Shown here: in pieces, positions 1-64,000 of the stretch
Layout: each line of letters opens with the position of its first letter
Numbering within the stretch: the stretch's first letter is position 1
DNA from: Streptomyces sp. NBC_01591
Lineage (GTDB): Bacteria > Actinomycetota > Actinomycetes > Streptomycetales > Streptomycetaceae
NCBI RefSeq assembly: GCF_035918155.1
Contig: NZ_CP109327.1
Location: 4,774,001 to 4,838,000 of the forward strand
Direction: 5' to 3'
DNA: 64,000 nt
Notes under the pieces: model-generated
Seen by the model: the letters and a program-made list of their open reading frames with translations, nothing else
Database searches by the model: none
What the model was told of the DNA's origin: nothing
Position numbers and translations under genes: made by a program

Positions 1-174
1 GGAGCGCATGTGCGCGGCCTTCAGGTGGTGCTGAACAAGCACAGCGCGGGACTTGCCGTCGACGGCGGCTTCGGCTCGGTGACCCACTCCGCCGTCCGCG
101 CCTTCCAGAGCGTCAACCGCCTGGCCGTCGACGGCCAGGCGGGCCCGAAGACCTGGGAGGCCCTCGTCGGCTGA
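1..174 (+). CDS. Peptidoglycan-binding domain protein, C-terminal end only
   Basis: The gene enters from the left edge, so only the last 57 residues are visible. They form one PG_binding_1 repeat: VRGLQVVLN, then LAVDGGFGSVTHSAVRAFQ, then DGQAGPKTWEALVG before the TGA. The alternating VDG-G-G-T-AV-FQ pattern and the terminal G-x-TW-AL are diagnostic of this three-helix fold, which anchors secreted cell-wall enzymes to peptidoglycan. The catalytic part, if any, lies outside the window. The 213 bases that follow hold no gene I can support. Confidence 0.8.
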   Translation, partial: GAHVRGLQVVLNKHSAGLAVDGGFGSVTHSAVRAFQSVNRLAVDGQAGPKTWEALVG

Positions 175-387
175 CGGCCCGGCAGCCACGTACGCACCAC
201 CGGAACCGCTCGTCCCTCCTCCCGCCGCACCTTCCCTACTCGGTGCGAGCGACGGCCCCTCGGCCCTCGGGCGGTTCCGGTTCCGGCTCAGGTTCTCTGG
301 CCTGCTGGGTGAGTCGGTATTCGTCGGCTTCGTGGATGAGTTCCCGGGAGCGGATTCGGTGCAACTCGAAGTGCATGCCGTCCGCTC

Positions 388-1467
388 CTATTGCTGGAGC
401 GCCACGACGTCGGCGACCACGCAGCTGACGTTGTCGGGGCCGCCGGAGCCGTTGGCGAGGGCGATGAGTTCGAGGACGGCCTGCTCGGGATCCCTGATCC
501 CGGAGAGCACCCGACGGATCTCATCGGTCGGCACGACGGTCGACAGACCGTCGGAGCAGAGCAGGTACCGGTCTCCCTGCCGGGCATCGTGCAGGCGCAT
601 GTCGGGGCTGCCATCGGCTCCTTGGCCCAGGGCTCGTAGCAACAGCGACCGCTGGGGATGGGAGGCGGCTTCCTCCGGGGTGAGGCGCCCTTCGTCGACC
701 ATCGACTGCACCATGGTGTGGTCGTGCGTGATCTGGAACAGCTCTCCGTCGCGCAGGAGATGGACTCGGGAGTCGCCGATGTGGACGAGGGCCAGCTGCG
801 ATCCGGTCCAGAGCATCGCGGTGAGTGTGGTGCCGGTCTCTTCGGGTGATGGGCCGGGTCCGGCGACGCCGTTGACGGCCTGCTTGGCCTGCTCGATGGC
901 GTCTTCGAGGACGTTGAGGAGATCGCCTGCGGGGATACGGTCGATTTCGAGGCGCCTGAGCACGTCGATGGCGGCCGCGCCGGCCGGGGCTCCCGCGCTG
1001 CCGTAGCCGTCGGCGACGGCGAGCAGGCGGGAATCGGCGTAGGCGGTGTCCTGATTGCTCCCGCGGACAAGGCCCGAGTCGGAAAGGGCGGCGTAACGGA
1101 TTCCCAGGGGCTCGGTGGTCGGAGACATGGCGGGGTCCTTCCAGGAAAGATGGTCGATGAGGAAGGAAGCGAGGTCCCGCCGCGCGGCGGTGTCGGCCTC
1201 GACCTGGGCCCAGAACGCGCGGATCTCCTGTGCCGCCGCGGCTGACTCCAGTGCGCAGACTTGCTGGATGCGGGCCAGGGGCATCCCCAGGCGCCGGAGC
1301 CAGGCGACCAGTCGGGCCTGGTCCAGTTGTTCCAGTGCGTAGAGGCGATAGCCGCTCACCGGGTCGACGCGAGCGGGGGTCAGCAGTCCGAGCTCGTCGT
1401 AGAGACGCAGCGCCTTCGGCGACAGGCGGGACGCCTTCGCGAACGTCCCGATGGTCAGCAACCCCAT
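388..1467 (-). CDS. MerR-type DNA-binding domain fused to PP2C Ser/Thr phosphatase
   Basis: The 359-residue protein has two parts. Residues 1-75 are a MerR winged helix-turn-helix (MGLLTIGTFAKASRLSPKALRLYDELGLL, then SGYRLY), followed by a dimerisation helix to about residue 115. Residues 125-359 are a PP2C phosphatase. The metal-binding landmarks are present: RGSNQD, VADGYG (usually VADGMG), GTTLTA, IGDSRVH, CSDGLS and GPDNVS. This suggests a DNA-binding regulator whose phosphatase output or conformation is coupled to promoter binding. It is divergent from the XRE gene across about 200 bases, and the palindrome there could serve either gene. Full-length on both sides and without frameshift, so the fusion looks genuine. 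Substrate unknown. Confidence 0.85.
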   Translation of the reverse strand: MGLLTIGTFAKASRLSPKALRLYDELGLLTPARVDPVSGYRLYALEQLDQARLVAWLRRLGMPLARIQQVCALESAAAAQEIRAFWAQVEADTAARRDLASFLIDHLSWKDPAMSPTTEPLGIRYAALSDSGLVRGSNQDTAYADSRLLAVADGYGSAGAPAGAAAIDVLRRLEIDRIPAGDLLNVLEDAIEQAKQAVNGVAGPGPSPEETGTTLTAMLWTGSQLALVHIGDSRVHLLRDGELFQITHDHTMVQSMVDEGRLTPEEAASHPQRSLLLRALGQGADGSPDMRLHDARQGDRYLLCSDGLSTVVPTDEIRRVLSGIRDPEQAVLELIALANGSGGPDNVSCVVADVVALQQ

Positions 1468-1615
1468 GCTCGCTCCTCCTCATGCCGAGCACATCGCCCG
1501 GCCCCACCGATGCTGTGGCTTCCCCCAAGGTGAAGGTCAACCAAGGGCTCTGCCCGACTGCGTCCGATGGTCGCCACGGGCTCGGTCCCACAGGGCCATG
1601 CGAGTGGTATGGCGC

Positions 1616-1643
1616 ACTTTTGCAAGCACCTGCTTGCAAAAGT
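1616..1643. promoter_or_regulatory. 13-bp perfect palindrome, probable operator of the XRE/HbhA-like genes
   Basis: ACTTTTGCAAGCA (1616-1628) and its exact reverse complement TGCTTGCAAAAGT (1631-1643) are separated by CC. A further half-site-like AGCAAAGG follows at 1644-1651. The site is AT-rich against its surroundings and ends 26 bases before the ATG of the XRE gene. That is where an autoregulating XRE protein would bind, but the MerR-PP2C protein is also a candidate. The site is seen directly; the ligand is inferred. Confidence 0.65.
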
Positions 1644-1669
1644 TAGCAAAGGTGGCGCACCATCGGGGT

Positions 1670-2194
1670 ATGGCCTCACTCAACGTCGGCAATCTCGGCG
1701 AGTACCTGCGCGAGCAGCGGCGCAACGCGCAGCTGTCGCTGCGGCAGCTCGCCGATGCCGCCGGGGTGTCCAATCCCTACCTCAGCCAGATCGAGCGCGG
1801 GCTGCGCAAGCCCAGCGCCGAGGTGCTGCAGCAGGTCGCCAAGGCGCTGCGGATCTCCGCCGAGACCCTTTACGTACGGGCCGGGATTCTGGACGAGCGG
1901 GAGCGGGAGGAGCTGGAGACGCGGGCGGTGATTCTGGCCGATCCGTCCATAAACGAGCGGCAGAAGAGTGTTCTGCTGCAGATCTACGACTCCTTCCGCA
2001 GGGAGAACGGGTTCGAGCCCGGACCGGAATCCGGCGTCGCGGCCGGATCGGAGACCGGCGACGAGTCCGGGGCGGATGCCGGTGCGGACGGCGGCCCCGG
2101 TGCCTGCAGGGCTTCGACGCCTTCGAAGTCGTCGAAGTCCTCCGAGCCCTCAAAGCCCTCAAAGCCTTCAACGCCAGAGAAACCCTCACACTGA
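1670..2194 (+). CDS. XRE-family HTH transcriptional regulator
   Basis: 174 residues. An N-terminal HTH_XRE domain covers about residues 6-62 (LGEYLREQRRNAQLSLRQLA, then SNPYLSQIERGLRKPS, then LRISAETLY). A helical middle follows (DPSINERQKSVLLQIYDSF), then a low-complexity acidic and Lys/Pro/Ser tail of about 50 residues. Upstream in-frame codons exist, but the conserved protein starts at the ATG at 1670, just behind the palindrome. In mycobacteria a homologous regulator (Rv0474) sits directly before hbhA and a DUF2516 gene; the same three-gene order occurs here, so it probably controls the HbhA-like gene and itself. The tail is variable in the family. Confidence 0.85.
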   Translation: MASLNVGNLGEYLREQRRNAQLSLRQLADAAGVSNPYLSQIERGLRKPSAEVLQQVAKALRISAETLYVRAGILDEREREELETRAVILADPSINERQKSVLLQIYDSFRRENGFEPGPESGVAAGSETGDESGADAGADGGPGACRASTPSKSSKSSEPSKPSKPSTPEKPSH

Positions 2195-2221
2195 GTCTGA
2201 TGATCCGGGAGGACCACAGTC

Positions 2222-2866
2222 ATGGCCATCACCGATGACCTGCGCAAGACCCTCACCGACCCGACCCCCCTCTACTTCGCCGCCGGTACGGCCGATCTCG
2301 CCGTCGAGCAGGCGCGCAAGGTCCCGGCGCTGATCGAGCAGCTGCGTGCCGAGGCGCCGGAGCGTATCGAGGCCGTGCGCAACACCGACCCCAAGGCCGT
2401 GCAGGAGAAGGTGACCTCGCAGGCCAAGGAGGCGCAGGCCACCGTGCAGGCCAAGGTCACCGAGGTGATCGGGTCGTTCGACAGCGACCTGCGGAAGCTG
2501 GGCGAGAACGCGCAGGACCTGGCGCTGCGGAGCCTGGGCGTGGCCGCCGAGTACGCGGTGCGGGCCCGGGAGACGTACGAGAAGGTCGCCGAGCGCGGCG
2601 AGCAGACCGTGAAGCACTGGCGTGGCGAGACGGCCGACGAGATCGTCGAGATCGCCGTCGTCGTCGAGCCGCGCAAGGAGTCCAAGCCGGCGGGCACCAC
2701 GAAGGCCCAGCCGGCCGCCAAGCCCGGTCAGGCGAAGGCCGCCCCCGCGCCGAAGCCCGCGCCGAAGCCCGCCAAGCCGGAGAGCAAGGCCCCGGCCGCG
2801 CCCGCCGGGAAGGCGCCCGCGCGCAAGCCCGCCGCGAAGAAGACCACTCCGCCGAGCGCGAAGTAG
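2222..2866 (+). CDS. HbhA-like coiled-coil protein with Lys/Ala/Pro-rich tail
   Basis: 214 residues. Residues 1-130 are predicted long amphipathic helices without glycine (AADLAVEQARKVPALIEQLR, TSQAKEAQATVQAKVTEVIG, EYAVRARETYEKVAERGEQ). Residues 145-214 are built almost only of Lys, Ala, Pro and Thr (KPAPKPAKPESKAPAAPAGK). This is the architecture of mycobacterial heparin-binding hemagglutinin HbhA, whose basic tail binds sulfated glycans. There is no signal peptide, as in HbhA. It starts 27 bases after the XRE gene and is followed by the DUF2516 gene, matching Rv0474-0476. In a saprophyte the role is more likely in envelope or storage-granule surfaces than in host adhesion; that is inference. 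Confidence 0.75.
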   Translation: MAITDDLRKTLTDPTPLYFAAGTADLAVEQARKVPALIEQLRAEAPERIEAVRNTDPKAVQEKVTSQAKEAQATVQAKVTEVIGSFDSDLRKLGENAQDLALRSLGVAAEYAVRARETYEKVAERGEQTVKHWRGETADEIVEIAVVVEPRKESKPAGTTKAQPAAKPGQAKAAPAPKPAPKPAKPESKAPAAPAGKAPARKPAAKKTTPPSAK

Positions 2867-3013
2867 GAACCCGGCGCCACAGCACCCTCGCCGGTGCTGT
2901 GGCGCCGCAGTGTGTAGCGGGGCGCGGGCCGGGCACCTTCAAGGGTGCCCGGCCCGTTGTCCCGGTACCTTGGCCGCGAGGCGCTCATCCACTTATTAGG
3001 CGGTGCACACACC

Positions 3014-3346
3014 ATGTTGCTCACAGGATTCAGCACATTTGTCTGGCTGCTCTACATGGTCATGCTCGTGCTGGCCGTGGCCGCACTGATCATGGCGGCG
3101 ATGGCCCGTGAGGACGCCTACCGGGCCGCGGACAAGCAGAAGAAGTCCTTCTGGCTGATCATCCTCGGCGTCACCGTCGCCGTGAACCTCTTCGTGCCGA
3201 TGCTGTTCCTGCAGCTTGCGGGCGCGGTCGCCTCCATCGTCTTCCTGGTGGACGTGCGGCCCGCTCTGCGTGCGGTCTCGGGCGGCGGCCGACGCGGCGG
3301 CTCCAGCAGCGACGGGCCGTACGGGCCCTACAACGGCGGGCGCTGA
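3014..3346 (+). CDS. DUF2516 family small membrane protein
   Basis: 110 residues with two or three hydrophobic segments: about residues 3-28 (FSTFVWLLYMVMLVLAVAAL), 46-66 (FWLIILGVTVAVNLFVPMLF) and 68-84. A Gly/Arg/Ser-rich cytoplasmic tail follows. It fits DUF2516, a small actinobacterial membrane family of unknown function, and its place after the HbhA-like gene supports this. The ATG at 3014 was chosen because the preceding in-frame sequence is not hydrophobic or conserved. The last 19 bases overlap the 3' end of the convergent phosphatase gene. Confidence 0.75.
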   Translation: MLLTGFSTFVWLLYMVMLVLAVAALIMAAMAREDAYRAADKQKKSFWLIILGVTVAVNLFVPMLFLQLAGAVASIVFLVDVRPALRAVSGGGRRGGSSSDGPYGPYNGGR

Positions 3347-4743
3347 GCGTCCGCGGGGTTCGCGGCGCCGACGGGGGCCGTGGGTGATGCCGATCCGGGG
3401 CGGGGGCGCGGGATGCTCCGGCCCCGGTCGCCGTCGGGGAGCCGGCGGCGGACGTGTTCCTGGTCGCGGTCGAGCAGGAGGACCGCGACGTCGTCGGTCA
3501 GTTCGCCGCCGTTCAGCTCCCGCACCTGGGTGACCGCGGCCTCCAGGAGATCTTCGCCGGTGAGCCCCTCCGCCAGCTGCTGGTTGATCATCGCGACCAT
3601 GCCGTCCTGGCCCAGCCGCTGAGTGCCGGTCGGGCCCACACGCCCCTCGATCAGCCCGTCCGTGTACATCATCAGGCTCCAGGTGCCGCCGAGGTCCACC
3701 TGCCGGCGCGGCCATGGGGTATCCCCTGCTCGAAGAGCTTGGGGAAGGGCGTTGCGCGGAAGCAGGCCCAGGGCCGGGCCGCCGTCCTCGTGCGGGAGAA
3801 GGTGTGCGGCCCGTCCGTGCCGGGCGATCAGCGGGGCGGGGTGGCCCGCCAGGCAGAGCCCGGCGCGCCGTCCGTCGGGGGCGATGTCGACGGTGCAGAG
3901 GGTCGCGAAGATCTCCTCGCTCTCCCGTTCGTGCTCCAGGACCTGCTGGAGGGTGGAGAGGAGTTCGTCGCCGCAGAGCCCGGCCAGGGTCAACGCCCGC
4001 CACGCTATGCGCAGTTCGACGCCGAGCGCCGCCTCGTCGGGGCCGTGCCCGCAGACGTCGCCGATCATCACGTGGACGGTGCCGTCGGGCGTACGGACCG
4101 TGTCGTAGAAGTCCCCGCCGAGCAGCGCGCGGCTGCGGCCGGGGCGGTAGCGGGCCGCGAAGCGCAGATCGGAGCCGTCGAGCAGGGGCGTGGGGAGCAG
4201 GCCGCGTTCGAGGCGGGCGTTCTCCTGGGCGCGCAGTGTGGACTCGGTGAGCTGGTGCTGGGCGACGTCGGCGCGCTTGCGCTCGACGGCGTACCGGATG
4301 GCGCGGCTGAGCAGCCGGCCGTCGAGTTCGTCGCGGAAGAGGTAGTCCTGGGCGCCGACCCGTACCGCCGCGGCGGCCAGCTCGGTGTCGTCCTCCGCCG
4401 TGAGGGCGAGGACGGCGTGGCGCGGGGCGATCCGCAGGACGTGCTTGAGGGTGGCGAGCCGGTCGGCTCCCTCCGCGTCCCCGGCCCCGGAGGCGCGGGT
4501 CTCGCTGCCGACGGGCAGGGCCAGGTCCAGCAGGATGCAGTCGACGTCGTCCGTGAGGAGCCGGCCCGCCTCGGTCAGGTTGCGGGCGGTTCGGAGGCGC
4601 ACTCTCGTGCCGGCCGAGGCCGGGAGCTCGGGGACGGTGAAGGTGCCCGCCGGGTCGTCCTCGATCACCAGGAGGGTGAGGTCGGCGCCATGGGAGGCCT
4701 CCGCAGCGGCGTCGGCACGTTGCTGCGGTACGGGTACGGGCAT
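3328..4743 (-). CDS. Response regulator receiver-PP2C (SpoIIE-type) phosphatase
   Basis: 471 residues. Residues 20-150 form a receiver domain: acidic pair in VIEDDPAG, probable phospho-Asp in CILLDLALP, then LALTAEDD and AQDYLFRDELDG, where the usual KP is replaced. A linker helix (about 160-190) leads to a PP2C/SpoIIE domain at 200-430 with GGDFYDTV, IGDVCGHGPDEAA, MMYTDGLIEGR and LTDDVAVLLLDR. Such proteins dephosphorylate anti-sigma-factor antagonists on demand of a sensor kinase. The kinase and the anti-anti-sigma partner are not adjacent. The C-terminal tail of about 40 residues is Arg/Pro-rich. Confidence 0.85.
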   Translation of the reverse strand: MPVPVPQQRADAAAEASHGADLTLLVIEDDPAGTFTVPELPASAGTRVRLRTARNLTEAGRLLTDDVDCILLDLALPVGSETRASGAGDAEGADRLATLKHVLRIAPRHAVLALTAEDDTELAAAAVRVGAQDYLFRDELDGRLLSRAIRYAVERKRADVAQHQLTESTLRAQENARLERGLLPTPLLDGSDLRFAARYRPGRSRALLGGDFYDTVRTPDGTVHVMIGDVCGHGPDEAALGVELRIAWRALTLAGLCGDELLSTLQQVLEHERESEEIFATLCTVDIAPDGRRAGLCLAGHPAPLIARHGRAAHLLPHEDGGPALGLLPRNALPQALRAGDTPWPRRQVDLGGTWSLMMYTDGLIEGRVGPTGTQRLGQDGMVAMINQQLAEGLTGEDLLEAAVTQVRELNGGELTDDVAVLLLDRDQEHVRRRLPDGDRGRSIPRPRPGSASPTAPVGAANPADAQRPPL

Positions 4744-5066
4744 CGGTTCGGGTTTCCTTCCCTCCCCCCGAGGGCGCGGCGGGACGACGATCGACGACCC
4801 GCCAGACGGGGACGATAGCGGGCCGCGGCGGGGGAACGGAATGGCGTTCCGCGATCGGCCTCTGGCATATGCACAGCCATAAGCCGCGTCAGGTCACGGA
4901 TCCGGCGAGATGTGCCGGGGTGGGGGCGGGGGTCCGGGCATGACAAAGGTCACGCGGGGTGGTGGGCGGCGGGTGGTGCGGGTCACTCCGTGGGGGTGCG
5001 GGGTGCTCTGCGGGGTGCCGTGGGGTGTTCGGCGAGGGTCCCGGGGGGCGTCCGGGGAACGCTTTG

Positions 5067-5090
5067 TCCTCAATCGCCGGACGGGCTTGA
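5067..5090 (+). repeat. Dispersed 24-bp repeat, copy 1
   Basis: TCCTCAATCGCCGG-ACGGGCTTGA here and its reverse complement with one change at 63777-63800 (23 of 24 identical). I recall similar strings in intergenic regions of many Streptomyces genomes, often near gene ends. Copy number and function cannot be judged from this window. Confidence 0.6.
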
Positions 5091-5102
5091 TTTAGCCGGG
5101 TC

Positions 5103-5133
5103 GGCAGGATTTGCCGGGAGGGCTTGTCCTGCC
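5103..5133 (-). terminator. Probable terminator of the NlpC/P60 gene
   Basis: GGCAGGA and TCCTGCC pair across a 17-base loop, and a second short hairpin (CCTGC-CGG-GCAGG) overlaps the right arm at 5128-5140. The structure sits 20-50 bases behind the stop codon of the minus-strand hydrolase gene. No T-tract, which is usual in Streptomyces. Confidence 0.45.
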
Positions 5134-5152
5134 GGGCAGGCCTGAGCTCCGG

Positions 5153-6229
5153 CTACTTGTCCGGGCGTACGACGCCGAGTATCTGCATCGAGCCCGCGCC
5201 CGCCAGGGTGACGTTGCGGCCGGGGCGGGGAGCGTGGACGATCGCGCCGTCGCCGATGTACATGCCCACGTGACTGGCGTCACCGTGGTAGATGATCAGG
5301 TCGCCGGGGCGCATGTCCTTGATGGCGATGTGCGGCAGCAGCCGCCACTGCTCCTGCGAAGTGCGGGGGATCGGCCGACCCGCCGACAGCCAGGCCTGGG
5401 ACGTGAGCCCCGAGCAGTCGTACGACTTGGGGCCCTCGGCGCCCCAGACGTACGGCTTGCCGATCTGCGCGGTCGCGAAGGCCACCGCCTTCTTGCCGCT
5501 CGCGCTCGCCTTGCGGTTGATGTCCTTCAGGGCGCCGGAGCTGAGCCAGGCCGTCTGCAGCTTGTACTCGGCCGCCTGCTCCAGCTTGAGCAGGCGGGCC
5601 CGCTCCTCCTTCTTCAGCCGCGACTCCAGCTTCTTCGCCGCGGCGATCTGCGCGTTGATCTTCTTCTTGGCCTTGGCCTGCTTGACCCGGTTGGCTTCGA
5701 GCTTCTTCCAGTTGGTGCTCGCGTCCTTGGTGTACGTCTCCAGGTCCTGCTGGGTCCTGGTCAGTTCGCCGAGCACGCCCTGGGCGGCCTGCTGGCCCTC
5801 CCTGACCCGGCTCACCCCGTCCAGGAACAGCTGCGGGTCGTCGCTGAGCATGAACTGGGCGCCGGGCGGCAGCCCGCCGGTGCGGTACTGCTCGCGGGCC
5901 TGGGCGCCCGCCTGGCTCTTGAGCTCGGAGATCTTCGACTGGCCCACGACTATGGCGCGGGCCAGCTTCACGATCTCGCCGGACTGCTTCTCGGCCTTCT
6001 CCTCGGCGAGGTTGTACGCGTCGGTGGCCGCCCCGGCCTTGCGGTAGAGGGCGTCGATCTCCTTGCGTACCTCTTCGAGGCTCTTCTCCGGCGCCTTGGA
6101 GCCGGAGTCGGACCGCGCATCGGAGGGGGATGGGGGCGCGGGCGTGGCGAAGGCCTGGACCGGCGTGATGAGTACGGACAGCGCGCAGACCAGAGTGATC
6201 GCGGCTGAGGCACAGTGACGTCGGTTCAC
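5153..6229 (-). CDS. Secreted NlpC/P60 peptidoglycan endopeptidase with coiled coil
   Basis: 358 residues from a GTG at 6229. This start is preceded by a GGGGGG stretch and opens a signal peptide (RRHCASAAITLVCALSVL, then PVQAFA). An upstream ATG would bury the signal peptide. Residues 45-200 are a long coiled coil (EEVRKEIDALYRKAG, EEKAEKQSGEIVKLARAI). Residues 235-358 are the NlpC/P60 domain with catalytic Cys in YDCSGLTSQAW, His in DASHVGMYIGDG and the polar residue in IVHAPRPG. RipA-like enzymes of this layout cut D-Glu-diaminopimelate bonds during growth and septation. I looked for a ydaO (c-di-AMP) riboswitch in front, as known for other Streptomyces hydrolases, and could not recognise one. 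Confidence 0.9.
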   Translation of the reverse strand: MNRRHCASAAITLVCALSVLITPVQAFATPAPPSPSDARSDSGSKAPEKSLEEVRKEIDALYRKAGAATDAYNLAEEKAEKQSGEIVKLARAIVVGQSKISELKSQAGAQAREQYRTGGLPPGAQFMLSDDPQLFLDGVSRVREGQQAAQGVLGELTRTQQDLETYTKDASTNWKKLEANRVKQAKAKKKINAQIAAAKKLESRLKKEERARLLKLEQAAEYKLQTAWLSSGALKDINRKASASGKKAVAFATAQIGKPYVWGAEGPKSYDCSGLTSQAWLSAGRPIPRTSQEQWRLLPHIAIKDMRPGDLIIYHGDASHVGMYIGDGAIVHAPRPGRNVTLAGAGSMQILGVVRPDK

Positions 6230-6459
6230 GAGATTCCCCCCGAATGAATCTGATTTACCGTCAGTAACTTTTCGCCGATGTCGAGATCGTGCCATGCCAT
6301 ACCGAAAAGCAACAGAGGCGCACGCCCGCTGTCCTGACGGTCACACGGATCGCGACCGAAGCCCCCTGCTCTCCACTGTCTGGACGAACGATGCCCCGTT
6401 CCCGTTCCCGTCCGCCGCCCGGGACACGTCCTCGCCGGTCCTGTTCAGCGCGAGTTGGG

Positions 6460-7236
6460 CTACGGGTTGGGCTGGAGGGCGGTCCATTTCACCGTGACTT
6501 CGCCCTGGCGCCACCGCCGTACCCCGTCGGCCAGCGGCCAGTCGCCCGACAGCGACCGCACCGCCGTGATCCAGCGCTGCCGGGCGCCCAGCGAGGCGTA
6601 CGGGGCCGCCGCGGCCCAGGCCCGGTCGAAGTCCCGCAGGAACGCGTGGACCGGCTCGCCCGGCACATTGCGGTGGATCAGCGCCTTGGGCAGGCGTTCC
6701 GCGAGGTCGGAGGGGCGGTCCAGGGAGGCGAGCCGGGTCGCGAACGTGACCGTGCGCGGACCCTCCGGGCCGAGCGCCACCCATACGTGCCGGCGCCCGA
6801 TCTCGTCGCAGGTGCCCTCCACCAGCAGCCCGCCCGGCGCGAGGCGGGCGCACAGCCGCCGCCAGACCGCGGTGACCTCGCCCTCGTCGTACTGGCGCAG
6901 CACATTCGCCGCCCGGATGAGGTCGGGGCGCGCGGGGAGCGGGATCTCGAAGCCGCCGTGCAGGAAGGTCAGGCCCTCGCACTCGTACGGCTTCGCCGCC
7001 GCGACCCGTTCCGGGTCGATCTCGATGCCGACCACGGCCGTGCGCGGCTCGGCGGTGCGCAGCCGGTGCAGCAGCTCGACGGCGGTCCAGGGTGCGGCGC
7101 CGTACCCGAGGTCGACGGCGACGGGGTGGTCGGCGCGGCGCAGGGCCGGGCCGTGGGTGGCGGCGATCCAGCGGTCCATGCGGCGGAGCCGGTTCGGGTT
7201 GGTGGTCCCGCGGGTCGCGGTGCCGATGGGGCGCAT
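6460..7236 (-). CDS. SAM-dependent class I methyltransferase
   Basis: 258 residues. Motif I is AVDLGYGAAPWTAVELLHRL (about residues 40-59), the acidic ribose-binding residue is in VVGIEIDPERV, and a post-I region reads RPDLIRAANVLRQYDEGEV. This is the Rossmann methyltransferase fold. The substrate cannot be told. It stands alone, divergent from mshA (205 bases between starts) and upstream of the NlpC/P60 gene on the same strand. Confidence 0.75.
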   Translation of the reverse strand: MRPIGTATRGTTNPNRLRRMDRWIAATHGPALRRADHPVAVDLGYGAAPWTAVELLHRLRTAEPRTAVVGIEIDPERVAAAKPYECEGLTFLHGGFEIPLPARPDLIRAANVLRQYDEGEVTAVWRRLCARLAPGGLLVEGTCDEIGRRHVWVALGPEGPRTVTFATRLASLDRPSDLAERLPKALIHRNVPGEPVHAFLRDFDRAWAAAAPYASLGARQRWITAVRSLSGDWPLADGVRRWRQGEVTVKWTALQPNP

Positions 7237-7441
7237 GACAGCGAGCGTAACGATCTCGCGCCGGGCGGCGGGCGGCGCGGGGGTCCGGTCCGGTGGGCGG
7301 GTCCGGCCCGCCCGGAGTGCGGCACGCGCACCGTAATGATTTGGTAAAGCGGAAATGAAAGGAGAGATTCCGCTGTTGCAGCCGTTCGCAGGGGCTCGGG
7401 TCCCTTCGGTGTCATGCCCTGAGTGAGGAGGACCGGACGAC

Positions 7442-8794
7442 GTGAATCAGTACGTCTCCCGGCTCGGCAGCAGCCGTGTCGCGCCGCGCCTCAGGTTCCC
7501 CGCCGCGTTCCCCGGCGGCCACCGCAAACCCCGCCGCATCGCGATGCTCTCCGTGCACACCTCACCGCTGCACCAGCCGGGCACGGGCGACGCGGGCGGC
7601 ATGAATGTCTACATCGTGGAGCTGGCCAGGCGCCTCGCCGCGATCAACATCGAGGTCGAGATCTTCACCCGGTCCACCACCGGCGGGCTGCCCCCCGCGG
7701 TCGATCTGGCGCCCGGCGTCCTGGTCCGGCACGTCGACGCGGGGCCGTACGAGGGTCTGGCCAAGGAGGAGCTGCCCGCCCAGCTCTGCGCCTTCACGCA
7801 CGGCGTGATGCAGGCGTGGGCCGGCCAGCGCCCCGGCTACTACGACCTCGTCCACTCCCACTACTGGCTCTCCGGCCATGTCGGCTGGCTCGCCGCCCAG
7901 CGCTGGGGCGTCCCGCTCGTCCACGCCATGCACACCATGGCGAAGGTCAAGAACGCGGCACTCGCGGAGGGCGACACCCCCGAGCCGGCGGCCCGCGTCA
8001 TCGGCGAGACCCAGATCGTCAGCGCGGCGAACCGGCTGATCGCCAACACCACCGGGGAGGCGGACGAGCTGGTCCGCTTCTACGAGGCCGATCCCGGGTC
8101 CGTCGCCGTCGTCCACCCCGGGGTCAACCTGGACCGCTTCAGCCCCGCCGACGGGCGGGCCGCGGCGCGGGCGCGCCTCGGGCTGCCGAAGGACGCCCTG
8201 ATCCCGCTCTTCGCGGGCCGCATCCAGCCGCTGAAGGCCCCCGACGTGCTGCTGCGGGCGGTCGCCGTCCTGCTGGACCGCGATCCCACCCTGCGCTCCC
8301 GGATGGTCGTACCGGTCGTCGGCGGCCCGAGCGGCAGCGGGCTCGCCAAGCCGGAGGGGCTGCAGAAGCTGGCGGCGCGGCTCGGCATCGCCGATGTCGT
8401 ACGGTTCCAGCCGCCGGTCGGGCAGGAGCAGCTCGCCGACTGGTTCCGGGCCGCTTCCGTGCTGGTCATGCCCTCGCACAGCGAGTCCTTCGGGCTGGTC
8501 GCCATAGAGGCGCAGGCGGCGGGCACCCCCGTCGTCGCGGCGGCCGTGGGCGGTCTTCCGGTGGCGGTACGGGACGGGGTCAGCGGCTTCCTGATACCCG
8601 GGCACGACCCGCAGGCGTACGCACAGGCGCTGGCCCGGTTCGCCGACGCGCCGGAACTGGTCGCCCGGATGGGCGCCGCGGCCGCCGCGCACGCTCAGAG
8701 CTTCGGCTGGGACACCGCCGCGTCCGCGACCGCCGACGTGTACACGGCCGCGATGCACGAACACCGCCGCCGCGTCCGCTCGCACCACGCCTGA
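7442..8794 (+). CDS. mshA: D-inositol-3-phosphate glycosyltransferase (mycothiol step 1)
   Basis: 450-residue GT4/GT-B glycosyltransferase that joins UDP-GlcNAc and 1L-myo-inositol 1-phosphate, the first committed step of mycothiol synthesis in the cytoplasm. Visible marks: the acceptor loop [20 protein letters not shown] (about residues 41-60), [54 protein letters not shown], and the donor motif [20 protein letters not shown] near residue 345. Length fits MshA. The GTG at 7442 is used with GGAGG 12 bases upstream. The YbjN gene follows after 36 bases. Confidence 0.93.
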
Positions 8795-8802
8795 CCTCTG
8801 CC

Positions 8803-8843
8803 CGCTCCATGGCTGACGTACGCTCGCTCCATGGCTGACGTAC
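8803..8843 (+). repeat. 22-bp tandem duplication at the YbjN gene start
   Basis: CGCTCCATGGCTGACGTAC occurs at 8803-8821 and again at 8825-8843 (period 22). The first copy carries its own ATG at 8809, which opens a nine-codon reading frame (MADVRSLHG, stop at 8836-8838). That frame ends inside the real start region, in a different frame from the gene. The true gene starts at the second copy (8831). Confidence 0.8.
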
Positions 8844-9364
8844 CCGATGGAGCGGCACCGACCGAAGCGGCGACGACGCAGGTCGCGCAGGTCATCGAGG
8901 CGACCCTGAAGGACGCCGGGCTCGAATGGGAGAGCCCCGAGCCGGGCGATTACGTGGTCAAGCTGCCCGGCACGCGCAAGCTGTCCACCACCTGCTCGCT
9001 GCGCATCGGCAAGCACTCGCTCTCCCTCAACGCCTTCGTCGTCCGCCACCCGGACGAGAACGACGCCGCGGTCCACCGCTGGCTGCTGGAGCGCAACCTC
9101 CGCCTCTTCGGAGTGAGTTACGCGATCGACCGGCTCGGCGACATCTACCTCGTCGGCAAGCTGCCGCTCTCCGTGGTCACCCCGCAGGAGCTGGACCGGC
9201 TGCTCGGCACGGTCCTCGAGGCGGCCGACGGTTCCTTCAACACCTTGCTGGAGCTGGGTTTCGCGAGCGCGATCCGCAAGGAGTACGAGTGGCGGGTGTC
9301 GCGCGGCGAATCCACCCGGAACCTGGACGCGTTCACACACCTGACCCGGCGCCCGGCCGGATGA
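8831..9364 (+). CDS. YbjN domain-containing protein
   Basis: 177 residues with the YbjN (type III secretion chaperone-like) fold: an amphipathic N-terminal helix (QVAQVIEATLKDAGLEWE), then LPGTRKLSTTCSLRIGKHSL, HRWLLERNLRLFGVSYAIDR and TPQELDRLLGTVLEAADGSF. In actinomycetes a YbjN protein commonly follows mshA, as here. No catalytic residues are known for the family; a chaperone or adaptor role is usually assumed. The start lies in a 22-bp duplication that also creates a nine-codon decoy frame overlapping it. Confidence 0.8.
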   Translation: MADVPDGAAPTEAATTQVAQVIEATLKDAGLEWESPEPGDYVVKLPGTRKLSTTCSLRIGKHSLSLNAFVVRHPDENDAAVHRWLLERNLRLFGVSYAIDRLGDIYLVGKLPLSVVTPQELDRLLGTVLEAADGSFNTLLELGFASAIRKEYEWRVSRGESTRNLDAFTHLTRRPAG

Positions 9365-9533
9365 CCCGTGGGTCGAGGCTCGACCGACTGGCCCAACTGA
9401 CCGGCCCTGCCGGAAGATTCCCCCTGAGGATTCTCCGGTGCACGCCCCTTTCGGTGCGCCGGGGAGCCGTGGCATGCTCGCCGCCGACGCAGATATGAAC
9501 GTCGTTCACATGGGTGAAAGGCGGCTCGGATTC

Positions 9534-9895
9534 ATGGCGATCAAGGGGAACATCAGCAGGCGCGGGTTGCTGGCCGGTGCCGTGGCTGTTGCCGCGACGG
9601 CGGCCACCGGCGCCACCCGCAGCGGCACGGCGGCGACGCGAGCGCGGGGCCGCTCTTCGGCGCCCGCTTCACGCACTGGAACATCCGGGTCACCAACAGC
9701 CGTGCGGGCCTGATACGGATCGACGGACTCGCCCCGTACAGCGCGACGGTCGGCATCAGTGAGGTGACGGAGTTCGACCAGATCGACGTCCCCGACTTCA
9801 CCGGCGATCTGCACACCCGGCTGGAGGCGTACGGCACACCGGAAGCGGTGTGGCCGCCCAACCTGTACGACGCCCAGCGCGCCCTGGCCGGCTGA
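9534..9895 (+). pseudogene. Frameshifted Tat-exported small protein
   Basis: The ATG at 9534 opens a Tat signal (NISRRGLLAGAVAVAATAA). That frame runs into a stop near 9713 after losing sense around residue 38. In another frame, from about 9640 to the TGA at 9893-9895, a protein-like sequence continues: GPLFGARFTHWNIRVTNSR, then GLIRIDGLAPYSATVGISEV, then YDAQRALAG. Joined, they would give about 119 residues of unknown family. One base lost or gained near 9635 explains it; a sequencing error is possible. It follows the YbjN gene and converges with the phosphotransferase gene. Confidence 0.55.
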
Positions 9896-9913
9896 CGCCG
9901 ACGGGCGCCGCGC

Positions 9914-10924
9914 TCAGTCCGTTGCCCGCAGCGCCGACTCCACGTCCGCCAGGGCCGATTCGAGCTGCGGGGCGACCTGTGTCCACGCCCATTCCAGGTC
10001 CTCCTGGGGGGCGCGGCGCGGGACGGTCTCCACCAGCATGATCAGGTAGAGGTAGCAGCGGTAGAGCGCGAGCCGCAGCCGCACGGACGCGCCGAACACC
10101 ACCGGTCGCCCGCTGCCGTCCGCGTACCCGGCGAGGAAGTCCTCGTCCTCCGCCATGTTCCCGAACAGGGCGAGCGATACGAAGTCGGCGACCGGGTCGC
10201 CCCAGAACATCCGCTCGCCGTCGACGATCCCGCCGATGGTCCGTGCACCGGGCCCGCCGTCGACGAGCAGGTTGCCCTGCCACAGGTCGAAGTGGACCAG
10301 GGAGGGTCGCGTGACGTCGTCGAGCACGGGCGACGCGGCGGCGAGCAGGGCACGGATTCCCGCCGTCGGGCGCGGCAGCCGGGCCCGGTAGGCGTCCGCG
10401 TCGGCGAGGACGGCGTCGGTCATCGCGGTGAACGCCTGCCGCCACGACGGGGCCAACGGGCCCACCGCCAGGGAGGGGTAACCGAAGCCGGCGGGGTTGG
10501 TGACGGCGTGGCACCGGGCGACGATCCGCCCCAGGTCGTTGCGGAGCCGGCGCCCTTCCGCGGCAGACAGCGAGCCGGGAGTGAACTCGCTCCAGGGCCG
10601 GCCCGGACAGGCCGACATGATCACGTACGGGCCGGTCGGCGCGGCCGGGTCGAGCTCGCTGTGCAGGACGCGGGGGACCGGTGCCGAATCGCCCGCCGAG
10701 GTGTAGAACGTGGCCTCGTTGACCAGCAGATCGCGCTCGTAACCCATCAGGGTTCCGGGAGTCGCGGGCGGCGGTATCTTCACCACCCAGTCGCTGCCGT
10801 CCGTGAGCGTCACCCGCGAGACCGCGTTGAACGTGCCTCCGGTGAGCGGGACGCATGCGGCGATCCGGTCCTCCGCCAGGCCAACGGAGCGGAGAACGGC
10901 CGAGGTTGTCGAGTCAGCCTGCAT
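9914..10924 (-). CDS. Aminoglycoside phosphotransferase/fructosamine kinase-like protein
   Basis: 336 residues with the protein-kinase-like APH fold. The ATP-binding part is LTGGTFNAVSRVTLTDGSDWVVKI (Lys near residue 49, shown here as two adjoining segments: GGTFNAVSRV and DWVVKI). The Brenner motif HFDLWQGNLLVD gives the catalytic Asp, and GIVDGERMFWGDPVADF gives the metal-binding Asp. Fructosamine kinase-type proteins and small-molecule kinases share this pattern, so the substrate is open. It diverges from the lipoprotein gene at 11106 across a 181-base AT-richer promoter region. Confidence 0.75.
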   Translation of the reverse strand: MQADSTTSAVLRSVGLAEDRIAACVPLTGGTFNAVSRVTLTDGSDWVVKIPPPATPGTLMGYERDLLVNEATFYTSAGDSAPVPRVLHSELDPAAPTGPYVIMSACPGRPWSEFTPGSLSAAEGRRLRNDLGRIVARCHAVTNPAGFGYPSLAVGPLAPSWRQAFTAMTDAVLADADAYRARLPRPTAGIRALLAAASPVLDDVTRPSLVHFDLWQGNLLVDGGPGARTIGGIVDGERMFWGDPVADFVSLALFGNMAEDEDFLAGYADGSGRPVVFGASVRLRLALYRCYLYLIMLVETVPRRAPQEDLEWAWTQVAPQLESALADVESALRATD

Positions 10925-11105
10925 GGGGTGATTGCACCTCTGTGTCTCGTTCTGGTGTGGATCGTGGCGTCGGACAGCGCCTTCACAGGATGATCACGGC
11001 GCCGTCACGATCACATCCCGTGCCCGACTTGATTGATCATCAAACCATTTTTCACTCATACAGTGAGCAAAACCGAACACCCTGCTCATAGAGACGGACC
11101 GGACC

Positions 11106-11897
11106 ATGCGTTCCACCGCCATACGCCGTACCGCTGTTGCCGCCACCGCGGTGTCCCTGGCCCTGCTCGCCACCGCGTGCGGCGGCGACTCGGACTCCGG
11201 CTCCGGGGACAAGGGGGCGGACGCCAAGGGCAAGGAGTCCGCGGCCGCCGCGCCCGCGGCCAAGGCGCTGAGCGCCGCCGAGCTGGAGAAGGCTGCGCTG
11301 ACCCAGGGCGACGTCAAGGGGCACAAGATCTCCAAGGCCGCGGCCAAGGATGTGGTCGCCGCCGACGACATCAAGGTCGAGAAGGAGGTCTGCGCCCCGC
11401 TCGCCGACGCGCTGATGGGCGCTCAGGTCGGTGAGCCGGGAGCGTTCACCAAGCGCACGGTCGTCAGCGAGCCGAAGAAGGACAGCCTGGGCAAGCAGGA
11501 CAGCGGGGACGCCGAGGAGGCGTTCAAGGCGGCGTTCGACATCACGACGACGCAGCTGGCCCTCGGCTCGTACGACGGCAAGGGCGCGCAGGAGTCGGTC
11601 GCCTCGCTGCGCACCGCGGCCACCGAGTGCGCCGGCGGCTTCGAGTTCACGGCGGCCGGTGAGAAGCAGAAGGTCGCCAAGATCACCGAGGAGCAGATCA
11701 AGGGCGGCGAGGAGGCGGCCGCCTGGACCGTGCAGATGGAACAGGGCGGGGAGAAGGCCGAGTTCAAGCTCGTGGCGATGCGCCAGGGCGCCTCGTTCGC
11801 CTCGTTCTCCTCGATGAACCTGGCCGCGATGGGCGGCGGCGGGGACTTCGAGCTGCCGACCGCGGTGGTCGAGGCGCAGGCCGCGAAGCTGGCGTAG
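11106..11897 (+). CDS. Secreted lipoprotein of unknown function
   Basis: 263 residues. A signal peptide ends in the lipobox LLATAC at about residue 22, followed by a Gly/Ser/Asp linker. The mature part has an Ala-rich stretch and then a mixed alpha/beta domain (LTQGDVKGHKISKAAAKDVV, ACQ-less, one Cys in KEVCAPLADAL and one in ATECAGGF, likely a disulfide). The pair of cysteines and the overall shape resemble PknH sensor-domain-like lipoproteins of actinomycetes, but I do not assign a family. Expected on the outer face of the membrane. Confidence 0.75.
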   Translation: MRSTAIRRTAVAATAVSLALLATACGGDSDSGSGDKGADAKGKESAAAAPAAKALSAAELEKAALTQGDVKGHKISKAAAKDVVAADDIKVEKEVCAPLADALMGAQVGEPGAFTKRTVVSEPKKDSLGKQDSGDAEEAFKAAFDITTTQLALGSYDGKGAQESVASLRTAATECAGGFEFTAAGEKQKVAKITEEQIKGGEEAAAWTVQMEQGGEKAEFKLVAMRQGASFASFSSMNLAAMGGGGDFELPTAVVEAQAAKLA

Positions 11898-11940
11898 GGC
11901 CGCCGGGTGCGGGGCGGACGAGTACCGGGCGCCCCGCACG

Positions 11941-11956
11941 TGAGTATTCGTACTCA
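11941..11956. promoter_or_regulatory. AT-rich palindrome before the second lipoprotein gene
   Basis: TGAGTA-TTCG-TACTCA is a perfect 6-bp inverted repeat with a TTCG centre, 44 bases behind one lipoprotein gene and 59 bases before the next. It could be an operator for the downstream gene or a short hairpin with a stable tetraloop ending the upstream transcript. Confidence 0.4.
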
Positions 11957-12014
11957 TGATCGGTGATTCACGCTCCGTGCAGGCTGGTAGTACTAGCCAG
12001 CAGGAGGAGCGACT

Positions 12015-12362
12015 ATGTACGGGATCAGCCGATTCGGCCGGGTGGCGTCCGCGAGGAGCGGGCGCCGCCCGAGCCGTTCCGCAGCGGGACTCGCCCTGGC
12101 CTGCGCGACCGTGGCGGTGCTGACCACGGGATGCTCGATGGAGGACGCGATCTGTGGCGGCGGCGAGTACCCCGTCATGACGATCGGGGCCACCGGATCG
12201 GCCTGCGTGCCCGACGACGAGGACCCGCCGAAGGGGTACGTCCGGTACCCGGAGGGCAAGGTCCCCGAGCACGTGGACGACAAGTGGGACATGTACTGGC
12301 GGACCCACAGCGTGGACAGGAACGGCAGGATCATCGAAGTCCCCGACGCCTCCGAGCAGTGA
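12015..12362 (+). CDS. Small SCO0607-type lipoprotein
   Basis: 115 residues. The signal peptide has a long positively charged n-region (RSGRRPSRSAAG) and lipobox VLTTGC at residue 43. The mature protein is about 73 residues: SMEDAICGGGEYPVMTIG, then CVPDDEDPPKGYVRYPEGKV, then a Trp/Tyr-rich segment DDKWDMYWRTHSVD. Two more cysteines can form a disulfide. It matches what I know as the SCO0607-family lipoproteins of Streptomyces, without known function. GGAGGAGC stands directly upstream of the ATG. Confidence 0.7.
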   Translation: MYGISRFGRVASARSGRRPSRSAAGLALACATVAVLTTGCSMEDAICGGGEYPVMTIGATGSACVPDDEDPPKGYVRYPEGKVPEHVDDKWDMYWRTHSVDRNGRIIEVPDASEQ

Positions 12363-12399
12363 GGCCGGTGCCGGGGCCGGTGCCTGTGTCGGCACCGGT

Positions 12400-12642
12400 T
12401 CAGGGCAGCGGGACGAGCCTCACCACGGTGACGATCAGGACGGACCCGGAGACGTAATAGAGCACGATCGCCCCGGCGACCGTCGCCTCGCGGCGGTCGC
12501 GCTCGCTCTTGACGGCCGACGAGCCGTGTCCGTACGGGTCGAGGCCCAGGGTGCGGGCCATCTCGGCGCGGAAGGTCTCGCCGTCGCGCATCTTGGCCAG
12601 GGAGTCGTCGGCGGGCGGTGCGTAGGAGATGCGGAAGCTCAA
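12400..12642 (-). CDS. RelE/ParE-like toxin, partner of the DUF6247-like antitoxin
   Basis: 80 residues from a TTG at 12642 that overlaps the antitoxin stop (TTGA). The sequence opens SFRISYAPPADDSLAKM, the beta-strand/helix start of RelE-type proteins. It ends DRREATVAGAIVLYYVSGSV, then LIVTVVRLVPLP, the antiparallel sheet with the basic pair and YYV strand seen in small ParE/RelE toxins. DPYGHGSS marks the turn before the sheet. Such toxins act on ribosome-bound mRNA or on gyrase. Translational coupling to the upstream gene supports a toxin-antitoxin pair. No classical catalytic His is evident, so activity is uncertain. Confidence 0.6.
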   Translation of the reverse strand: MSFRISYAPPADDSLAKMRDGETFRAEMARTLGLDPYGHGSSAVKSERDRREATVAGAIVLYYVSGSVLIVTVVRLVPLP

Positions 12643-12887
12643 GCGACGCTCCGCCTCTCGGCCTCGTCCTGCGCCAGCCGGTCCAGGATCTTCTCGGCCT
12701 CCGGATCGGGTACGGCCTCCAGCATCCAGTGCCGCATGACCGCCTGGATCTCGCCCACACCGGCGTCGTTGATGGCGCGGTCGAACTCCTCGCGTCTCTC
12801 CTCGGGCAACGCGGCACGGATGGCCGGAATGCTGTTGGGCACGTCGACCTCGGCGCCGCCGACGAAGGTTTTCAGGGGCTCGCCCAT
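12639..12887 (-). CDS. DUF6247-like protein, probable antitoxin
   Basis: 82 residues, acidic and helical: NSIPAIRAALPEERREEFDR, then AINDAGVGEIQAVMRHWMLE, then PEAEKILDRLAQDEAERRS. The IRAALPEE-R-EFD pattern is typical of DUF6247 proteins, small actinobacterial proteins found before RelE-like genes. It precedes the toxin gene with a four-base overlap, the usual antitoxin-first order. The N-terminus (MGEPLKTFVGGAEVDVP) may be the DNA-binding or operator-recognition part, but no HTH or AbrB motif is clear. Confidence 0.6.
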   Translation of the reverse strand: MGEPLKTFVGGAEVDVPNSIPAIRAALPEERREEFDRAINDAGVGEIQAVMRHWMLEAVPDPEAEKILDRLAQDEAERRSVA

Positions 12888-13022
12888 GATTGCTCTCCCC
12901 GCTCTCCTGCTCTCTCCGCACGGCCCGTCCGGTCGGCTCCGCCCTCGCGTGGGCCGGTACTCGGGTCACCGTAGCGCCAGGCCCGACGACGAACACGGAA
13001 GCCCACGCGATACGTTCGCCCC

Positions 13023-13628
13023 GTGACAGCGACAACATGGGACATATTGCTGATCGGTGGGGCTTCAGGTGTCGGCAAGAGCCGGGCAGCGGCCCAACTG
13101 GCCGGTGAATCGGACGAGTCGAAAGGCTTCGTGGTCGAGTTCGACGACATCGTCAGCGCCGTCGAGGCCATGACGACGGCCGAACACCACCCCGCGCTCC
13201 ATCACTTCGACGACATCCCCGACACGGCGCAACTCACCGTCGACCAGGTGCTGGACCTCCAGATCGCCACCGCCAGGGCCCTCGAACCCGCGGTGCTGGG
13301 CGTGGTCCGCAACCGCCTGACCGTCGACGTACCCGCCGTGATCGAGGGCGACTACCTCACCCCGGCCGCCGCGGCGGCAGCGATCCGCGAGGGACGGGCA
13401 GCCGGCCGCCGGGTGCGGGCGGTGTTCCTGCACGAAGGCGACCCGGACCGGATCACCGCCAACTACGCCTCCCGGGAGCCAGACAGCGGCGAACAGCGGC
13501 ACCGGGCACAGGTCAGCGCCGCGTACTCGCACTGGCTCGCCGGCCAGGCGGCCCGGCACGGACTGCCGGTGGTCGAGTGCCGCCCCTGGGACGGCCTCGC
13601 GGGGCGCGTGGTACGGGCGTTGGGGTAG
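13023..13628 (+). CDS. P-loop NTPase, small-molecule kinase-like
   Basis: 201 residues with a clear Walker A (LIGGASGVGKSRAAAQLA, residues 9-26). An acidic residue pair in VVEFDDIVSAV and a second strand ending in VIEGDYLTP match 2-phosphoglycerate kinase- and AAA_33-type kinases. The lid region is TANYASREPDSGEQRHRAQV, with several Arg. It starts at a GTG, divergent from the toxin-antitoxin pair. Substrate unknown. Confidence 0.75.
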   Translation: MTATTWDILLIGGASGVGKSRAAAQLAGESDESKGFVVEFDDIVSAVEAMTTAEHHPALHHFDDIPDTAQLTVDQVLDLQIATARALEPAVLGVVRNRLTVDVPAVIEGDYLTPAAAAAAIREGRAAGRRVRAVFLHEGDPDRITANYASREPDSGEQRHRAQVSAAYSHWLAGQAARHGLPVVECRPWDGLAGRVVRALG

Positions 13629-13671
13629 GACGGGGGACGGTGTTGTCACACCCCCGCCTTACGCTCGGACC

Positions 13672-14085
13672 ATGAGCGTTTCTGTCTACTACAGCGCCCG
13701 CCGGGCGGAGCCGCTGACCGGGGCCGAGTCGGCCGCCGTCGAGCGCGTGGTCGCCGCGCACGCGGAGTCGTTCCCGTACGACGACGAGGAGAGCCTGTAT
13801 CTGTACGGCCTGGGCGGTGACGGCGACCAGGACGACGAGATCGTCGCCGGGTCGACGAAGCTGCCGATCGACCCCGGTCGGTGGATGCCGGTGATAGCCC
13901 ATGTCCTCGACTCCGTCACCGAGCTGCGCCGCGCCGTCGGGGGAGCGGAGTGGCACGTCCACGCGGATGACGTCGACGTCCCGTGGGACGAGAAGGAGGG
14001 ATACGCCCTGCCGGGCATGCGGGACGCGGCACTCATCGCCGAACTCGGCAGCCTCTGCGACACCCCGGACGAACAGGGCGGGTGA
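13672..14085 (+). CDS. Conserved hypothetical protein (acidic, 137 aa)
   Basis: I do not recognise the family. The protein is acidic and soluble: SVSVYYSARRAEPLTGAESA, then SFPYDDEESLYLYGLGGDGD, a strand-rich middle, and WHVHADDVDVPWDEKEGYAL near the end. There is no signal peptide or membrane segment. Codon use is normal for the region and the gene follows the P-loop kinase by 43 bases, so they may be cotranscribed. Confidence 0.6.
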   Translation: MSVSVYYSARRAEPLTGAESAAVERVVAAHAESFPYDDEESLYLYGLGGDGDQDDEIVAGSTKLPIDPGRWMPVIAHVLDSVTELRRAVGGAEWHVHADDVDVPWDEKEGYALPGMRDAALIAELGSLCDTPDEQGG

Positions 14086-14133
14086 GGGGGCCGTTGCGAC
14101 CGGGGTGGTCGCTTGCCCTGGTACCGGTCGGCC

Positions 14134-15264
14134 TCATCGCAGTGGGCCGAGTACCTCGTCGGCGCTGCGGGGTTCTGTCCGCGGCTGTTGGTTGAGCTTG
14201 TGGCGCTCGATGGAGGATCGCCGGTAGACCTCCTTGCGGGCCCGCATGATGTTGCCGAGGGGCGCGTGCTCGGCGGTGACCCGCCAGGGCGTGAAGGACA
14301 GCGCGTCCATCTTCTCCAGGTTCTCCGGGCCGGAGATGTCCTGCCGCGGCAGCCGCAGTTTCGCCACGGTGGTGGGCGGTGAGAGCTGCTCGGGCCACTC
14401 CACGGTGGTGTCCTCCACCGGCATGCGATCCAGGTCGGTGCAGAGCTGGACCTGGATGTCGAAGGCGTAGGGGCGCTCCTGCAACTCGGCTTGCAGGGCC
14501 GGTCGGAAGACCTCCGCGGCCGAGGCCGGGTCGAGGTCGCGCCGGACCACCGCGGCGGCGGAGGACGGGTCGGGGGTGATGCGGACCTTGGCGATGTACT
14601 CCCCGTGCCGGACCGCGCCCATCGTCCAGTAGCTCGACAGCAGCACATTGACCGGAGGGGTCTTCGACAGGCGCAGGAAGGCGAGGAACTCGTCCCACGC
14701 CCAGTTGTCCTGGTCCAGGGTTCCCTTTCCGGTCACGAACTCGGTGAAGAAACGATGTGCGCCGGGGCGGCCCTGGGAGAAGTAGGCCGGCGCGTTCAGG
14801 AACAATTCCTGGATGAACAGGTAGTGCTCGACCGTGTTGCAGAAGAAGATCGGTCCGTTGATGTTGGCGTAGTCGAATGTGCCTGTGTCCGGTTCGTCTT
14901 CCAGCAGGGTCGGGCCGGGGATGTCGAACATCTTGAGCGCCAGTCCGGTGGCGGCGCCCAGTCGCGCGTCGGCTCCGGCGTGTGGCGAGCCGTTGGAGAA
15001 GCGGATCAGCGCATCGTGGGTTCCCGGAGTCGCGTAGATTCCTTGGGCGTACTCGGGTGGCAGTCCGTCCAGGACTTCCACTTCCCCCCGGACCAGCCCG
15101 TAGCCCTTGGCATGGGCGTCGCGCAGTGCCCGTCCGGTGCCACCGGCCTCGACCGACTCGGCGATGTAGCTCTCGGTCTTCTCGATCACCGTCTGCAGGT
15201 TCTGGTCGAAGTGCGGGTCGTCGTCTTCGACATCAGGTGTGTAGCGGACGAACTGTGCTGGCAT
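14134..15264 (-). CDS. Catalase-related heme protein
   Basis: 376 residues of the catalase-like fold without the full catalase length. The distal-side region is ALRDAHAKGYGLVRGEVEV, where the His matches the distal His of the family. It is followed by HDALIRFSNGSPHAGADARL and GLALKMFDIPGPTLL. A later FDIQVQLCTDLDRMPVEDTT and PQDISGPENLEKMDALSFTP resemble catalase/allene-oxide-synthase relatives. Such proteins act on lipid hydroperoxides or peroxide. The ATG at 15264 has GAGG upstream. It lies directly behind a DyP peroxidase gene on the same strand, suggesting a joint peroxide-handling function. Confidence 0.7.
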   Translation of the reverse strand: MPAQFVRYTPDVEDDDPHFDQNLQTVIEKTESYIAESVEAGGTGRALRDAHAKGYGLVRGEVEVLDGLPPEYAQGIYATPGTHDALIRFSNGSPHAGADARLGAATGLALKMFDIPGPTLLEDEPDTGTFDYANINGPIFFCNTVEHYLFIQELFLNAPAYFSQGRPGAHRFFTEFVTGKGTLDQDNWAWDEFLAFLRLSKTPPVNVLLSSYWTMGAVRHGEYIAKVRITPDPSSAAAVVRRDLDPASAAEVFRPALQAELQERPYAFDIQVQLCTDLDRMPVEDTTVEWPEQLSPPTTVAKLRLPRQDISGPENLEKMDALSFTPWRVTAEHAPLGNIMRARKEVYRRSSIERHKLNQQPRTEPRSADEVLGPLR

Positions 15265-15319
15265 GACTTCGACCTCTCCTCGGAGAGCATGAACGGACCT
15301 CAGGGGGTGGGAATCGCTG

Positions 15320-16672
15320 TCAGTCCTCCAGTTCGGCGAGCCAGCGCAAGGCACGCAGACCCGGCAGGAAGCAGTACTCGCCGCCGCGGGTGACCACGAA
15401 GCTGGGCAGGTTCTGCAGGCGGCGCCGGACAGGCTTCTCGGGAATGGTGGCGCTGCCGGTTCCGTCGTGGTGCCCGGCCACCGGGTCCTTCTCGCCGGGG
15501 TAGCCGATGAAGTTGCCGTCGTTGACCCACTCGGCCTTGATGAACTCGAACTGCCGTTCCAGGTGGGCGCCGAGGAAGACTCCGACCAGGCCCCGGTCGG
15601 CACCGTCGTCCTCCAGCACGCCCTCCGGCAGCGGCGGCCCGTAGGTGGTGCCACGGCGGATGAGGCGGTGCATCCGCACGTCGCCGATGATGGTGGAATC
15701 ACGGGGGTTGATACGCCGGATGTGCGCACCGGCGGGGCACCGGAACCCTCGGTCGTCGTTCTCCCGGTACAGGAAGTTGTTGACGCGGTGCGGATCTGCT
15801 GCCAGCTCCGGATCATCGTGCTCCGGCGTCAGCGTCAGTGGCGCCCCGCTGGGCCAGCGCCCGACCATCTTCGCCGCCAGGAGCGCCTCCTCCTCGGCGC
15901 CGGAGCTGTTCGCGCGCAGGTACCGGCGCCAGGCCGCCACATTGGTGTGGACCTTGCGCACGGCAGCGTAGGTCCCGTTGCGCCCCAGCACATCGGGGCT
16001 GGGCATGGGCGGCAGGCTGCCGGTCTCGTCGGGGTAGCCGAGGATGAACTCGCCTGCCTTGATGGGGACTTCCTGCGGGTTGGAGCCGGGCAGCCCGACG
16101 CCCTCGATGTTCGGCTGGCTGATGCCGTCACGGAAGCCGAAGGTGGTGCGCCCGGTCGGGAGCTGGTGGACGTCCTGCTGCCAGATCACCTGGACACCGG
16201 GCGTGTCCTCGTAGGCGACCCGGGCCCGCTCCAACTCCTTGGTCAGCTGGGCCGTGTCCGAGGAGAGGGCGCTCAACGCGATGTGGACCTCGCCCGTTCC
16301 GAACGGTGCCTCCCAGTGGGCCGGTGCACTCTCGCCCACGTCGCCGATCATCTCCGCCCGGGCGGCCATGCCCTCACGGAACGCCCGCGGAAAGCTGTCC
16401 AGCGAATCCTGGGGCACCCCCAGGGCCCTCAGCCCCTGGTAGGTGAGCGCCACCGCCACCCAGGCATCCTGGCTCCGGTCCACGCTCGGCAGACCACCCG
16501 CGGTCACCGGAAGCAGCCGCCGCAGCAGGGCGCGCCCGGCGTGGCGGTCATCGACGCGCAGGAAGATGAACTTCCCCTCGTACGGGACGGGCCGTGGGCG
16601 CAGTGCCCCGCTCTGGACGTCGTCGATCTCGACGCGCACGTCGGCCGGACTGCTGCTTCCCGTCGCATTCAT
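15320..16672 (-). CDS. Dye-decolorizing (DyP-type) heme peroxidase
   Basis: 450 residues. The distal motif is FGFRDGISQPNIEGV (GxxDG), with catalytic Asp and the family's ISQP. The proximal heme ligand is most likely the His in RCPAGAHIRRINPRDS, followed by RLIRRGTTYGPPLPEGV and a C-terminal QFEFIKAEWVNDGNF. No Tat signal is seen, so it acts in the cytoplasm or in an encapsulin-like compartment, though no encapsulin gene is near. The ATG at 16672 has GGAGG 11 bases upstream. It sits between the small partner gene and the catalase-like gene, all on the minus strand. Confidence 0.88.
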   Translation of the reverse strand: MNATGSSSPADVRVEIDDVQSGALRPRPVPYEGKFIFLRVDDRHAGRALLRRLLPVTAGGLPSVDRSQDAWVAVALTYQGLRALGVPQDSLDSFPRAFREGMAARAEMIGDVGESAPAHWEAPFGTGEVHIALSALSSDTAQLTKELERARVAYEDTPGVQVIWQQDVHQLPTGRTTFGFRDGISQPNIEGVGLPGSNPQEVPIKAGEFILGYPDETGSLPPMPSPDVLGRNGTYAAVRKVHTNVAAWRRYLRANSSGAEEEALLAAKMVGRWPSGAPLTLTPEHDDPELAADPHRVNNFLYRENDDRGFRCPAGAHIRRINPRDSTIIGDVRMHRLIRRGTTYGPPLPEGVLEDDGADRGLVGVFLGAHLERQFEFIKAEWVNDGNFIGYPGEKDPVAGHHDGTGSATIPEKPVRRRLQNLPSFVVTRGGEYCFLPGLRALRWLAELED

Positions 16673-16790
16673 GATTTCTTGTGCCTCCACATCGGTCTCC
16701 GCCTGGACAGCCCCGGCAGCGACTGGTCCGCGCCCGCCGACGCGGTCCACAGATGTGGGGTCGGCTCCGAGAGTCGGTTGTGTCCTGGTG

Positions 16791-17381
16791 CTAGGCCGAG
16801 GCTTCCGCCAGCAGCTTCTGGAAGGCCGGGGTGGCCACCAACTCGGCGTTCGCCGGGTTGTCCAGCGCTGCCCGGAACTCGGCGGTGTCCAGCACGTCCT
16901 GGAACGCGTCGTCCACGCGCTGGTCCTTGTAGATCTGCTGAACGGTCAGATCGGGGTAGGCGCTGACGAAGACCCCCGCAGGCGCCTGGTGGGCGACGAA
17001 CCAGTCCTTGGCTCCCGGATCTGAGACGCCGGGGAACCCTTCGCTGTGCGAGAAGACCTTGTCGAAGCGGGCCCCGACCACCGTCTTGGCGAAGTCGTCG
17101 ATGTAGGTGTCCCAGGAGCCGTCGAAGACGCTGGCGAACATGAACCGGGTGTCGTTGTCGAAGATCACGTGCCGTGCGTCGTGCAGGGTGCCGATCTGGC
17201 GCACCGCTGCATGGACCCTCTCGTCGTCCGCCGCGTCGGAGAGGGTGGCGAGATCCTCACGCAGAGCATCCGCCTCGCCCGGCTTGATCTTGGTGAAGAC
17301 GGTGAACTCGCTGCAGACCCCGTCCGACCTGCCCGGCCGCTCGGGGTGAGCTGTCTGGGCTGCACCTGTCACCGCAGTCAT
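16791..17381 (-). CDS. Small partner of the DyP peroxidase, possible dimeric alpha/beta-barrel
   Basis: 196 residues, no signal peptide. The central part (SEFTVFTKIKPGEADALRED, TRFMFASVFDGSWDTYIDD, RFDKVFSHSEGFPG) resembles antibiotic-biosynthesis-monooxygenase or EthD-type ferredoxin-like domains, which often bind heme or small aromatics. A helical tail follows. I do not name a family with certainty. It is the first gene of a three-gene minus-strand set with the DyP peroxidase (118 bases on) and the catalase-like protein. GGAGA precedes the ATG at 17381. Confidence 0.55.
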   Translation of the reverse strand: MTAVTGAAQTAHPERPGRSDGVCSEFTVFTKIKPGEADALREDLATLSDAADDERVHAAVRQIGTLHDARHVIFDNDTRFMFASVFDGSWDTYIDDFAKTVVGARFDKVFSHSEGFPGVSDPGAKDWFVAHQAPAGVFVSAYPDLTVQQIYKDQRVDDAFQDVLDTAEFRAALDNPANAELVATPAFQKLLAEASA

Positions 17382-17829
17382 CGTGAGATTCTCCTGCCAC
17401 GGATCGATGCGAGGGTCGCCAAGCGCCCGAATCATGGGACGCCATCGCCCTCACGCATCAATCCTCACCACGGGTGCGCTGCCTCGCATCTCGGCTCTTG
17501 GGCGGGATGGCCACCCGGGGCGGATGCGTGAGGAACCCCCGGCACCGCGAAGCCCGGCCTCCTGATCACTTCCCGATCACCCCACCGGAGCCGATCGCGT
17601 TCCGTGCCGCGTCCGTTCCCGAGGACAGATCGGGCCAGGCGAAGGAAGATGGAACCGGGACATGCCGAGTGCGTCGGCGTCACCACTCCTCGCAGCCCCT
17701 TTCGCGGCCCTGGCCACAGCGGCGCAGCCGATCACGCAACCGCCCATCGCGCCGCCCAGGCGGTCGTGGCACCCCCTCCCGCCGAGCCCTGCTGCGGACC
17801 GCCGCTCTGACTCCCGTACGGAGGCAACC
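17382..17829. other. Divergent intergenic region of 448 bases
   Basis: It separates the peroxidase set (minus) from the Gap-type membrane protein (plus) and so must hold both promoters. An in-frame ATG at 17662 would add 56 low-complexity residues to the downstream protein, but it lacks a ribosome binding site. I see no RNA gene, repeat or clear operator here. Confidence 0.5.
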
Positions 17830-18507
17830 ATGGGCGCAGTTCTCGGTGACGTGCTGGGTTTCGCGGCTGCCGTCGCGGTCAGCCCGCTCCCGATCATCGC
17901 CATCATCCTCATACTCGCCACGCCCCGGGGACGTCTCAACGGAGTCCTCTTCACCGTCGGCTGGATCCTGGGACTCTCGGCGCTGGGCGCGGTGATGCTG
18001 GCGATCGCTTCCCCCGCAGGTGCCTCCGTCCACAATCACCCGGCCACCTGGGTGGGAGCCCTCAAGCTCGCTCTGGGCTTGTTCCTCGTCCTCTTCGGCG
18101 CTCGGCAATGGCATCGGCGTCCCAGGGATCCCTCGCAGGCCCAGCTGCCGAAGTGGATGGGCGTGATCGACCGCCTCACGCCGGTCAAGGTCTTCGCACT
18201 CGGGCTGGCCCTGGCCGCGCTCAACGCCAAGAACGCCCCGCTGACCATCGCCGCGGGCGCCGCGATCGGCTCGGCCGGACTGCCGGTCGGGCAGCAGATC
18301 GCATCGCTGGCGATCTTCGTCCTGATCGCCACCCTCGGCCTGCTGGCCCCGCTGGGAGTCTTCCTGCTCGGGGGAGAACGAGCCAAGACCACGCTCGGCA
18401 ACTGGAAGGACTGGGCAGCTCAGCACAATGTCGCAGTGATGGCCGTCCTGTTCTTCGTTCTCGGGTTGAAACTGCTCGGAGACGGCATCTCCATCCTCAC
18501 CTCTTGA
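17830..18507 (+). CDS. GAP/Sap-family membrane protein (peptidoglycolipid exporter Gap-like)
   Basis: 225 residues with six hydrophobic segments: about residues 5-28, 40-62, 75-93, 117-136, 147-170 and 200-220. The start MGAVLGDVLGFAAAVAVSPL with PLPIIAIILILATPRGR is typical of the mycobacterial Gap/Sap family, needed for surface transport of glycopeptidolipids or sulfolipid in mycobacteria. The cytoplasmic loop carries PKWMGVIDRLTPVKVFALG and LNAKNAPLTIAAGAAIG. The ATG at 17830 has GGAGG seven bases upstream. In Streptomyces the cargo is unknown. Confidence 0.75.
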   Translation: MGAVLGDVLGFAAAVAVSPLPIIAIILILATPRGRLNGVLFTVGWILGLSALGAVMLAIASPAGASVHNHPATWVGALKLALGLFLVLFGARQWHRRPRDPSQAQLPKWMGVIDRLTPVKVFALGLALAALNAKNAPLTIAAGAAIGSAGLPVGQQIASLAIFVLIATLGLLAPLGVFLLGGERAKTTLGNWKDWAAQHNVAVMAVLFFVLGLKLLGDGISILTS

Positions 18508-18589
18508 CAGACCTGCCGCCGTCTTCGATACGGCCCGGTCCGGCTCCTCCCGCACCTGACGGCCCAGATACGGCCCCAGGGCAGTGACA

Positions 18590-18628
18590 AAGCCCCCTAC
18601 TCGCGGAGAGTCCGCAGGCAGGGGGCTT
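18590..18628. terminator. Bidirectional terminator between the Gap-like gene and gpmA
   Basis: AAGCCCCCT and AGGGGGCTT form a nine-pair stem around a 21-base loop. It lies between two convergent genes and is followed by TGATCG rather than a T-run. Confidence 0.65.
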
Positions 18629-18640
18629 GATCGTTCCGGG

Positions 18641-19399
18641 CTACTTCTTGCCCTGGTTCTTCACGGCCTCGATGGCGGCCTTCGCCGCGTCCGGGTCGAG
18701 GTAGGTGCCGCCCGGCTTCAAGGGGCGGAAGTCGGCGTCCAGTTCGTAGACGAGCGGGATGCCGGTCGGGATGTTCAGGCTCGCGATGTCGGCGTCGGAG
18801 ATGCCGTCGAGGTGCTTGACCAGGGCCCGGAGGCTGTTGCCGTGGGCGGCGACCAGGACGGTCCTGCCGTCGAGGAGGTCCGGGACGATGCCGTCGTACC
18901 AGTACGGCAGCATGCGGACGACGACGTCCTTGAGGCACTCGGTGCGCGGGCGCAGCTCCGGCGGGATCGTCGCGTAGCGCGGGTCGTCGCTCTGCGAGAA
19001 CTCGGTGCCGTCCTCCAGGGCGGGCGGCGGGGTGTCGTAGGAGCGGCGCCAGAGCATGAACTGCTCCTCGCCGAACTCGGCGAGCGTCTGGGCCTTGTCC
19101 TTGCCCTGCAGGGCGCCGTAGTGGCGCTCGTTCAGCCGCCAGGTGCGGTGGACCGGGATCCAGTGGCGGTCCGCGGACTCCAGCGCGAGCTGCGCGGTGC
19201 GGATGGCGCGCTTCTGGAGGGAGGTGTGCAGGACATCGGGGAGCAGACCGGCGTCCTTGAGCAGCTCACCGCCGCGGACTGCCTCCTTCTCGCCCTTCTC
19301 CGTGAGATTGACGTCCACCCAGCCGGTGAACAGGTTCTTCGCGTTCCATTCGCTCTCGCCGTGGCGGAGGAGGATCAGCTTGTACGGTGCGTCGGCCAT
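18641..19399 (-). CDS. gpmA: 2,3-bisphosphoglycerate-dependent phosphoglycerate mutase
   Basis: 252 residues, normal length. It interconverts 3- and 2-phosphoglycerate in glycolysis. The phospho-His motif is [20 protein letters not shown] (residues 8-27). Further family marks are [25 protein letters not shown] with the catalytic Glu, and [20 protein letters not shown] with the second catalytic His. It converges with the Gap-like gene and has its own promoter region of about 200 bases shared with the MFS gene. Confidence 0.95.
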
Positions 19400-19603
19400 G
19401 GGCCCGAGCGTAATCGAACCCCTGTGGGCTCCGTGCGGCCGGTCACAGAGCGGACAGGGGGCGGGGCGGACGGCCGGGAACGGGGACGATTGACGGCAGG
19501 CGTCAATTGACTGGCGTACCGGAATCCAGGATTCGTAACGTTCGTACAGCCACCGGGACTCTTACCGCGGTGTCCGTTCCGTACTTCCCTGGGGGGATGC
19601 CGC

Positions 19604-20944
19604 ATGTCTGTCGCCGGTCTCAGACGGGCCGCACACGAATCCGTGTCCGGGCTCCCCAGACAGTTCTGGTGGCTGTGGACCAGCACGCTGGTCAACCGTC
19701 TCGGAGCGTTCGTCGCCACTTTCATGGCGCTGTACCTGACCCTGGACCGGGGCTACTCGGCCTCGTACGCCGGTCTGGTCGCCGCGCTGCACGGGCTCGG
19801 CGGGGTCGTGTCCTCGCTCGGGGCGGGGGTGATGACCGACCGGCTCGGCCGCCGGCCCACCATGCTCATCGCGCAGACGTCGACGGCCGTGTCCGTGGCC
19901 GTGCTCGGATTCATGGTCCACCCGGTGGCGATCGCGGCGGTCGCCTTCGTCGTCGGCATGGCCAGCAACGCGTCGCGGCCCGCCGTGCAGGCCATGATGG
20001 CCGACATCGTCCGGCCCGAGGACCGGGTGCGGGCCTTCTCGCTCAACTACTGGGCCATCAACCTCGGCTTCGCCGTCTCGTCGGCCGGTGCCGGGTTCGT
20101 CGCCGAGTACAGCTATCTCGCCGGGTTCCTCGGCGAGGCCGCGATGACGCTGGTCTGCGCCGTCGTCGTCTTCATGAAGGTGCCCGAGTCGCGGCCGGAG
20201 AAGCCGGTGGTGTCCGGCCGCGCGGTCGACGACGGTGCGGACGAGGTCCGGCTCTCCACCGTGCTGCGCGACGGCCGGTTCATGAGCGTCGTCGGGCTGT
20301 CCTTCGTCATCGCCCTGATCTTCCAGCAGGGGTACGTGGGGCTGCCGGTGGCCATGGGGACGGACGGGTTCTCCAGCTCCGACTTCGGCACCGCGGTCGC
20401 CGTCAACGGGGTGCTGATCGTGGTGCTCCAGATCCCCGTCACCCGCTTCATCCAGCATCGCGATCCGCGCCGGCTGCTCATCGTGTCGTCGCTGCTGGCG
20501 GGGTACGGATTCGGGCTGACCGCGTTCGCCGGTTCGGTCGCCGTCTACGCGCTGACCATCTGCGTCTGGACGGTCGCCGAGATCGTCAACTCGCCCATCC
20601 AGAGCAGCCTGGTCGTCCGGCTGTCGCCGGCCCGGGGCCGGGGCCGCTACCAGGGCATGTACACGATGTCGTGGTCCGCGGCCGCGCTGGTCGCACCGCT
20701 GATGTCGGGCCTGGTGATCGACCGGTTCGGGGCGCAGTGGCTGTGGGGCGCGTGCGCCGTCCTGGGGACCGGGGCCGCGCTGGGGTACTGGCTGCTGATG
20801 CGGAACCTTCCGGGGGAGGACGGGACGGCCGAGAGCGGCAGCCGGGTGGCGGAGAGCGGCGGTGGCGAGGGGAGCGCGGCCCCGGTCGCTTCCGGGGCGG
20901 ATGCGGCTTCCGGCACCGGGCCCGCCGTCGAGCGGACGGTCTGA
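19604..20944 (+). CDS. MFS transporter, multidrug-type
   Basis: 446 residues with about 12 membrane segments starting at FWWLWTSTLVNRLGAFVATF. The family loop between TM2 and TM3 reads GVMTDRLGRRPTML (D-RxGRR). A large central loop carries GRAVDDGADEVRLSTVLRD, and the C-terminus is a Ser/Gly/Glu-rich tail. The substrate is not predictable; drug or metabolite efflux is usual. It is read toward a strong hairpin at 20968-21005. Confidence 0.8.
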   Translation: MSVAGLRRAAHESVSGLPRQFWWLWTSTLVNRLGAFVATFMALYLTLDRGYSASYAGLVAALHGLGGVVSSLGAGVMTDRLGRRPTMLIAQTSTAVSVAVLGFMVHPVAIAAVAFVVGMASNASRPAVQAMMADIVRPEDRVRAFSLNYWAINLGFAVSSAGAGFVAEYSYLAGFLGEAAMTLVCAVVVFMKVPESRPEKPVVSGRAVDDGADEVRLSTVLRDGRFMSVVGLSFVIALIFQQGYVGLPVAMGTDGFSSSDFGTAVAVNGVLIVVLQIPVTRFIQHRDPRRLLIVSSLLAGYGFGLTAFAGSVAVYALTICVWTVAEIVNSPIQSSLVVRLSPARGRGRYQGMYTMSWSAAALVAPLMSGLVIDRFGAQWLWGACAVLGTGAALGYWLLMRNLPGEDGTAESGSRVAESGGGEGSAAPVASGADAASGTGPAVERTV

Positions 20945-20967
20945 GCGCCGCCGCCCCGCACACGGAG

Positions 20968-21005
20968 GCGCCCCGCGCGGAGCGGTTCGTCTCCGCGCGG
21001 GGCGC
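20968..21005. terminator. Strong hairpin terminator, MFS gene and Cys-rich gene
   Basis: GCGCCCCGCGCGGAG (20968-20982) and its exact reverse complement (20991-21005) form a 15-pair stem with an eight-base loop. It lies 24 bases behind the MFS stop codon and 23 bases behind the stop of the convergent cysteine-rich gene, so it can serve both. Confidence 0.75.
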
Positions 21006-21027
21006 ATTCGGCATTCGTGGCAGCCGG

Positions 21028-21177
21028 TCAGCCGCAGCAGCCACCGCACTGGCACGGGGCCCCGGACTGGCAGCCGCAGCCGCAGCCCGAGCCGCAGCCG
21101 CAGGCGCCGAGCAGGGTCAGGTGCACCACTTCGGCGGGTGCCTCCTGCTGAGGGTCGGTCGTGGGGGAATCGGCCAT
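21028..21177 (-). CDS. 49-residue cysteine-rich protein, metallothionein-like
   Basis: ATG at 21177-21175 with a near-perfect Shine-Dalgarno (GAGGAGGAACC directly before it). The first 24 residues are polar (MADSPTTDPQQEAPAEVVHL, then TLLG). The last 25 contain nine Cys in CxC and CC arrangements: ACGCGSGCGCGCQSGAPCQC, then GGCCG. This is the composition of a metal-binding peptide that would take up Zn or Cu, or of a precursor with a conserved leader and a Cys-rich core. Expressed alone, between the MFS gene (convergent) and phoU (upstream, same strand, 210 bases away). Peptide-leader and metallothionein readings are both open. Confidence 0.75.
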   Translation of the reverse strand: MADSPTTDPQQEAPAEVVHLTLLGACGCGSGCGCGCQSGAPCQCGGCCG

Positions 21178-21387
21178 GGTTCCTCCTCAAGGCGTACGAC
21201 AGGGCCGTACGCCACGAAGACGCGCGTACGACCGGGGCGTACGGACAAGGCGTGCCGCCCCACCCCATTGCATGCCCACCCGGGCGGGCGCATCAACGGC
21301 GCATACGCGCAGAAACACTTTTACGACCCCGATGCGCCCACGCACGCCCGTACGCGCTCTGGTCACGCGTCTTTCATGCGCCTCCGG

Positions 21388-22065
21388 TCACGCGCCTTCT
21401 ACCGGCGTCTGCTGCTGGATCTCGTCGGCGTGCTCGCCCGTCACCAGATAGACGACCCGCTTGGCGACCGACACCGCGTGGTCCGCGAAGCGCTCGTAGT
21501 AGCGGCCGAGCAGGGTCACGTCGACGGCGGTCTCGATGCCGTGCTTCCAGCGGTCGTCCATCAGGTGCTGGAACAGCGTGCGGTGCAGCAGGTCCATCTC
21601 GTCGTCGTCCTGCTCCAGCTGGAGCGCCAGGTCGACGTCCTTGGTGATGATCACCTCCGCGGCCTTGGCCATCAGGCGCTGCGCCAGCTGCCCCATCTCC
21701 AGAATGGTGGCGTGCAGGTCGTTCGGCACCGCCGACTGCGGGAACCGCAGCCGGGTCAGCTTGGCGACGTGCTGGGCGAGGTCGCCCGAGCGCTCCAGGT
21801 CGGCGCTCATCCGCAGGGAGGTGACCACGATGCGCAGATCCGTCGCCACGGGCTGCTGACGCGCGAGCAGGGCGATGGCCCGCGCCTCCAGGTCGTGCTG
21901 AAGGTCGTCGACCTTCTGGTCGGCGGCGATCACGCTCTCCGCGAGCTTGAGATCGGCATCGAGCATGGACGTCGTCGCCCGGCCGATCGCCGACCCGACG
22001 AGGCGGGCCATCTCGACCAGCCCTTCGCCGATCGAGTCGAGTTCCTCGTGGTACGCGTCACGCAT
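21388..22065 (-). CDS. phoU: Phosphate signalling protein PhoU
   Basis: 225 residues made of two PhoU helical repeats: residues 5-105 and 110-210. Visible metal-site motifs are RSGDLAQHVAKL (E/DxxxD-like, residues 80-91) and RYYERFADHAVSVAKRVVYL near the C-terminus. PhoU couples the Pst transporter to the PhoR sensor and keeps it off when phosphate is high. The ATG at 22065 follows GGAGAGGGAC; a longer frame upstream would run through the PHO box. Divergent from phoR-phoP. Confidence 0.93.
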   Translation of the reverse strand: MRDAYHEELDSIGEGLVEMARLVGSAIGRATTSMLDADLKLAESVIAADQKVDDLQHDLEARAIALLARQQPVATDLRIVVTSLRMSADLERSGDLAQHVAKLTRLRFPQSAVPNDLHATILEMGQLAQRLMAKAAEVIITKDVDLALQLEQDDDEMDLLHRTLFQHLMDDRWKHGIETAVDVTLLGRYYERFADHAVSVAKRVVYLVTGEHADEIQQQTPVEGA

Positions 22066-22156
22066 GGAAGTCCCTCTCCAGTCCTTGGTAAGGCCGGGGC
22101 CAGGTTTCGAACCCCACGCTGCCACCCTGAGTGGCGTACGCGTCGGCTTCCGGCCG

Positions 22157-22189
22157 CCCAAGTGAACCAACCCTTGCTCCTCGGTGAAC
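22157..22189 (-). promoter_or_regulatory. PHO box (PhoP binding site) between phoU and phoR
   Basis: On the minus strand three contiguous 11-base units read GTTCACCGAGG, AGCAAGGGTTG and GTTCACTTGGG. Units 1 and 3 match the Streptomyces direct-repeat consensus GTTCACC-type; the middle unit is degenerate, as is common. Spacing is exactly 22 bases between the two good units. The site lies 92 bases upstream of phoU and 73 bases upstream of phoR and so can control both. Confidence 0.85.
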
Positions 22190-22262
22190 TCTGGGCGACG
22201 AGTGTTCGGATACGCACTCGGATGGCTGGGAGAGTCCTCCCGGACCCGCATAACCTTGACGT

Positions 22263-23534
22263 ATGGACGTGAACGCGGCAGTCGCCGCAGCTGCGGCGAT
22301 CGGCGGTGCGTGTACCGGCGTCATCGCCATGCTTGCGTTCCGCTGGAGCGAGCGCGACCAGAAGAAGCCGACGCGAACCTCCATGCGGCCCGACAGCAAC
22401 GCGCCCCTGCCGCCCGGGGTGGACACGGTCCTGTCCGTGCTCAGCTCCTCGGCGGTCGTGCTCGACGAGAGCGACAGTGTGGTCAAGGCCAGTTCCGCCG
22501 CCTATGCGCTGGGACTGGTCAGGGGCGGACGGCTCGCCGTCGACGCGATGCTGAACATGGCCAGGGACACCCGCCGTGACGGTGAGATACGGCAGGGCGA
22601 ACTGGACCTTCCCCGGCGCGGCACGGGCCGCGGCGAGGCCCTCGCGGTCTCCGCCCGGGTCGCCCCGCTCGGCTCCCGGCTGGTGCTCCTGCTGGTCGAG
22701 GACCTCACCGAGGCCCGCCGGATAGAAGCGGTACGGCGCGACTTCGTCGCCAATGTCAGCCATGAGCTCAAGACCCCGGTCGGCGCGCTCTCGCTGCTCT
22801 CCGAGGCCGTGATGGACGCCTCCGACGACCCGGAGGCGGTGGAACGGTTCGCGGGCCGGATGCAGATCGAGGCGACCCGGCTGACCAACCTCGTACAGGA
22901 GATCATCGACCTCTCGCGGGTGCAGAACGACGACCCGCTGGAGGACGCCGAGCCGGTCCGGGTGGACGAGCTGGTGGCCGAGGCCATCGACCGCTGCCGC
23001 CAGCAGGCCGGCTCGAAGCAGATCACCATGGCGGCGGGCGGCACCGCGGAGCTTCGTATCTGGGGCAACCGCGGCCAGCTCGCCGCGGCGCTCGGCAATC
23101 TCGTCGAGAACGCCGTCAACTACAGCCCCGCCCGTACCCGAGTGGGCATCGCCGCCAGGCGACTGTCCGTGCCCGGCGGGGACCAGATCGAGATAGCCGT
23201 GACCGACCAGGGCATCGGCATCTCGGAGAAGGACCGCGAGCGGGTCTTCGAACGCTTCTACCGCGTCGACCCGGCCCGCTCACGGGCCACCGGTGGCACC
23301 GGCCTCGGCCTCGCCATCGTGAAGCACGTGGCCGCCTCGCACGGCGGGGAGGTCACGGTCTGGAGCTCGGAGGGCCAGGGCTCCACCTTCACCCTGCGGC
23401 TGCCCGAAGCGGGCTCCGTACGGGAACGGGACCGCAGCTCGGGACCGCCCGTCGTCAACGGCGACGAGGGCCCCCATGGACCCGCTCACCCCGACACCCT
23501 TGAATCATTCCCTGCCCCGGAGGTCCTTCCGTGA
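22263..23534 (+). CDS. phoR: Phosphate sensor histidine kinase PhoR (SenX3 type)
   Basis: 423 residues. One N-terminal membrane segment (about residues 4-25), a PAS-like region (45-140), then HisKA with phospho-acceptor His167 in NVSHELKTPVGALSLLSEAV. The HATPase_c has N-box LGNLVENAVNYSP, G1 VTDQGIGISEKD, F-box FERFYRVDPARSR and G2 GTGLGLAIVKHV. A 40-residue tail of low complexity follows. It phosphorylates PhoP at low phosphate. The stop overlaps the phoP start (GTGA), so both are translated from one message controlled by the PHO box. Confidence 0.93.
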   Translation: MDVNAAVAAAAAIGGACTGVIAMLAFRWSERDQKKPTRTSMRPDSNAPLPPGVDTVLSVLSSSAVVLDESDSVVKASSAAYALGLVRGGRLAVDAMLNMARDTRRDGEIRQGELDLPRRGTGRGEALAVSARVAPLGSRLVLLLVEDLTEARRIEAVRRDFVANVSHELKTPVGALSLLSEAVMDASDDPEAVERFAGRMQIEATRLTNLVQEIIDLSRVQNDDPLEDAEPVRVDELVAEAIDRCRQQAGSKQITMAAGGTAELRIWGNRGQLAAALGNLVENAVNYSPARTRVGIAARRLSVPGGDQIEIAVTDQGIGISEKDRERVFERFYRVDPARSRATGGTGLGLAIVKHVAASHGGEVTVWSSEGQGSTFTLRLPEAGSVRERDRSSGPPVVNGDEGPHGPAHPDTLESFPAPEVLP

Positions 23535-24211
23535 CCCGAGTGCTCGTCGTCGAGGATGAGGAATCCTTCAGCGACGCCCTGTCCTACATGCTCCGCAAGG
23601 AAGGCTTCGAGGTCGCCATCGCGGCCACGGGCCCGGACGGGCTTGACGAGTTCGAGCGCAACGGCGCCGACCTCGTACTGCTCGACCTGATGCTGCCGGG
23701 CCTGCCCGGCACGGAGGTCTGTCGTCAGCTGCGCAGCAGGTCCAATGTCCCCGTGATCATGGTCACGGCGAAGGACAGCGAGATCGACAAGGTCGTCGGC
23801 CTGGAAATAGGAGCCGACGACTACGTGACCAAGCCGTTCTCCTCGCGGGAGCTGGTCGCCCGCATCCGCGCGGTGCTGCGCCGTCGCGGCGAGCCGGAGG
23901 AGGTCACCCCGGCCGCCCTGGAGGCGGGCCCGGTGCGGATGGACGTGGACCGCCACGTCGTCACCGTCGCCGGCGGCAAGGTCGACCTCCCGCTCAAGGA
24001 GTTCGACCTGCTGGAGATGCTGCTGCGCAACGCGGGCCGGGTCCTGACCCGCATGCAGCTGATCGACCGGGTGTGGGGCGCGGACTACGTGGGTGACACC
24101 AAGACCCTCGACGTTCACGTCAAACGGCTGCGCGCCAAGATCGAGCCCGACCCGGGTGCTCCGCGCTTCCTGGTGACGGTGCGGGGCCTGGGGTACAAGT
24201 TCGAGCCGTAA
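23531..24211 (+). CDS. phoP: Phosphate response regulator PhoP (RegX3 type)
   Basis: 226 residues, OmpR/PhoB family. Receiver: Glu9/Asp-pair in VVEDEESF, phospho-acceptor Asp52 in VLLDLMLPG, Thr79 and Lys in VTAKD and YVTKPFSSRELV. The C-terminal winged helix spans about residues 130-226 with LPLKEFDLLEMLLRNAGRVL and VHVKRLRAKIEPDPG. In Streptomyces PhoP activates phosphate scavenging and represses antibiotic genes. It starts at a GTG overlapping the phoR stop and is followed by a strong terminator. Confidence 0.95.
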   Translation: MTRVLVVEDEESFSDALSYMLRKEGFEVAIAATGPDGLDEFERNGADLVLLDLMLPGLPGTEVCRQLRSRSNVPVIMVTAKDSEIDKVVGLEIGADDYVTKPFSSRELVARIRAVLRRRGEPEEVTPAALEAGPVRMDVDRHVVTVAGGKVDLPLKEFDLLEMLLRNAGRVLTRMQLIDRVWGADYVGDTKTLDVHVKRLRAKIEPDPGAPRFLVTVRGLGYKFEP

Positions 24212-24224
24212 ACCGTCAGGTGTG

Positions 24225-24272
24225 CGAACGGCGGAGGGCGCTCCCCGAAAGGGAGGCGCCCTCCGCCGTTCG
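24225..24272. terminator. Terminator behind phoP
   Basis: CGAACGGCGGAGGGCGC and GCGCCCTCCGCCGTTCG pair, followed inward by TCCC/GGGA around a short CGAAA loop; about 21 pairs with one offset. It lies 14 bases after phoP and 49 bases before the end of the convergent lipoprotein gene. Confidence 0.8.
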
Positions 24273-24320
24273 TTCACGTACCGGCGCGTCAGGTGTCCGC
24301 GCGCCGCTGTCCGCGTGCGG

Positions 24321-24944
24321 TCAGTGGGACTGCGCCGAGGCGGACGCGGCGTCGGTCGGGGTGCCCTCCGGCGTCCCGGAGGCGGAACCGGTCGGCTTCG
24401 CCCCGGGCGACTTCTCCGGCGCCACCGGCAGCGCGCTCGGGCCGGAGTCCGCGAAGTAGCCCGTCGCCGGGACGACGAACGCGCCGAGCGGGATCTCCCC
24501 GGTCGAGCTGAACTTGAAGACGACAGGCTGCACATTGCCCGCCTGGGCGGCCTCGCGGCCGTTCTCGATCACGGCGGACGCGTTGCCCTCGCCGCCGAGG
24601 ATCACCGTGCCGCCGGCCGGGACGACGACCGGTCCGGCGCCCTTGGCGGCGTGCAGCTGCACTGAGGCGCTCGAACCCGGCAGCGTGACGGCTTCCAGGG
24701 TCTGCGGCTTCGTGCCGTTGTTGAACAGCGTCGCGGCGACGACGGCCGGGCCCTCGGCCGTGCGCTCGGGCTGGGTGACGACGTTCGCGTTCTGGATGCT
24801 GATGTCACCGATGGTGGTGGCAGCAGTGTCCGGCCTGACCTTGAGCGTCGCGGCGTCATTGCCCGCACCGCACGCGGTGAGCGAGGCGATCGAGAACACG
24901 ATGGCTGTGGCGGCGAGGGCGCCGTGTCGAAGGCTGCGGCTCAC
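24321..24944 (-). CDS. Lipoprotein of the DUF461/PCuAC-like type
   Basis: 207 residues. Signal peptide with lipobox ASLTAC at about residue 25. The mature domain is an all-beta, Ig-like sequence (TIGDISIQNANVVTQPER, PAVVAATLFNNGTKPQTLEA, PVVVPAGGTVILGGEGNAS) like the PCu(A)C/DUF461 fold. The His/Met copper ligands of true PCuAC proteins are absent, so copper binding is unlikely. A disordered Pro/Thr/Ser/Ala tail ends the protein. It starts at a GTG with AGGAGA 12 bases upstream and converges with phoP. Confidence 0.65.
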   Translation of the reverse strand: MSRSLRHGALAATAIVFSIASLTACGAGNDAATLKVRPDTAATTIGDISIQNANVVTQPERTAEGPAVVAATLFNNGTKPQTLEAVTLPGSSASVQLHAAKGAGPVVVPAGGTVILGGEGNASAVIENGREAAQAGNVQPVVFKFSSTGEIPLGAFVVPATGYFADSGPSALPVAPEKSPGAKPTGSASGTPEGTPTDAASASAQSH

Positions 24945-25615
24945 GGCGGCGGCATCTCCTTGAACGTTCGGACTGCGGACGGGAGGGGAGCGACGTAAAG
25001 CCGCCCTAAGGGTGTGTCAGCGGCCTTAGGCTACCGAGCCGCCCGGCCCGCCCCGCACCCGACCCGCCTCTAGGTCCTCTCGTTCGGATCACGCGAGCCC
25101 GGCGTGATCCGAACGAGAGGCCCTGGGCGCCTCGGTACTTCCTGCGGTCGTGCCGTTCGGAGGCCTGCTGCCCGGCAAAGGCTCGCGGGTCGGCGCACGC
25201 CGAAACGGGCTGACACATGCCGTTCACATATCGCCGGTGATCAATTCATGGAGCGTGGCGCATTCCGTGCGTATAAGCGATCGAGCGGGGTTGTTGATCA
25301 ATTCCATTGATCAGCGGCACTTAGCTCCGTACGGGTGATCGGTCTTCGAACGGAGTACGGAAAGTTCACCATCCGGAATCCGGCAAAACGGGATGTTCAA
25401 CCCCTTCGTGGGGTGGTTCCGATGTGTGTGACGTGCGCGTTTCGCCCCGCCCGCGCAACCGCTCCGACCTGCGAATACCGTCCCCCGTGAACCTTCCGCA
25501 GCACGTACGCGTCGCTGTTGTCAAGCCCCGAGATATGCCCTGACCTGCGAAAACGTCATTCAGGAGAAGCTGTTCTCGTGTTACTCTTGATAGCCACGGA
25601 AGGGGTACCTGTCAC
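24945..25615. other. Long divergent promoter region of carD (671 bases)
   Basis: No gene is visible. Contents: a 19-bp perfect hairpin (25076-25120); an AT-richer block (25210-25420) with TGATCAATTC at 25238-25247 and again at 25295-25304, the second being part of the palindrome TGATCAAT-TCC-ATTGATCA (25295-25313); a small CCCC/GGGG hairpin near 25401; and the carD promoter, perhaps around TACTCTTGATA near 25581. The length is unusual for this window. Confidence 0.6.
25076..25120. repeat. 19-bp perfect inverted repeat in the carD promoter region
   Basis: CCTCTCGTTCGGATCACGC (25076-25094) and its exact reverse complement (25102-25120) flank a seven-base loop. It lies upstream of both neighbouring genes, so it is not a terminator of either. 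It could end a short unannotated transcript or act as a protein site. Confidence 0.7.
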
Positions 25616-26098
25616 ATGACGTTCAAGGTTGGCGACACCGTGGTCTATCCCCATCACGGGGCCGCGCTGATCGAGGCTATCGAAACTCGCCAGATCAAAG
25701 GCGTGGACAAGACCTACTTGGTGCTCAAGGTCGCCCAGGGCGACTTGACGGTTCGCGTGCCGGCGGACAATGCGGAGTTCGTGGGTGTGCGCGACGTGGT
25801 CGGGCAGGAAGGGCTGGACCGGGTCTTCGAGGTGCTTCGTGCACCGTATGCCGAGGAGCCGACGAACTGGTCCCGGCGCTACAAGGCAAATCTCGAGAAG
25901 CTCGCCTCCGGCGATGTCATCAAGGTCGCCGAAGTGGTTCGCGACCTGTGGCGTCGTGAGCGCGAGCGTGGACTCTCCGCAGGTGAGAAGCGCATGCTCG
26001 CCAAGGCTCGCCAGATTCTGGTGAGCGAGCTCGCGCTCGCGGAGAACACGAACGAAGACAAGGCCGAGGCTCTGCTCGACGAGGTTCTCGCGTCCTGA
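25616..26098 (+). CDS. carD: CarD-family RNA polymerase-binding transcription factor
   Basis: 160 residues. The N-terminal Tudor-like RNA polymerase interaction domain covers residues 1-60 ([20 protein letters not shown], then [19 protein letters not shown]). The C-terminal helical DNA-binding domain has [17 protein letters not shown] and [20 protein letters not shown] with the conserved Trp that wedges into the promoter bubble. CarD stabilises open complexes, mainly at rRNA and housekeeping promoters. Full length for the family. It precedes ispD-ispF as in other actinomycetes. Confidence 0.95.
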
Positions 26099-26473
26099 AC
26101 CGGCTCGCGCCGGTCGTAATCAATGTGCCGCGGTGCCCGCTGACAACCGTATTCACGGTATGTCGTCGGGCGCCGCCGCATGTCCGGATTCAGCTGCGGT
26201 ATGGCTGGGTGCGGCCGCGGCGTGGCTGAATTTCTGGCGCAGCCTGTCCGGATTACGTCCCGATTCACCGATGCGTTGGCTTCATCGGTGATACCCCCGA
26301 TACGTTGCTCGCGATCTTGTGTAGCCGATCCCGAGCGACCGGTGCGGCTTGTCCGAATCGACCGGGTGTCACGGAAAGGGCCCGGTCGAGTCGTGGCATG
26401 GCGCCCGGCTCGCTTGTGGCCATACCCATGTCGGCTGTGGAAACAAACATGCCGAAGCTCCGGAGTGCAACCG
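26099..26473. other. carD-ispD spacer of 375 bases with hairpins
   Basis: Three structures are visible: a short ACCGGC-TCGC-GCCGGT hairpin right behind carD (26099-26114); a nested hairpin at 26135-26171 (GCCCG/CGGGC, GACA/TGTC, ACCGT/ACGGT around ATTC); and TCACCGATG/CATCGGTGA at 26265-26291. They may terminate carD or attenuate read-through into ispD. The reading frame of ispD is open through the last part, but its translation has no IspD character. Confidence 0.5.
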
Positions 26474-27220
26474 ATGTCTGATCAATCGCGTCCGTACCGC
26501 ACCGCCGCCGTGATTCCCGCAGCCGGCCGCGGCGTACGGCTCGGTCCGGGTGCCCCCAAGGCGCTCCGTGCGCTGGGCGGGACACCCATGCTCATCCACG
26601 CGGTCCGGGCCATGGCGGCGTCCCGTTCCGTCTCCCTGGTCGTCGTCGTCGCACCGCCGGACGGCGCCCCCGAGGTCAAGAACCTGCTCGACGAGCACGC
26701 CCTGCCCGAGCGCACCGACTACCTCGTCGTGCCCGGCGGCGACACCCGTCAGGAGTCGGTGCGGCTCGGCCTCGACGCGCTGCCCGAGGACATCTCCGCC
26801 GTCCTCGTCCATGACGCGGCGCGCCCGCTGGTGCCCGTCGACACGGTGGACGCGGTGATCGAGGCGGTACGGGACGGGGCGCCCGCCGTCGTCCCCGCGC
26901 TGCCGCTGGCCGACACCGTCAAGGAGGTCGAGCCGGGTGCGCCGGGGGAGCCGGAGCCGGTGCTCGGCACGCCCGTACGGGCCAGGCTGCGTGCCGTGCA
27001 GACCCCGCAGGGCTTCGACCGCGACACGCTCGTACGGGCGCACGCCGCCGTCGCCGTCAGCGGTGAGGGCGCGACGGACGACGCGGGCATGGTGGAGCAG
27101 CTCGGGGCGCCCGTCGTGGTCGTACCCGGGCACGAAGAGGCGTTCAAGGTGACCCGGCCGCTGGATCTGGTGCTGGCCGAGGCGGTACTCGCACGCAGGA
27201 GGGCGAACGATGGCTTCTGA
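26474..27220 (+). CDS. ispD: 2-C-methyl-D-erythritol 4-phosphate cytidylyltransferase
   Basis: 248 residues, third enzyme of the MEP isoprenoid pathway: CTP plus MEP gives CDP-ME. Signature loop [20 protein letters not shown] (about residues 14-33), [30 protein letters not shown] and [18 protein letters not shown]. The ATG at 26474 begins the conserved protein; the in-frame sequence upstream is not conserved. The 3' end overlaps ispF by 11 bases, so the two are translationally linked. Confidence 0.95.
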
Positions 27221-27713
27221 GGAACGGAACGCTCCGGTGATCCCGCAGGTCGGGATCGGCACCGACATCCACGCCTTCGAAGAGGGCCGCGAGCTGTGGT
27301 GCGCGGGGCTGCTCTGGGAGGGCGAGGGTCCCGGTCTGGCCGGGCACTCGGATGCCGATGTCGTCGCGCACGCCGCGTGCAACGCGCTCTTCTCGGCCGC
27401 CGGGCTCGGCGACCTCGGGCAGCACTTCGGCACCGGGCGGCCCGAGTGGTCCGGCGCGGCCGGGGTGACCCTGCTGACCGAGGCGGCCCGGATCGTGCGG
27501 GCCGAGGGCTTCGAGATCGGCAATGTCGCCGTTCAGGTCGTCGGCGTACGGCCGAAGATCGGCAAGCGGCGCGACGAGGCGCAGAAGGTGCTGTCGGCCG
27601 CCGTGGGGGCGCCCGTCTCGCTCTCCGCGGCCACCTCCGACGGGCTCGGCTTCACCGGGCGGGGCGAGGGCATCGCCGGGATCGCGACCGCGCTGGTCTA
27701 CCGCACCGGCTGA
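27210..27713 (+). CDS. ispF: 2-C-methyl-D-erythritol 2,4-cyclodiphosphate synthase
   Basis: 167 residues. It makes the cyclic diphosphate of the MEP pathway. Zinc and substrate residues are visible in [20 protein letters not shown] (Asp and His), [20 protein letters not shown] (His and Asp), and the C-terminal [20 protein letters not shown]. Overlaps ispD; no fusion. Confidence 0.95.
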
Positions 27714-28017
27714 CCCGGTCGCGGCCCTGACCTGCCGGTATTCCAGGGCCACAGCCTTGTTGCACATCACTTGCACATACGCTGGTGCGGCAAGCGATGT
27801 GTCGTACGAGGGCGGTGGGCGCGTGGATGAGCACGATGGCGGAGGCGCCGGTACGGCCGGAGCCGACGGGTACGTACTGCGCACCGCCACCCCCGCCGCT
27901 CACGGGTGCCGCGCTCGCCTTGACCCTTCCGGTGGGCAGGAACGGGAAGCGGGAGCATTGAAACGGGGTTGGGGTACGGGTAGAGGCACCACCGATCCCA
28001 CTGGGAGGACGTACGCC
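27714..28017. other. Spacer of 304 bases before the PPOX gene
   Basis: It holds a direct repeat TTGCACATCAC/TTGCACATACG at 27760-27781 (11-base period), which may be an operator or promoter element. The frame of the downstream gene stays open through part of this region, but the translation is low-complexity. Nothing else is recognised. Confidence 0.45.
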
Positions 28018-28422
28018 ATGCCCGCCGCACTCTCCGAAGAACTCAAGGCGCTGCTCGACACCCCCGTCTTCGTCACCGTCGCCACCATCCAGCCCGACGG
28101 CAGCCCCCAGGTCTCCCCGGTCTGGGTCAAGCGCGACGGCGACGACGTGCTCATCTCGACGACGGTCGGCCGCCGCAAGGAGCAGAACCTCAGCCGCGAC
28201 CCGCGGGTCTCCGTCGTCGTGCAGCCCTTCGCCGCCCCGTACACGTACGCCGAGATCCGCGGCACCGCCGCCCTGACCACCGAGGGCGGCGAGGAGCTCA
28301 TCGACGAGCTGTCCGTGAAGTACACCGGCAAGAAGTACGCGGAGTTCAACCCCTCCTCCGCCGACGACGCCGAACGCGTGGTCGTCCGGATCACCCCGCG
28401 CAAGGTCGTCGGACGCATCTGA
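28018..28422 (+). CDS. PPOX-class F420- or FMN-dependent oxidoreductase
   Basis: 134 residues, split-barrel fold of pyridoxamine-oxidase-like proteins. Conserved features: TPVFVTVATIQPDGSPQVSP (residues 15-34), VWVKRDGDDVLISTTVGRRK with the basic cofactor phosphate site, and DPRVSVVVQPFAAPYTYAEI. The class commonly uses F420 in actinomycetes to reduce small molecules. The ATG at 28018 has GGGAGG upstream. Confidence 0.8.
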   Translation: MPAALSEELKALLDTPVFVTVATIQPDGSPQVSPVWVKRDGDDVLISTTVGRRKEQNLSRDPRVSVVVQPFAAPYTYAEIRGTAALTTEGGEELIDELSVKYTGKKYAEFNPSSADDAERVVVRITPRKVVGRI

Positions 28423-28503
28423 GACACCCCCGCCGTCACAAACTTGTCCCCGCGATCCCCAAGGGGTCGCGGGGCACTGGTGCGCGCCCACTACCCTTGA
28501 GGC

Positions 28504-29907
28504 GTGACTATTCGCCTGTACGACACCAGCGCCCGGCAGATCCGTGACTTCGTACCGCTCACAGCGGGCTGTGTCTCGATCTACCTCTGTGGCGCGACCG
28601 TCCAGGCCGCCCCGCACATCGGGCACATCCGCTCCGGGCTGAACTTCGACATCATGCGCCGCTGGTTCGAGTACCGCGGCTACGACGTCACGTTCGTACG
28701 GAACGTCACCGACATCGACGACAAGATCATCGCGAAGTCCGCGGAACAGGGCCGCCCGTGGTGGGCCATCGGGTACGAGAACGAGCGGGCGTTCAACGCC
28801 GGCTACGACGCGCTCGGCTGCCTCCCGGTCACCTACGAGCCCCGCGCCACCGGTCACGTCCCCGAGATGATCGAGATGATGCGGGGCCTGATCGAACGCG
28901 GTCACGCCTACGCGGCCGACGGCAACGTCTACTTCGACGTGCGCTCGTTCCCCGGCTACCTGGAGCTCTCCAACCAGGACCTGGACGATCTGCGCCAGCC
29001 GTCCGGCGACGGCGAGACCGGCAAGCGCGACCAGCGCGACTTCGCCATGTGGAAGGCGACCAGGCCGGGCGAGCCCAGCTGGGAGACCCCGTGGGGCCGC
29101 GGCCGCCCCGGCTGGCACCTGGAGTGCTCCGCCATGGCGCACAAGTACCTCGGCACCGCCTTCGACATCCACGGCGGCGGCATCGACCTGATCTTCCCGC
29201 ACCACGAGAACGAGATCGCCCAGGCCAAGGCCTACGGCGACGAGTTCGCGAAGTACTGGGTGCACAACGGCTGGGTCACCATGTCCGGCGAGAAGATGTC
29301 GAAGTCGCTGGGCAACTCCGTGCTGGTCAGCGAGATGGTCAAGGCATGGCGCCCCATCGTGCTGCGCTACTACCTCGGCACCCCGCACTACCGGTCGATG
29401 ATCGAGTACAGCGAGGAGGCCCTGCGCGAGGCCGAGTCCGCGTTCGCGCGGATCGAGGGCTTCGTCCAGCGCGTCACCGAGAAGGCGGGCGAGACGGTCG
29501 AGCCCGCCACCGAGGTGCCGCCGGCCTTCGCCGAGGCGATGGACGACGACCTGGGCGTCCCGCAGGCGCTCGCGATCGTCCACACCACGGTCCGCCAGGG
29601 CAACTCCGCACTGGCCGCCGACGACAAGGAGGCCGCGGTCGCCCGGCTCGCGGAGGTCCGCGCGATGCTCGGCGTTCTCGGCCTCGACCCGCTCGACGAG
29701 CACTGGGCGGGCGAGAGCGACCGCGGCGACGATCTCCACGGGGTCGTCGACACGCTCGTACGGCTCGTCCTGGACCAGCGCCAGTCGGCCCGCGAGCGCA
29801 AGGACTGGCCCGCCGCCGACGCCATCCGCGACCAGCTCAACCAGTCCGGACTCGTCATCGAGGACAGCCCCACCGGACCGCGGTGGACACTCGGCCCGCG
29901 CCAGTAG
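28504..29907 (+). CDS. cysS: Cysteinyl-tRNA synthetase
   Basis: 467 residues, usual length. It charges tRNA-Cys. The HIGH motif lies in [20 protein letters not shown], zinc ligands in LCGATVQ, HLECSAM and HHENEIAQ, and the KMSKS loop is [16 protein letters not shown]. The C-terminal helical anticodon-binding part ends [19 protein letters not shown]. Mycothiol ligase MshC is a homologue, but that protein is shorter and starts differently; this one fits CysS and precedes rlmB as in other actinomycetes. GTG start. Confidence 0.95.
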
Positions 29908-29990
29908 TCCCCACCGTGTGCCGCCCGGCGTTCCGGGCGGCACACTTCACTTACGTACGCATGTCTGAGAAGCAACGAAACAGGTAGGTC

Positions 29991-30947
29991 ATGGCCGGGA
30001 ACAGCCAGCGCAGGAACCGCCGCACGTCCAACAAGAAGGGCATGCAGGTCGGCAGCGGCGGGCAGCGACGCCGTGGCCTCGAAGGCAAGGGGCCGACGCC
30101 GCCCGCCTCCGCCCGCAAGGGACACAAGAAGAACCGCGTCGCCAACGCCCAGGCCAAGCAGGCCGCGGCCCGCCGCCCCGCACCGCGGCGCGGCGGCGTC
30201 AAGGGCACGTCCGAGATGGTCGTCGGCCGCAACCCGGTCTACGAGGCCCTGCGCGACGGCGTCCCGGCGACGACCCTCTACGTCCAGCAGTACATCGACA
30301 ACGACGAGCGGGTCCGCGAGGCGCTCCAGCTCGCCGGCGCGCGCGGCAACATCAACCTGATGGAGGCCCCGCGCCCCGAGCTGGACCGGATGACGAACGG
30401 CCTGAACCACCAGGGCCTCGTCCTCCAGGTTCCGCCGTACGAGTACGCGCACCCGGAGGACCTCACCGCCGCCGCGTACGACAACGGCGAGGACCCCCTC
30501 ATCGTCGCCCTCGACGGCGTCACCGACCCGCGCAACCTGGGCGCCATCGTCCGCTCCGTCTCCGCGTTCGGCGGCCACGGCGTGGTCGTGCCCGAGCGGC
30601 GCGCGGCCGGGATGACGGCGGGCGCCTGGAAGTCCTCCGCCGGCACGGCGGCCCGTACGCCGGTCTCCCGGGTGACGAACCTGACCCGGGCCCTGGAGGG
30701 CTACCAGAAGGCCGGCCTCACGGTCGTCGGCCTGGCTGCCGACGGCGAGCACACCGTCGAGGACCTGGAAGAGCTCGCCGGGCCCGTCGTCATCGTCATC
30801 GGTAGCGAGGGCAAGGGCCTCGGCCGCCTCGTCGGCGAGACCTGCGACTACCGGGTCCGCATCTCGATGCCGGGCGGCGCGGAGTCGCTGAACGCGGGTG
30901 TCGCGGCCGGGATCGTGCTGTACGAGGTCGCGCGGCGCCGGGCCTGA
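29991..30947 (+). CDS. rlmB: 23S rRNA (guanosine-2'-O)-methyltransferase RlmB/TrmH family
   Basis: 318 residues. A basic N-terminal extension of about 70 residues ([35 protein letters not shown]) precedes the L30e-like substrate domain ([20 protein letters not shown]). The SPOUT methyltransferase domain has motif 1 [20 protein letters not shown], motif 2 [15 protein letters not shown] and motif 3 [20 protein letters not shown]. It modifies G2251-equivalent of 23S rRNA. It follows cysS by 83 bases. Confidence 0.93.
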
Positions 30948-30975
30948 AAGTCCACCCGGCCGGGGGACGACCGAC

Positions 30976-31003
30976 CAGGGCCTGTCCGGCGGATCAGGCC
31001 CTG
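30976..31003 (+). terminator. Probable terminator of rlmB
   Basis: CAGGGCCTG and CAGGCCCTG pair across a ten-base loop, 28 bases after the stop. A second hairpin, TTGACGGGCC/GGCCCGTCAA at 31024-31055, follows. Confidence 0.55.
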
Positions 31004-31087
31004 CCTCCCCCCGCCGGACCCCGTTGACGGGCCTCGGACACATCGGGCCCGTCAAGGCAGTGTCCTAAACACACATCACTCGGTTAG

Positions 31088-32719
31088 ATGAGTGTGGACA
31101 CCAGAACGCCTCGGTTCGACGAACAACCCGCCCTGAGCATGACCAAGGTGGACTGCGACCCTGCGCAGGTCATCGTCAACCACGCCAGCTTCCGGGTGCA
31201 GCTCGCCCCCGGCCAGCGCCCGCGGCTGCGCGGTCTGGCCCCCGCCGGCGCGCCCAGGGTTCCCGCCATGAGCGGCGCAGGAGCGGCCCGCGGAAGGCGC
31301 TCGCCCGTCGTGTGGAGCGGCAGGTCCGCCCCCGGCGACCCCGGCGCCACCGGGCTCCTCCAGGCCGTGCGGAACTCCACCGCGGGCCGCCCGGCCACCA
31401 GGCGCGACGCCTACGACCCCTACGCGGCCCCGGAGTTCGACGGCGGACACGGCACGGGCGGCACCCAGGTCATCGAGCTCCTCGAAGAGACCCAGCCCAA
31501 CCCCGTCATCACCGCCCCCCACCAGCCCGGCCGCCGCGGCAACGGACCGCTGCTGCCGCCCATGCGCCAGGCGGTCGGCGCCTACGACAGCGCGCCGTAC
31601 GCACACGAGGCGTACGACGAGGACGAGTTCGACGACGGGACCGAGGCCCGGAACGGGCGCCAGACCAGCGACTCCGTACGGCACGCCTACTACCCCGGCC
31701 GCCGGATGAACCTCGGCGTCGTACTGCTTCCCCTGCGCGTCTTCCTCGGCTTCATCTCCATCTACGCCGGCATGGGCAAGCTGTGCGACCCCGTCTACTT
31801 CGACGGCGGCGACCGCGGCTCCATGGTCAAGTGGCTGACCTCGCTGCACCCCTGGGCGCTGGCCGAGCCGCTCCGCGACTTCGCGCTCTCCCACCCCGTC
31901 GGCGCCGGGCTCACCGTCGCCTTCCTCCAGGTCGTCGTCGGCGTCCTCACCGTCCTCGGCCTCTGGCAGAGGGTCGCCGCCTCGGTCGGCGCGCTGCTCT
32001 CCGCCGCCCTGCTGGTCACCGTGAGCTGGCGCACCGTCGCCGTCTACGACGCGCCCGACATCATCTACCTCGCCGCCTGGAGCCCGCTGATCATCGCGGG
32101 AGCGCCCGTCTACTCCGTCGACGGACGCCTCGCCGGCGAGGCCTGGCGCAGGCTCGGCCCGCGCTCGGCGATCTGGGACCTGCGCCGCCGGGTGCTGCGC
32201 CGGGGCGCCCTCGTCGCCGCCGTCGTCGTCGGTCTCACCCTTCTCGTGGGCTCCGTGCTCGGCGGCGCGGTCCGCTCCACCGGGGTCGTCACCGTGCCCG
32301 GCCCGAACGACCCGACCAACCAGCTCCCCGGCTCCCCGCTCCCGCAGGAGTCCCACAGCGGCCGGGCCTCGCACACTCCGGACGGCCGACGCCCCGTGCC
32401 GTCCCGGAGCAGCGTCGCCACGACCCCCTCCACCGCGCCGTCCACGCCCGCCGCGGGCACCGTCCGCGAGTCCGGCCAGGCGGCCGGTGCCGGACAGCCC
32501 AGCCAGACCCAGGGCACCGGCCAGACGACCCCGCAGCAGACGACACCGCAGCAGCCCCCGTCCAGCAGCTCCGGCCCGTCGTCCTCCGGCACCACAGGTA
32601 CGGGTGGCGGCTCCACCGGCGGCTCCACCGGCGGCTCCACCGGCGGCTCGGACGGCGGCGACTCCAGCGGCGGTACCTCCGGCGGCGGACAGAACCCCAT
32701 CGGCGGCCTGCTCGGCTGA
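31088..32719 (+). CDS. DoxX-family membrane protein with long disordered ends
   Basis: 543 residues. The first 205 are polar and probably disordered (VIELLEETQPNP, QPGRRGNGPLLPP). Residues 207-345 are a four-helix DoxX domain (MNLGVVLLPLRVFLGFISIY, VGAGLTVAFLQVVVGVLTVL, then DIIYLAAWSPLIIAGAPVYS). A fifth membrane segment follows near residue 375 (GALVAAVVVGLTLLVGSVLG). The remaining 150 residues are outside and rich in Pro, Thr, Gln and Ser, ending in GGS TGG repeats. DoxX proteins in actinomycetes support redox balance at the membrane; this layout is known from Streptomyces. Terminated by the hairpin at 32743. Confidence 0.8.
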   Translation: MSVDTRTPRFDEQPALSMTKVDCDPAQVIVNHASFRVQLAPGQRPRLRGLAPAGAPRVPAMSGAGAARGRRSPVVWSGRSAPGDPGATGLLQAVRNSTAGRPATRRDAYDPYAAPEFDGGHGTGGTQVIELLEETQPNPVITAPHQPGRRGNGPLLPPMRQAVGAYDSAPYAHEAYDEDEFDDGTEARNGRQTSDSVRHAYYPGRRMNLGVVLLPLRVFLGFISIYAGMGKLCDPVYFDGGDRGSMVKWLTSLHPWALAEPLRDFALSHPVGAGLTVAFLQVVVGVLTVLGLWQRVAASVGALLSAALLVTVSWRTVAVYDAPDIIYLAAWSPLIIAGAPVYSVDGRLAGEAWRRLGPRSAIWDLRRRVLRRGALVAAVVVGLTLLVGSVLGGAVRSTGVVTVPGPNDPTNQLPGSPLPQESHSGRASHTPDGRRPVPSRSSVATTPSTAPSTPAAGTVRESGQAAGAGQPSQTQGTGQTTPQQTTPQQPPSSSSGPSSSGTTGTGGGSTGGSTGGSTGGSDGGDSSGGTSGGGQNPIGGLLG

Positions 32720-32742
32720 GCGTCGCGCACCGCCCGGCACAC

Positions 32743-32789
32743 GGCGAAGGGGCGGTCACCGGACTCGTACCGGTGACCGCCCCTTCGCC
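32743..32789. terminator. Bidirectional 20-bp hairpin terminator
   Basis: GGCGAAGGGGCGGTCACCGG and its exact reverse complement flank ACTCGTA. It lies between the convergent DoxX and nucleotidyltransferase genes, 23 and 16 bases from their stops. Confidence 0.85.
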
Positions 32790-32805
32790 ATGCGCCAGGG
32801 TTCTT

Positions 32806-33516
32806 CTACTGCCCGTCGAGCTCCTTGGCGGCCTCGGTGAGGTCCTTCGCCGTGTCGATGGCCCGCCAGTACGCCCCGTGCGGGAGCGGGTACCCGGCCA
32901 GCCTGCGCTCGCGGGCCAGCCGGGGGAACGTCGTCCGCTCGTGGTCGCCCCGGTCCGGCAGCAGCGTTGTGAACTCCGGGGAGAAGACGTACACACCGGC
33001 GTTGATCAGATACGGCGACGGCGGCGACTCGATGAAGTCGGTGATGTGCCCGAACGCGTCCGTCTCCACGGCACCCCACGGGATGCGGGGACGGGCCAGG
33101 GCCAGGGTGGCGGTCGCATCGCGCTCGGCGTGGAACGCGGCCATCTCGCGCAGGGAGAAGCGCGTCCAGATGTCGCCGTTGGTGGCGTACCAGGGCTGCT
33201 CGGGGTCGGGCAGCCGGGCGGCGGCGTACTTCAGACCGCCGCCGCGGCCCAGCGGCTCGGACTCCACGACGGTCGTCACGCGCAGCGGCAGCACCGCCGA
33301 GTCCAGCCACTCCTGCAGCACCTCGGCCAGATGACCGCACGACACCACGGCGTCGGTCACGCCTTCGGCGGCCAGCCAGGAAAGCTGATGGCCGATGATC
33401 GGAGTCCCGGTGCCCGGGATCTCGACCATCGGCTTGGGGCGGTCATCGGTGTACGGGCGCAGCCGCGACCCCTGGCCACCCGCCAGGACCACGGCCTGCG
33501 TCGGATACGTATGCAT
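32806..33516 (-). CDS. Sugar-1-phosphate nucleotidyltransferase
   Basis: 236 residues. The GT-A type nucleotide-binding signature is VVLAGGQGSRLRPYTDDRPK (about residues 8-27), followed by PMVEIPGTGTPIIGHQLSWL, EPLGRGGGLKYAAARL and YATNGDIWTRF with the metal Asp. NAGVYVFSPEF lies near the end. It activates a sugar phosphate with NTP (GDP-mannose or dTDP-glucose type); the substrate is undecided. A GTG three codons upstream (33525) is an alternative start. Confidence 0.85.
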   Translation of the reverse strand: MHTYPTQAVVLAGGQGSRLRPYTDDRPKPMVEIPGTGTPIIGHQLSWLAAEGVTDAVVSCGHLAEVLQEWLDSAVLPLRVTTVVESEPLGRGGGLKYAAARLPDPEQPWYATNGDIWTRFSLREMAAFHAERDATATLALARPRIPWGAVETDAFGHITDFIESPPSPYLINAGVYVFSPEFTTLLPDRGDHERTTFPRLARERRLAGYPLPHGAYWRAIDTAKDLTEAAKELDGQ

Positions 33517-33550
33517 GCCAGGCACGATATGCGGTGCCCGGACCGGCCGG

Positions 33551-33964
33551 TCAGCTGAACCGGGCGACGCCCGAGGCGAAGGACGTGTCGCAGACGGGGC
33601 GCGAGAACCGGTGGGCGTGCGTGGGGCCGTACTTCTCGACGGCGGCGCGGCCCAGTGCCCTGGCGATCGACATGCAGTGCCGGGCGAGCGAGGGGCGGCC
33701 CTCGACGGAGCGCTGGAGGTCCGTCAGCGCGACACCCGGGTCCTTCTCCCGGAGCTCCAGGAGCAGCCGGTCACGGAGGGCGTCCTGCGGGGTGCGCGTC
33801 TTGGCGCGCTTGGAGATGTCGTGGGCCGACGCGGTCAGCACCTGCGGCTCGGAGCCGTGCGCTGCCCACGGCACGCTGGTGACGGCGAGGGTCCCGGAGA
33901 GGACCATCACGACGGGCAGGACGAAGGCGAGGGATCGGCCGATGCGGCGCGCAGTGTGGGTCAC
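33551..33964 (-). CDS. Small exported protein of unknown function
   Basis: 137 residues from a GTG at 33964. A signal peptide or anchor (THTARRIGRSLAFVLPVVMV, then LSGTLAVTSVPWAAHG) precedes a basic helical domain of about 95 residues: TPQDALRDRLLLELREKDPG, then VALTDLQRSVEGRPSLARHC, then FSRPVCDTSFASG. Two cysteines may form a disulfide. I do not recognise the family. It stands 26 bases before the nucleotidyltransferase gene on the same strand. Confidence 0.65.
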   Translation of the reverse strand: MTHTARRIGRSLAFVLPVVMVLSGTLAVTSVPWAAHGSEPQVLTASAHDISKRAKTRTPQDALRDRLLLELREKDPGVALTDLQRSVEGRPSLARHCMSIARALGRAAVEKYGPTHAHRFSRPVCDTSFASGVARFS

Positions 33965-34136
33965 GCAGCGAGCGTAGCGGGCAGTGATGATATGGCGACA
34001 ATTCGTCACCCCTGAGGGGGATGGTTCGAGGGTGCTTTTCGAATCCGGTGTTGACGAACGGTGGCGAAATGACCGGTGTGCCGGGGAATCCGCCGCCGTA
34101 CGGATCCAAACCCTCCGGCGCCCCATGGCGTGCGAA

Positions 34137-34165
34137 CGGCCCCGCACGCAGAACGTGCGGGGCCG
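34137..34165 (-). terminator. Terminator of msiK
   Basis: CGGCCCCGCACG and CGTGCGGGGCCG pair over a five-base CAGAA loop, 24 bases behind the msiK stop codon. Confidence 0.8.
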
Positions 34166-34188
34166 CTGTGGTGCGGGTGTGCGGGGCG

Positions 34189-35325
<1,137 letters not shown>

Positions 35326-35504
35326 GCTGGATCTTCTCCTCCACCGGCAGGAACGTGCCGGACGATCCGAGTGCGGGAGTGGTCTGGTCCACTTGAGTGA
35401 ACCTTCAGCGACGCTACCTGGCCATTTCGAATCTGTCAGTAGTTCGACGGGCGCGAAATTTTGGGACCGCGCAGGGTGCGGTGTTGGTTACACTGCTCCG
35501 GCAC

Positions 35505-35578
35505 GCCTCCTTAGCTCAGCTGGCCAGAGCAACGCACTTGTAATGCGTAGGTCGTCGGTTCGAATCCGACAGGGGGCT
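35505..35578 (+). tRNA. tRNA-Thr (anticodon TGT)
   Basis: A full cloverleaf reads: acceptor GCCTCCT/AGGGGGC, D-arm GCTCAGCTGGCCAGAGC, anticodon stem ACGCA/TGCGT with loop CTTGTAA, T-arm GTCGG-TTCGAAT-CCGAC, discriminator T. CCA is not encoded. It stands alone with a strong hairpin directly behind it. Confidence 0.95.
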
Positions 35579-35583
35579 CAGGG

Positions 35584-35618
35584 AAACCCCGGCTCGGACG
35601 CTGTCCGAGCCGGGGTTT
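35584..35618 (+). terminator. Terminator behind tRNA-Thr
   Basis: AAACCCCGGCTCGGAC and GTCCGAGCCGGGGTTT pair over a three-base loop and run into a T-rich end (TTTTGTCG). It lies six bases after the tRNA. Confidence 0.9.
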
Positions 35619-35639
35619 TGTCGTTCGGAGATGCCGCGA

Positions 35640-36010
35640 CGGCGACGGCGGGAGCGGGTCATGCGCCGCAGTGGGCGTGCTCGGCGCGTGCGCTCGTGGA
35701 AGTACGTGGTGAGGGCGTCCCGGAGTTCCCGTCGGGCGGAGGGGGCGCCGTCGGCGAGGAGGCGGACCCATGGCGGTGGGGTGCGGCGCCGGAACTGCGT
35801 GGCGAGTTCGTCGCGGAGCCGGGCGGCCGGGGTGGTGTGGATGAGGTCGAGCGAGGTGTTGAAGCTGTCGGCGCCCGACGGGGTGAGGAAGTCGGGGAAG
35901 TCCCCTCGGCGCGGGACGAGGGTGGTCACGTACCGGATCAGGGCCCTGAGATCACGTCCGGCGAGCCGGGTGCGGACGTGGTGGAGCCAGGGGCCGTACT
36001 CGGCCGGCGC
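35640..36010 (-). pseudogene. Fragment of an ArsR-type (DUF5937-like) transcriptional regulator
   Basis: A minus-strand stretch of about 120 codons reads APAEYGPWLHHVRTRLAGRD, LRALIRYVTTLVPRRGDFPD, FLTPSGADSFNTSLDLIHTT and ARRELRDALTTYFHERTR. This resembles the N-terminal DUF5937 region of Streptomyces ArsR-family regulators. The start (first 30 or so residues) and the whole C-terminal winged helix are missing: one end meets the dehydrogenase gene, the other the tRNA-Thr terminator. It is therefore a remnant, probably non-functional. Confidence 0.55.
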
Positions 36011-36012
36011 TG

Positions 36013-37248
36013 TCAGCGGAACGATCCGAAGCGCTCCGCGACAATCGGCAGCCGGTCCGCCGCCAGGGCGTGTGCGGCGGCTCGGGGGGTGCTGCCCTCG
36101 GTCTCGGCGCGGGCCAGTATCCGGTCGACGAGGACGCGCATCGACCGGCGGGTGTACGCGAACGCCTCGTCGGCGTCGGCACCGATGTCGCCGAACAGGG
36201 TCCACCACCACCAGGCGTTCGTGCCGGAGTTGACGACGACGTCCGGCAGCACGGTGATGCCGCGGGCGGCCAGCAGCGCCTCCGCTTCGGGCACCACCGG
36301 CATGTTGGCGGCCTCGACGATCCAACGGGCGGTGATGCCCGCCTGGTTGGCGGCGTCCACGGCGTACGAGACGGCGGCCGGCACCAGTACCTCGGCGTCG
36401 GCGGTCAGCCAGGCGTCGGCCGGCAGTTCGCGGTCCTCGGCGCGGAGTGCGGCGCGGTCCACCGCGCCGTGGCCGTCGCGGGCGGCGAGCAGTGCCTCGA
36501 CGTCCAGGCCGGCGGGGTTGGCGACGGTGCCCTTGAAGTCGGCGACTGCGACGACGCGCAGTCCGGCGCGGGCCAGGAAGCGGGCGGTGGCGCCGCCCAT
36601 GGTGCCGAAGCCCTGCACCGCGACCCGGGTGCCCCGGTGGGCGACGCCGGCCCGGTCCAGTGCGGTGAGCACCGATTCGGCGACGCCGCAGCCGCCCACC
36701 AGCTCGTCCAGGCCGATGCCGTCCACGTCGATGGCGAACGCGTCGGCGAGGCGCCGCCGGGCGGCCCCCTCGTCGTCGAGGAGCGGGTAGACCGCCTGGA
36801 TGGAGGAGACCAGGCCCGCCTCGGCGGCGGCCCGGTCGACGAGGTCCTGGGTGAGGCCGAGGTCCTCGCCGGTGGTCCAGAACTGCTCGATGTAGGGGCG
36901 TACGGCACGCAGGTAGCGGACGAGGACGCCGTAGGCGGCGGGGTCGCGCGGGTCGCAGTCGATGCCGCCCTTGGCGCCGCCCAACGGGATGTAGCGGCCC
37001 TGCGGGTTGTAGTGCAGCACCTCCTTCATCGTCATGCCGCGGGCCAGTCCGGCGACTTCCTCCAGCGTGCAGCCGGAGCGCATCCTCAGGCCGCCGCTGG
37101 AGACGCCGCGCACCAGGCGGTCGATGACCAGGTGCCCCTGGTGCCCGGTCTCCTGGTCGGTCCAGGTGAGGGAGATCAGGGGGGCGGTGGGGGTGACCGG
37201 CGCGGGCTGCGAGGTCGTGAGGGACGTGGTTGCGGGGGACGTGGTCAT
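36013..37248 (-). CDS. Glu/Leu/Phe/Val dehydrogenase
   Basis: 411 residues. It oxidatively deaminates an amino acid to a 2-oxo acid with NAD(P). The substrate Lys lies in GGAKGGIDCDPRDPAAYG (the K-G-G loop) after MTMKEVLHYNPQGRYIPL. The Rossmann domain starts with RVAVQGFGTMGGATARFLA, and NSGTNAWWWWTLFGDIG is near the end. The start overlaps the stop of the upstream TPP-enzyme gene by ATGA, so the two are coupled. A Trp-rich WWWW segment is unusual. Branched-chain or glutamate specificity is not decided. Confidence 0.88.
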   Translation of the reverse strand: MTTSPATTSLTTSQPAPVTPTAPLISLTWTDQETGHQGHLVIDRLVRGVSSGGLRMRSGCTLEEVAGLARGMTMKEVLHYNPQGRYIPLGGAKGGIDCDPRDPAAYGVLVRYLRAVRPYIEQFWTTGEDLGLTQDLVDRAAAEAGLVSSIQAVYPLLDDEGAARRRLADAFAIDVDGIGLDELVGGCGVAESVLTALDRAGVAHRGTRVAVQGFGTMGGATARFLARAGLRVVAVADFKGTVANPAGLDVEALLAARDGHGAVDRAALRAEDRELPADAWLTADAEVLVPAAVSYAVDAANQAGITARWIVEAANMPVVPEAEALLAARGITVLPDVVVNSGTNAWWWWTLFGDIGADADEAFAYTRRSMRVLVDRILARAETEGSTPRAAAHALAADRLPIVAERFGSFR

Positions 37249-38897
37249 CGGGATTGCTCCTCGGGGACGGTGATGAGGGTGGGGCCCGCGGTGTCCAGGG
37301 CCCGGCGCAGCGCCTCGGCGAGCGCCTCGGGCGAGTCGGCGCGTACGCCGTGGCCGCCGTAGGCGCGGGCCAGGGCGGGCAGGTCGACCGGTGGCAGGTC
37401 GACCGCGGTGGGGTGGTCGCCGCGGGACACCATTTCGTCGCGGATCTCGCCGTAGCCGCCGTTGTCGAAGACCACGACGGGCAGCGGGAGTCGCAGCTGT
37501 ACGGCGGTGGCCAGTTCCTGTACGGAGAACTGGAGGCCGCCGTCGCCGCTGAGTGCGACGACCGGCCGGGTGGGGTCGGCGGCCTTGGCGCCGATGGCGG
37601 CGGGCAGCGCGTAGCCGAGCGTGCCGAAGCCCGTCGGGTGCAGATAGCGGCCCTCGGGGGCGACGGGCAGGTGCGGGATCGCGCCGTAGTAGCAGCACTG
37701 GGCGCTGTCGGAGGTGAGCACCGTGTTCGCGGGGAGCACCGACCTGATGGCCGCGAGGTACGGCAGCAGGTGCGCGTCCTCGCTCCGTGTCTCGGCGTTT
37801 CGCTCGTTGCGGAGTGCTGCGACGGCCCGGTGCGCGTCGAGGTGCGCCTCAGCGGCGCCGGGGCGGGCGGCGAGGAGCGAGCGCAGGGTGTGGCGGGCGT
37901 CGCCGACCAGGGGGATGTCGGCGGGCGGCCCCGCGTACATCTGCGCCGGATCGATGTCGGCCCGGACCAGGGTGCCGCCGAGCGTGGGCAGGGGCTCCCA
38001 CAGGTCGGACTCGGCGAGCTCCGTGCCGACGGCGAGCACCACGTCGCGCTCCGCCAGCCAGTGCCGGACGGCCCGGCTGTGCAGGGAGACGCCGAGCGAC
38101 AGCGGGTGGGTCTCCGCGACGATCCCCTTGCCGTTGGCGGAGGTCACCACGGGGGCGCCCAGCTCCACGGCCAGCCGCAGGCACTCGGCGGCGGCTCCGC
38201 GCGCTCCGCCGCCGAGCACGATCGCGGGCCGGGCGGCCGAGCGCAGCGCCTCGGCGGCGGCCGAGAGCGCGTCCGGGTCCGCCGTCGTGAGGGAGAGCGG
38301 CGGGGCGGTCCGTGCCGGCCCGGCCGGTTCCACGGCGGTGAGCAGGTCCAGTGGTACCTCGATGTGGACGGGCCGGGGGCGCCGCGTACGGAAGAGGGTG
38401 AAGGCGCGGGCGACGGCGACGCCGATCTCCTCGACCGAGGACACCCGGTGGCTGATGGCCGCGACGCCCCGCAGCGCTTCGGTCTGGCTGCGCATCTCGT
38501 GCAGCAGTCCGGTCGACTGCCGGGGGTGGCGCAGCGGCATGCCGGGTGAGACGACGAGGAGCGGGACGCTGTCGGAGTACGCCTGGCCGACGGCGGCCGC
38601 GATGTTCAGCAGGGCCGGTCCGGTGGTGGTGATCGCCACGCCGGGTCGGCCGCTGACCCGGGCGTAGGCGTCGGCGGCGTAGCCCGCGCCCTGTTCGTGG
38701 CGGGGGTTGATGTGGTCGATCCGGTGGGCGGCCAGGTGCCGGTAGATCTCCAGGTTGTGGGTGCCGGGGATGCCGAATGCCTGGGTCACGCCGTGTGCGG
38801 CGAGTGCCCGGACCAGGGCTTCCCCGCCGGTGAGGCTGTCCCGCGGGGGGCGGGTGTGGGTGGTCGGGGGCGGTTCCGGCATGGCGTCTCCAGGCAC
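37245..38897 (-). CDS. Thiamine-diphosphate enzyme, acetolactate synthase-like
   Basis: 550 residues with the three domains of the family. The PYR domain has the activating Glu in NPRHEQGAGYAADAYARVSG and GPALLNIAAAVGQAYSDSVP. The central FAD/DHS-like domain has PAIVLGGGARGAAAECLRLA. The TPP-binding domain has VVALSGDGGLQFSVQELATA. It may be a decarboxylase of 2-oxo acids made by the coupled dehydrogenase. The GTG at 38897 has AGGAG eight bases upstream; an ATG at 38882 with GGAG is also possible. Two palindromes lie in its promoter region. Confidence 0.8.
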   Translation of the reverse strand: MPGDAMPEPPPTTHTRPPRDSLTGGEALVRALAAHGVTQAFGIPGTHNLEIYRHLAAHRIDHINPRHEQGAGYAADAYARVSGRPGVAITTTGPALLNIAAAVGQAYSDSVPLLVVSPGMPLRHPRQSTGLLHEMRSQTEALRGVAAISHRVSSVEEIGVAVARAFTLFRTRRPRPVHIEVPLDLLTAVEPAGPARTAPPLSLTTADPDALSAAAEALRSAARPAIVLGGGARGAAAECLRLAVELGAPVVTSANGKGIVAETHPLSLGVSLHSRAVRHWLAERDVVLAVGTELAESDLWEPLPTLGGTLVRADIDPAQMYAGPPADIPLVGDARHTLRSLLAARPGAAEAHLDAHRAVAALRNERNAETRSEDAHLLPYLAAIRSVLPANTVLTSDSAQCCYYGAIPHLPVAPEGRYLHPTGFGTLGYALPAAIGAKAADPTRPVVALSGDGGLQFSVQELATAVQLRLPLPVVVFDNGGYGEIRDEMVSRGDHPTAVDLPPVDLPALARAYGGHGVRADSPEALAEALRRALDTAGPTLITVPEEQSR

Positions 38898-38910
38898 TGC
38901 ACAGGCTCCT

Positions 38911-38930
38911 TACTGAATGAGTAGTCAGTA
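38911..38930. promoter_or_regulatory. TetR-like operator, TACTGA-N8-TCAGTA
   Basis: TACTGAATGA-GTAGTCAGTA is an imperfect 20-bp palindrome with perfect six-base outer arms, 14 bases upstream of the GTG of the TPP-enzyme gene. The GAATGAGTAGTCA core looks like sites of TetR-family repressors. No TetR gene is in the neighbourhood. Confidence 0.5.
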
Positions 38931-38967
38931 TTTGGAGTGTGGATCGCCCGTGTCAATGTGTGCGGGT

Positions 38968-38985
38968 ACTGAACAATTGTTCAGT
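38968..38985. promoter_or_regulatory. Perfect 18-bp palindrome upstream of the TPP enzyme-dehydrogenase operon
   Basis: ACTGAACAATTGTTCAGT is its own reverse complement. It shares ACTGA/TCAGT ends with the site at 38911-38930, centre-to-centre about 56 bases apart, so one dimeric repressor may bind both sites. AT-rich in a GC-rich setting. Confidence 0.6.
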
Positions 38986-39011
38986 TGCCCGGGTGGAGTC
39001 CGCCCAGGTCG

Positions 39012-39043
39012 GAGGCCGGTGCCCCAGCGGGGGCACCGGCCTC
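39012..39043 (-). terminator. Terminator of the FAD oxidoreductase gene
   Basis: GAGGCCGGTGCCCC and GGGGCACCGGCCTC pair over a four-base loop, 21 bases behind the stop codon at 39065. Confidence 0.8.
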
Positions 39044-39064
39044 GTCACGTCTGGTGCCGGTGGC

Positions 39065-40474
39065 TCAGTGCCGCCCCGCGAGTCGGTCCGCGGCCTTCGC
39101 CACCGGGTCCGTGCCGGCCCGCGGCGAGGTGAGTTCGCGGCGGTCGGCGGCGCGGTAGGCGGCGTACATGCCGTGGACGCCGAGCCAGCGGAAGGGTTCC
39201 GGCTCCCAGCGGCGGACCTTGTGGCCGACCCAGGGGAGGGTGGTCAGATCGGTGGGGCCCGACTGGCCGGAGTCCTGCTGGATCAGGTCGCGCAGGGTGC
39301 GGGCGGCGAGATTGGTGGTGGCGACGCCGGAGCCGACGTAGCCGCCCGCCCAGCCGAGCCCGGTGGAGCGGTCGAGGGTGACCGTGGCGCACCAGTCGCG
39401 GGGGACGCCGAGGACGCCGGACCAGGCGTGGTCGATCCGGACGCCCGCGGTGCTGGGGAAGAGGCGGACGAGGATGTCGCGGAGGGCCTCGACGGTGGCG
39501 GGCTGGGTGCGGGCTGTGTCGTTGAAGTGCGCGGCACCCGAGCCGAAGCGGTACGGGACGCCGCGGCCGCCGAGCGCGATGCGGTCGTCGGCGGTGCGCT
39601 GGGCGTACATGTAGGCGTGGGCCATGTCGCCGAGGGTCTCGCGGCCGTCCCAGCCGATGGTGTCCCAGACCGACCGGGGGAGCGGCTCGGTGGCGATCAT
39701 CGAGGAGTTCATGGGGAGCCAGGTGCGCCGCTGGCCCTTGAGGTTCGCGGTGAAGCCCTCGGTGCAGCGCAGGATGTACGGGGCGCGGACGGTGCCGTAC
39801 GGGGTGTGCGCGTGCTTGGGCTTGATCTCGGTGACCGGCGTCGACTCGTGGATGGTGACGCCGAGCGCCTCCACGGTCGCGGCGAGGCCCTGGACGAGTT
39901 TGACCGGGTGCAGCCGGGCGCCGTGCGGGGTCCAGGAGGAGCCGACGGCTCCGGTGACGTTGACGCGTTCGCAGGTCTCGCGGGCGCCGCGCAGGACGCG
40001 GTCCGTCTCGCCGAAGGCGATCGCGACGGAGTGGAAGTCCTTGAGCCTGGCCAGCTGCGCGGGCGTGTAGGCGACTTCGAGGACGCCGCCCTGGTGGATG
40101 TCGGCGTCGATGTTCTCCTCGGCGGCCACGCGTACGACCTCGTCGACCGTCTCGTTCATCGCTTGCTGGAGCCGGACGGCGGCTTCGTGGCCGTGGAGTT
40201 TCGCGTAGCGGTCGCGGCCCGCGATGCCGTTGTAGAGCCAGCCGCCGTTGCGCCCGGAGGCGCCGTAGCCGCAGAACTTGGCTTCGAGGACGGTGATGTT
40301 GAGGAAGGGGACGGCCTTCTTGAGGTAGTAGGCGGTCCACAGCCCGGTGTATCCGCCGCCGACGATGCAGATGTCGGCGGTGGCGTCGCCGGGCAGGGGC
40401 TCCCGGGCGAGGGGGGTGCCTTGGTCCGCGTACCAGAACGATATGCCGCCGTTGACGGTGCTGACGGTGCTCAT
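39065..40474 (-). CDS. FAD-dependent oxidoreductase, gamma-glutamylputrescine oxidase-like
   Basis: 469 residues of the DAO/PuuB type. The FAD motif CIVGGGYTGLWTAYYLKKA is at residues 35-53, followed by GYGASGRNGGWLYNGIAGRD, typical of PuuB-like amine oxidases. Later features are GVTIHESTPVTEIKPKHA and the C-terminal GLGWAGGYVGSGVATTNLAA. PuuB oxidises gamma-glutamyl-putrescine in polyamine catabolism. A nearby SSAT-like acetyltransferase and amino acid dehydrogenase support a nitrogen catabolic role. No gamma-glutamylputrescine synthetase is in view. Confidence 0.75.
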   Translation of the reverse strand: MSTVSTVNGGISFWYADQGTPLAREPLPGDATADICIVGGGYTGLWTAYYLKKAVPFLNITVLEAKFCGYGASGRNGGWLYNGIAGRDRYAKLHGHEAAVRLQQAMNETVDEVVRVAAEENIDADIHQGGVLEVAYTPAQLARLKDFHSVAIAFGETDRVLRGARETCERVNVTGAVGSSWTPHGARLHPVKLVQGLAATVEALGVTIHESTPVTEIKPKHAHTPYGTVRAPYILRCTEGFTANLKGQRRTWLPMNSSMIATEPLPRSVWDTIGWDGRETLGDMAHAYMYAQRTADDRIALGGRGVPYRFGSGAAHFNDTARTQPATVEALRDILVRLFPSTAGVRIDHAWSGVLGVPRDWCATVTLDRSTGLGWAGGYVGSGVATTNLAARTLRDLIQQDSGQSGPTDLTTLPWVGHKVRRWEPEPFRWLGVHGMYAAYRAADRRELTSPRAGTDPVAKAADRLAGRH

Positions 40475-40538
40475 GTTGCCCCTGCTTTGTCCGGTGTGAA
40501 GCCCTGTCGTGAAGCCCTGTTGCCTCTCGGGCGGGACG

Positions 40539-41213
40539 TTACTGCGCGACAGCCGCTTTCGTCCCCTGCCGGGAACGGGTCAGTGGGTGACAGGCGAGGC
40601 CGATGAGCACGGCGGTGAAGTGGCCGAGGTCGGTGAAGCTGCGGCCGGTGATGAGGGGGACGCCGTAGACGACGAGGACGGCGAAGAGGTACACGTACCG
40701 CCAGGGCGGCGGGATGCGGTACGTGAGGACGGCGACGACCCCCGCGAGCGCGTAACTGACGCCGACATCCAGGGTGTTGGCGGCCGACGAAGGTACGTGT
40801 CCGTGCCGGATCGCCCAGGCCAGGACGCCTTCGCTGACGAGGGAGGCGAGGACGTGTGCCAGGAGGGCGACGGTGAGCCAGCGCAGGGTGCCGAGCCAGC
40901 GTTCGGCGGGGGCGTGGAAGACGGTGTACAGGAAGGCGTAGGGGATCCAGTGGCCGCCGTCGATCCAGAAGGCGCTGGCGAACAGGACGCGCACCGGGTC
41001 CTGGGTGAGTTCGTGGATGTTGGTCGAGCGCTGGCGCAGGAAGTCCTCTTCGAACTCCGGTGACATCTGGTGGACGATCACCGTGGTGACGAAGAGCGCG
41101 GCCAGCCAGATGTAGGTGCCGGGTGCGCTGCGGATCCATGAGCCGGCGCTGCGGAGCCACACGCCGGCGGTGGTGCGCTGCCGGGCGGGCGGTGCGGGGC
41201 TGCTCGGAGTCAT
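40539..41213 (-). CDS. Rhomboid-like membrane protein
   Basis: 224 residues with about six membrane segments: TYIWLAALFVTTVIVHQM, WIPYAFLYTVFHAPAERWLG (matching the family's L1 loop), WLTVALLAHVLASLVSEGV, VGVSYALAGVVAVLTYRI, YVYLFAVLVVYGVPLITG, and DLGHFTAVLIGLACHPL. The Ser-containing segment reads GVSYALAG in place of GASG, and the TM6 His is kept in LGHFTA. The catalytic pair may survive, but the oxyanion Gly after Ser is replaced by Tyr. It is annotated commonly as rhomboid-like. Divergent from the APH remnant. Confidence 0.7.
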   Translation of the reverse strand: MTPSSPAPPARQRTTAGVWLRSAGSWIRSAPGTYIWLAALFVTTVIVHQMSPEFEEDFLRQRSTNIHELTQDPVRVLFASAFWIDGGHWIPYAFLYTVFHAPAERWLGTLRWLTVALLAHVLASLVSEGVLAWAIRHGHVPSSAANTLDVGVSYALAGVVAVLTYRIPPPWRYVYLFAVLVVYGVPLITGRSFTDLGHFTAVLIGLACHPLTRSRQGTKAAVAQ

Positions 41214-41246
41214 AACCGATTGACGCACGGCCCTACGATCGTCGGC

Positions 41247-41567
41247 GTGATCGACATTCCGGACGGCCTGATCGCCACCCAGTCCAAGTACAACGGCGCC
41301 GCCGGGCGGGCATTCCTGGCGGCGCTGCCGGGGCGGGCCGCCGGGTTCCTGGAGCGGTGGGGGCTGCGGCGGGACGGCGAGGCGTTCCACGGGATGTGCG
41401 CGCTGGTGCTTCCGGTGGTGCGGGTGCTGGACCTGGACCGGGAACGGGCGCTGGCCTGGACGCTGGGGCGGCTGCTGCAGAACGCGCTGTGGGACGTGGC
41501 GGACGGCCGGCGGCGGCTGGAACCGAACCAGGCGGAGATCGCCCGGCAGTTGCTGGGGCGGGGCTGA
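41247..41567 (+). pseudogene. APH(6)-type phosphotransferase with its core deleted
   Basis: 106 codons, open. The first 52 (IDIPDGLIATQSKYNGAAGR, then AFLAALPGRAAGFLERWGLR, then GMCALVLPVV) match the N-terminus of the aminoglycoside/hydroxyurea phosphotransferase family. The last 45 (LDLDRERALAWTLGRLLQNA, LWDVADGRRRLEPNQAEIAR) match its C-terminus. The middle 170-200 residues with the ATP site and the catalytic H-G-D motif are missing. The joint near 41410-41425 keeps the frame. It can hardly be an active kinase; a deletion is the simplest explanation. GTG start at 41247. Confidence 0.65.
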
Positions 41568-41627
41568 CCGGGGCGGCGCGAGGGGGGTGGAACGAGGGGG
41601 AGACGTGCCCTTGCTTACGCTGCCCCC

Positions 41628-42104
41628 ATGATTCGTACCGCTGTCCCCGCCGATGTCCCCGCCATCCACGCCATGGTCCGTGAGCTGGCCGATTACGAGA
41701 AGGCCCTGCACGAGGCGAACGCCACCGAGGAGCAGCTGCACGAGGCGCTGTTCGGCGAGCGGCCCGCCGCGTACGCGCACATCGCCGAGTCGGACGACGG
41801 CGAGGTGGTCGGCTTCGCGCTGTGGTTCCTGAACTTCTCCACCTGGCGCGGGGTGCACGGCATCTACCTGGAGGACCTGTACGTACGCCCGGAGCGGCGC
41901 GGCGGCGGGCACGGGAAGGCGCTGCTGACGGAGCTGGCGCGGATCTGTGTGGAGCGCGGCTACGAGCGTCTGGAGTGGTCGGTGCTGGACTGGAACGCCC
42001 CGTCCATCGCGTTCTACGAGTCGCTGGGCGCGCGGCCTCAGGACGAGTGGACGGTGTACCGGCTGACGGACGGGGCGTTGGCGGAGCTCGTCGGGGAGCG
42101 GTAG
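41628..42104 (+). CDS. GNAT acetyltransferase, diamine (SSAT)-like
   Basis: 158 residues. GNAT motif A is LEDLYVRPERRGGGHGKALL (acetyl-CoA binding R-G-x-G-x-G/K) and motif B lies in WSVLDWNAPSIAFYESLGAR with the general-acid Tyr. The N-terminal ELADYEKALHEANATEEQLH and WFLNFSTWRGVHGIYLEDLY are typical of spermidine/spermine or diamine N-acetyltransferases. Close to a PuuB-like oxidase, which strengthens the polyamine reading. Confidence 0.8.
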   Translation: MIRTAVPADVPAIHAMVRELADYEKALHEANATEEQLHEALFGERPAAYAHIAESDDGEVVGFALWFLNFSTWRGVHGIYLEDLYVRPERRGGGHGKALLTELARICVERGYERLEWSVLDWNAPSIAFYESLGARPQDEWTVYRLTDGALAELVGER

Positions 42105-42213
42105 GCGGAGAGAGATGGCCGGACGGCGGTAGGGGGCAGCGGTAGGCGGGCAGTGGTGGCCGGACAGCGATACGGCGGGCAGCGGGTCTTTCGCGGCCCG
42201 CCTACCGGCGGTC

Positions 42214-43419
42214 TCAAGTCCGCTTGAGGCCAAGCCCCTTCGCCGTTGTGCGGCCGCTCCGGGGCTCCGACGCCCTGAGGGCGAGCACGGCCGCCTCCAG
42301 CCCGCTGTTGAACGACACCTCGCTGAGCAGTCCGGGCGCCGCGACCTGGTCGCCCGCGAGGAACACGCCGTTGCCGCGGTCGATCGCGGGCCGGTCGCGC
42401 CATGTGGTGCCCGGCCGGTCGACCGCGCCGGTGCGGCCCGAGGAGACGGCCTCCCGTCGCCATTCGACGCGCTCGCGCCAGCCCGGGTGGCCGAGGTCGA
42501 GCAGCTCCTCGGCGCGGGCGATGCCGACGGTCCTGGGCTCGCCGGGGGCGAGCGGGAACTGCCCCTGGACGAGCTGCTGCCCGGCGGGTGCGAGGGTGCG
42601 GTCCTGGGCGCTGAAGCGCTCGATCCAGCCGGGGGCATCGAGGTCGGAGACGGCGAAGGCGTCGCCGCGCCGGGTGCGCAGGGCCAGGTCGATCAGGGCG
42701 GTCCGGCCGCTGTCCCAGGTCAGCGACGGGTCGCGGAGCAGGGTACGGGCCGCGTCGAGAGAGGTGGCGACGACCACCGGGCCCTGCCGGGTCAGGGCGT
42801 CGAGCGCGTCGGCGTCCACGCGGGACGCCGTCTCGATCCGGACGCCGAGATTCCAGGCGCGGGCCGCCATCCGGTCGATGACCTGGTCCCAGCCGCCGAC
42901 GGGGTAGCGGGCCTCGGGCGGCAGTGCGGCGGCGCGGCGCAGCCGTTCCTGGACGAACGCGGCGGAGAGCGCGCCGGGGTCGTGGTGGTAGAGCGCCACG
43001 GCGGCGTAGTGCGCGGCCGCGTGGGCGGCTGCCTCGCCCGCCTGCTCGGTGGCCCAGGTGCGGAAGTCGGTGTCGACGGGGGCGTGTTCGGCGCGGCGGC
43101 GGCCGAGGCGGACGAGGGCGAGGGGCGGGGTGCGGCGCAGGGTGCCGCCGAGGCGGAAGCGGAGCCGGGTGCCTTCGAGGAGCGGCACGGTGGCGACCGG
43201 GCCCAGCAGCTTGCGCCGGTCGAGCCAGGCCCAGTGGGGTCCGCGGCGGTAGAGGGCGTGGGGTCCTTCGTTGGTGCGGTACGGGCCCTCGGCGGTCCTG
43301 GCCCGTCCGCCGAGGGTGTGGTGGGCTTCGTGGAGGGTCACCAGGGCGCCGGACTCGGCGGCGGTGATCGCCGCGGTGAACCCGGCGAGGCCGCCGCCGA
43401 TGATGTGGATGCGCTGCAT
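42214..43419 (-). CDS. FAD/NAD(P)-binding amine oxidase/phytoene desaturase-like protein
   Basis: 401 residues. The dinucleotide motif IHIIGGGLAGFTAAITAAES is at residues 4-23, then LHEAHHTLGGRARTAEGPYR with the second FAD motif. The C-terminal FAD contact reads GNGVFLAGDQVAAPGLLSEV. Fits the NAD(P)/FAD-dependent phytoene desaturase-like group; no carotenoid genes are near, so the substrate is unknown. An in-frame extension of 49 codons upstream exists but is not conserved-looking. Confidence 0.75.
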   Translation of the reverse strand: MQRIHIIGGGLAGFTAAITAAESGALVTLHEAHHTLGGRARTAEGPYRTNEGPHALYRRGPHWAWLDRRKLLGPVATVPLLEGTRLRFRLGGTLRRTPPLALVRLGRRRAEHAPVDTDFRTWATEQAGEAAAHAAAHYAAVALYHHDPGALSAAFVQERLRRAAALPPEARYPVGGWDQVIDRMAARAWNLGVRIETASRVDADALDALTRQGPVVVATSLDAARTLLRDPSLTWDSGRTALIDLALRTRRGDAFAVSDLDAPGWIERFSAQDRTLAPAGQQLVQGQFPLAPGEPRTVGIARAEELLDLGHPGWRERVEWRREAVSSGRTGAVDRPGTTWRDRPAIDRGNGVFLAGDQVAAPGLLSEVSFNSGLEAAVLALRASEPRSGRTTAKGLGLKRT

Positions 43420-43531
43420 GGTCCCGGTCTCCTTCGCTGACGGGCGCTGTTGTGTACGGGACGGTTCGCGGGGCCCCGTCCGTGACATCGGCGAGCGGGT
43501 GTTGTCAGTGGCATGGGTCACGATGGAGGGC

Positions 43532-44212
43532 ATGGCACGCAGCAACAGCAGGAAGACGGACACCATCGCGACGGCGCGACGGCCGGAGGTGCGGCTCCCA
43601 CCACTCGTTCCGTACGACGGCGAAGGCCTGGAGCCGGACGGGGACTACGACGGAGTGCGGTTCGAGGGGACGGATCTGGCGGACGAGTCGGGTCCGGGAG
43701 CCCGGTTCATGGACTGCGCGCTGGACGGCTGCGCGCTGGACCGCACGGAGCTGGTCAGGGCCCGCTTCATCGACTCGGTGCTGACGGGCGTACGGGGGGT
43801 GGGCACCGATCTCGCGGGGGCCTCGCTGCGTGACGTGGAGGTGGTGGACGCCCGGCTGGGCGGGGTGCAGCTGCACGGCGGGGTGCTGGAGCGGGTGCTG
43901 GTGCGCGGCGGGAAGATCGACTATCTGAATCTGCGGAAGGCGCGGCTCAAGGACGTGGTGTTCGAGGGCTGTGTGCTGTCCGAGCCGGATTTCGGGGACG
44001 CGCAGCTGGTGCGGGTGGAGTTCCGCGACTGTGTGCTGAAGCGGGCCGACTTCAGCTCCGTACGGATGGAGTCGGTGGACCTGCGCACGGTCGCGGAGCT
44101 GGACATCGCGCGTGGGGTGGAGCGGCTGGCGGGTGCGGTGATCAGCCCGGCGCAGCTGATGGAGCTGGCGCCGGCGTTCGCGGCGCAGATCGGGGTGCGC
44201 GTGGAGGCGTAG
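43532..44212 (+). CDS. Pentapeptide-repeat-like protein
   Basis: 226 residues. From about residue 40 to 195 the sequence follows the A(D/N)LXX spacing loosely: YDGVRFEGTDLADESG, ARFMDCALDGCALDRTELVR, ARFIDSVLTGVRGVGTDLAG, ADFSSVRMESVDLRTVAELD. This forms a right-handed quadrilateral beta-helix. Family members include DNA mimics, but most have unknown roles. The tail ISPAQLMELAPAFAAQIGVR is helical. An ATG three codons upstream (43523) is an alternative start. The start is divergent from the FAD protein. Confidence 0.75.
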   Translation: MARSNSRKTDTIATARRPEVRLPPLVPYDGEGLEPDGDYDGVRFEGTDLADESGPGARFMDCALDGCALDRTELVRARFIDSVLTGVRGVGTDLAGASLRDVEVVDARLGGVQLHGGVLERVLVRGGKIDYLNLRKARLKDVVFEGCVLSEPDFGDAQLVRVEFRDCVLKRADFSSVRMESVDLRTVAELDIARGVERLAGAVISPAQLMELAPAFAAQIGVRVEA

Positions 44213-44237
44213 GACGTGTCCGCGGCCCGGACCGGGT

Positions 44238-44735
44238 TCAGATACGGGGGAAGCGGGCCTGGAGGTCCCAGATCACGGGGTTGTCGGCGAGACCTTCGTG
44301 CATGTCGGAGAGGTCGGCGATCAGATCGTGCAGGAAGTCGCGGGCCTCGCGGCGCAGCAACGAGTGGCTGAAGGTGAGCGGGGGCTCCTCGCCGGGCATC
44401 CAGTCGGCCTCGACGTCGACCCAGCCGAAGCGGCGCTCGAAGAGCATCCGGTCGGACGATTCGGTGAAGTCCAGCTCGGCGAACTGCTGCCGGTGCGAGC
44501 GGTTGCCGCGTGGGTCCTGGTCGATCTGCTCGACGATGTCGCACAGCGCCCACGCGAAGTCGAGCACCGGCACCCATCCCCAGGCCGTGGATACTTCGCG
44601 GTCCTCCTTGGTGTCCGCGAGGTAGACGTCCCCGGAGAACAGATCGTGCCGCAGGGCGTGGACGTCCGCGCGGCGGTAGTCGGTCTGCGGGGGATCGGGG
44701 AAGCGTCGGGAGAGGGAGTAGCCGATGTCGAGCAC
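44238..44735 (-). CDS. Conserved hypothetical protein (165 aa)
   Basis: I do not recognise the family. The protein is acidic and soluble: DYRRADVHALRHDLFSGDVY, then AWGWVPVLDFAWALCDIVEQ, FTESSDRMLFERRFGWVDVE, and a helical end LRREARDFLHDLIADLSDMH. Actinobacterial in character, with no signal peptide. It converges with the pentapeptide gene and lies 45 bases upstream of the end of senR on the opposite end, reading the same way. Confidence 0.65.
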   Translation of the reverse strand: MLDIGYSLSRRFPDPPQTDYRRADVHALRHDLFSGDVYLADTKEDREVSTAWGWVPVLDFAWALCDIVEQIDQDPRGNRSHRQQFAELDFTESSDRMLFERRFGWVDVEADWMPGEEPPLTFSHSLLRREARDFLHDLIADLSDMHEGLADNPVIWDLQARFPRI

Positions 44736-44780
44736 ACTTCGATGGTGTCATGCCCGAAGGGGCGTCGACGCCGAGAGGCC

Positions 44781-45410
44781 CTACGGCAGCAGCCGCTGCT
44801 CCTTCGCGACGGCGACGGCGCCCGCGCGGGTGTCGACGCCGAGCTTGTCGTAGATCCGGCCGAGGTGGGTCTTGACCGTGGCCTCGCTGATGAACAGGGC
44901 GCGGGCGATGTCGCGGTTGCCCAGGCCCTGGGAGAGCTGAGCCAGGATGTCGAGCTCGCGGTCGGTGAGGGTGGGCAGGGGCTTGCGCATCCGGGCCATG
45001 ACGCGGCTGGCCACCGGCGGGGAGAGCGTCGTACGGCCCTGGGCGGCCGAGCGGATCGCGGCGAAGAGTTCCTCGGGGCGCTCGGCCTTCAGCAGATAGC
45101 CGGTGGCGCCCGCCTCGATGGCCCGGGTGATGTCGGCGTCCGTGTCGTACGTGGTGAGGACCAGCACATGGACACCGGTGGCGGCGATGCGGCGGGTGGC
45201 CTCGACGCCGTCGATGCCCTCGCCGAGCTGGAGGTCCATCAGGACGACGTCCGGGGTGAGCTTGGCGGCCAGGGCGACCGCCTCCTCGCCGCTGCCGGCC
45301 TCGCCGACGACCTCGATGTCCGGTTCGCTGCCGAGGAGGGCGAGCAGACCGGCGCGTACGACGACATGATCGTCGCAGAGCAGGATGCGTACGGGCGACG
45401 TCGCGGTCAT
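44781..45410 (-). CDS. senR: NarL/LuxR-type response regulator (SenR-like)
   Basis: 209 residues. The receiver has the acidic pair in ILLCDDHVVVRAG, phospho-Asp59 in DVVLMDLQLG, Thr in VLVLTTYDTD and Lys in GYLLKAERPEEL. The C-terminal LuxR HTH is LTDRELDILAQLSQGLGNRD, then IARALFISEATVKTHLGRIY. In S. reticuli SenR activates hbpS, furS-cpeB and related redox genes. The start overlaps the stop of the kinase gene by ATGA. The assignment rests on the kinase-regulator pair facing hbpS. Confidence 0.85.
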   Translation of the reverse strand: MTATSPVRILLCDDHVVVRAGLLALLGSEPDIEVVGEAGSGEEAVALAAKLTPDVVLMDLQLGEGIDGVEATRRIAATGVHVLVLTTYDTDADITRAIEAGATGYLLKAERPEELFAAIRSAAQGRTTLSPPVASRVMARMRKPLPTLTDRELDILAQLSQGLGNRDIARALFISEATVKTHLGRIYDKLGVDTRAGAVAVAKEQRLLP

Positions 45411-46768
45411 GCGAGGTCCTCCGGGGTGGGTGGCGGGGCGGCGGGGGTGAGGGGGACGGCGGCGGACAGCACCGTACCCTCACCCGGTACCGACTCGATC
45501 GTCAGCGTGCCGCCGAGCTGGTGCAGCCGGGCCCGGATCGCGGGCAGCCCGTGACCGCGCACACTGCCGGTGACCCGGGTGGCCCCGGTGCGTTCGGCCG
45601 GTGTGAAGCCCTGCCCGTTGTCGGCGATGTCCAGGACGACCCGGTCGTCGAGGTGGGTCAGCGTCAGCGCCGCCTCCGTCGCGTTCGCGTGCTCCTTCAC
45701 ATTGGCCAGTGCGCCCTGCGCGATGCGCAGCAGCGCGGACTGCACCCGGTCGGGCAGCGCGGTGTGCGGCTCACCCTCCACATGGCAGCGGACGGTGAGC
45801 CGCCCCTGCCCCTGGGCCGTCTCACGGGTGGCCAGTGCGTACAGGGCCGCCTCCAGGCCGCCGCCCTCCGCGAGATCGGCCGGCGCCAGGTCGTGGACGA
45901 AGCGGCGGGCCTCGGCGAGGTTGCGTTCCGCGATGCCGGTGGCCGTACGGACGTGGCTGCGGGCGGTCGCCGGGTCGGCGTCCCAGGTGCGGTCGGCGGC
46001 CTGGAGCAGCATCTGCTGGCTGGAGAGGCCCTGCGCGAGGGTGTCGTGGATCTCCATGGAGAGCCGCTGGCGTTCGGCGAGGGTTCCCTCGCGGCGTTCG
46101 GTGGCGGCCAGTTCGCGGCGGGTGCGCAGCAGGTCGTCGATGAGTTCGCCCTGCCGCTCGGACAGCTCGCGCTGACGTGCGGCCTGACGCTGCATATGGA
46201 CGAAGACCGCCGTCGCGACCGCGGCCACGGCGGGCGGGGCGAGCACCAGATTCGGGTCGAAGCCCTTGGCCAGCCGCAGTTGCGCGGCGACGACGAACAG
46301 CGTGAGCAGGGCGACGAGCGCGAGCGCGGCGCGCGGCGGGAGGATGCGCAGCCCGGTGAAGAAGAGCGGCACTGCGCACCACGCGAAGCTCGGCGCGAGG
46401 ACGACCAGCACCATCCACACGGTGACCAGCACCCCCAGCCACACCAGGGAGCGAGGTGTCGGACGCGAGCCGAGCACCGGCCCGACCACGTACAGCACGG
46501 CGGCGGCGACGGAGAGCGCGATGATCCACGGGGCGCGGGCCTCGCCGGGGTGGCGCAGCAGGAAGCGGGTGAGCGAGGCTCCGAGCAGCAGGAAGAACGC
46601 GGCGTGCATCAGGAACGTGAGCCACCGGGCGTCCGGGGCGCCGGCCCTGTCCGAGGCGGCGCCGGCCGTCCGCCCCGCGGTGGAGAGGTTCGCTCTCCGT
46701 CCCGCGCCGGGGTCGCCGGCCGTTCTTCCCGTGCCGGTGCCGGGTGCCGATCGGGTTCGGTGCTTCAC
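45407..46768 (-). CDS. senS: Sensor histidine kinase, SenS-like
   Basis: 453 residues from a GTG at 46768 with GAGAGG seven bases upstream. Five membrane segments lie at about residues 50-170 (WLTFLMHAAFFLLLGASLTR, PWIIALSVAAAVLYVVGPVL, then three more). HisKA_3 has the phospho-His in RLSMEIHDTLAQGLSSQQML. HATPase_c has NVKEHANATEAALTLTHL, LDIADNGQGFTPAER and GHGLPAIRARLHQLGGTL. In S. reticuli SenS interacts with extracellular HbpS and responds to iron, heme and oxidative stress. The divergent neighbour here is an HbpS homologue, as expected. Confidence 0.87.
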   Translation of the reverse strand: MKHRTRSAPGTGTGRTAGDPGAGRRANLSTAGRTAGAASDRAGAPDARWLTFLMHAAFFLLLGASLTRFLLRHPGEARAPWIIALSVAAAVLYVVGPVLGSRPTPRSLVWLGVLVTVWMVLVVLAPSFAWCAVPLFFTGLRILPPRAALALVALLTLFVVAAQLRLAKGFDPNLVLAPPAVAAVATAVFVHMQRQAARQRELSERQGELIDDLLRTRRELAATERREGTLAERQRLSMEIHDTLAQGLSSQQMLLQAADRTWDADPATARSHVRTATGIAERNLAEARRFVHDLAPADLAEGGGLEAALYALATRETAQGQGRLTVRCHVEGEPHTALPDRVQSALLRIAQGALANVKEHANATEAALTLTHLDDRVVLDIADNGQGFTPAERTGATRVTGSVRGHGLPAIRARLHQLGGTLTIESVPGEGTVLSAAVPLTPAAPPPTPEDLA

Positions 46769-46992
46769 CTCGTACCTCTCGCTCCTCACCGTCAGCGGCG
46801 CCGCTGAGCTGCACGGATACAACCATGGTCACCCCGGATGACCACCCCCGCATCGACCGATCGGCTGATGGGGCCGTCGACCGTCCCGCGTGCGGCGTCG
46901 AGCCGGTCCGTCGACCGTGCGGTGCGGGCGGCGGCCGGAGGATCGATGGCAGAGCCGAACACGCTCACCCACCGCTGCTGAGGAGTCCCACC

Positions 46993-47550
46993 ATGAAGAA
47001 GCTGTCGCTGCGCACCCGTGTCCTGACCGGTGCCGCTGTCGTCGCCGCCATCGGCGCCGGGACCTTCGGCGCGATGTCCGCCAGCGCCTCCACCCCGGCC
47101 GCCGCCCCCGCCGCCGTCGTCAAGGCCGACGCCGCGAACGACAACCTTCAGCAGACCACCCACCTGACCGTGGCCGCCGCCACCAGGGCCGCCCAGGCGA
47201 CCCTCGACGCCGCGAAGAAGGAGAACCAGCGGGTCTCCGTCGCCGTCGTCGACCGCAACGGCAACACCATCGTCACCCTGCGCGGCGACGGTGCCGGCCC
47301 GCAGGCCTACGAGTCGGCCGTGAAGAAGGCGTACACCGCCGTCGCCTGGAACGCCCCCACCTCCGAGCTCGCCAAGCGCCTGACGAACGCCCCCACCCTG
47401 AAGGACATCCCCGGCACCCTCTTCCTCGCCGGCGGCGCCCCGGTCGCGGTCAAGGGCGCCCCGATCGCGGGCATCGGCGTCGCCGGCGCCCCGTCCGGCG
47501 ACCTCGACGAGAAGTTCGCCCAGGCCGGCGTGGCCGCGCTCAACAACTAA
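46993..47550 (+). CDS. hbpS: Exported heme-binding protein HbpS (GlcG/HbpS family)
   Basis: 185 residues. Signal peptide LRTRVLTGAAVVAAIGAGTF with cleavage after SASA, then an Ala/Pro linker and the GlcG/HbpS domain: LTVAAATRAAQATLDAAKKE, NQRVSVAVVDRNGNTIVTLR, GPQAYESAVKKAYTAVAWNA, and GIGVAGAPSGDLDEKFAQAG. HbpS binds heme and iron outside the cell and modulates SenS. It diverges from senS (about 225 bases between starts). The stop codon overlaps by one base the edge of the MITE-like element, which may now supply its transcription terminator. Confidence 0.88.
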   Translation: MKKLSLRTRVLTGAAVVAAIGAGTFGAMSASASTPAAAPAAVVKADAANDNLQQTTHLTVAAATRAAQATLDAAKKENQRVSVAVVDRNGNTIVTLRGDGAGPQAYESAVKKAYTAVAWNAPTSELAKRLTNAPTLKDIPGTLFLAGGAPVAVKGAPIAGIGVAGAPSGDLDEKFAQAGVAALNN

Positions 47551-47709
47551 GACCGACCGGCAATTGGGGGGCGGCGTCGCGGGGCTGGGTGCGCGCATCT
47601 GCCGCGTTGTCGTCAATCACCATGGCTCCGCCATGCCTCAATCCTCCGCCTTGCAGCTGCACGCGCCCAGCCCCGCTCCTTCTCCCACCCCCCAATTGCC
47701 GGTCGGTCT
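47550..47709. mobile_element. 160-bp MITE-like element with 22-bp perfect terminal inverted repeats
   Basis: The ends are AGACCGACCGGCAATTGG followed by GGGG (47550-47571) and the exact reverse complement (47688-47709). Inside lie sub-terminal repeats GCGGGGCTGGG (from 47579) and CCCAGCCCCGC (ending 47675), and a small CATGGC-TCC-GCCATG hairpin (47621-47635). CTAAG occurs directly at both borders (47547-47551 and 47708-47712), compatible with target duplication. No coding capacity. It sits exactly on the stop codon of hbpS. It could move with a transposase in trans or act as a long bidirectional terminator. Confidence 0.65.
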
Positions 47710-47742
47710 AAGCACCGGGCACGCCCAGCAGGAGGAGTAGGA

Positions 47743-47796
47743 CATGAACGCCCTCGATCGACAACTGCTCGACGCCGCACGCACCGGCGACAGGTG
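47743..47796 (+). pseudogene. Remnant of an ankyrin-repeat gene start
   Basis: ATG to TGA encodes only MNALDRQLLDAARTGDR. This is the typical beginning of small ankyrin-repeat proteins, whose next residues would be the first repeat. Here the stop follows immediately, overlapping the start of the next gene (GTGA). A GGAGGAG ribosome binding site is retained. The rest of the gene has been lost. Confidence 0.5.
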
Positions 47797-48945
47797 AACG
47801 TGCGCCGCGCGGTGGTGGCCCTCGTTGCGGCGACGGCCCTCGCGGGCTGTGCGGGCGGTACGCAGGCCGCCCCGACCGCGACCCGTACGCCGGGCAGTGC
47901 ACCGGCCGGTCAGGCCGCCCCGTCGCCGCCCCCTCCGCGGGGAAGGCCGGCCGGGCCACCCCGCACGGCACGCTCCTCGTCGCCGACTTCGGCGGCGACA
48001 CCGTGACGTTCGTCGACCCGGATCCCGGCCACGACCGGCACACGCTCGGCTCCGTCGAGGTCGGAACCGCCCCCTACGGCCTCGTCGTCGACGACGACGG
48101 GCTGGCCTGGGTGGCGACCGCCGAGGGCGTCGCGGTCGTCGACACGCGCGACCCGCACCAGCCTCGCCCGGATCCCGTACGAGACAGGGACCGGCCCTGT
48201 CACGACCGGCGAGTACCGGGGCGGTGGCATGGGGATCGCGCTGGCCCCCGACGGCCGGCACGTCTACGTCGGCGTCAATGTGCCCGGCCGCAACGGTGTG
48301 CTGGAGATCGTCGACACCGCGACCCGCAAGGTGACCGGCACGGTTCCGGTCGGCCGCCGCCCCTTCGACGTGGACGTCTCGCCGGACGGCAAGGAGGTGT
48401 ACGCCACCGGCCACGACTCCTTCGACGTCACGGCCGTGAACACGGCCAGCCGCAGGACGCGGCGCTTCGAGGTCGCCCCGTACGGCACCGAGGGCGGCCT
48501 CGGCTCCTGGCTGAAGCCGCACTACGCCGTCGTACGCCCTGCGGACGGCAAGCTGCTGCTGCCGTTCGAGGGCGAACGGCTCGTCGTCCTCGATCCGCGC
48601 ACCGGCAGGAGCACCATCGAGCCGATGACCGCCAACACCCACCAGCACGGCGCGACGCTCGCCCCCGACGGCACCCTGCTCGTCGTCGGCACCGGCCCGA
48701 TCCTCTCCGACGACAAGGGCCCGTCGCTGACCATCCGCACCCCCGAAGGCTCCGAGCGCGTCGTGCCGCCGGACGGGCCGCACGAGGACGTGACGGTGTC
48801 CGGCGACGGCCGTACGGCGTACGTCACCGAGGGCTTCACCCGCGACGGGTACGGCAACGGCATCACCGTCGTCGATCTCACGGGCAGGAAGCGGCCGTTC
48901 GAGGTGGCTGCCGGCGCCCGCCCCCTGGGGATCGCATTCCTCTGA
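47794..48945 (+). pseudogene. Frameshifted YncE-like beta-propeller lipoprotein
   Basis: Three consecutive pieces belong to one protein. Piece 1 (GTG at 47794, frame 1) has a lipobox signal RRAVVALVAATALAGC. Piece 2 (about 47935-48165, another frame) reads TPHGTLLVADFGGDTVTFVD and TAPYGLVVDDDGLAWVATAE. Piece 3 (from about 48165, back in frame 1) reads GIALAPDGRHVYVGVNVPGR and later propeller blades to the stop at 48943-48945. Two compensating shifts therefore interrupt the gene. Sequencing errors in these GC runs are an alternative. The intact form would be an extracellular seven-bladed propeller. Confidence 0.65.
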
Positions 48946-49002
48946 GCCGATATCCCGCGAGCCGATGCCCACGAGCCGATGTCTCGTGAGCCGATATCCC
49001 GT
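48944..49002 (+). repeat. Four tandem copies of a 14-15-bp repeat
   Basis: GAGCCGATATCCCGC, GAGCCGATGCCCAC, GAGCCGATGTCTCGT and GAGCCGATATCCCGT follow each other without gap. They begin on the stop codon of the propeller gene and end 32 bases before the M1 peptidase gene. Consensus GAGCCGATRTCYCGY. Confidence 0.8.
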
Positions 49003-49034
49003 CAATCGGACATTCCGCGCCTAGGATTGCCGCT

Positions 49035-50444
49035 GTGGATCAGCGAACACCTGTACGCCGCACGGCATGCGCCGCCGCTCTCGTCCTGCTGGTGCTGACG
49101 ACGTCCAACGGCTGCACCGGCGGTGTCGAGGGCAGGCCCGGCGCCGCCGGCCTGCGCGATCCGTACTTCCCGAAGCTCGGCAACGGCGGCTACGACGTCA
49201 CGCACTACGACCTCGCACTCGACGTCGACCCCGCCGCCCACCGGCTGCGCGGCACCGCCACGATCACCGCGCGCGCCACCCAGGACCTCAGCGCCTTCAA
49301 CCTCGATCTCGACGGACTCACCGTGGACTCCGCGACCGTCGAGGGCCGCCCCGCCGCCGTCAACCGGGCGGGGCACGAGCTGACGCTGCGTCCCGACGCC
49401 GAGGTCATGAGCCGCCTGCGCAAGGGCAGGACGTTCCGTACGGTCGTCCGCTACTCGGGTTCCCCGCGGACCCTCACCGATTCCGACGGGTCCGAGGAGG
49501 GCTGGCTGAGGACCGCGGACGGTTCGGTCGCGCTCGGCGAACCGACCGGCTCGATGGCCTGGTTCCCCGGCAACAACCACCCGAGCGACAAGGCGTCGTA
49601 CGACATCGCCGTCACCGTCCCCAAGGGGCTGACGGCGGTGTCCAACGGCGAGCCGGCCTCCCGCAGCACCTCGGGCGGTACCACCACGTACCGCTGGCAC
49701 ACCGCCGAACCGATGGCGAGCTATCTGGCGACCGTCGCCATCGGCCGCTTCGACACGAAGGCGTCGACGACCCCGGACGGCATCAAGGTGTTCACCGCCG
49801 CGGACACGACCGTGGCGGCGGACAGCGCACGGATCCTCGCCCGGATCCCCGAGGTCGTGAAGTGGGGGGCGGAGCGGTTCGGCCCGTACCCCTTCTCCGC
49901 CACGGGCGCGATCGTCGAGCGCCCCGGGGACGCCGGCTACGCCCTGGAGACCCAGGACCGGCCCGTCTTCCCCGGCCCGCCGGACACCGGGCTCCTCGTC
50001 CACGAGATGGCCCACCAGTGGTTCGGGGACTCCGTCACTCCCGAGAGCTGGCGGGACATGTGGCTCAACGAGGGCTTCGCGACCTACGCGGAGTGGCTGT
50101 GGGAGGACGACAAGGACGGCAGCCCGGTCCAGGACCGGTTCGACGCCGCCTTCGAGGACGACGACAACTGGGCCTTCCCGCCGGCCGATCCGCCGACGGC
50201 CGCGGACATCTCGCAGGCGCCGGTGTACGGGCGCGGGGCGATGGTCATCCACAGGATCCGGCAGGCTGTGGACGACGACCGGCGTTTCTTCGCACTCGTC
50301 AGGGGCTGGACGAAGGCCCACCGGCACGGCAACGCGTCGACCGCCGACTTCACCGCCTATGTGGAGAAGACGACCGGTCAGGACCTGACGGAGCTGTGGA
50401 ACACCTGGCTGTACGGCAGGAGCCGGCCCGCCTCGAAGGGCTGA
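49035..50444 (+). CDS. M1-family zinc metallopeptidase, lipoprotein
   Basis: 469 residues from a GTG. Signal peptide with lipobox TTSNGC near residue 27. The N-terminal beta-domain (YDVTHYDLALDVDPAAHRLR) is typical of M1. Catalytic zinc motif: His323 and His327 in LVHEMAHQWFGD, and Glu346 in MWLNEGFATYAEWLWE. The substrate-anchoring GAMEN motif is replaced by YALETQD, seen in short bacterial M1 members. It lacks the C-terminal HEAT domain of aminopeptidase N and should act outside the cell as a peptidase of small peptides. Confidence 0.88.
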   Translation: MDQRTPVRRTACAAALVLLVLTTSNGCTGGVEGRPGAAGLRDPYFPKLGNGGYDVTHYDLALDVDPAAHRLRGTATITARATQDLSAFNLDLDGLTVDSATVEGRPAAVNRAGHELTLRPDAEVMSRLRKGRTFRTVVRYSGSPRTLTDSDGSEEGWLRTADGSVALGEPTGSMAWFPGNNHPSDKASYDIAVTVPKGLTAVSNGEPASRSTSGGTTTYRWHTAEPMASYLATVAIGRFDTKASTTPDGIKVFTAADTTVAADSARILARIPEVVKWGAERFGPYPFSATGAIVERPGDAGYALETQDRPVFPGPPDTGLLVHEMAHQWFGDSVTPESWRDMWLNEGFATYAEWLWEDDKDGSPVQDRFDAAFEDDDNWAFPPADPPTAADISQAPVYGRGAMVIHRIRQAVDDDRRFFALVRGWTKAHRHGNASTADFTAYVEKTTGQDLTELWNTWLYGRSRPASKG

Positions 50445-50469
50445 CCGGCTCCCGGAGTACCTGGCCGAA

Positions 50470-52050
50470 CTACTTCACGTTGACGCCGCTCCAGGCCGCC
50501 GAGACGGCGGTGAGCTCGGCGCTGTCCGCCCCGTACAGGTCGGTCGCCGCCTTCTCGGTCGCCTCGCGGGCGCCCGCGTAGTCGGTGGACGACGTCATGT
50601 ACTCGGAGAGGGCCTTGTACCAGATCTGGACGGCCTTGTCCCGGCCGATGCCGGTGACGGTCGAGCCGTCGGAGGTCGGGGAGTCGTAGTCGACCCCGTT
50701 GATGGTCTTCGCGCCGCTGCCCTCGGACAGCAGGTAGAAGAAGTGGTTGGCGACACCGGAGGAGTAGTGCACGTCGAGGTCGCCGACGCTGCTGTCCCAG
50801 TAGTCGGCCGAGCCGCCGTCCTTGCTCGGCTTGTCCATGTAGCGCAGCGGGGTGCCGTCGCCGTTGATGTCGATCTTCTCGCCGATGAGGTAGTCGCCGA
50901 TGTCGGTGCTGTTGTCGGCGGCGAACTCGACCGAGGTGCCGAGGATGTCGCTGGTCGCCTCGTTCAGGCCGCCGGACTCGCCGAAGTAGTCGAGGTTGGC
51001 GGTGGACGAGGTCAGGCCGTGGCTCATCTCGTGGCCCGCGACGTCGAGGGCGGTCAGCGCGCTCTTGTTGTCGGCGCCGTCGCCGTACGTCATGCAGAAG
51101 CAGCTGTCGTCCCAGAAGGCGTTGACGTATCCGTCGCCGTAGTGGACCCGCGAGTACGCGGCCTTGCCGTCACCGGCGATGCCCTCGCGGCCGAACGCCG
51201 ACTTGTAGAAGTCCCAGGTCTGCGCGGCGCCGTAGGCGGCGTCCACGGCGGCGGTCTGGCGGTCGCCGCCGGTGCCGTCGCCCCAGGTGTCGTCGTCGTC
51301 CGTGACGAGGTCACCGGTGCCGCTCTCGCCCTGGTTCAGGTCGTACGTCTTGTGGCCGCCGCGGTCGCCGTCGGTCAGCTCGAAGCCGGAGCCGGACTCG
51401 GTGGTCGTCAGATCGACGTCGCCGCTGTACTGGCTGTGGCCGACGCCGGTCTCGACCGCCTCGTAGCTCTGGAGCTTCTTGCCGGTGATCGCGTCGGTGA
51501 TGGTGTGCACACGGCTCGGCGTGCCGTCCTTCTGCACGCCGGTCTTCACCGTCTCCAGGGCGAGGACGGGCTTGCCGGAGCCCGCCCAGATCACCTTGCG
51601 GGCGGCGGCCGCGGTCTTGATCTTCGGCGTCGTGGACGGCACGGATATCCGGGCCTTGGTCGCCTTGGTGACGCCCTTGAGCTTTCCGCCGCGGGCGGTG
51701 TGGGTGACGAGGTCGCCGCCGAGCACCGGCAGCCCGTCGTAGGTGCGCTCGTAGCGGGTGTGGACGGTGCCGTCGGCGTCCTTGATCACATCACGGACGA
51801 TCAGCTTCTCCTTGCCGCCGAGCCCGAGCGAGTCGGCGGTCGAAGAGGCGTCGCTCTGTGCGGACTTGATGGCGATGGTGCGCTGCGAGGCCTTGTTGGC
51901 GCCGAAGGGGACGACGCTGCGAGTGGCGGAGGGACCGTCATTGCCGTTGTCGGGCACGGCGTTTGCCGCACCGGTCTGCATGCCGACGGCGACCATCGCG
52001 GCCACGGCGGCCAGGGCTGCGGCGCGACGGGTGTTCATGTGGGGGGTCAT
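50470..52050 (-). CDS. Secreted M4-family (thermolysin-like) metallopeptidase
   Basis: 526 residues. Signal peptide RRAAALAAVAAMVAVGMQTG. FTP/PepSY-type propeptide to about residue 200 (HTRYERTYDGLPVLGGDLVT, then VHTITDAITGKKLQSYEAV). The catalytic domain has DVAGHEMSHGLTSSTANLDY (HExxH) and ESGGLNEATSDILGTSVEF with the third ligand Glu. VHYSSGVANHFFYLLSEGS carries the transition-state His. Two Cys in DDSCFCMTYGDG form a tight CxC pair, uncommon in M4 enzymes. The ATG at 52050 has GGAGAG upstream. It converges with the M1 gene. Confidence 0.93.
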   Translation of the reverse strand: MTPHMNTRRAAALAAVAAMVAVGMQTGAANAVPDNGNDGPSATRSVVPFGANKASQRTIAIKSAQSDASSTADSLGLGGKEKLIVRDVIKDADGTVHTRYERTYDGLPVLGGDLVTHTARGGKLKGVTKATKARISVPSTTPKIKTAAAARKVIWAGSGKPVLALETVKTGVQKDGTPSRVHTITDAITGKKLQSYEAVETGVGHSQYSGDVDLTTTESGSGFELTDGDRGGHKTYDLNQGESGTGDLVTDDDDTWGDGTGGDRQTAAVDAAYGAAQTWDFYKSAFGREGIAGDGKAAYSRVHYGDGYVNAFWDDSCFCMTYGDGADNKSALTALDVAGHEMSHGLTSSTANLDYFGESGGLNEATSDILGTSVEFAADNSTDIGDYLIGEKIDINGDGTPLRYMDKPSKDGGSADYWDSSVGDLDVHYSSGVANHFFYLLSEGSGAKTINGVDYDSPTSDGSTVTGIGRDKAVQIWYKALSEYMTSSTDYAGAREATEKAATDLYGADSAELTAVSAAWSGVNVK

Positions 52051-52299
52051 GCGCTCTCCGTTGCTCGTTCCGTGGGGGGTTACGAGCCGAGAGCGTGCCA
52101 CCGAATGACCAGCATTGACGGAGTACTAACAAATACCTCACATTTATTTGACCACTTCTTGTCCGAATGGAATACACATGTGTTCGTTAATCGGCGGGAG
52201 TTGGGGCTCGGTGCTCGGTGGCACCGCATACCGGACGCCGGGCACATGCCTCGGTCGCGCACACGCTCCGGTGGCGCGCATGCTTCCGGGCGCGCATGC

Positions 52300-52332
52300 A
52301 GAAGCCCCCGGCCGCAACGGCCGGGGGCTTCT
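52300..52332. terminator. Terminator behind the TerD gene
   Basis: AGAAGCCCCCGGCCG and CGGCCGGGGGCTTCT pair over CAA, 17 bases behind the TerD stop. The rest of the 299-base gap to the M4 gene holds only two direct copies of GCGCGCATGC (52275-52300) and the M4 promoter. Confidence 0.85.
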
Positions 52333-52349
52333 GTGGTCGTGCTCGTGCG

Positions 52350-52925
52350 TCAGAGGTTGACGCCGAAGTCCTGCGCGATGCCGCGCAGGCCGGAGGCGTA
52401 ACCCTGACCGACGGCGCGGAACTTCCACTCCGCGCCGTTGCGGTACAGCTCACCGAAGACCATGGCAGTCTCGGTGGCGGCGTCCTCGCTCAGGTCGTAG
52501 CGGGCGATCTCGGTGCCGCCGGCCTGGTTGAGGATGCGGATGAACGCGTTGCGCACCTGGCCGAAGTTCTGGCTGCGGGTCTCGGCGTCGTAGATCGAGA
52601 CCGGGAAGACGATCTTGTCGACGTCGGCCGGCAGACCCGCCAGGTTGACGTTGATCTGCTCGTCGTCGCCCTCGCCCTGGCCCGTGACGTTGTCACCGGT
52701 GTGGACGATGGTCTGGTCGGGCGTCGACTTGTTGTTGAAGAAGACGAAGTGGCCGTCGGAGACGACCTTCCCGGCCGGGTTGACCGCGATCGCCGAGGCG
52801 TCGAGGTCGAAGTCGGTGCCGGTGGTGGTGCGGACGTCCCAGCCGAGGCCGACCGTGACGGCGGTCAGGCCCGGGGCCTCCTTGGTGAGGGAGACGTTGC
52901 CGCCCTTGGACAGGCTTACAGCCAT
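52350..52925 (-). CDS. TerD-family calcium-binding stress protein
   Basis: 191 residues, the full TerD length. Calcium sites: [20 protein letters not shown] (GTDFDLD) and [20 protein letters not shown], then [19 protein letters not shown] (GDDE). [20 protein letters not shown] closes the double-sandwich fold. TerD proteins in Streptomyces respond to tellurite and calcium and affect differentiation. Several paralogues per genome are usual. The gene is monocistronic. Confidence 0.92.
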
Positions 52926-53117
52926 GGGAAGTCCCTTTCATCGTCGATTGCGGGCTTCATGTCATCACGAAGCTACCGTCACAGGTCATAACGCGGACAA
53001 GGGACCAGGAGGTTCCTGATCCCTTTACTTTCTTTACCGAAGTCCCCCGGTCGGGCGGACGGCCTGTACGGCAAAAGAAGGTGACGAACACCCTCTGGTC
53101 CGGGGAACATGGGTGTC

Positions 53118-53543
53118 ATGTCCGGGCCCTATGTCATCCGCGGTTCGGTCTCCCTGCCGGAGGCCGAGCTCATGTGGCGTTTCTCGCGGTCCTCGGGACC
53201 CGGCGGTCAGCACGTCAACACCAGCGACTCCCAGGTGGAGCTCCGCTTCGACCTCGCGGCGACCGAGTCGCTCCCCGAGGTGTGGAAGGAGCGGGCGCTC
53301 CAGCGCCTGGAGAGCAGGCTGGTGGGCGGCGTGATCGCGGTACGGGCCTCCGAGCACCGCTCCCAGTGGCGCAACCGCGAGACGGCTCTCGTACGGCTCG
53401 CCTCCCTGCTCGCCGAGGCGACGGCGCCGCCCCCGAGGCCGCGCCGCAAGACCAGGATTCCGCGGGGCATCAACGAACGCCGGCTGCGTGAGAAGAAGCA
53501 GCGCGGCGAGACCAAGCGCGGCCGCTCCGGCCGCGACTGGTGA
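53118..53543 (+). CDS. arfB: Alternative ribosome-rescue factor ArfB (GGQ hydrolase)
   Basis: 141 residues. It releases peptidyl-tRNA on stalled ribosomes without a stop codon. Catalytic GGQ in FSRSSGPGGQHVNTSDSQVE (about residues 18-37). Basic C-terminal tail that enters the empty mRNA channel: RPRRKTRIPRGINERRLREK, then KQRGETKRGRSGRDW. The ATG at 53118 is used; an ATG at 53109 is possible. Confidence 0.9.
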   Translation: MSGPYVIRGSVSLPEAELMWRFSRSSGPGGQHVNTSDSQVELRFDLAATESLPEVWKERALQRLESRLVGGVIAVRASEHRSQWRNRETALVRLASLLAEATAPPPRPRRKTRIPRGINERRLREKKQRGETKRGRSGRDW

Positions 53544-53602
53544 CGGGCCGGGTCTTCACCCGGGCTCCGGGACCGGCCGTCCGGGGCGCGGCCCCGCCGT
53601 CC

Positions 53603-54175
53603 TCAGCCCAGCTGCCGGTACCGCCCCCGGAAGTACGTCAGCGGCGACCCGTCCCCGCTGGGCAGGGCCGCGCTCAGCACCCGGCCGATCACCAGCGTGT
53701 GGTCGCCCGCCACGACCCGCTGCTCGGTGCGGCACTCCAGCGTGGCCAGTGCTCCTCCGATCAGCGGCGCGGCGGTGACCTCCCCCCGGGTGTAGGGGAT
53801 GTCCTCGAACAGCAGCCGGTCGCTGATCCGGCCCTTCATCGCGAACCGCCCGGCGACGTGCCGCTGGCTCTCGGCGAGCACGGACACCGCCCACAGCGGC
53901 TGCTCCGACAGCAGGTCGTCCATCCGGGAGTCGTTGCGCAGGCTGACCATCACCAGCGGCGGGTCCAGCGACACCGACATGAAGGCGGTCGCCGTCATGC
54001 CGACGTCCTCGCCGCGTCCGTTCTCGTCCAGCGGCGGCTCCTGGGCGGTGATCAGCACGACACCGGCGGCCAGCCGGGCGAGGGCGCCTCGGAACTCATC
54101 GTTGCTCACCCCCTCAGCATGGGGGATGGGCCGGGAACGCGGGGCGGGGGTCTTCGTCTGTGACACATCGGGCAC
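53603..54175 (-). CDS. Flavin reductase-like, FMN-binding protein
   Basis: 190 residues, flavin reductase-like split barrel. FRGALARLAAGVVLITAQEP is the family N-terminus, MTATAFMSVSLDPPLVMVSL the FMN-binding loop (T-A-x-S-x-S-x-x-P), RMDDLLSEQPLWAVSVLAES and the C-terminal LTYFRGRYRQLG complete it. Such enzymes supply reduced flavin to monooxygenases. No monooxygenase is adjacent. A GTG at 54109 (SNDEFRGAL) is an alternative start. Confidence 0.82.
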   Translation of the reverse strand: MPDVSQTKTPAPRSRPIPHAEGVSNDEFRGALARLAAGVVLITAQEPPLDENGRGEDVGMTATAFMSVSLDPPLVMVSLRNDSRMDDLLSEQPLWAVSVLAESQRHVAGRFAMKGRISDRLLFEDIPYTRGEVTAAPLIGGALATLECRTEQRVVAGDHTLVIGRVLSAALPSGDGSPLTYFRGRYRQLG

Positions 54176-54267
54176 GCTAGCCGCGGAACGAGTGACCCCG
54201 CATCGGGCCAGGGGACCAGCCTGGTCCTAGGACCTGTGGTCCGCGACGGGCGCGGCGGCGCTGCGCG

Positions 54268-54315
54268 ACGTACGGATTCGCGTTCAGGAGAACGTACAGA
54301 TTTGCGTTCAAGAAA
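54268..54315 (+). repeat. Tandem 24-bp direct repeat in the flavin reductase-cdgB promoter region
   Basis: ACGTACGGATTCGCGTTCAG followed by GAGA (54268-54291) is repeated as ACGTACAGATTTGCGTTCAA and GAAA (54292-54315), 20 of 24 identical. All four differences are G/A or C/T changes. A 12-bp palindrome GGTCCTAGGACC stands nearby at 54223-54234. Confidence 0.75.
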
Positions 54316-54361
54316 AGGATGGGGCGAATCCGTGAGGCACTCGCGACCCTTCACCATCTGT

Positions 54362-54377
54362 TGTGACTTGAGTCACA
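54362..54377. promoter_or_regulatory. Crp-type site TGTGA-N6-TCACA upstream of cdgB
   Basis: TGTGACTTGAGTCACA matches the CRP consensus TGTGA-N6-TCACA perfectly, and also the Streptomyces Crp form GTG-N6-GNCAC. It lies 127 bases upstream of the cdgB start. Confidence 0.6.
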
Positions 54378-54391
54378 GAGTGCAATATTTG

Positions 54392-54406
54392 TTGACCCTG
54401 TGTACC
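54392..54406 (+). promoter_or_regulatory. BldD-box-like site upstream of cdgB
   Basis: TTGACCCTGTGTACC matches the recalled BldD consensus NTNACNC(A/T)GNGTNAN at all but one conserved position. BldD with bound c-di-GMP is known to control the cdgB gene of S. coelicolor. The site lies 98 bases upstream of the start. Confidence 0.6.
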
Positions 54407-54504
54407 GGCTGCACAGCTCACTGTGATTCAGTTGCCGTGACACTGCAGTAAGTACGTCGATATGAAACCTGGAGTGCTGTCGAGGTCTCGGGGAGTTGCG
54501 AGCA

Positions 54505-56148
54505 ATGGAGGCCGAGTCGGAGCCGTACGTCCGTCTTGCGACGATGCGGCAGCTGCACCAGGCCGTGGCCGATCTCAATACGGCGCGGAGCCTGGCCGAC
54601 ACGCTGCAGACCGTGGCCGACGGAATCGTCACCGGTCTCGGCTACGAGCTGGCCTGTGTGAACCTGGTTCGCCCCGACGGTGATCTCGTCGTCGCCGCCT
54701 TCGCGGGCAACAGCGCGGCGGAAGCCCTGATCACCGGCCGAGTCGGCTCGCGCGCCTCCTGGGAGCGCCGGCTGACGATGGGGCGGGCCTGGGACGAGCT
54801 CCGTTTCATACCGCACACCGACGGCTGGGTCCTCCTCGACGACGACGTACCGCAGTGGCACACCGACGGGCCGGAACCCCGCTTCGAGGACGAGTGGCAC
54901 CCCCAGGACCGCCTCTACGCCCCGATGTACGCGTCCGGCGGCGGTGCCGATCTCCTGGGCGTCATTTCCGTGGACCGCCCACGCGGCGGCCGCCGCCCCG
55001 GCGCCTGGGGCCGCGAGGCCCTCCAGATGTACGCATCACAGGCCGCCATTGCGATCAGCAACGCCCGGCTCAGAGCAAACATGCAGCGGGCGCTGGTCCG
55101 TCTCGAACGGGAGCAGCAGGCGCTGCGGGCCAGCGAGGAGTCCTTCCGCCAGGCCTTCGAGTACGCGCCCAGCGGCATGGCCATCGCCGAGATGGGCGGC
55201 GATCAGCACGGCCGGCTGCTGCGCACCAACGACGCCCTGTGCCGGCTGCTGGGCCGTCCCGCGTCCGTGCTGCGCCGCTACTCCTTCGCCGACCTGGTCC
55301 ACCCCGAGGACATCGGCACCCTGCTGCGCACCTCCGCCGAGGGCGGCCGTGCCGAGCTGCGGCTCGGGCGGCGGGACGGCACCTACCTCTGGGTCTCGCT
55401 GCGCAACTCCGTCGTCGCCGACACCGCGGACGGCCCCCGCTTCCTGCTCACCCACGTCGAGGACATAGAGGAGCGCAAGCGCCACGAGCTGCATCTGGCG
55501 CACCGTGCCTCGCACGACGCGCTCACCGGCCTGCCCAACAGCGCCGAGCTGCGCTCCCGGCTGAGCGCCCGGCTCTGTGAGCGCCCGAACGCGGCGGCCA
55601 CCACCCCGGTGGAGGCGCTGGACGCGGCCTTCGGTGGCGCCGACGATCCGGACGCGCGGACGCACGGCTACGAGGTGGACTCGGCACCCGGCGGCCCGTA
55701 CGACCACCATGTGCATGCCGTCGCACCCGACACCGAGCACGACGACGGGGCGAAGGGGCTCGCGGTCCTCTTCTGCGACCTCGACGGCTTCAAGTCGATC
55801 AACGACCGCTTCGGCCACCACACCGGTGACGCCGTGCTGATCGAGGTCGCCCGTCGGCTCACCACCTGTGTCCGCGACGGCGACACCGTGGCCCGGCTCG
55901 GGGGTGACGAATTCGTCGTCCTCGCCGACGGGCTGGGCGACGCGGACGCCGCGGACCTGGCCGTACGCCTCCGTAACGCCATCATTCCGCCCATCCGGGT
56001 CGACGGCCGGGCGGTGCGCGTGGGGGCGAGTTTCGGCATCGGCTGGGCCGCCTGCGGCATGACCGCCGAAGAGGTGCTGCGCTCCGCCGACCAGCGGATG
56101 TACGTGGAGAAGCGGTCCCGGTCGAAGGTTCACCGCAGGGCCGGCTGA
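54505..56148 (+). CDS. cdgB: Diguanylate cyclase CdgB (GAF-PAS-GGDEF)
   Basis: 547 residues. GAF domain about 25-185, short coiled linker (RANMQRALVRLEREQQALRA), PAS/PAC 205-325 (FRQAFEYAPSGMAIAEMGGD, HVEDIEERKRHELHLAHRAS), GGDEF domain 330-540. The active site is LGGDEF at residues 465-470. The product-inhibition I-site RDGD (457-460) stands exactly five residues before it. A variable insert with PDARTHGYEVD lies within the cyclase domain. It makes c-di-GMP from GTP; in S. coelicolor CdgB affects aerial growth and antibiotic production and is a BldD target. The ATG at 54505 has GGGGAG nine bases upstream. There is no membrane segment. Confidence 0.93.
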   Translation: MEAESEPYVRLATMRQLHQAVADLNTARSLADTLQTVADGIVTGLGYELACVNLVRPDGDLVVAAFAGNSAAEALITGRVGSRASWERRLTMGRAWDELRFIPHTDGWVLLDDDVPQWHTDGPEPRFEDEWHPQDRLYAPMYASGGGADLLGVISVDRPRGGRRPGAWGREALQMYASQAAIAISNARLRANMQRALVRLEREQQALRASEESFRQAFEYAPSGMAIAEMGGDQHGRLLRTNDALCRLLGRPASVLRRYSFADLVHPEDIGTLLRTSAEGGRAELRLGRRDGTYLWVSLRNSVVADTADGPRFLLTHVEDIEERKRHELHLAHRASHDALTGLPNSAELRSRLSARLCERPNAAATTPVEALDAAFGGADDPDARTHGYEVDSAPGGPYDHHVHAVAPDTEHDDGAKGLAVLFCDLDGFKSINDRFGHHTGDAVLIEVARRLTTCVRDGDTVARLGGDEFVVLADGLGDADAADLAVRLRNAIIPPIRVDGRAVRVGASFGIGWAACGMTAEEVLRSADQRMYVEKRSRSKVHRRAG

Positions 56149-56300
56149 CGTTCACCGCGGCGCGGTCCTTGTGCTCCGCCGCGCTTCCGGTAGCTGCGAC
56201 GGCAATTCTTGGGGTGGGCCGTTCGAGGTAGGCTCGGCCGGTCGGCCACGGCTGGCAGCATTCGGCGACGGCTGGCGACATGGTGAGGAGTGACCCAGGG

Positions 56301-57254
56301 ATGACGGCCGGGAACAACGGCGCAAACACGCCCGAGGACGACGATCCGTTCGGCTACCTCTACGAGGACGGTCAGGCAGCGGGCGCCCAGCCGCCGCGGC
56401 AGGGCGGCTACGGCTACCCGCCGGCGGCACCGCAGCCCGGTGTGCCCCGGACCTCGTACAACCAGGTGCGCACCGTCGGCGAGCGCCAGTACGGCCAGCA
56501 GGTGCCGCAGCAGCAGGCGTACGGCCAGCCGAACGCGCAGTACGCCGCCCCGGAGACGTACCCCGGCGCCGCCACCGCGCAGGTCCCGCAGCATCAGGGC
56601 GGCCGCGGCCGTCCCGGCGGCCCCGACAGGGGCGGCCCGAACACCAAGGGCCTGCTGATCGGTGCGGTCGCGGTGGTCCTGGTCGTACTCATCGGCATCG
56701 GCGCCGCGCTGATCACGGGCGACCCGGACAAGGACAAGAAGAAGGACGAGGCCACCTCCTCCGCCGGTCCCGGCGGCCAGGTCGAGGAGTCCCCGAAGCC
56801 CCAGCAGTCCCCCAGCTCCGAGGCCCCGGCCGAGCTGCCCAAGCAGGACGCGGCGACGCTGAAGCTGGGCGGCACGGCCCAGCTGGACAACACGACCAAG
56901 GGCGCGGAAGGCCCGAACGGCTCATACGTCACGGGCTTCAACGCGGTTGGGTCATCCGTGACGTGGAAGGCAGCGATGAAGGAGAAAGGCAAGTACCGCT
57001 TGACGGTGCGCTATGCGATTCCCGCCAAGGACGCTAATGCGACGCTGACGGTGAACGGGAAGCCTAATTCGCAGCCCATCGGCCTCAAGAACTTCATCCA
57101 CTCGTCCGACTCGAACTGGGAAAAGAACTGGCAGACCACCTGGGCGCCGGTCGACCTGATCAAGGGTGAGAACGAGGTCAGCATCTCGTGCCAGGAAGGG
57201 AATCAGTGCGACGTGATCCTGGATTGGCTGCAAGTCACCCCTGCGAAGGGTTAG
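56301..57254 (+). CDS. Membrane-anchored protein with CBM35/CBM6-like carbohydrate-binding domain
   Basis: 317 residues. Cytoplasmic part rich in Gln, Pro, Gly and Tyr (residues 1-115, QQVPQQQAYGQPNAQYAAPE), one membrane segment at about 117-138 (LLIGAVAVVLVVLIGIGAAL), a charged Pro/Ser linker, then an extracellular beta-sandwich (about 195-317): LKLGGTAQLDNTTKGAEGPN, SVTWKAAMKEKGKYRLTVRY, VSISCQEGNQCDVILDWLQV. The last segment with paired Cys and D-W-L is typical of CBM35/CBM6 modules. No catalytic domain. It follows cdgB by 152 bases and could be a surface sensor or wall-linked lectin. Confidence 0.75.
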   Translation: MTAGNNGANTPEDDDPFGYLYEDGQAAGAQPPRQGGYGYPPAAPQPGVPRTSYNQVRTVGERQYGQQVPQQQAYGQPNAQYAAPETYPGAATAQVPQHQGGRGRPGGPDRGGPNTKGLLIGAVAVVLVVLIGIGAALITGDPDKDKKKDEATSSAGPGGQVEESPKPQQSPSSEAPAELPKQDAATLKLGGTAQLDNTTKGAEGPNGSYVTGFNAVGSSVTWKAAMKEKGKYRLTVRYAIPAKDANATLTVNGKPNSQPIGLKNFIHSSDSNWEKNWQTTWAPVDLIKGENEVSISCQEGNQCDVILDWLQVTPAKG

Positions 57255-57279
57255 CCCATTGAGGGCGAACGCTTTGCGG

Positions 57280-57308
57280 CCTCTCCCGGCGCCCGAACCC
57301 GGGAGAGG
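57280..57308 (+). terminator. Terminator behind the CBM protein gene
   Basis: CCTCTCCCGG and CCGGGAGAGG form a ten-pair stem with a nine-base loop, 25 bases after the stop codon. Confidence 0.75.
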
Positions 57309-57322
57309 TCGCGTGAGCACCC

Positions 57323-57423
57323 TCACCTAGGCCGGGTCGGGTCGAGCTGCGCGGCGAAAAAGCCGAGGCCGTCCGCAGGACCTCGCTCGCCCGGCGCAGT
57401 TCCCGCACCTCGCGCCTGGCCAC
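57323..57423 (-). pseudogene. IS3-family orfA remnant (C-terminal leucine-zipper end)
   Basis: On the minus strand from 57423: ARREVRELRRASEVLRTASA, then FFAAQLDPTRPR and stop, if one T is added in the T5 run at 57356-57360. This is the hallmark end of IS3/IS1372-type OrfA (RELRRANEILKTASAFFAAE-like). Only about 33 codons remain, with no orfB. It is frameshifted and dead. An AT-rich patch (57427-57446) borders it. The remaining part of the 375-base gap holds two hairpins. Confidence 0.65.
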
Positions 57424-57483
57424 GGCTTTTCATATCTTATTTTCAGGATGTGCTTGATGCGCTGCTTGGTTGGCGCTCTGAAG

Positions 57484-57511
57484 CCGAGGACCGGGTGCAC
57501 CCGGTCCTCGG
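57484..57511. repeat. 28-bp perfect palindrome, possible terminator
   Basis: CCGAGGACCGGG-TGCA-CCCGGTCCTCGG is fully self-complementary. It lies between the IS3 remnant and the aldolase gene. A second structure, GGCGCGC/GCGCGCC at 57603-57626, stands directly behind the aldolase stop codon and is the likelier terminator of that gene. Confidence 0.6.
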
Positions 57512-57629
57512 TCCGGGATCGGGACACTGAACCCGGAAGGCACTCAGCTGTTCAAGACCGTCCGACCTCGCGGCGAGCCAGGATGAGAAAACTCCGTTGC
57601 TCGGCGCGCGCGACGCGCTGCGCGCCTGG

Positions 57630-58481
57630 TCAGCCCATCAGCGCGAGGAACCCCGCCACCGTCGCGGCCATCGCCTCGCGCCCGGGGGCGAGGTACTTCC
57701 GCGGGTCCACGCCCGTGGTGTTCTCGGCCAGATAGGCCCGCACCGCGCCGGTGAACGCGGTGTTCAGCGCCGTGCCCACGTTGATCTTGACCATGCCGGA
57801 GGAGGCCACGGCCCGGCGGATCTCGTCGTCCGGGACGCCGCTGGAGCCATGCAGCACCAGCGGGACCGGGACGGCCTCGCGGAGCCGGCCGATCAGCTCG
57901 TGGTCCAGGGCGGCGGTGCGCTCGGTCATCGCGTGCGAGGAGCCGACGGCGACGGCCAGCGCGTCCACCCCGGTGTCGCGGACGTACGCGGCGGCCTCGG
58001 CCGGGTCCGTGCGGACACCGGGGGCGTGGGCGTCGAGCGGGGCCTCGCCCTCCTTGCCGCCGACCTTGCCGAGCTCGGCCTCGATCCAGATGCCGCGCTC
58101 ACGGCCCCAGGCCACCGCCTCGGCCGTGGCCCGCACGTTCTCCTCGTACGACAGCTTGGACGCGTCGAACATGACGGAGCCGAAGCCCTCGGTGTGCGCC
58201 TGGTGGAGCAGCTCCACGGACTCGACGTGGTCGAGGTGGAGGGCGAGCGGGGCACTGGACGCGCGGGCGACGGCGGCGGCCGCGGCGGCGATCGCGGAGA
58301 GCCGTCCGCCGTGGAACTTCACGGCGTTCTCGGAGATCTGGAGGATGGCGGGGGCTCCGGCGCGCTCCGCGCCGGCCGCGATGGCCTCCGCGTGCTCCAG
58401 CGTGATGACATTGAAGGCGGCGATCCCGCGTCCCTCGGCCTGGGCGGCGGAGACGAGTTCACCGGTGCTGACGAGCGGCAT
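57630..58481 (-). CDS. Class II ketose-bisphosphate aldolase (GatY/KbaY/Fba type)
   Basis: 283 residues. Zinc-dependent aldolase that splits fructose- or tagatose-1,6-bisphosphate. Catalytic Asp and zinc His in LALHLDHVESVELLHQAHTE, substrate and metal sites in VAVGSSHAMTERTAALDHEL and LVLHGSSGVPDDEI, and the phosphate loop in GMVKINVGTALNTAF. The size and the GVP-DDEI form resemble tagatose-type aldolases (GatY/AgaY) more than housekeeping Fba of Streptomyces, which is longer. Last gene of a minus-strand pair with the PfkB kinase (59 bases between). Confidence 0.85.
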   Translation of the reverse strand: MPLVSTGELVSAAQAEGRGIAAFNVITLEHAEAIAAGAERAGAPAILQISENAVKFHGGRLSAIAAAAAAVARASSAPLALHLDHVESVELLHQAHTEGFGSVMFDASKLSYEENVRATAEAVAWGRERGIWIEAELGKVGGKEGEAPLDAHAPGVRTDPAEAAAYVRDTGVDALAVAVGSSHAMTERTAALDHELIGRLREAVPVPLVLHGSSGVPDDEIRRAVASSGMVKINVGTALNTAFTGAVRAYLAENTTGVDPRKYLAPGREAMAATVAGFLALMG

Positions 58482-58540
58482 GCTGACCTCTTGCTACTTC
58501 TTTCGGACCGGCGGACGGGCCGGTCCGGGACGGGCGCGGC

Positions 58541-59503
58541 CTATCGGGCCGCCGGTGCGTGTTCCTCGATGCCGACGCGCGACAGCAGCTCCTCGTACGC
58601 CGCGCGGTCGAAATCACCGGCTGTCGGGGAGAGCACGGTCGCCGTCGACAGTGCCACCGCCCGCCGTAGCCGGTTCGGCCAGCTCAGCCCCTCGACGAGG
58701 CCGGACAGCAGCCCGGCCACCGCGGAGTCGCCCGCGCCGGTCGGATTGCCCAGGACCTTGGCGGGCGGCGCTGCCTGCCAGCTGCCTTCGGGGGTGACCG
58801 CCAGCATGCCGTTCGGGCCCAGCGAGGCGATGACCCCGCGCGCGCCGCGGCGGCGGGCGTCGCGGGTGGCGCGCATCGGTTCGCGGGAGCCGGTGAGCTG
58901 GGCGAGCTCGTCGGCGTTCGGCTTGATCAGGTCGGGGCGGGCGGCGATGCCGCGGCGGAGCGGTTCGCCGCTGGTGTCCAGGAGCACGGGGACACCGGCG
59001 GCGCGGGCCGGGCGGACCAGTTCGGCGTAGGCGCCGACGTGGATGCCGGGCGGCAGGCTGCCGCAGAGCGCGACGGCGTCGGCCCCGGTGAGGAGCTCCT
59101 CGTACCGGCCGAGGAGGGCGGTCCACTCGTCGGCGGTGACGAGCGGTCCGGGTTCGTTGAGCTGGGTGGTGTCGCCGGTGGCCCGGTCGACGACGGCTAT
59201 GGTGCGGCGGGTGTTCCCGGCGACGGTGACGAGAGCATCGGTGATCGGTGCGGGGGCGTTCGGCGAGGTGGCGTCCGTGGGCAGGCCGGCCAGCAGCTCG
59301 CGGAGCACGGCTCCGGTGGAGCCTCCGGTGAAGCCGGTGACCACCGTTTCGTGGCCGAGCGCGGAGAGCACCCGGGCCACGTTGAGTCCCTTGCCGCCGG
59401 GGCGCTCGGACATGTCGCTGACGCGGTGGCTGGCGTGCGGGACGAGTTCCGGGACGCCGTACGTCAGGTCGAGTGCCGTATTCAGTGTGACCGTGAGGAT
59501 CAC
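58541..59503 (-). CDS. PfkB-family kinase, 1-phosphofructokinase/tagatose-6-phosphate kinase type
   Basis: 320 residues. Family signature 1 is ERPGGKGLNVARVLSALGHE and signature 2 GNPTGAGDSAVAGLLSGLVE with catalytic Asp and anion hole. The start MILTVTLNTALDLTYGVPEL is typical of the FruK/LacC branch, which phosphorylates a hexose phosphate at C1 or C6. Coupled with the class II aldolase, it can make and cleave a ketohexose bisphosphate. Its promoter lies in the 170 bases behind nagA. Confidence 0.85.
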   Translation of the reverse strand: MILTVTLNTALDLTYGVPELVPHASHRVSDMSERPGGKGLNVARVLSALGHETVVTGFTGGSTGAVLRELLAGLPTDATSPNAPAPITDALVTVAGNTRRTIAVVDRATGDTTQLNEPGPLVTADEWTALLGRYEELLTGADAVALCGSLPPGIHVGAYAELVRPARAAGVPVLLDTSGEPLRRGIAARPDLIKPNADELAQLTGSREPMRATRDARRRGARGVIASLGPNGMLAVTPEGSWQAAPPAKVLGNPTGAGDSAVAGLLSGLVEGLSWPNRLRRAVALSTATVLSPTAGDFDRAAYEELLSRVGIEEHAPAAR

Positions 59504-59673
59504 CGCGGCCGCTCCCTCGATCCCTGCTCCGAAGCGCGAGACCGTGGACGGAATGCGCTTTCTCTGGCTGTTCTCCAGGCGATCATGCCAAAGAGGTGAC
59601 GGTCGGCCCAGACCTCCGGACCAACCGCCGTCTCTTCGTTACGAATTCGACTCACCGTCAATAACGGGGCAGA

Positions 59674-60828
59674 TCAGCCGACCTGGAGCTCTTTGATCCA
59701 TTCGCCCTTGCGCATGACGCCCTTGAGCCCGAAGTCCTCGTCCAGGACCACCAGGTCCGCGTCCTTGCCCGGTTCCAGCGAGCCGACCTTGTCGTACACG
59801 CCGAGCAGCCGGGCCGGGTTGGCGGAGATGGACTGCACGACGTCGCCGACCGGGATCCGGTCGATGGTCACGGCCCGGTGGAACGCGGTGTCCAGGGTGA
59901 GCGTGGAGCCCGCGATCGAGTCGCCCTCGACCAGCCGCGCGACGCCGTCCTTGACCTCGACCGCGAGCGGGCCGAGCTGGTACAGGCCGTCGCCGAAGCC
60001 GGCCGCGTCCATGGCGTCGGTGATCAGCGCGACGCGGTGGGCGCCCGCGTGGTGGTAGGCCAGCTCCAGGGCCGCGGGGTGCAGATGCGTGCCGTCGTTG
60101 ATCAGCTCGACGGTGATCCGCTCGTCCTCCAGCAGCGCCGCGATCGGGCCGGGCTCGCGGTGGGCGAGCGGCGGCATCGCGTTGAAGAGGTGGGTGGCGA
60201 CGGTGGCGCCCGCGTCGATCGCCTCGACGGTCTGCTCGTACGTGGCGTCGGTGTGCCCGATCGCGGCGATGACGCCGTGCTCGGCGAGCAGCCGCACCGA
60301 GTCGATGCCGCCCGGCAGTTCGGTGGCGAGCGTGAACATCTTCGCGGTGCCGCGCGCCGCGTCCATCAACTTGCGGACCTCGGCCGGGTCCGGGTGGCGC
60401 AGCAGGTCCTCGCTGTGCGCGCCCTTGCGGCACGGCGAGATGAACGGCCCCTCGAAGTGGATACCGGCCAGGTCGCCCTGCTCCACCAGCTCGGACAGGA
60501 CGCCGGCCCGGTGGGCGAGGAAGTCCATCTCGCCGGTGACCGTGGAGGCGACCAGCGTGGTGGTGCCGTGCTCGCGGTGGGTGCGGATGCCGGTGAGGAC
60601 CTCGTCCAGGGTGCCGGAGGTGAAGGACGCGCCGCCGCCGCCGTGGTTGTGCATGTCGACGAAGCCGGGGACCACCCAGTGGCCGCTCAGGTCTACGGTC
60701 GGTGCGCCCTCCGCCGTGGAACCGGCGATCCGGGTGCCCTCGACGATCACCCGGCCGTTCTCGACCGTCCCGGTGGGAAGCACCACCCGGGCACCTGCGA
60801 GAACTGTGCTGTCTGCGCGTCCGGCCAT
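59674..60828 (-). CDS. nagA: N-acetylglucosamine-6-phosphate deacetylase
   Basis: 384 residues, amidohydrolase fold. Removes acetate from GlcNAc-6-P (or GalNAc-6-P). Metal and substrate residues: VPGFVDMHNHGGGGASF, GIHFEGPFISPCRKGAH (Glu ligand), IAAIGHTDATYEQTVEA (His), ATHLFNAMPPLAHREPG (His), and the catalytic Asp in ALITDAMDAAGFGDGLY. The ATG overlaps the stop of nagK by one base, so the genes are coupled. Under control of the dre site upstream of nagK. Confidence 0.93.
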   Translation of the reverse strand: MAGRADSTVLAGARVVLPTGTVENGRVIVEGTRIAGSTAEGAPTVDLSGHWVVPGFVDMHNHGGGGASFTSGTLDEVLTGIRTHREHGTTTLVASTVTGEMDFLAHRAGVLSELVEQGDLAGIHFEGPFISPCRKGAHSEDLLRHPDPAEVRKLMDAARGTAKMFTLATELPGGIDSVRLLAEHGVIAAIGHTDATYEQTVEAIDAGATVATHLFNAMPPLAHREPGPIAALLEDERITVELINDGTHLHPAALELAYHHAGAHRVALITDAMDAAGFGDGLYQLGPLAVEVKDGVARLVEGDSIAGSTLTLDTAFHRAVTIDRIPVGDVVQSISANPARLLGVYDKVGSLEPGKDADLVVLDEDFGLKGVMRKGEWIKELQVG

Positions 60829-61760
60829 CAGGCGGATACCTCCGTGGAGAGAAGATCCCAGGCGAGCAGCCCTGCGCCCAGGCATCCGGCGGTGTCCCCG
60901 AGGGCCGCCGGGACGATGTGGGGCAGCTTCTGGAACGTGACGCGTTCCTCGACGGCCGCACGGAGTGGTGTGAACAAGGTTTCCCCGGCCTCGGCGAGAC
61001 CGCCACCGATGATGAGCGCGCGCGGGTTGAGCAACGTCAGCGCGGTGACCAGCCCGGCGGCGAGCGCGTCCACCGCGTTCCGCCAGACCTCCACCGCTGC
61101 CGGGTCGCCGGACTCGACGGCCTTCGCGCAGTCCGCGGCGTCCGCCTCGGGGTCGCCGGAGGCGGCGGCCCAGGCGCGGCTGACGGCGGACGCGGACGCC
61201 AGGGTCTCCAGACAGCCGCGCTGTCCGCAGCTGCAGTCGGGCCCGTCCGGCCGGACCACGATGTGGCCGATCTCGCCCGCGTACCCGTGCGCGCCCGCCT
61301 CGATCGTGCCCGCGATGCCGATGGCCCCGGCGATGCCAGTGCCCAGCGGCACGAAGAGGAAGCGGTCGGCGCCCTTGCCCGCGCCGATCCGGCCCTCGGC
61401 GAGCCCGCCGGTGCGCACATCGTGGCCGAGCGCGACGGGAACGCCGCCGAGCCGCTCGCCGAGCAGTTGCCGCATGGGTACGTCGCGCCAGCCCAGGTTC
61501 GCGGCGTAGACCGCGATCCCGTTCTCGGCGTCGACGAGGCCGGGCACGGCGACACCGGCCGCGAGGGCGCTCTCGCCGAGGTGCTCCTCGCCGTACGCCC
61601 GCAGATCGGCGGCGAAGCCGAGGATCGACTCCACGACGGCTTCGGGGCCGCGCTCTCTGCCGGTCGCCCGCCGTGCCTCGTACAGCAGGGCGCCGTCGGC
61701 CCCGACCAGTGCGGCCTTCATTCCGGTGCCGCCCACATCGAGGGCGATGACGTGTTTCAC
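60828..61760 (-). CDS. nagK: ROK-family sugar kinase, N-acetylglucosamine kinase
   Basis: 310 residues from a GTG at 61760. ATP site DVGGTGMKAALVGADG (residues 7-22), ROK signature with catalytic Asp in ALGHDVRTGGLAEGRIGAG, VPLGTGIAGAIGIAGT, sugar-binding EIGHIVVRPDGPDCSCGQRG, and zinc Cys motif CSCGQRGCLE. It phosphorylates an amino sugar at C6. The dre site lies 28 bases upstream. A TTG nine codons further up is an alternative start, but the conserved protein begins at the GTG. Coupled to nagA. In S. coelicolor the nagKA operon is a known DasR target. Confidence 0.88.
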   Translation of the reverse strand: MKHVIALDVGGTGMKAALVGADGALLYEARRATGRERGPEAVVESILGFAADLRAYGEEHLGESALAAGVAVPGLVDAENGIAVYAANLGWRDVPMRQLLGERLGGVPVALGHDVRTGGLAEGRIGAGKGADRFLFVPLGTGIAGAIGIAGTIEAGAHGYAGEIGHIVVRPDGPDCSCGQRGCLETLASASAVSRAWAAASGDPEADAADCAKAVESGDPAAVEVWRNAVDALAAGLVTALTLLNPRALIIGGGLAEAGETLFTPLRAAVEERVTFQKLPHIVPAALGDTAGCLGAGLLAWDLLSTEVSA

Positions 61761-61787
61761 GGGAAACAGTTTCGCCCGAGGAGGCAA

Positions 61788-61803
61788 AAAGGTCTAGTCC
61801 ACT
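61788..61803 (-). promoter_or_regulatory. dre site (DasR operator) before nagKA
   Basis: On the minus strand AGTGGACTAGACCTTT, against the recalled dre consensus AGTGGTCTAGACCACT: 12 of 16 positions match, with AGTGG and CTAGACC intact. Distance to the nagK GTG is 28 bases, where a repressor would block transcription. Confidence 0.75.
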
Positions 61804-61879
61804 ATCCCGGTTTGTTGCGGATGCATACAAAATCGCGACCACGACTTCGCGGCACCGGAACCGGGCCGTCCGGGACAGC

Positions 61880-62788
61880 TCAGGGCGAAAGGATCACGCT
61901 GCGCGAGAGGTTGCGCGGGTGGTCCGGGTCGTACCCCTTCGACTCCGCCAGCTCGACCGCCAGCCGCTGCGCCCGGATCAGATCCGCCATCGGGTCCGCC
62001 GTGGCGTGCGCGACCAGCGTTCCGCCCACCCGCGCCACATCACCGGCGAGCCCCTCCGGCAGCCGGCCGAACACCCACGCCACCCGGTGCGGCCCGGTGA
62101 TCGAGATCGGGCCGTGGCGGTACTCCATCGCCGGGTACGACTCCGTCCAGGCGCCCGCCGCCTCGCGCATCTTCAGCCCGGCCTCCTGTGCCAGCCCGTA
62201 CGTCCAGCCGCGCCCCAGGAACGTCCACTGCTCGGCCGAGACCACCGCCTCGTCCAGCGGCTCCGTCACCGCGAGCTCCGCGTCCACCGCGGCGGCGGCG
62301 ACCGTCTTCACCCCGGCCGGAAGCGGACCCGATGCCTCGAGGCCGGCCCGCAGAAAGGCCAGCGCGGTGGTGGCGAACCGGGTCTGGACGACCGACTCCT
62401 CGTCCGCCCAGTCCAGTACGGCCACGGCGTCGGCGGCGTCCATGACCGGCGTCTTCGGGTCGGCGGTCAGCGCGACGGTGGCGACCCTGCCGCGCAGCTC
62501 GCCCAGCAGCTCCAGCACCTCCGTCGTGGTGCCGGAACGGGTGATCGCCACCACCCGGTCGTACGGGCGCCCGGCCGGGAACTCCGATGACGGGTACGCG
62601 TCCGTCTCGCCCTGCCCGGCCGCCTCGCGCAGCGCCGCGTACGCGATGGCCATGAACCAGGAGGTGCCGCACCCGGTGACGGCGACCCGCTCGCCGGGCC
62701 GCGGCAGCCCGTCGAACACCGCCCCCGCCTCCGCGGCACGCCGCCAGCAGCCGGGCTGGGTGGCAATTTCAGATGCGGTACGCGACAT
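61880..62788 (-). CDS. SIS-domain protein, amino-sugar phosphate isomerase/deaminase-like (AgaS/GlmS-type)
   Basis: 302 residues with two SIS domains: residues 20-150 (RVAVTGCGTSWFMAIAYAAL, then VVAITRSGTTTEVLELLGEL) and 170-290 (TFLGRGWTYGLAQEAGLKMR, EAAGAWTESYPAMEYRHGPI). The ESYPAMEYRHGP segment matches AgaS and the isomerase half of GlmS. It would turn a 6-phospho amino sugar into a keto-sugar phosphate and ammonia. The ATG at 62788 has AAGGAG upstream. It reads toward nagK, with 119 bases between that hold the dre site. A CCTACT/AGTAGG palindrome lies in its own promoter (62885-62900). Confidence 0.82.
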   Translation of the reverse strand: MSRTASEIATQPGCWRRAAEAGAVFDGLPRPGERVAVTGCGTSWFMAIAYAALREAAGQGETDAYPSSEFPAGRPYDRVVAITRSGTTTEVLELLGELRGRVATVALTADPKTPVMDAADAVAVLDWADEESVVQTRFATTALAFLRAGLEASGPLPAGVKTVAAAAVDAELAVTEPLDEAVVSAEQWTFLGRGWTYGLAQEAGLKMREAAGAWTESYPAMEYRHGPISITGPHRVAWVFGRLPEGLAGDVARVGGTLVAHATADPMADLIRAQRLAVELAESKGYDPDHPRNLSRSVILSP

Positions 62789-62979
62789 GCTGGACGGCTC
62801 CTTGCGGCGTGGAACGTAACGATGCGGGCGGTACGGCACAGCGGCGGTGCGGGGCAGATGGGCCCGAAGAGCCCTGCACCGGAACCTACTTAGCAGTAGG
62901 CACAGCTCGGGGGCAATGCTCTCAGGTACGCGGGGCCGGGCACCGGCCCGGTTGCGTTGCGAAAGCGATACCGGCTGTG

Positions 62980-63516
62980 GTGTAGACCATCGGCGAGCGC
63001 AAGGGCGTCTCCGTCGGCATGGTGCCGATGCCCGGCAGCGACGGCCCCAGCAAGGGCTCGCTCGGAGTGGCCGACTGGATCACGGGCTTCAAGCAGCACG
63101 GCCACCGCGTGCAGCTGGGCAAGTTCTTCGACTATCTGTTCACCGACAAGAACGTCATCGACTTCGCCGACGAGTACGACCTGCTCCCGGTCACCGACAG
63201 CGCCTCCGCGGCCATGGAGTCCGACGCCGAATACAAGCCGCTGTGGAAGTTCCTGGCCGCGCTGCCGGACTCGCAGTTCTACCCGTACGGCAAGACGTCC
63301 TGGGCCCGGTCCAGCGAGTCGATCAAGGAGAACATCGGCAAGGCGGTCGAGCCGAACGGCAGCCCCGCGAGCGTGCTGGGCCGGATCGCACGCGATTCGG
63401 CCGCGGCAGCGGACAAGGACCAGCGGACGAGGACCAGCGGACGAGGACCAGCGGCCTGTCCGGCGGATCGGGGTCTGGCAGGTGGCGGCCCTTCGGGCGG
63501 GCGATATGTTGGCTGA
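62980..63516 (+). pseudogene. C-terminal fragment of a sugar ABC-transporter substrate-binding protein
   Basis: A frame opened behind a TAG at 62975-62977 reads IGERKGVSVGMVPMPGSDGP, SKGSLGVADWITGFKQHGHR, FFDYLFTDKNVIDFADEYDL, and ends SVLGRIARDSAAAAD. This is the last 140 or so residues of a family 1 extracellular sugar-binding protein. Signal peptide, lipobox and the N-terminal lobe are missing, so it is a truncated gene. The end runs into a 14-bp tandem repeat and stops late at 63514-63516. The missing part may have belonged to an amino-sugar importer. Confidence 0.7.
63417..63454 (+). repeat. 14-bp tandem repeat, 2.7 copies
   Basis: GGACCAGCGGACGA is present twice, followed by GGACCAGCGG. 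It lies at the end of the binding-protein fragment and changes its last codons to an Arg/Thr/Ser-rich tail. Probably slippage in a decaying gene. Confidence 0.8.
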
Positions 63517-63517
63517 T

Positions 63518-63775
63518 ATGACCGCCCCCACGAATGGCCCCGACGACCCGGACGGCCTCTCCGACAGGGACCGCGCCGTGCTCGCCGTCGAACGGCAGTC
63601 GTGGTCCGGCCCCGGGGCGAAGGAGCGGGCGATCCGCGAACAGCTGGGCATCTCGCCCACGCGCTACTACCAGCTCCTGAACGCCCTGCTGGACGACCGC
63701 CGCGCCCTGGAGGAGGACCCGGTGACGGTGAACCGCCTCCGCCGGGTCAGGGCCGCAAGACGCGGCCGCCGCTAG
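63518..63775 (+). CDS. DUF3263 family small protein
   Basis: 85 residues. The core LSDRDRAVLAVERQSWSGPG, then KERAIREQLGISPTRYYQLL, then NALLDDRRALEEDPVTVNRL is the DUF3263 signature: a single helix-turn-helix-like domain with a conserved RYYQLLN. In actinomycetes it precedes or accompanies otsB/otsA and envelope genes; some members are thought to bind DNA. An ATG at 63506 is also possible as start. Otherwise unknown function. Confidence 0.85.
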   Translation: MTAPTNGPDDPDGLSDRDRAVLAVERQSWSGPGAKERAIREQLGISPTRYYQLLNALLDDRRALEEDPVTVNRLRRVRAARRGRR

Positions 63776-63776
63776 C

Positions 63777-63800
63777 TCAAGCCCCTCCGGCGATTGAGGA
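63777..63800 (-). repeat. Dispersed 24-bp repeat, copy 2
   Basis: Reverse-complement copy of the sequence at 5067-5090, with one difference (G for C in the GGACGGG/GGAGGGG part). It lies directly behind the DUF3263 gene. Confidence 0.6.
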
Positions 63801-63873
63801 GCGGGGGCCCGGGACAGCGCCCCCGGCAACGCACACCTGCCCCAACCGCGCGCCCCAGCTATAGGCTCCCCCC

Positions 63874-64000
63874 ATGGGCAGCAACCCCGAAGCACCCACA
63901 CTCCCGACCCCCACCACCCCCGCCGGCCAAGAGGCCCTCGCCGCGATCCTCGCGCGCCCCGACCGCGCCGTCATCGCGCTCGATTTCGACGGCACCCTCG
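63874..64000 (+). CDS. otsB: Trehalose-6-phosphate phosphatase, N-terminal part (cut by window end)
   Basis: 42 residues are visible: MGSNPEAPTLPTPTTPAG, then ALAAILARPDRAVIALDFDG and TL. The HAD motif I (LDFDGTL) with nucleophilic Asp, preceded by a short low-complexity leader and ILARPDRAVIA, is typical of OtsB, which makes trehalose from its phosphate. The rest lies beyond the window. The DUF3263 neighbour fits the known Streptomyces order. Confidence 0.75.
   Translation, partial: MGSNPEAPTLPTPTTPAGQEALAAILARPDRAVIALDFDGTL

Follow-up and report, generated by a model that had tools for sequence, protein, structure and literature searches.

The window analyzed here, a stretch of 64,000 nucleotides from Streptomyces sp. 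NBC_01591, contains hbpS, the gene for a haem-degrading HbpS-like protein, and directly after it an element of 158 bp (47551-47708), whose borders were set by comparing copies and which has a TAA triplet on either side. The features of the locus, in window positions, are as follows.

46993-47550, plus strand: hbpS, haem-degrading HbpS-like protein (Pfam PF03928, E 7e-30; from the sequence)
47548-47550, plus strand: left target duplication TAA, which is the hbpS stop codon (TAA/TAA on both sides)
47551-47571, plus strand: left terminal inverted repeat, which shares its first 17 bases with the end of an IS5-family insertion sequence
47573-47678, no strand assigned: structured core of covariance models R1 and R2 (R1 122.2 bits, E 5.4e-22); the reverse-complement strand folds better
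47604-47609, plus strand: near-invariant GCGTTG, CAACGC on the minus strand, where CAA is a bulge; 1 of 56 aligned cores departs (L065)
47621-47635, plus strand: apical hairpin, with a stem that varies with compensation and a loop, TCC, kept in most cores
47647-47653, plus strand: strongly conserved CGCCTTG, CAAGGCG on the minus strand, where AA(G) is a bulge; a few cores differ by one base
47688-47708, minus strand: right terminal inverted repeat (from the sequence and copy comparison)
47709-47711, plus strand: right target duplication TAA (from copy comparison)
47744-47797, plus strand: short frame remaining from the truncated ankyrin gene, the full-length gene having about 200 codons in L167 and L183

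The original prediction, made from the sequence alone, described a pair of perfect 22-bp inverted ends, further inverted repeats in sub-terminal position, a small hairpin inside and CTAAG on either border. All of these are present, the ends (AGACCGACCGGCAATTGGGGGG) measuring 21-22 bp within the corrected borders; the outer inverted pair of the element spans 28 nt at 93% and the inner pair 37 nt at 76%. The element also lacks coding capacity, as had been proposed, in that the overlapping open reading frames of at least 80 aa start or extend far outside it. Its left end had been placed on the last base of the hbpS stop codon. The element does adjoin the stop, but the stop is the TAA at 47548-47550 and the element starts at 47551; the earlier borders, 47550..47709, were one base wide at each end because the A/T there is also part of the inverted repeat. 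Each CTAAG consists of the TAA with a flanking base at one end and an element base at the opposite end. Because the TAA that was duplicated serves as the stop codon of hbpS, the stop is preserved. The fold of 47540-47720 on the plus strand has -109.6 kcal/mol (z -10.5) and that of 47551-47708 on the minus strand -116 (z -11.8), with 0 of 200 shuffles as good in either case.

The genome (10.25 Mb, 3 contigs) contains seven full-length copies of the element at different places, with 90-100% identity, among 26 match rows for the element and 34 core matches. There is also a diverged copy, L009, with GAGCGTCCGG ends; L008 and L010 match in the core only, and solo ends occur too. Equal 3-bp TNA flanks (TAA or TCA in the scored orientation) border six of the seven full copies, L006 being the one without, and L009 is likewise flanked by TCA/TCA. 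When target duplications were scored over 19 rows, which comprised window-type copies here and elsewhere, L009 and two fused-end copies, 12 had matching flanks, and five of the seven non-matching rows lie in other genomes. In those genomes, four of nine scored copies with the end class of the window element have matching flanks, one of them as CAA rather than TNA. Taken together with the relatives that lack the element (described below), the comparison of copies, target duplications and empty sites upholds the predicted mobile MITE-like repeat and does not show a sequence that occurs once per genome between conserved flanks.

Two variant forms were also found. In genome G075, L050 (C1:1354058), one of the copies with non-matching flanks, has a window-type core and GACCGG-type ends and lies between two CTAG instead of TNA. 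Two 26-bp palindromes of the present genome, L038:1501-1526 and L040:1501-1526 (C1:2848106 and 3061806), are two ends fused at CAATTG, one flanked by TTA/TTA and the other by TTA/TAA; they would be either minimal remnants or minimal mobile units.

A blast search with the end alone revealed, on the plasmid NZ_CP109482.1 of another Streptomyces strain, a 982-bp insertion sequence (IS) that has the same ends, encodes an IS5-family transposase and is likely to be the partner of the element. Its left end agrees with that of the element in 17 of 17 bases and its right end in 16 of 17, and its flanks are TAA/TAA. A second copy of this type is flanked by TTA/TTA, two more Streptomyces copies have TNA duplications, and a Rhodococcus copy combines a TNA duplication with 4 and 2 mismatched end bases and a GAGCGTCCGG left end like that of L009. 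Equal TNA flanks were recorded in five IS copies (L083, L448-L451), TAA three times and TTA twice. A related IS in G010 with GGGCGTCCGCCGG ends has TAA or TTA flanks in 3 of 3 cases, and another, L119 (G100), has unequal flanks, TAC/TAA. The partner transposase matches NF033580 (IS5 family, E 1e-39), PF13340 and PF01609, and matches to it at E <= 1e-40 are present in 18 of 121 genomes of the genus. In the genome of the window itself, no close intact partner transposase was found and the relatives are broken or distant, the best being 57% identical and split into two overlapping pieces in different frames; one IS right end there is a remnant. The 24 IS-type loci among the 34 sources examined contain no core match. 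The resemblance to the IS is confined to the ends (about 17-21 bp), and the interior is not IS-derived. According to PMC12016507, elements of the IS1031 group within the IS5 family target TNA and are bordered by a 3-bp repeat. The TNA duplications and the IS5-family transposase point to the window MITE as a putative IS1031-like derivative of this family.

The empty sites come from relatives of hbpS. We found 210 of these and kept the best 80 named loci, all from Streptomyces; the core is absent around 80 of 80, within at most 3 kb a side (some shorter at contig ends, and L150 to 27 bases downstream). Among the alignments of these relatives, 22 span the joined flanks, many with a gap just after the stop. 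The alignment of S. gelaticus continues across the insertion point, with TGA opposite the TAA of the window, and its sequence there is AACTGAGCGCC, in place of AACTAAG and the element. In S. atratus JCM 3386, the 14 bases TAAGACCGACCGGC after hbpS (L213:3556-3569) are the stop codon and the left end, and 15 bases on, the sequence resumes at the equivalent of window 49003, in the leader of the next gene (peptidase); this locus reads as the same insertion, probably followed by a later deletion. The two damaged genes predicted to the right of the element are real: a truncated ankyrin gene and an apparently frame-broken propeller lipoprotein gene occupy 47744-48945. The ankyrin gene was truncated by a deletion that, compared with L167, removed about 543 bp; its breakpoint lies near 47792, some 80 bp away from the element. 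Both L167 and L183 have the gene at full length, and in S. gelaticus (L134) and L173 it is likewise cut or missing, so the loss is not tied to the element. Elsewhere in the window, core model R1 matches weakly at 24222-24271 (E 0.055) and 23232-23291 (E 0.17), in both cases probably by chance.

The element is therefore very probably a MITE with IS5-family ends that was moved in trans, inserted at CTAAG and restored the stop codon of hbpS. An IS5-family (IS1031-like) transposase would move it, insertion into CTAAG would duplicate TAA and thereby restore the hbpS stop, and the central 106 nt or so would be a folded module that travels through the Actinomycetes in MITEs with several kinds of ends. 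Dispersed copies, TNA duplications, IS with the same ends and duplications, and relatives without the element were all observed; movement in trans is what we infer. Once the target and the partner are known, both the stop-codon placement and the mobility are ordinary. The original prediction had also suggested that the repeat was exapted as the terminator of hbpS. A terminator or mRNA 3'-end stabilizer would suit the strong hairpin directly after the stop codon, but no Rho-independent terminator (G+C stem with a U-run) was found in 46900-48300 (0 hits), the 80 hbpS relatives lack the core, and other copies adjoin other open runs, on either strand; this proposal did not hold up and we regard it as improbable. 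A chance inverted repeat or a local feature present in a single unit is refuted by the z of -10.5 and by the copy number in this genome, and can be set aside almost entirely.

Target choice can explain the placement of the MITE on the hbpS stop. In the genome of the window, a coding-like open run ends at the duplication in five of eight copies (L001, L003, L005, L007 and L009), as judged with a self-set filter of 70 codons and a GC3 rule rather than a gene finder. Genome G057 contains a recent burst of near-identical, CTAG-flanked copies of about 160 bp (L273-L325), 53 of which were fetched. Among the 51 clean-ended ones, the left flank is where an open run of at least 80 codons stops in 29 copies, the right flank in 13 and both flanks in 7. 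CTAG itself is scarce in these flanks, with 13 sites, or 0.089 per kb vs 2.7 expected from base composition, and 6 of the 13 end an open run of at least 80 codons. Probably because the targets are rare inside GC-rich genes and are often stops themselves, the element family often lies at stop codons. The flanks in G057 are CTAG/CTAG in 38 of 51 copies; among the departures, TTAG on the left (3) and CTAA on the right (3) are the commonest and are consistent with duplication of the 2 bp TA at YTAR, and the other 7 fit no single pattern. Judged by these flanks, the CTAG-type relatives may belong to IS630-type transposases. For CTAG-type ends, no end pair at IS distance was present among the matches listed in 41 genomes or in G057; the loci scanned gave none either, save one 644-bp spacing in L275, and no partner appeared among the plasmid matches listed or in the regions examined, not all of them up to the far end.

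The unusual part of the element is a shared folded core between unlike ends. The original prediction took the element as a marker of a family in the genus, and such a family is present, with matches to the element query in 75 of 121 genus genomes, but the genus limit proved too narrow, as the folded core is also found outside. Among the matches listed outside the genome of the window, most cover about positions 23-133 of the query, not its ends. A class-wide search with core model R2 at E <= 1e-3 (strict filters, 13 candidates scored per genome) was positive for 74 of 296 Actinomycetes genomes, spread over 20 of 114 genera; 23 of these genomes belong to the same genus as the window and 51 lie outside it. 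We typed the ends of 28 of the 34 matches in the genome of the window, using seven types with self-set prototypes and at most 4 mismatches; GACCGACCGGCAATTGG occurs in 7, GAGCGTCCGGCAGTAGG in 3, the GTCGTTTGGATCA type in 6, GGGCCTGTCCGGCGGATCA in 6, AAGGGCTGTCCCGTAAT in 2, GGTCGTGTCCGTCAAGTC in 2, GTGCCCCTCCCGGCAAG in 1 and another end in 1. Other genomes add GGTCCTGTCTGGAGTT, GGGCGTGTTTCGAAAGT and GGGCGTGTCTGACAATTC, which brings the end types to at least 10 in this self-set classing, not to be equated with ten independent origins because some resemble one another. In L256, from another family of the class, the core lies between GAGCGCCCGGCAATAGG-type ends with TAA/TAA flanks. In the plasmid collection, partial matches include some with Streptantibioticus and Embleya as their named hosts. 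Carriage of the element by phages was considered and rejected: the phage collection gave no match for the window element or L227, and viral contigs gave 0 for one exact pattern.

The core of about 106 nt is a covarying hairpin with near-invariant bulges. In an alignment of 37 cores (A2), 96.1% of cells are paired and changes on both sides occur in 14 of 28 pairs, the structure being based on RNAalifold of the same alignment. Four of the five measures were reached by 0 of 500 shuffles and the number of further pair types by 148 of 500; with slid partners, pairing drops to 28-42%. In 56 cores (A5), 94.4% are paired and both-side changes occur in 19 of 28 pairs; four measures were again reached by 0 of 500 shuffles and the fifth, further pair types, by 54 of 500, in an alignment that leans towards the structure since its cores were fitted to the model. 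On the minus strand, the pattern reads GC-AA(G)-GGCG ... CAA-CGC, with unpaired bases that are near-invariant in the 56 cores, and two bulges around a helix of 3-4 bp recur in nine folded cores of different subfamilies. The minus strand is the more stable in 56 of 56 cores (mean -67.3 vs -52.2 kcal/mol). A.C mismatches outnumber G.T (47 vs 10; per pair, 12 vs 5), which points to one strand and suggests a minus-strand reading, in an excess that leans on two pairs (24 of 47). Rfam 15 gave no match above gathering for window 46900-48400 and 13 core loci, two microRNA rows lying far below. Core variants with an apical part longer by about 38 nt were seen in L084:3027-3171, L224, L235, L236, L238 and L239.

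The orientation of the core relative to replication was counted in 22 genomes with a usable dnaA position, from the best rows only and, for the genome of the window, on the main contig only (G004, G007, G055, G118 and G246, with dnaA off-centre or at a contig end, were left out; no row was listed for G023 or G295, and G065 gave no match). Among the matches listed, 187 of 263 have the model strand plus right of dnaA and minus left of it, or 135 of 203 without G057; genome by genome, 17 follow this trend, 4 run against it and 1 does neither. The burst in G057 is oriented with the replication arm in 45 of 53 copies (p 2.4e-7), and p values of this kind are only indicative because the matches are not independent. 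By the flank at which a run ends, the concordant copies in G057 are 19 of 22 where only the left does, 4 of 6 where only the right does and 15 of 16 where neither does. Concordance varies with end class: 17 of 21 for the GTCGTTTGGATCA type, 11 of 11 in G019, 0 of 5 for class j of G374, and 95 of 148 in the classed set once G057 is excluded. No bias is seen in the end class of the window element (4 of 9). In G066, class i (L326, L330-L333, L337 and others) is concordant in 4 of 17, opposite to the general trend. The orientation bias is thus strong in G057 and is not established as a general rule. DNA-fold stability is unsupported as its cause, the minus strand being the more stable in unbiased families as well (39 of 40 rows with a value; in L356, no core lay in frame).

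What the core does may be viewed in different ways. With somewhat less than an even chance, and compatibly with the MITE since it concerns the core only, it may be an old non-functional palindrome that travels as a passenger, one arm having been copied from the other via hairpins with no selection. Where pairs have changed, almost all remain Watson-Crick and one-sided changes are few, and recent copies in G057 rearrange their arms: the right arm has been copied to the left in L323, L325 has a loss and L310 a doubling of 8 bases. The number of further pair types, no higher than in many shuffles, is in keeping with this. End pairs 73-77 bp apart, too short for the core, occur three times among the matches listed, and given these and the 26-bp fused-end copies, the core seems dispensable for the ends and duplications. 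Arm copying, however, leaves unexplained the near-invariant unpaired bases (TTG and CTT on the plus strand) that persist with different ends, as well as the excess of A.C over G.T. We tentatively consider that the core could instead be a functional hairpin, a minus-strand RNA or folded single-stranded DNA that would be recognized via its AA(G) and CAA bulges and would aid spread or tolerance. The recurrence of the bulges across subfamilies with near-invariant bases, the wobble-like mismatches that fit the minus strand, the spread over 20 of 114 genera, and a covariation score, percentage paired and both-side changes that no shuffle reached all argue for it. Against it stand the absence of an Rfam family and the short copies without room for the core; moreover, the mismatch asymmetry leans on two pairs, and the fitting of A5 favors structure. 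A bolder and rather less likely reading is that such a functional minus-strand hairpin has spread through Actinomycetes between the ends of several unrelated transposases, with cargo and ends evolving independently and with insertion oriented by the replication fork in some lineages.

The window element as an IS5-family-ended MITE resembles known MITEs of IS5-family (IS1031-like) IS in being short and non-coding, with inverted ends shared with an IS and a 3-bp TNA duplication, and differs from them inside, where a conserved folded module separate from the IS lies between the ends. Insertion at TA within YTAR, as in IS630/Tc1-mariner-type MITEs, suits the CTAG-type relatives but does not concern the window copy; no IS630-type partner with CTAG-type ends was found, and the assignment comes from flanks only. 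PMC2170065 states that IS630-type elements duplicate TA, and a title in its reference list refers to an IS630 preference for CTAG. The window's end class is without orientation bias, and its ends and duplications are of the DDE type; some core relatives, above all in G057, are oriented with the replication arm in the manner of IS200/IS605 and Tn7 (TnsE), for which PMC5371812 describes an orientation bias with replication. No title or abstract opening in the literature covered describes this element family, which is weak evidence given that subscription literature lies largely outside that coverage. A further likeness is to REP/BIME palindromes, which are dispersed and imperfect, have conserved unpaired bases and go with RAYT (HuH) transposases. 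The element is likewise a dispersed imperfect palindrome with conserved unpaired bases, whereas its long inverted ends and target duplications are as for DDE transposases.

A MITE is usually read as a shrunken form of its own IS; here, the ends change by lineage and the folded, bulged center stays. This makes it testable whether the center is a passenger or the thing being carried. The family also suggests a low-cost way to spread in GC-rich genomes, in that the target, in the one genome measured, is rare and is often a stop codon that the duplication restores.
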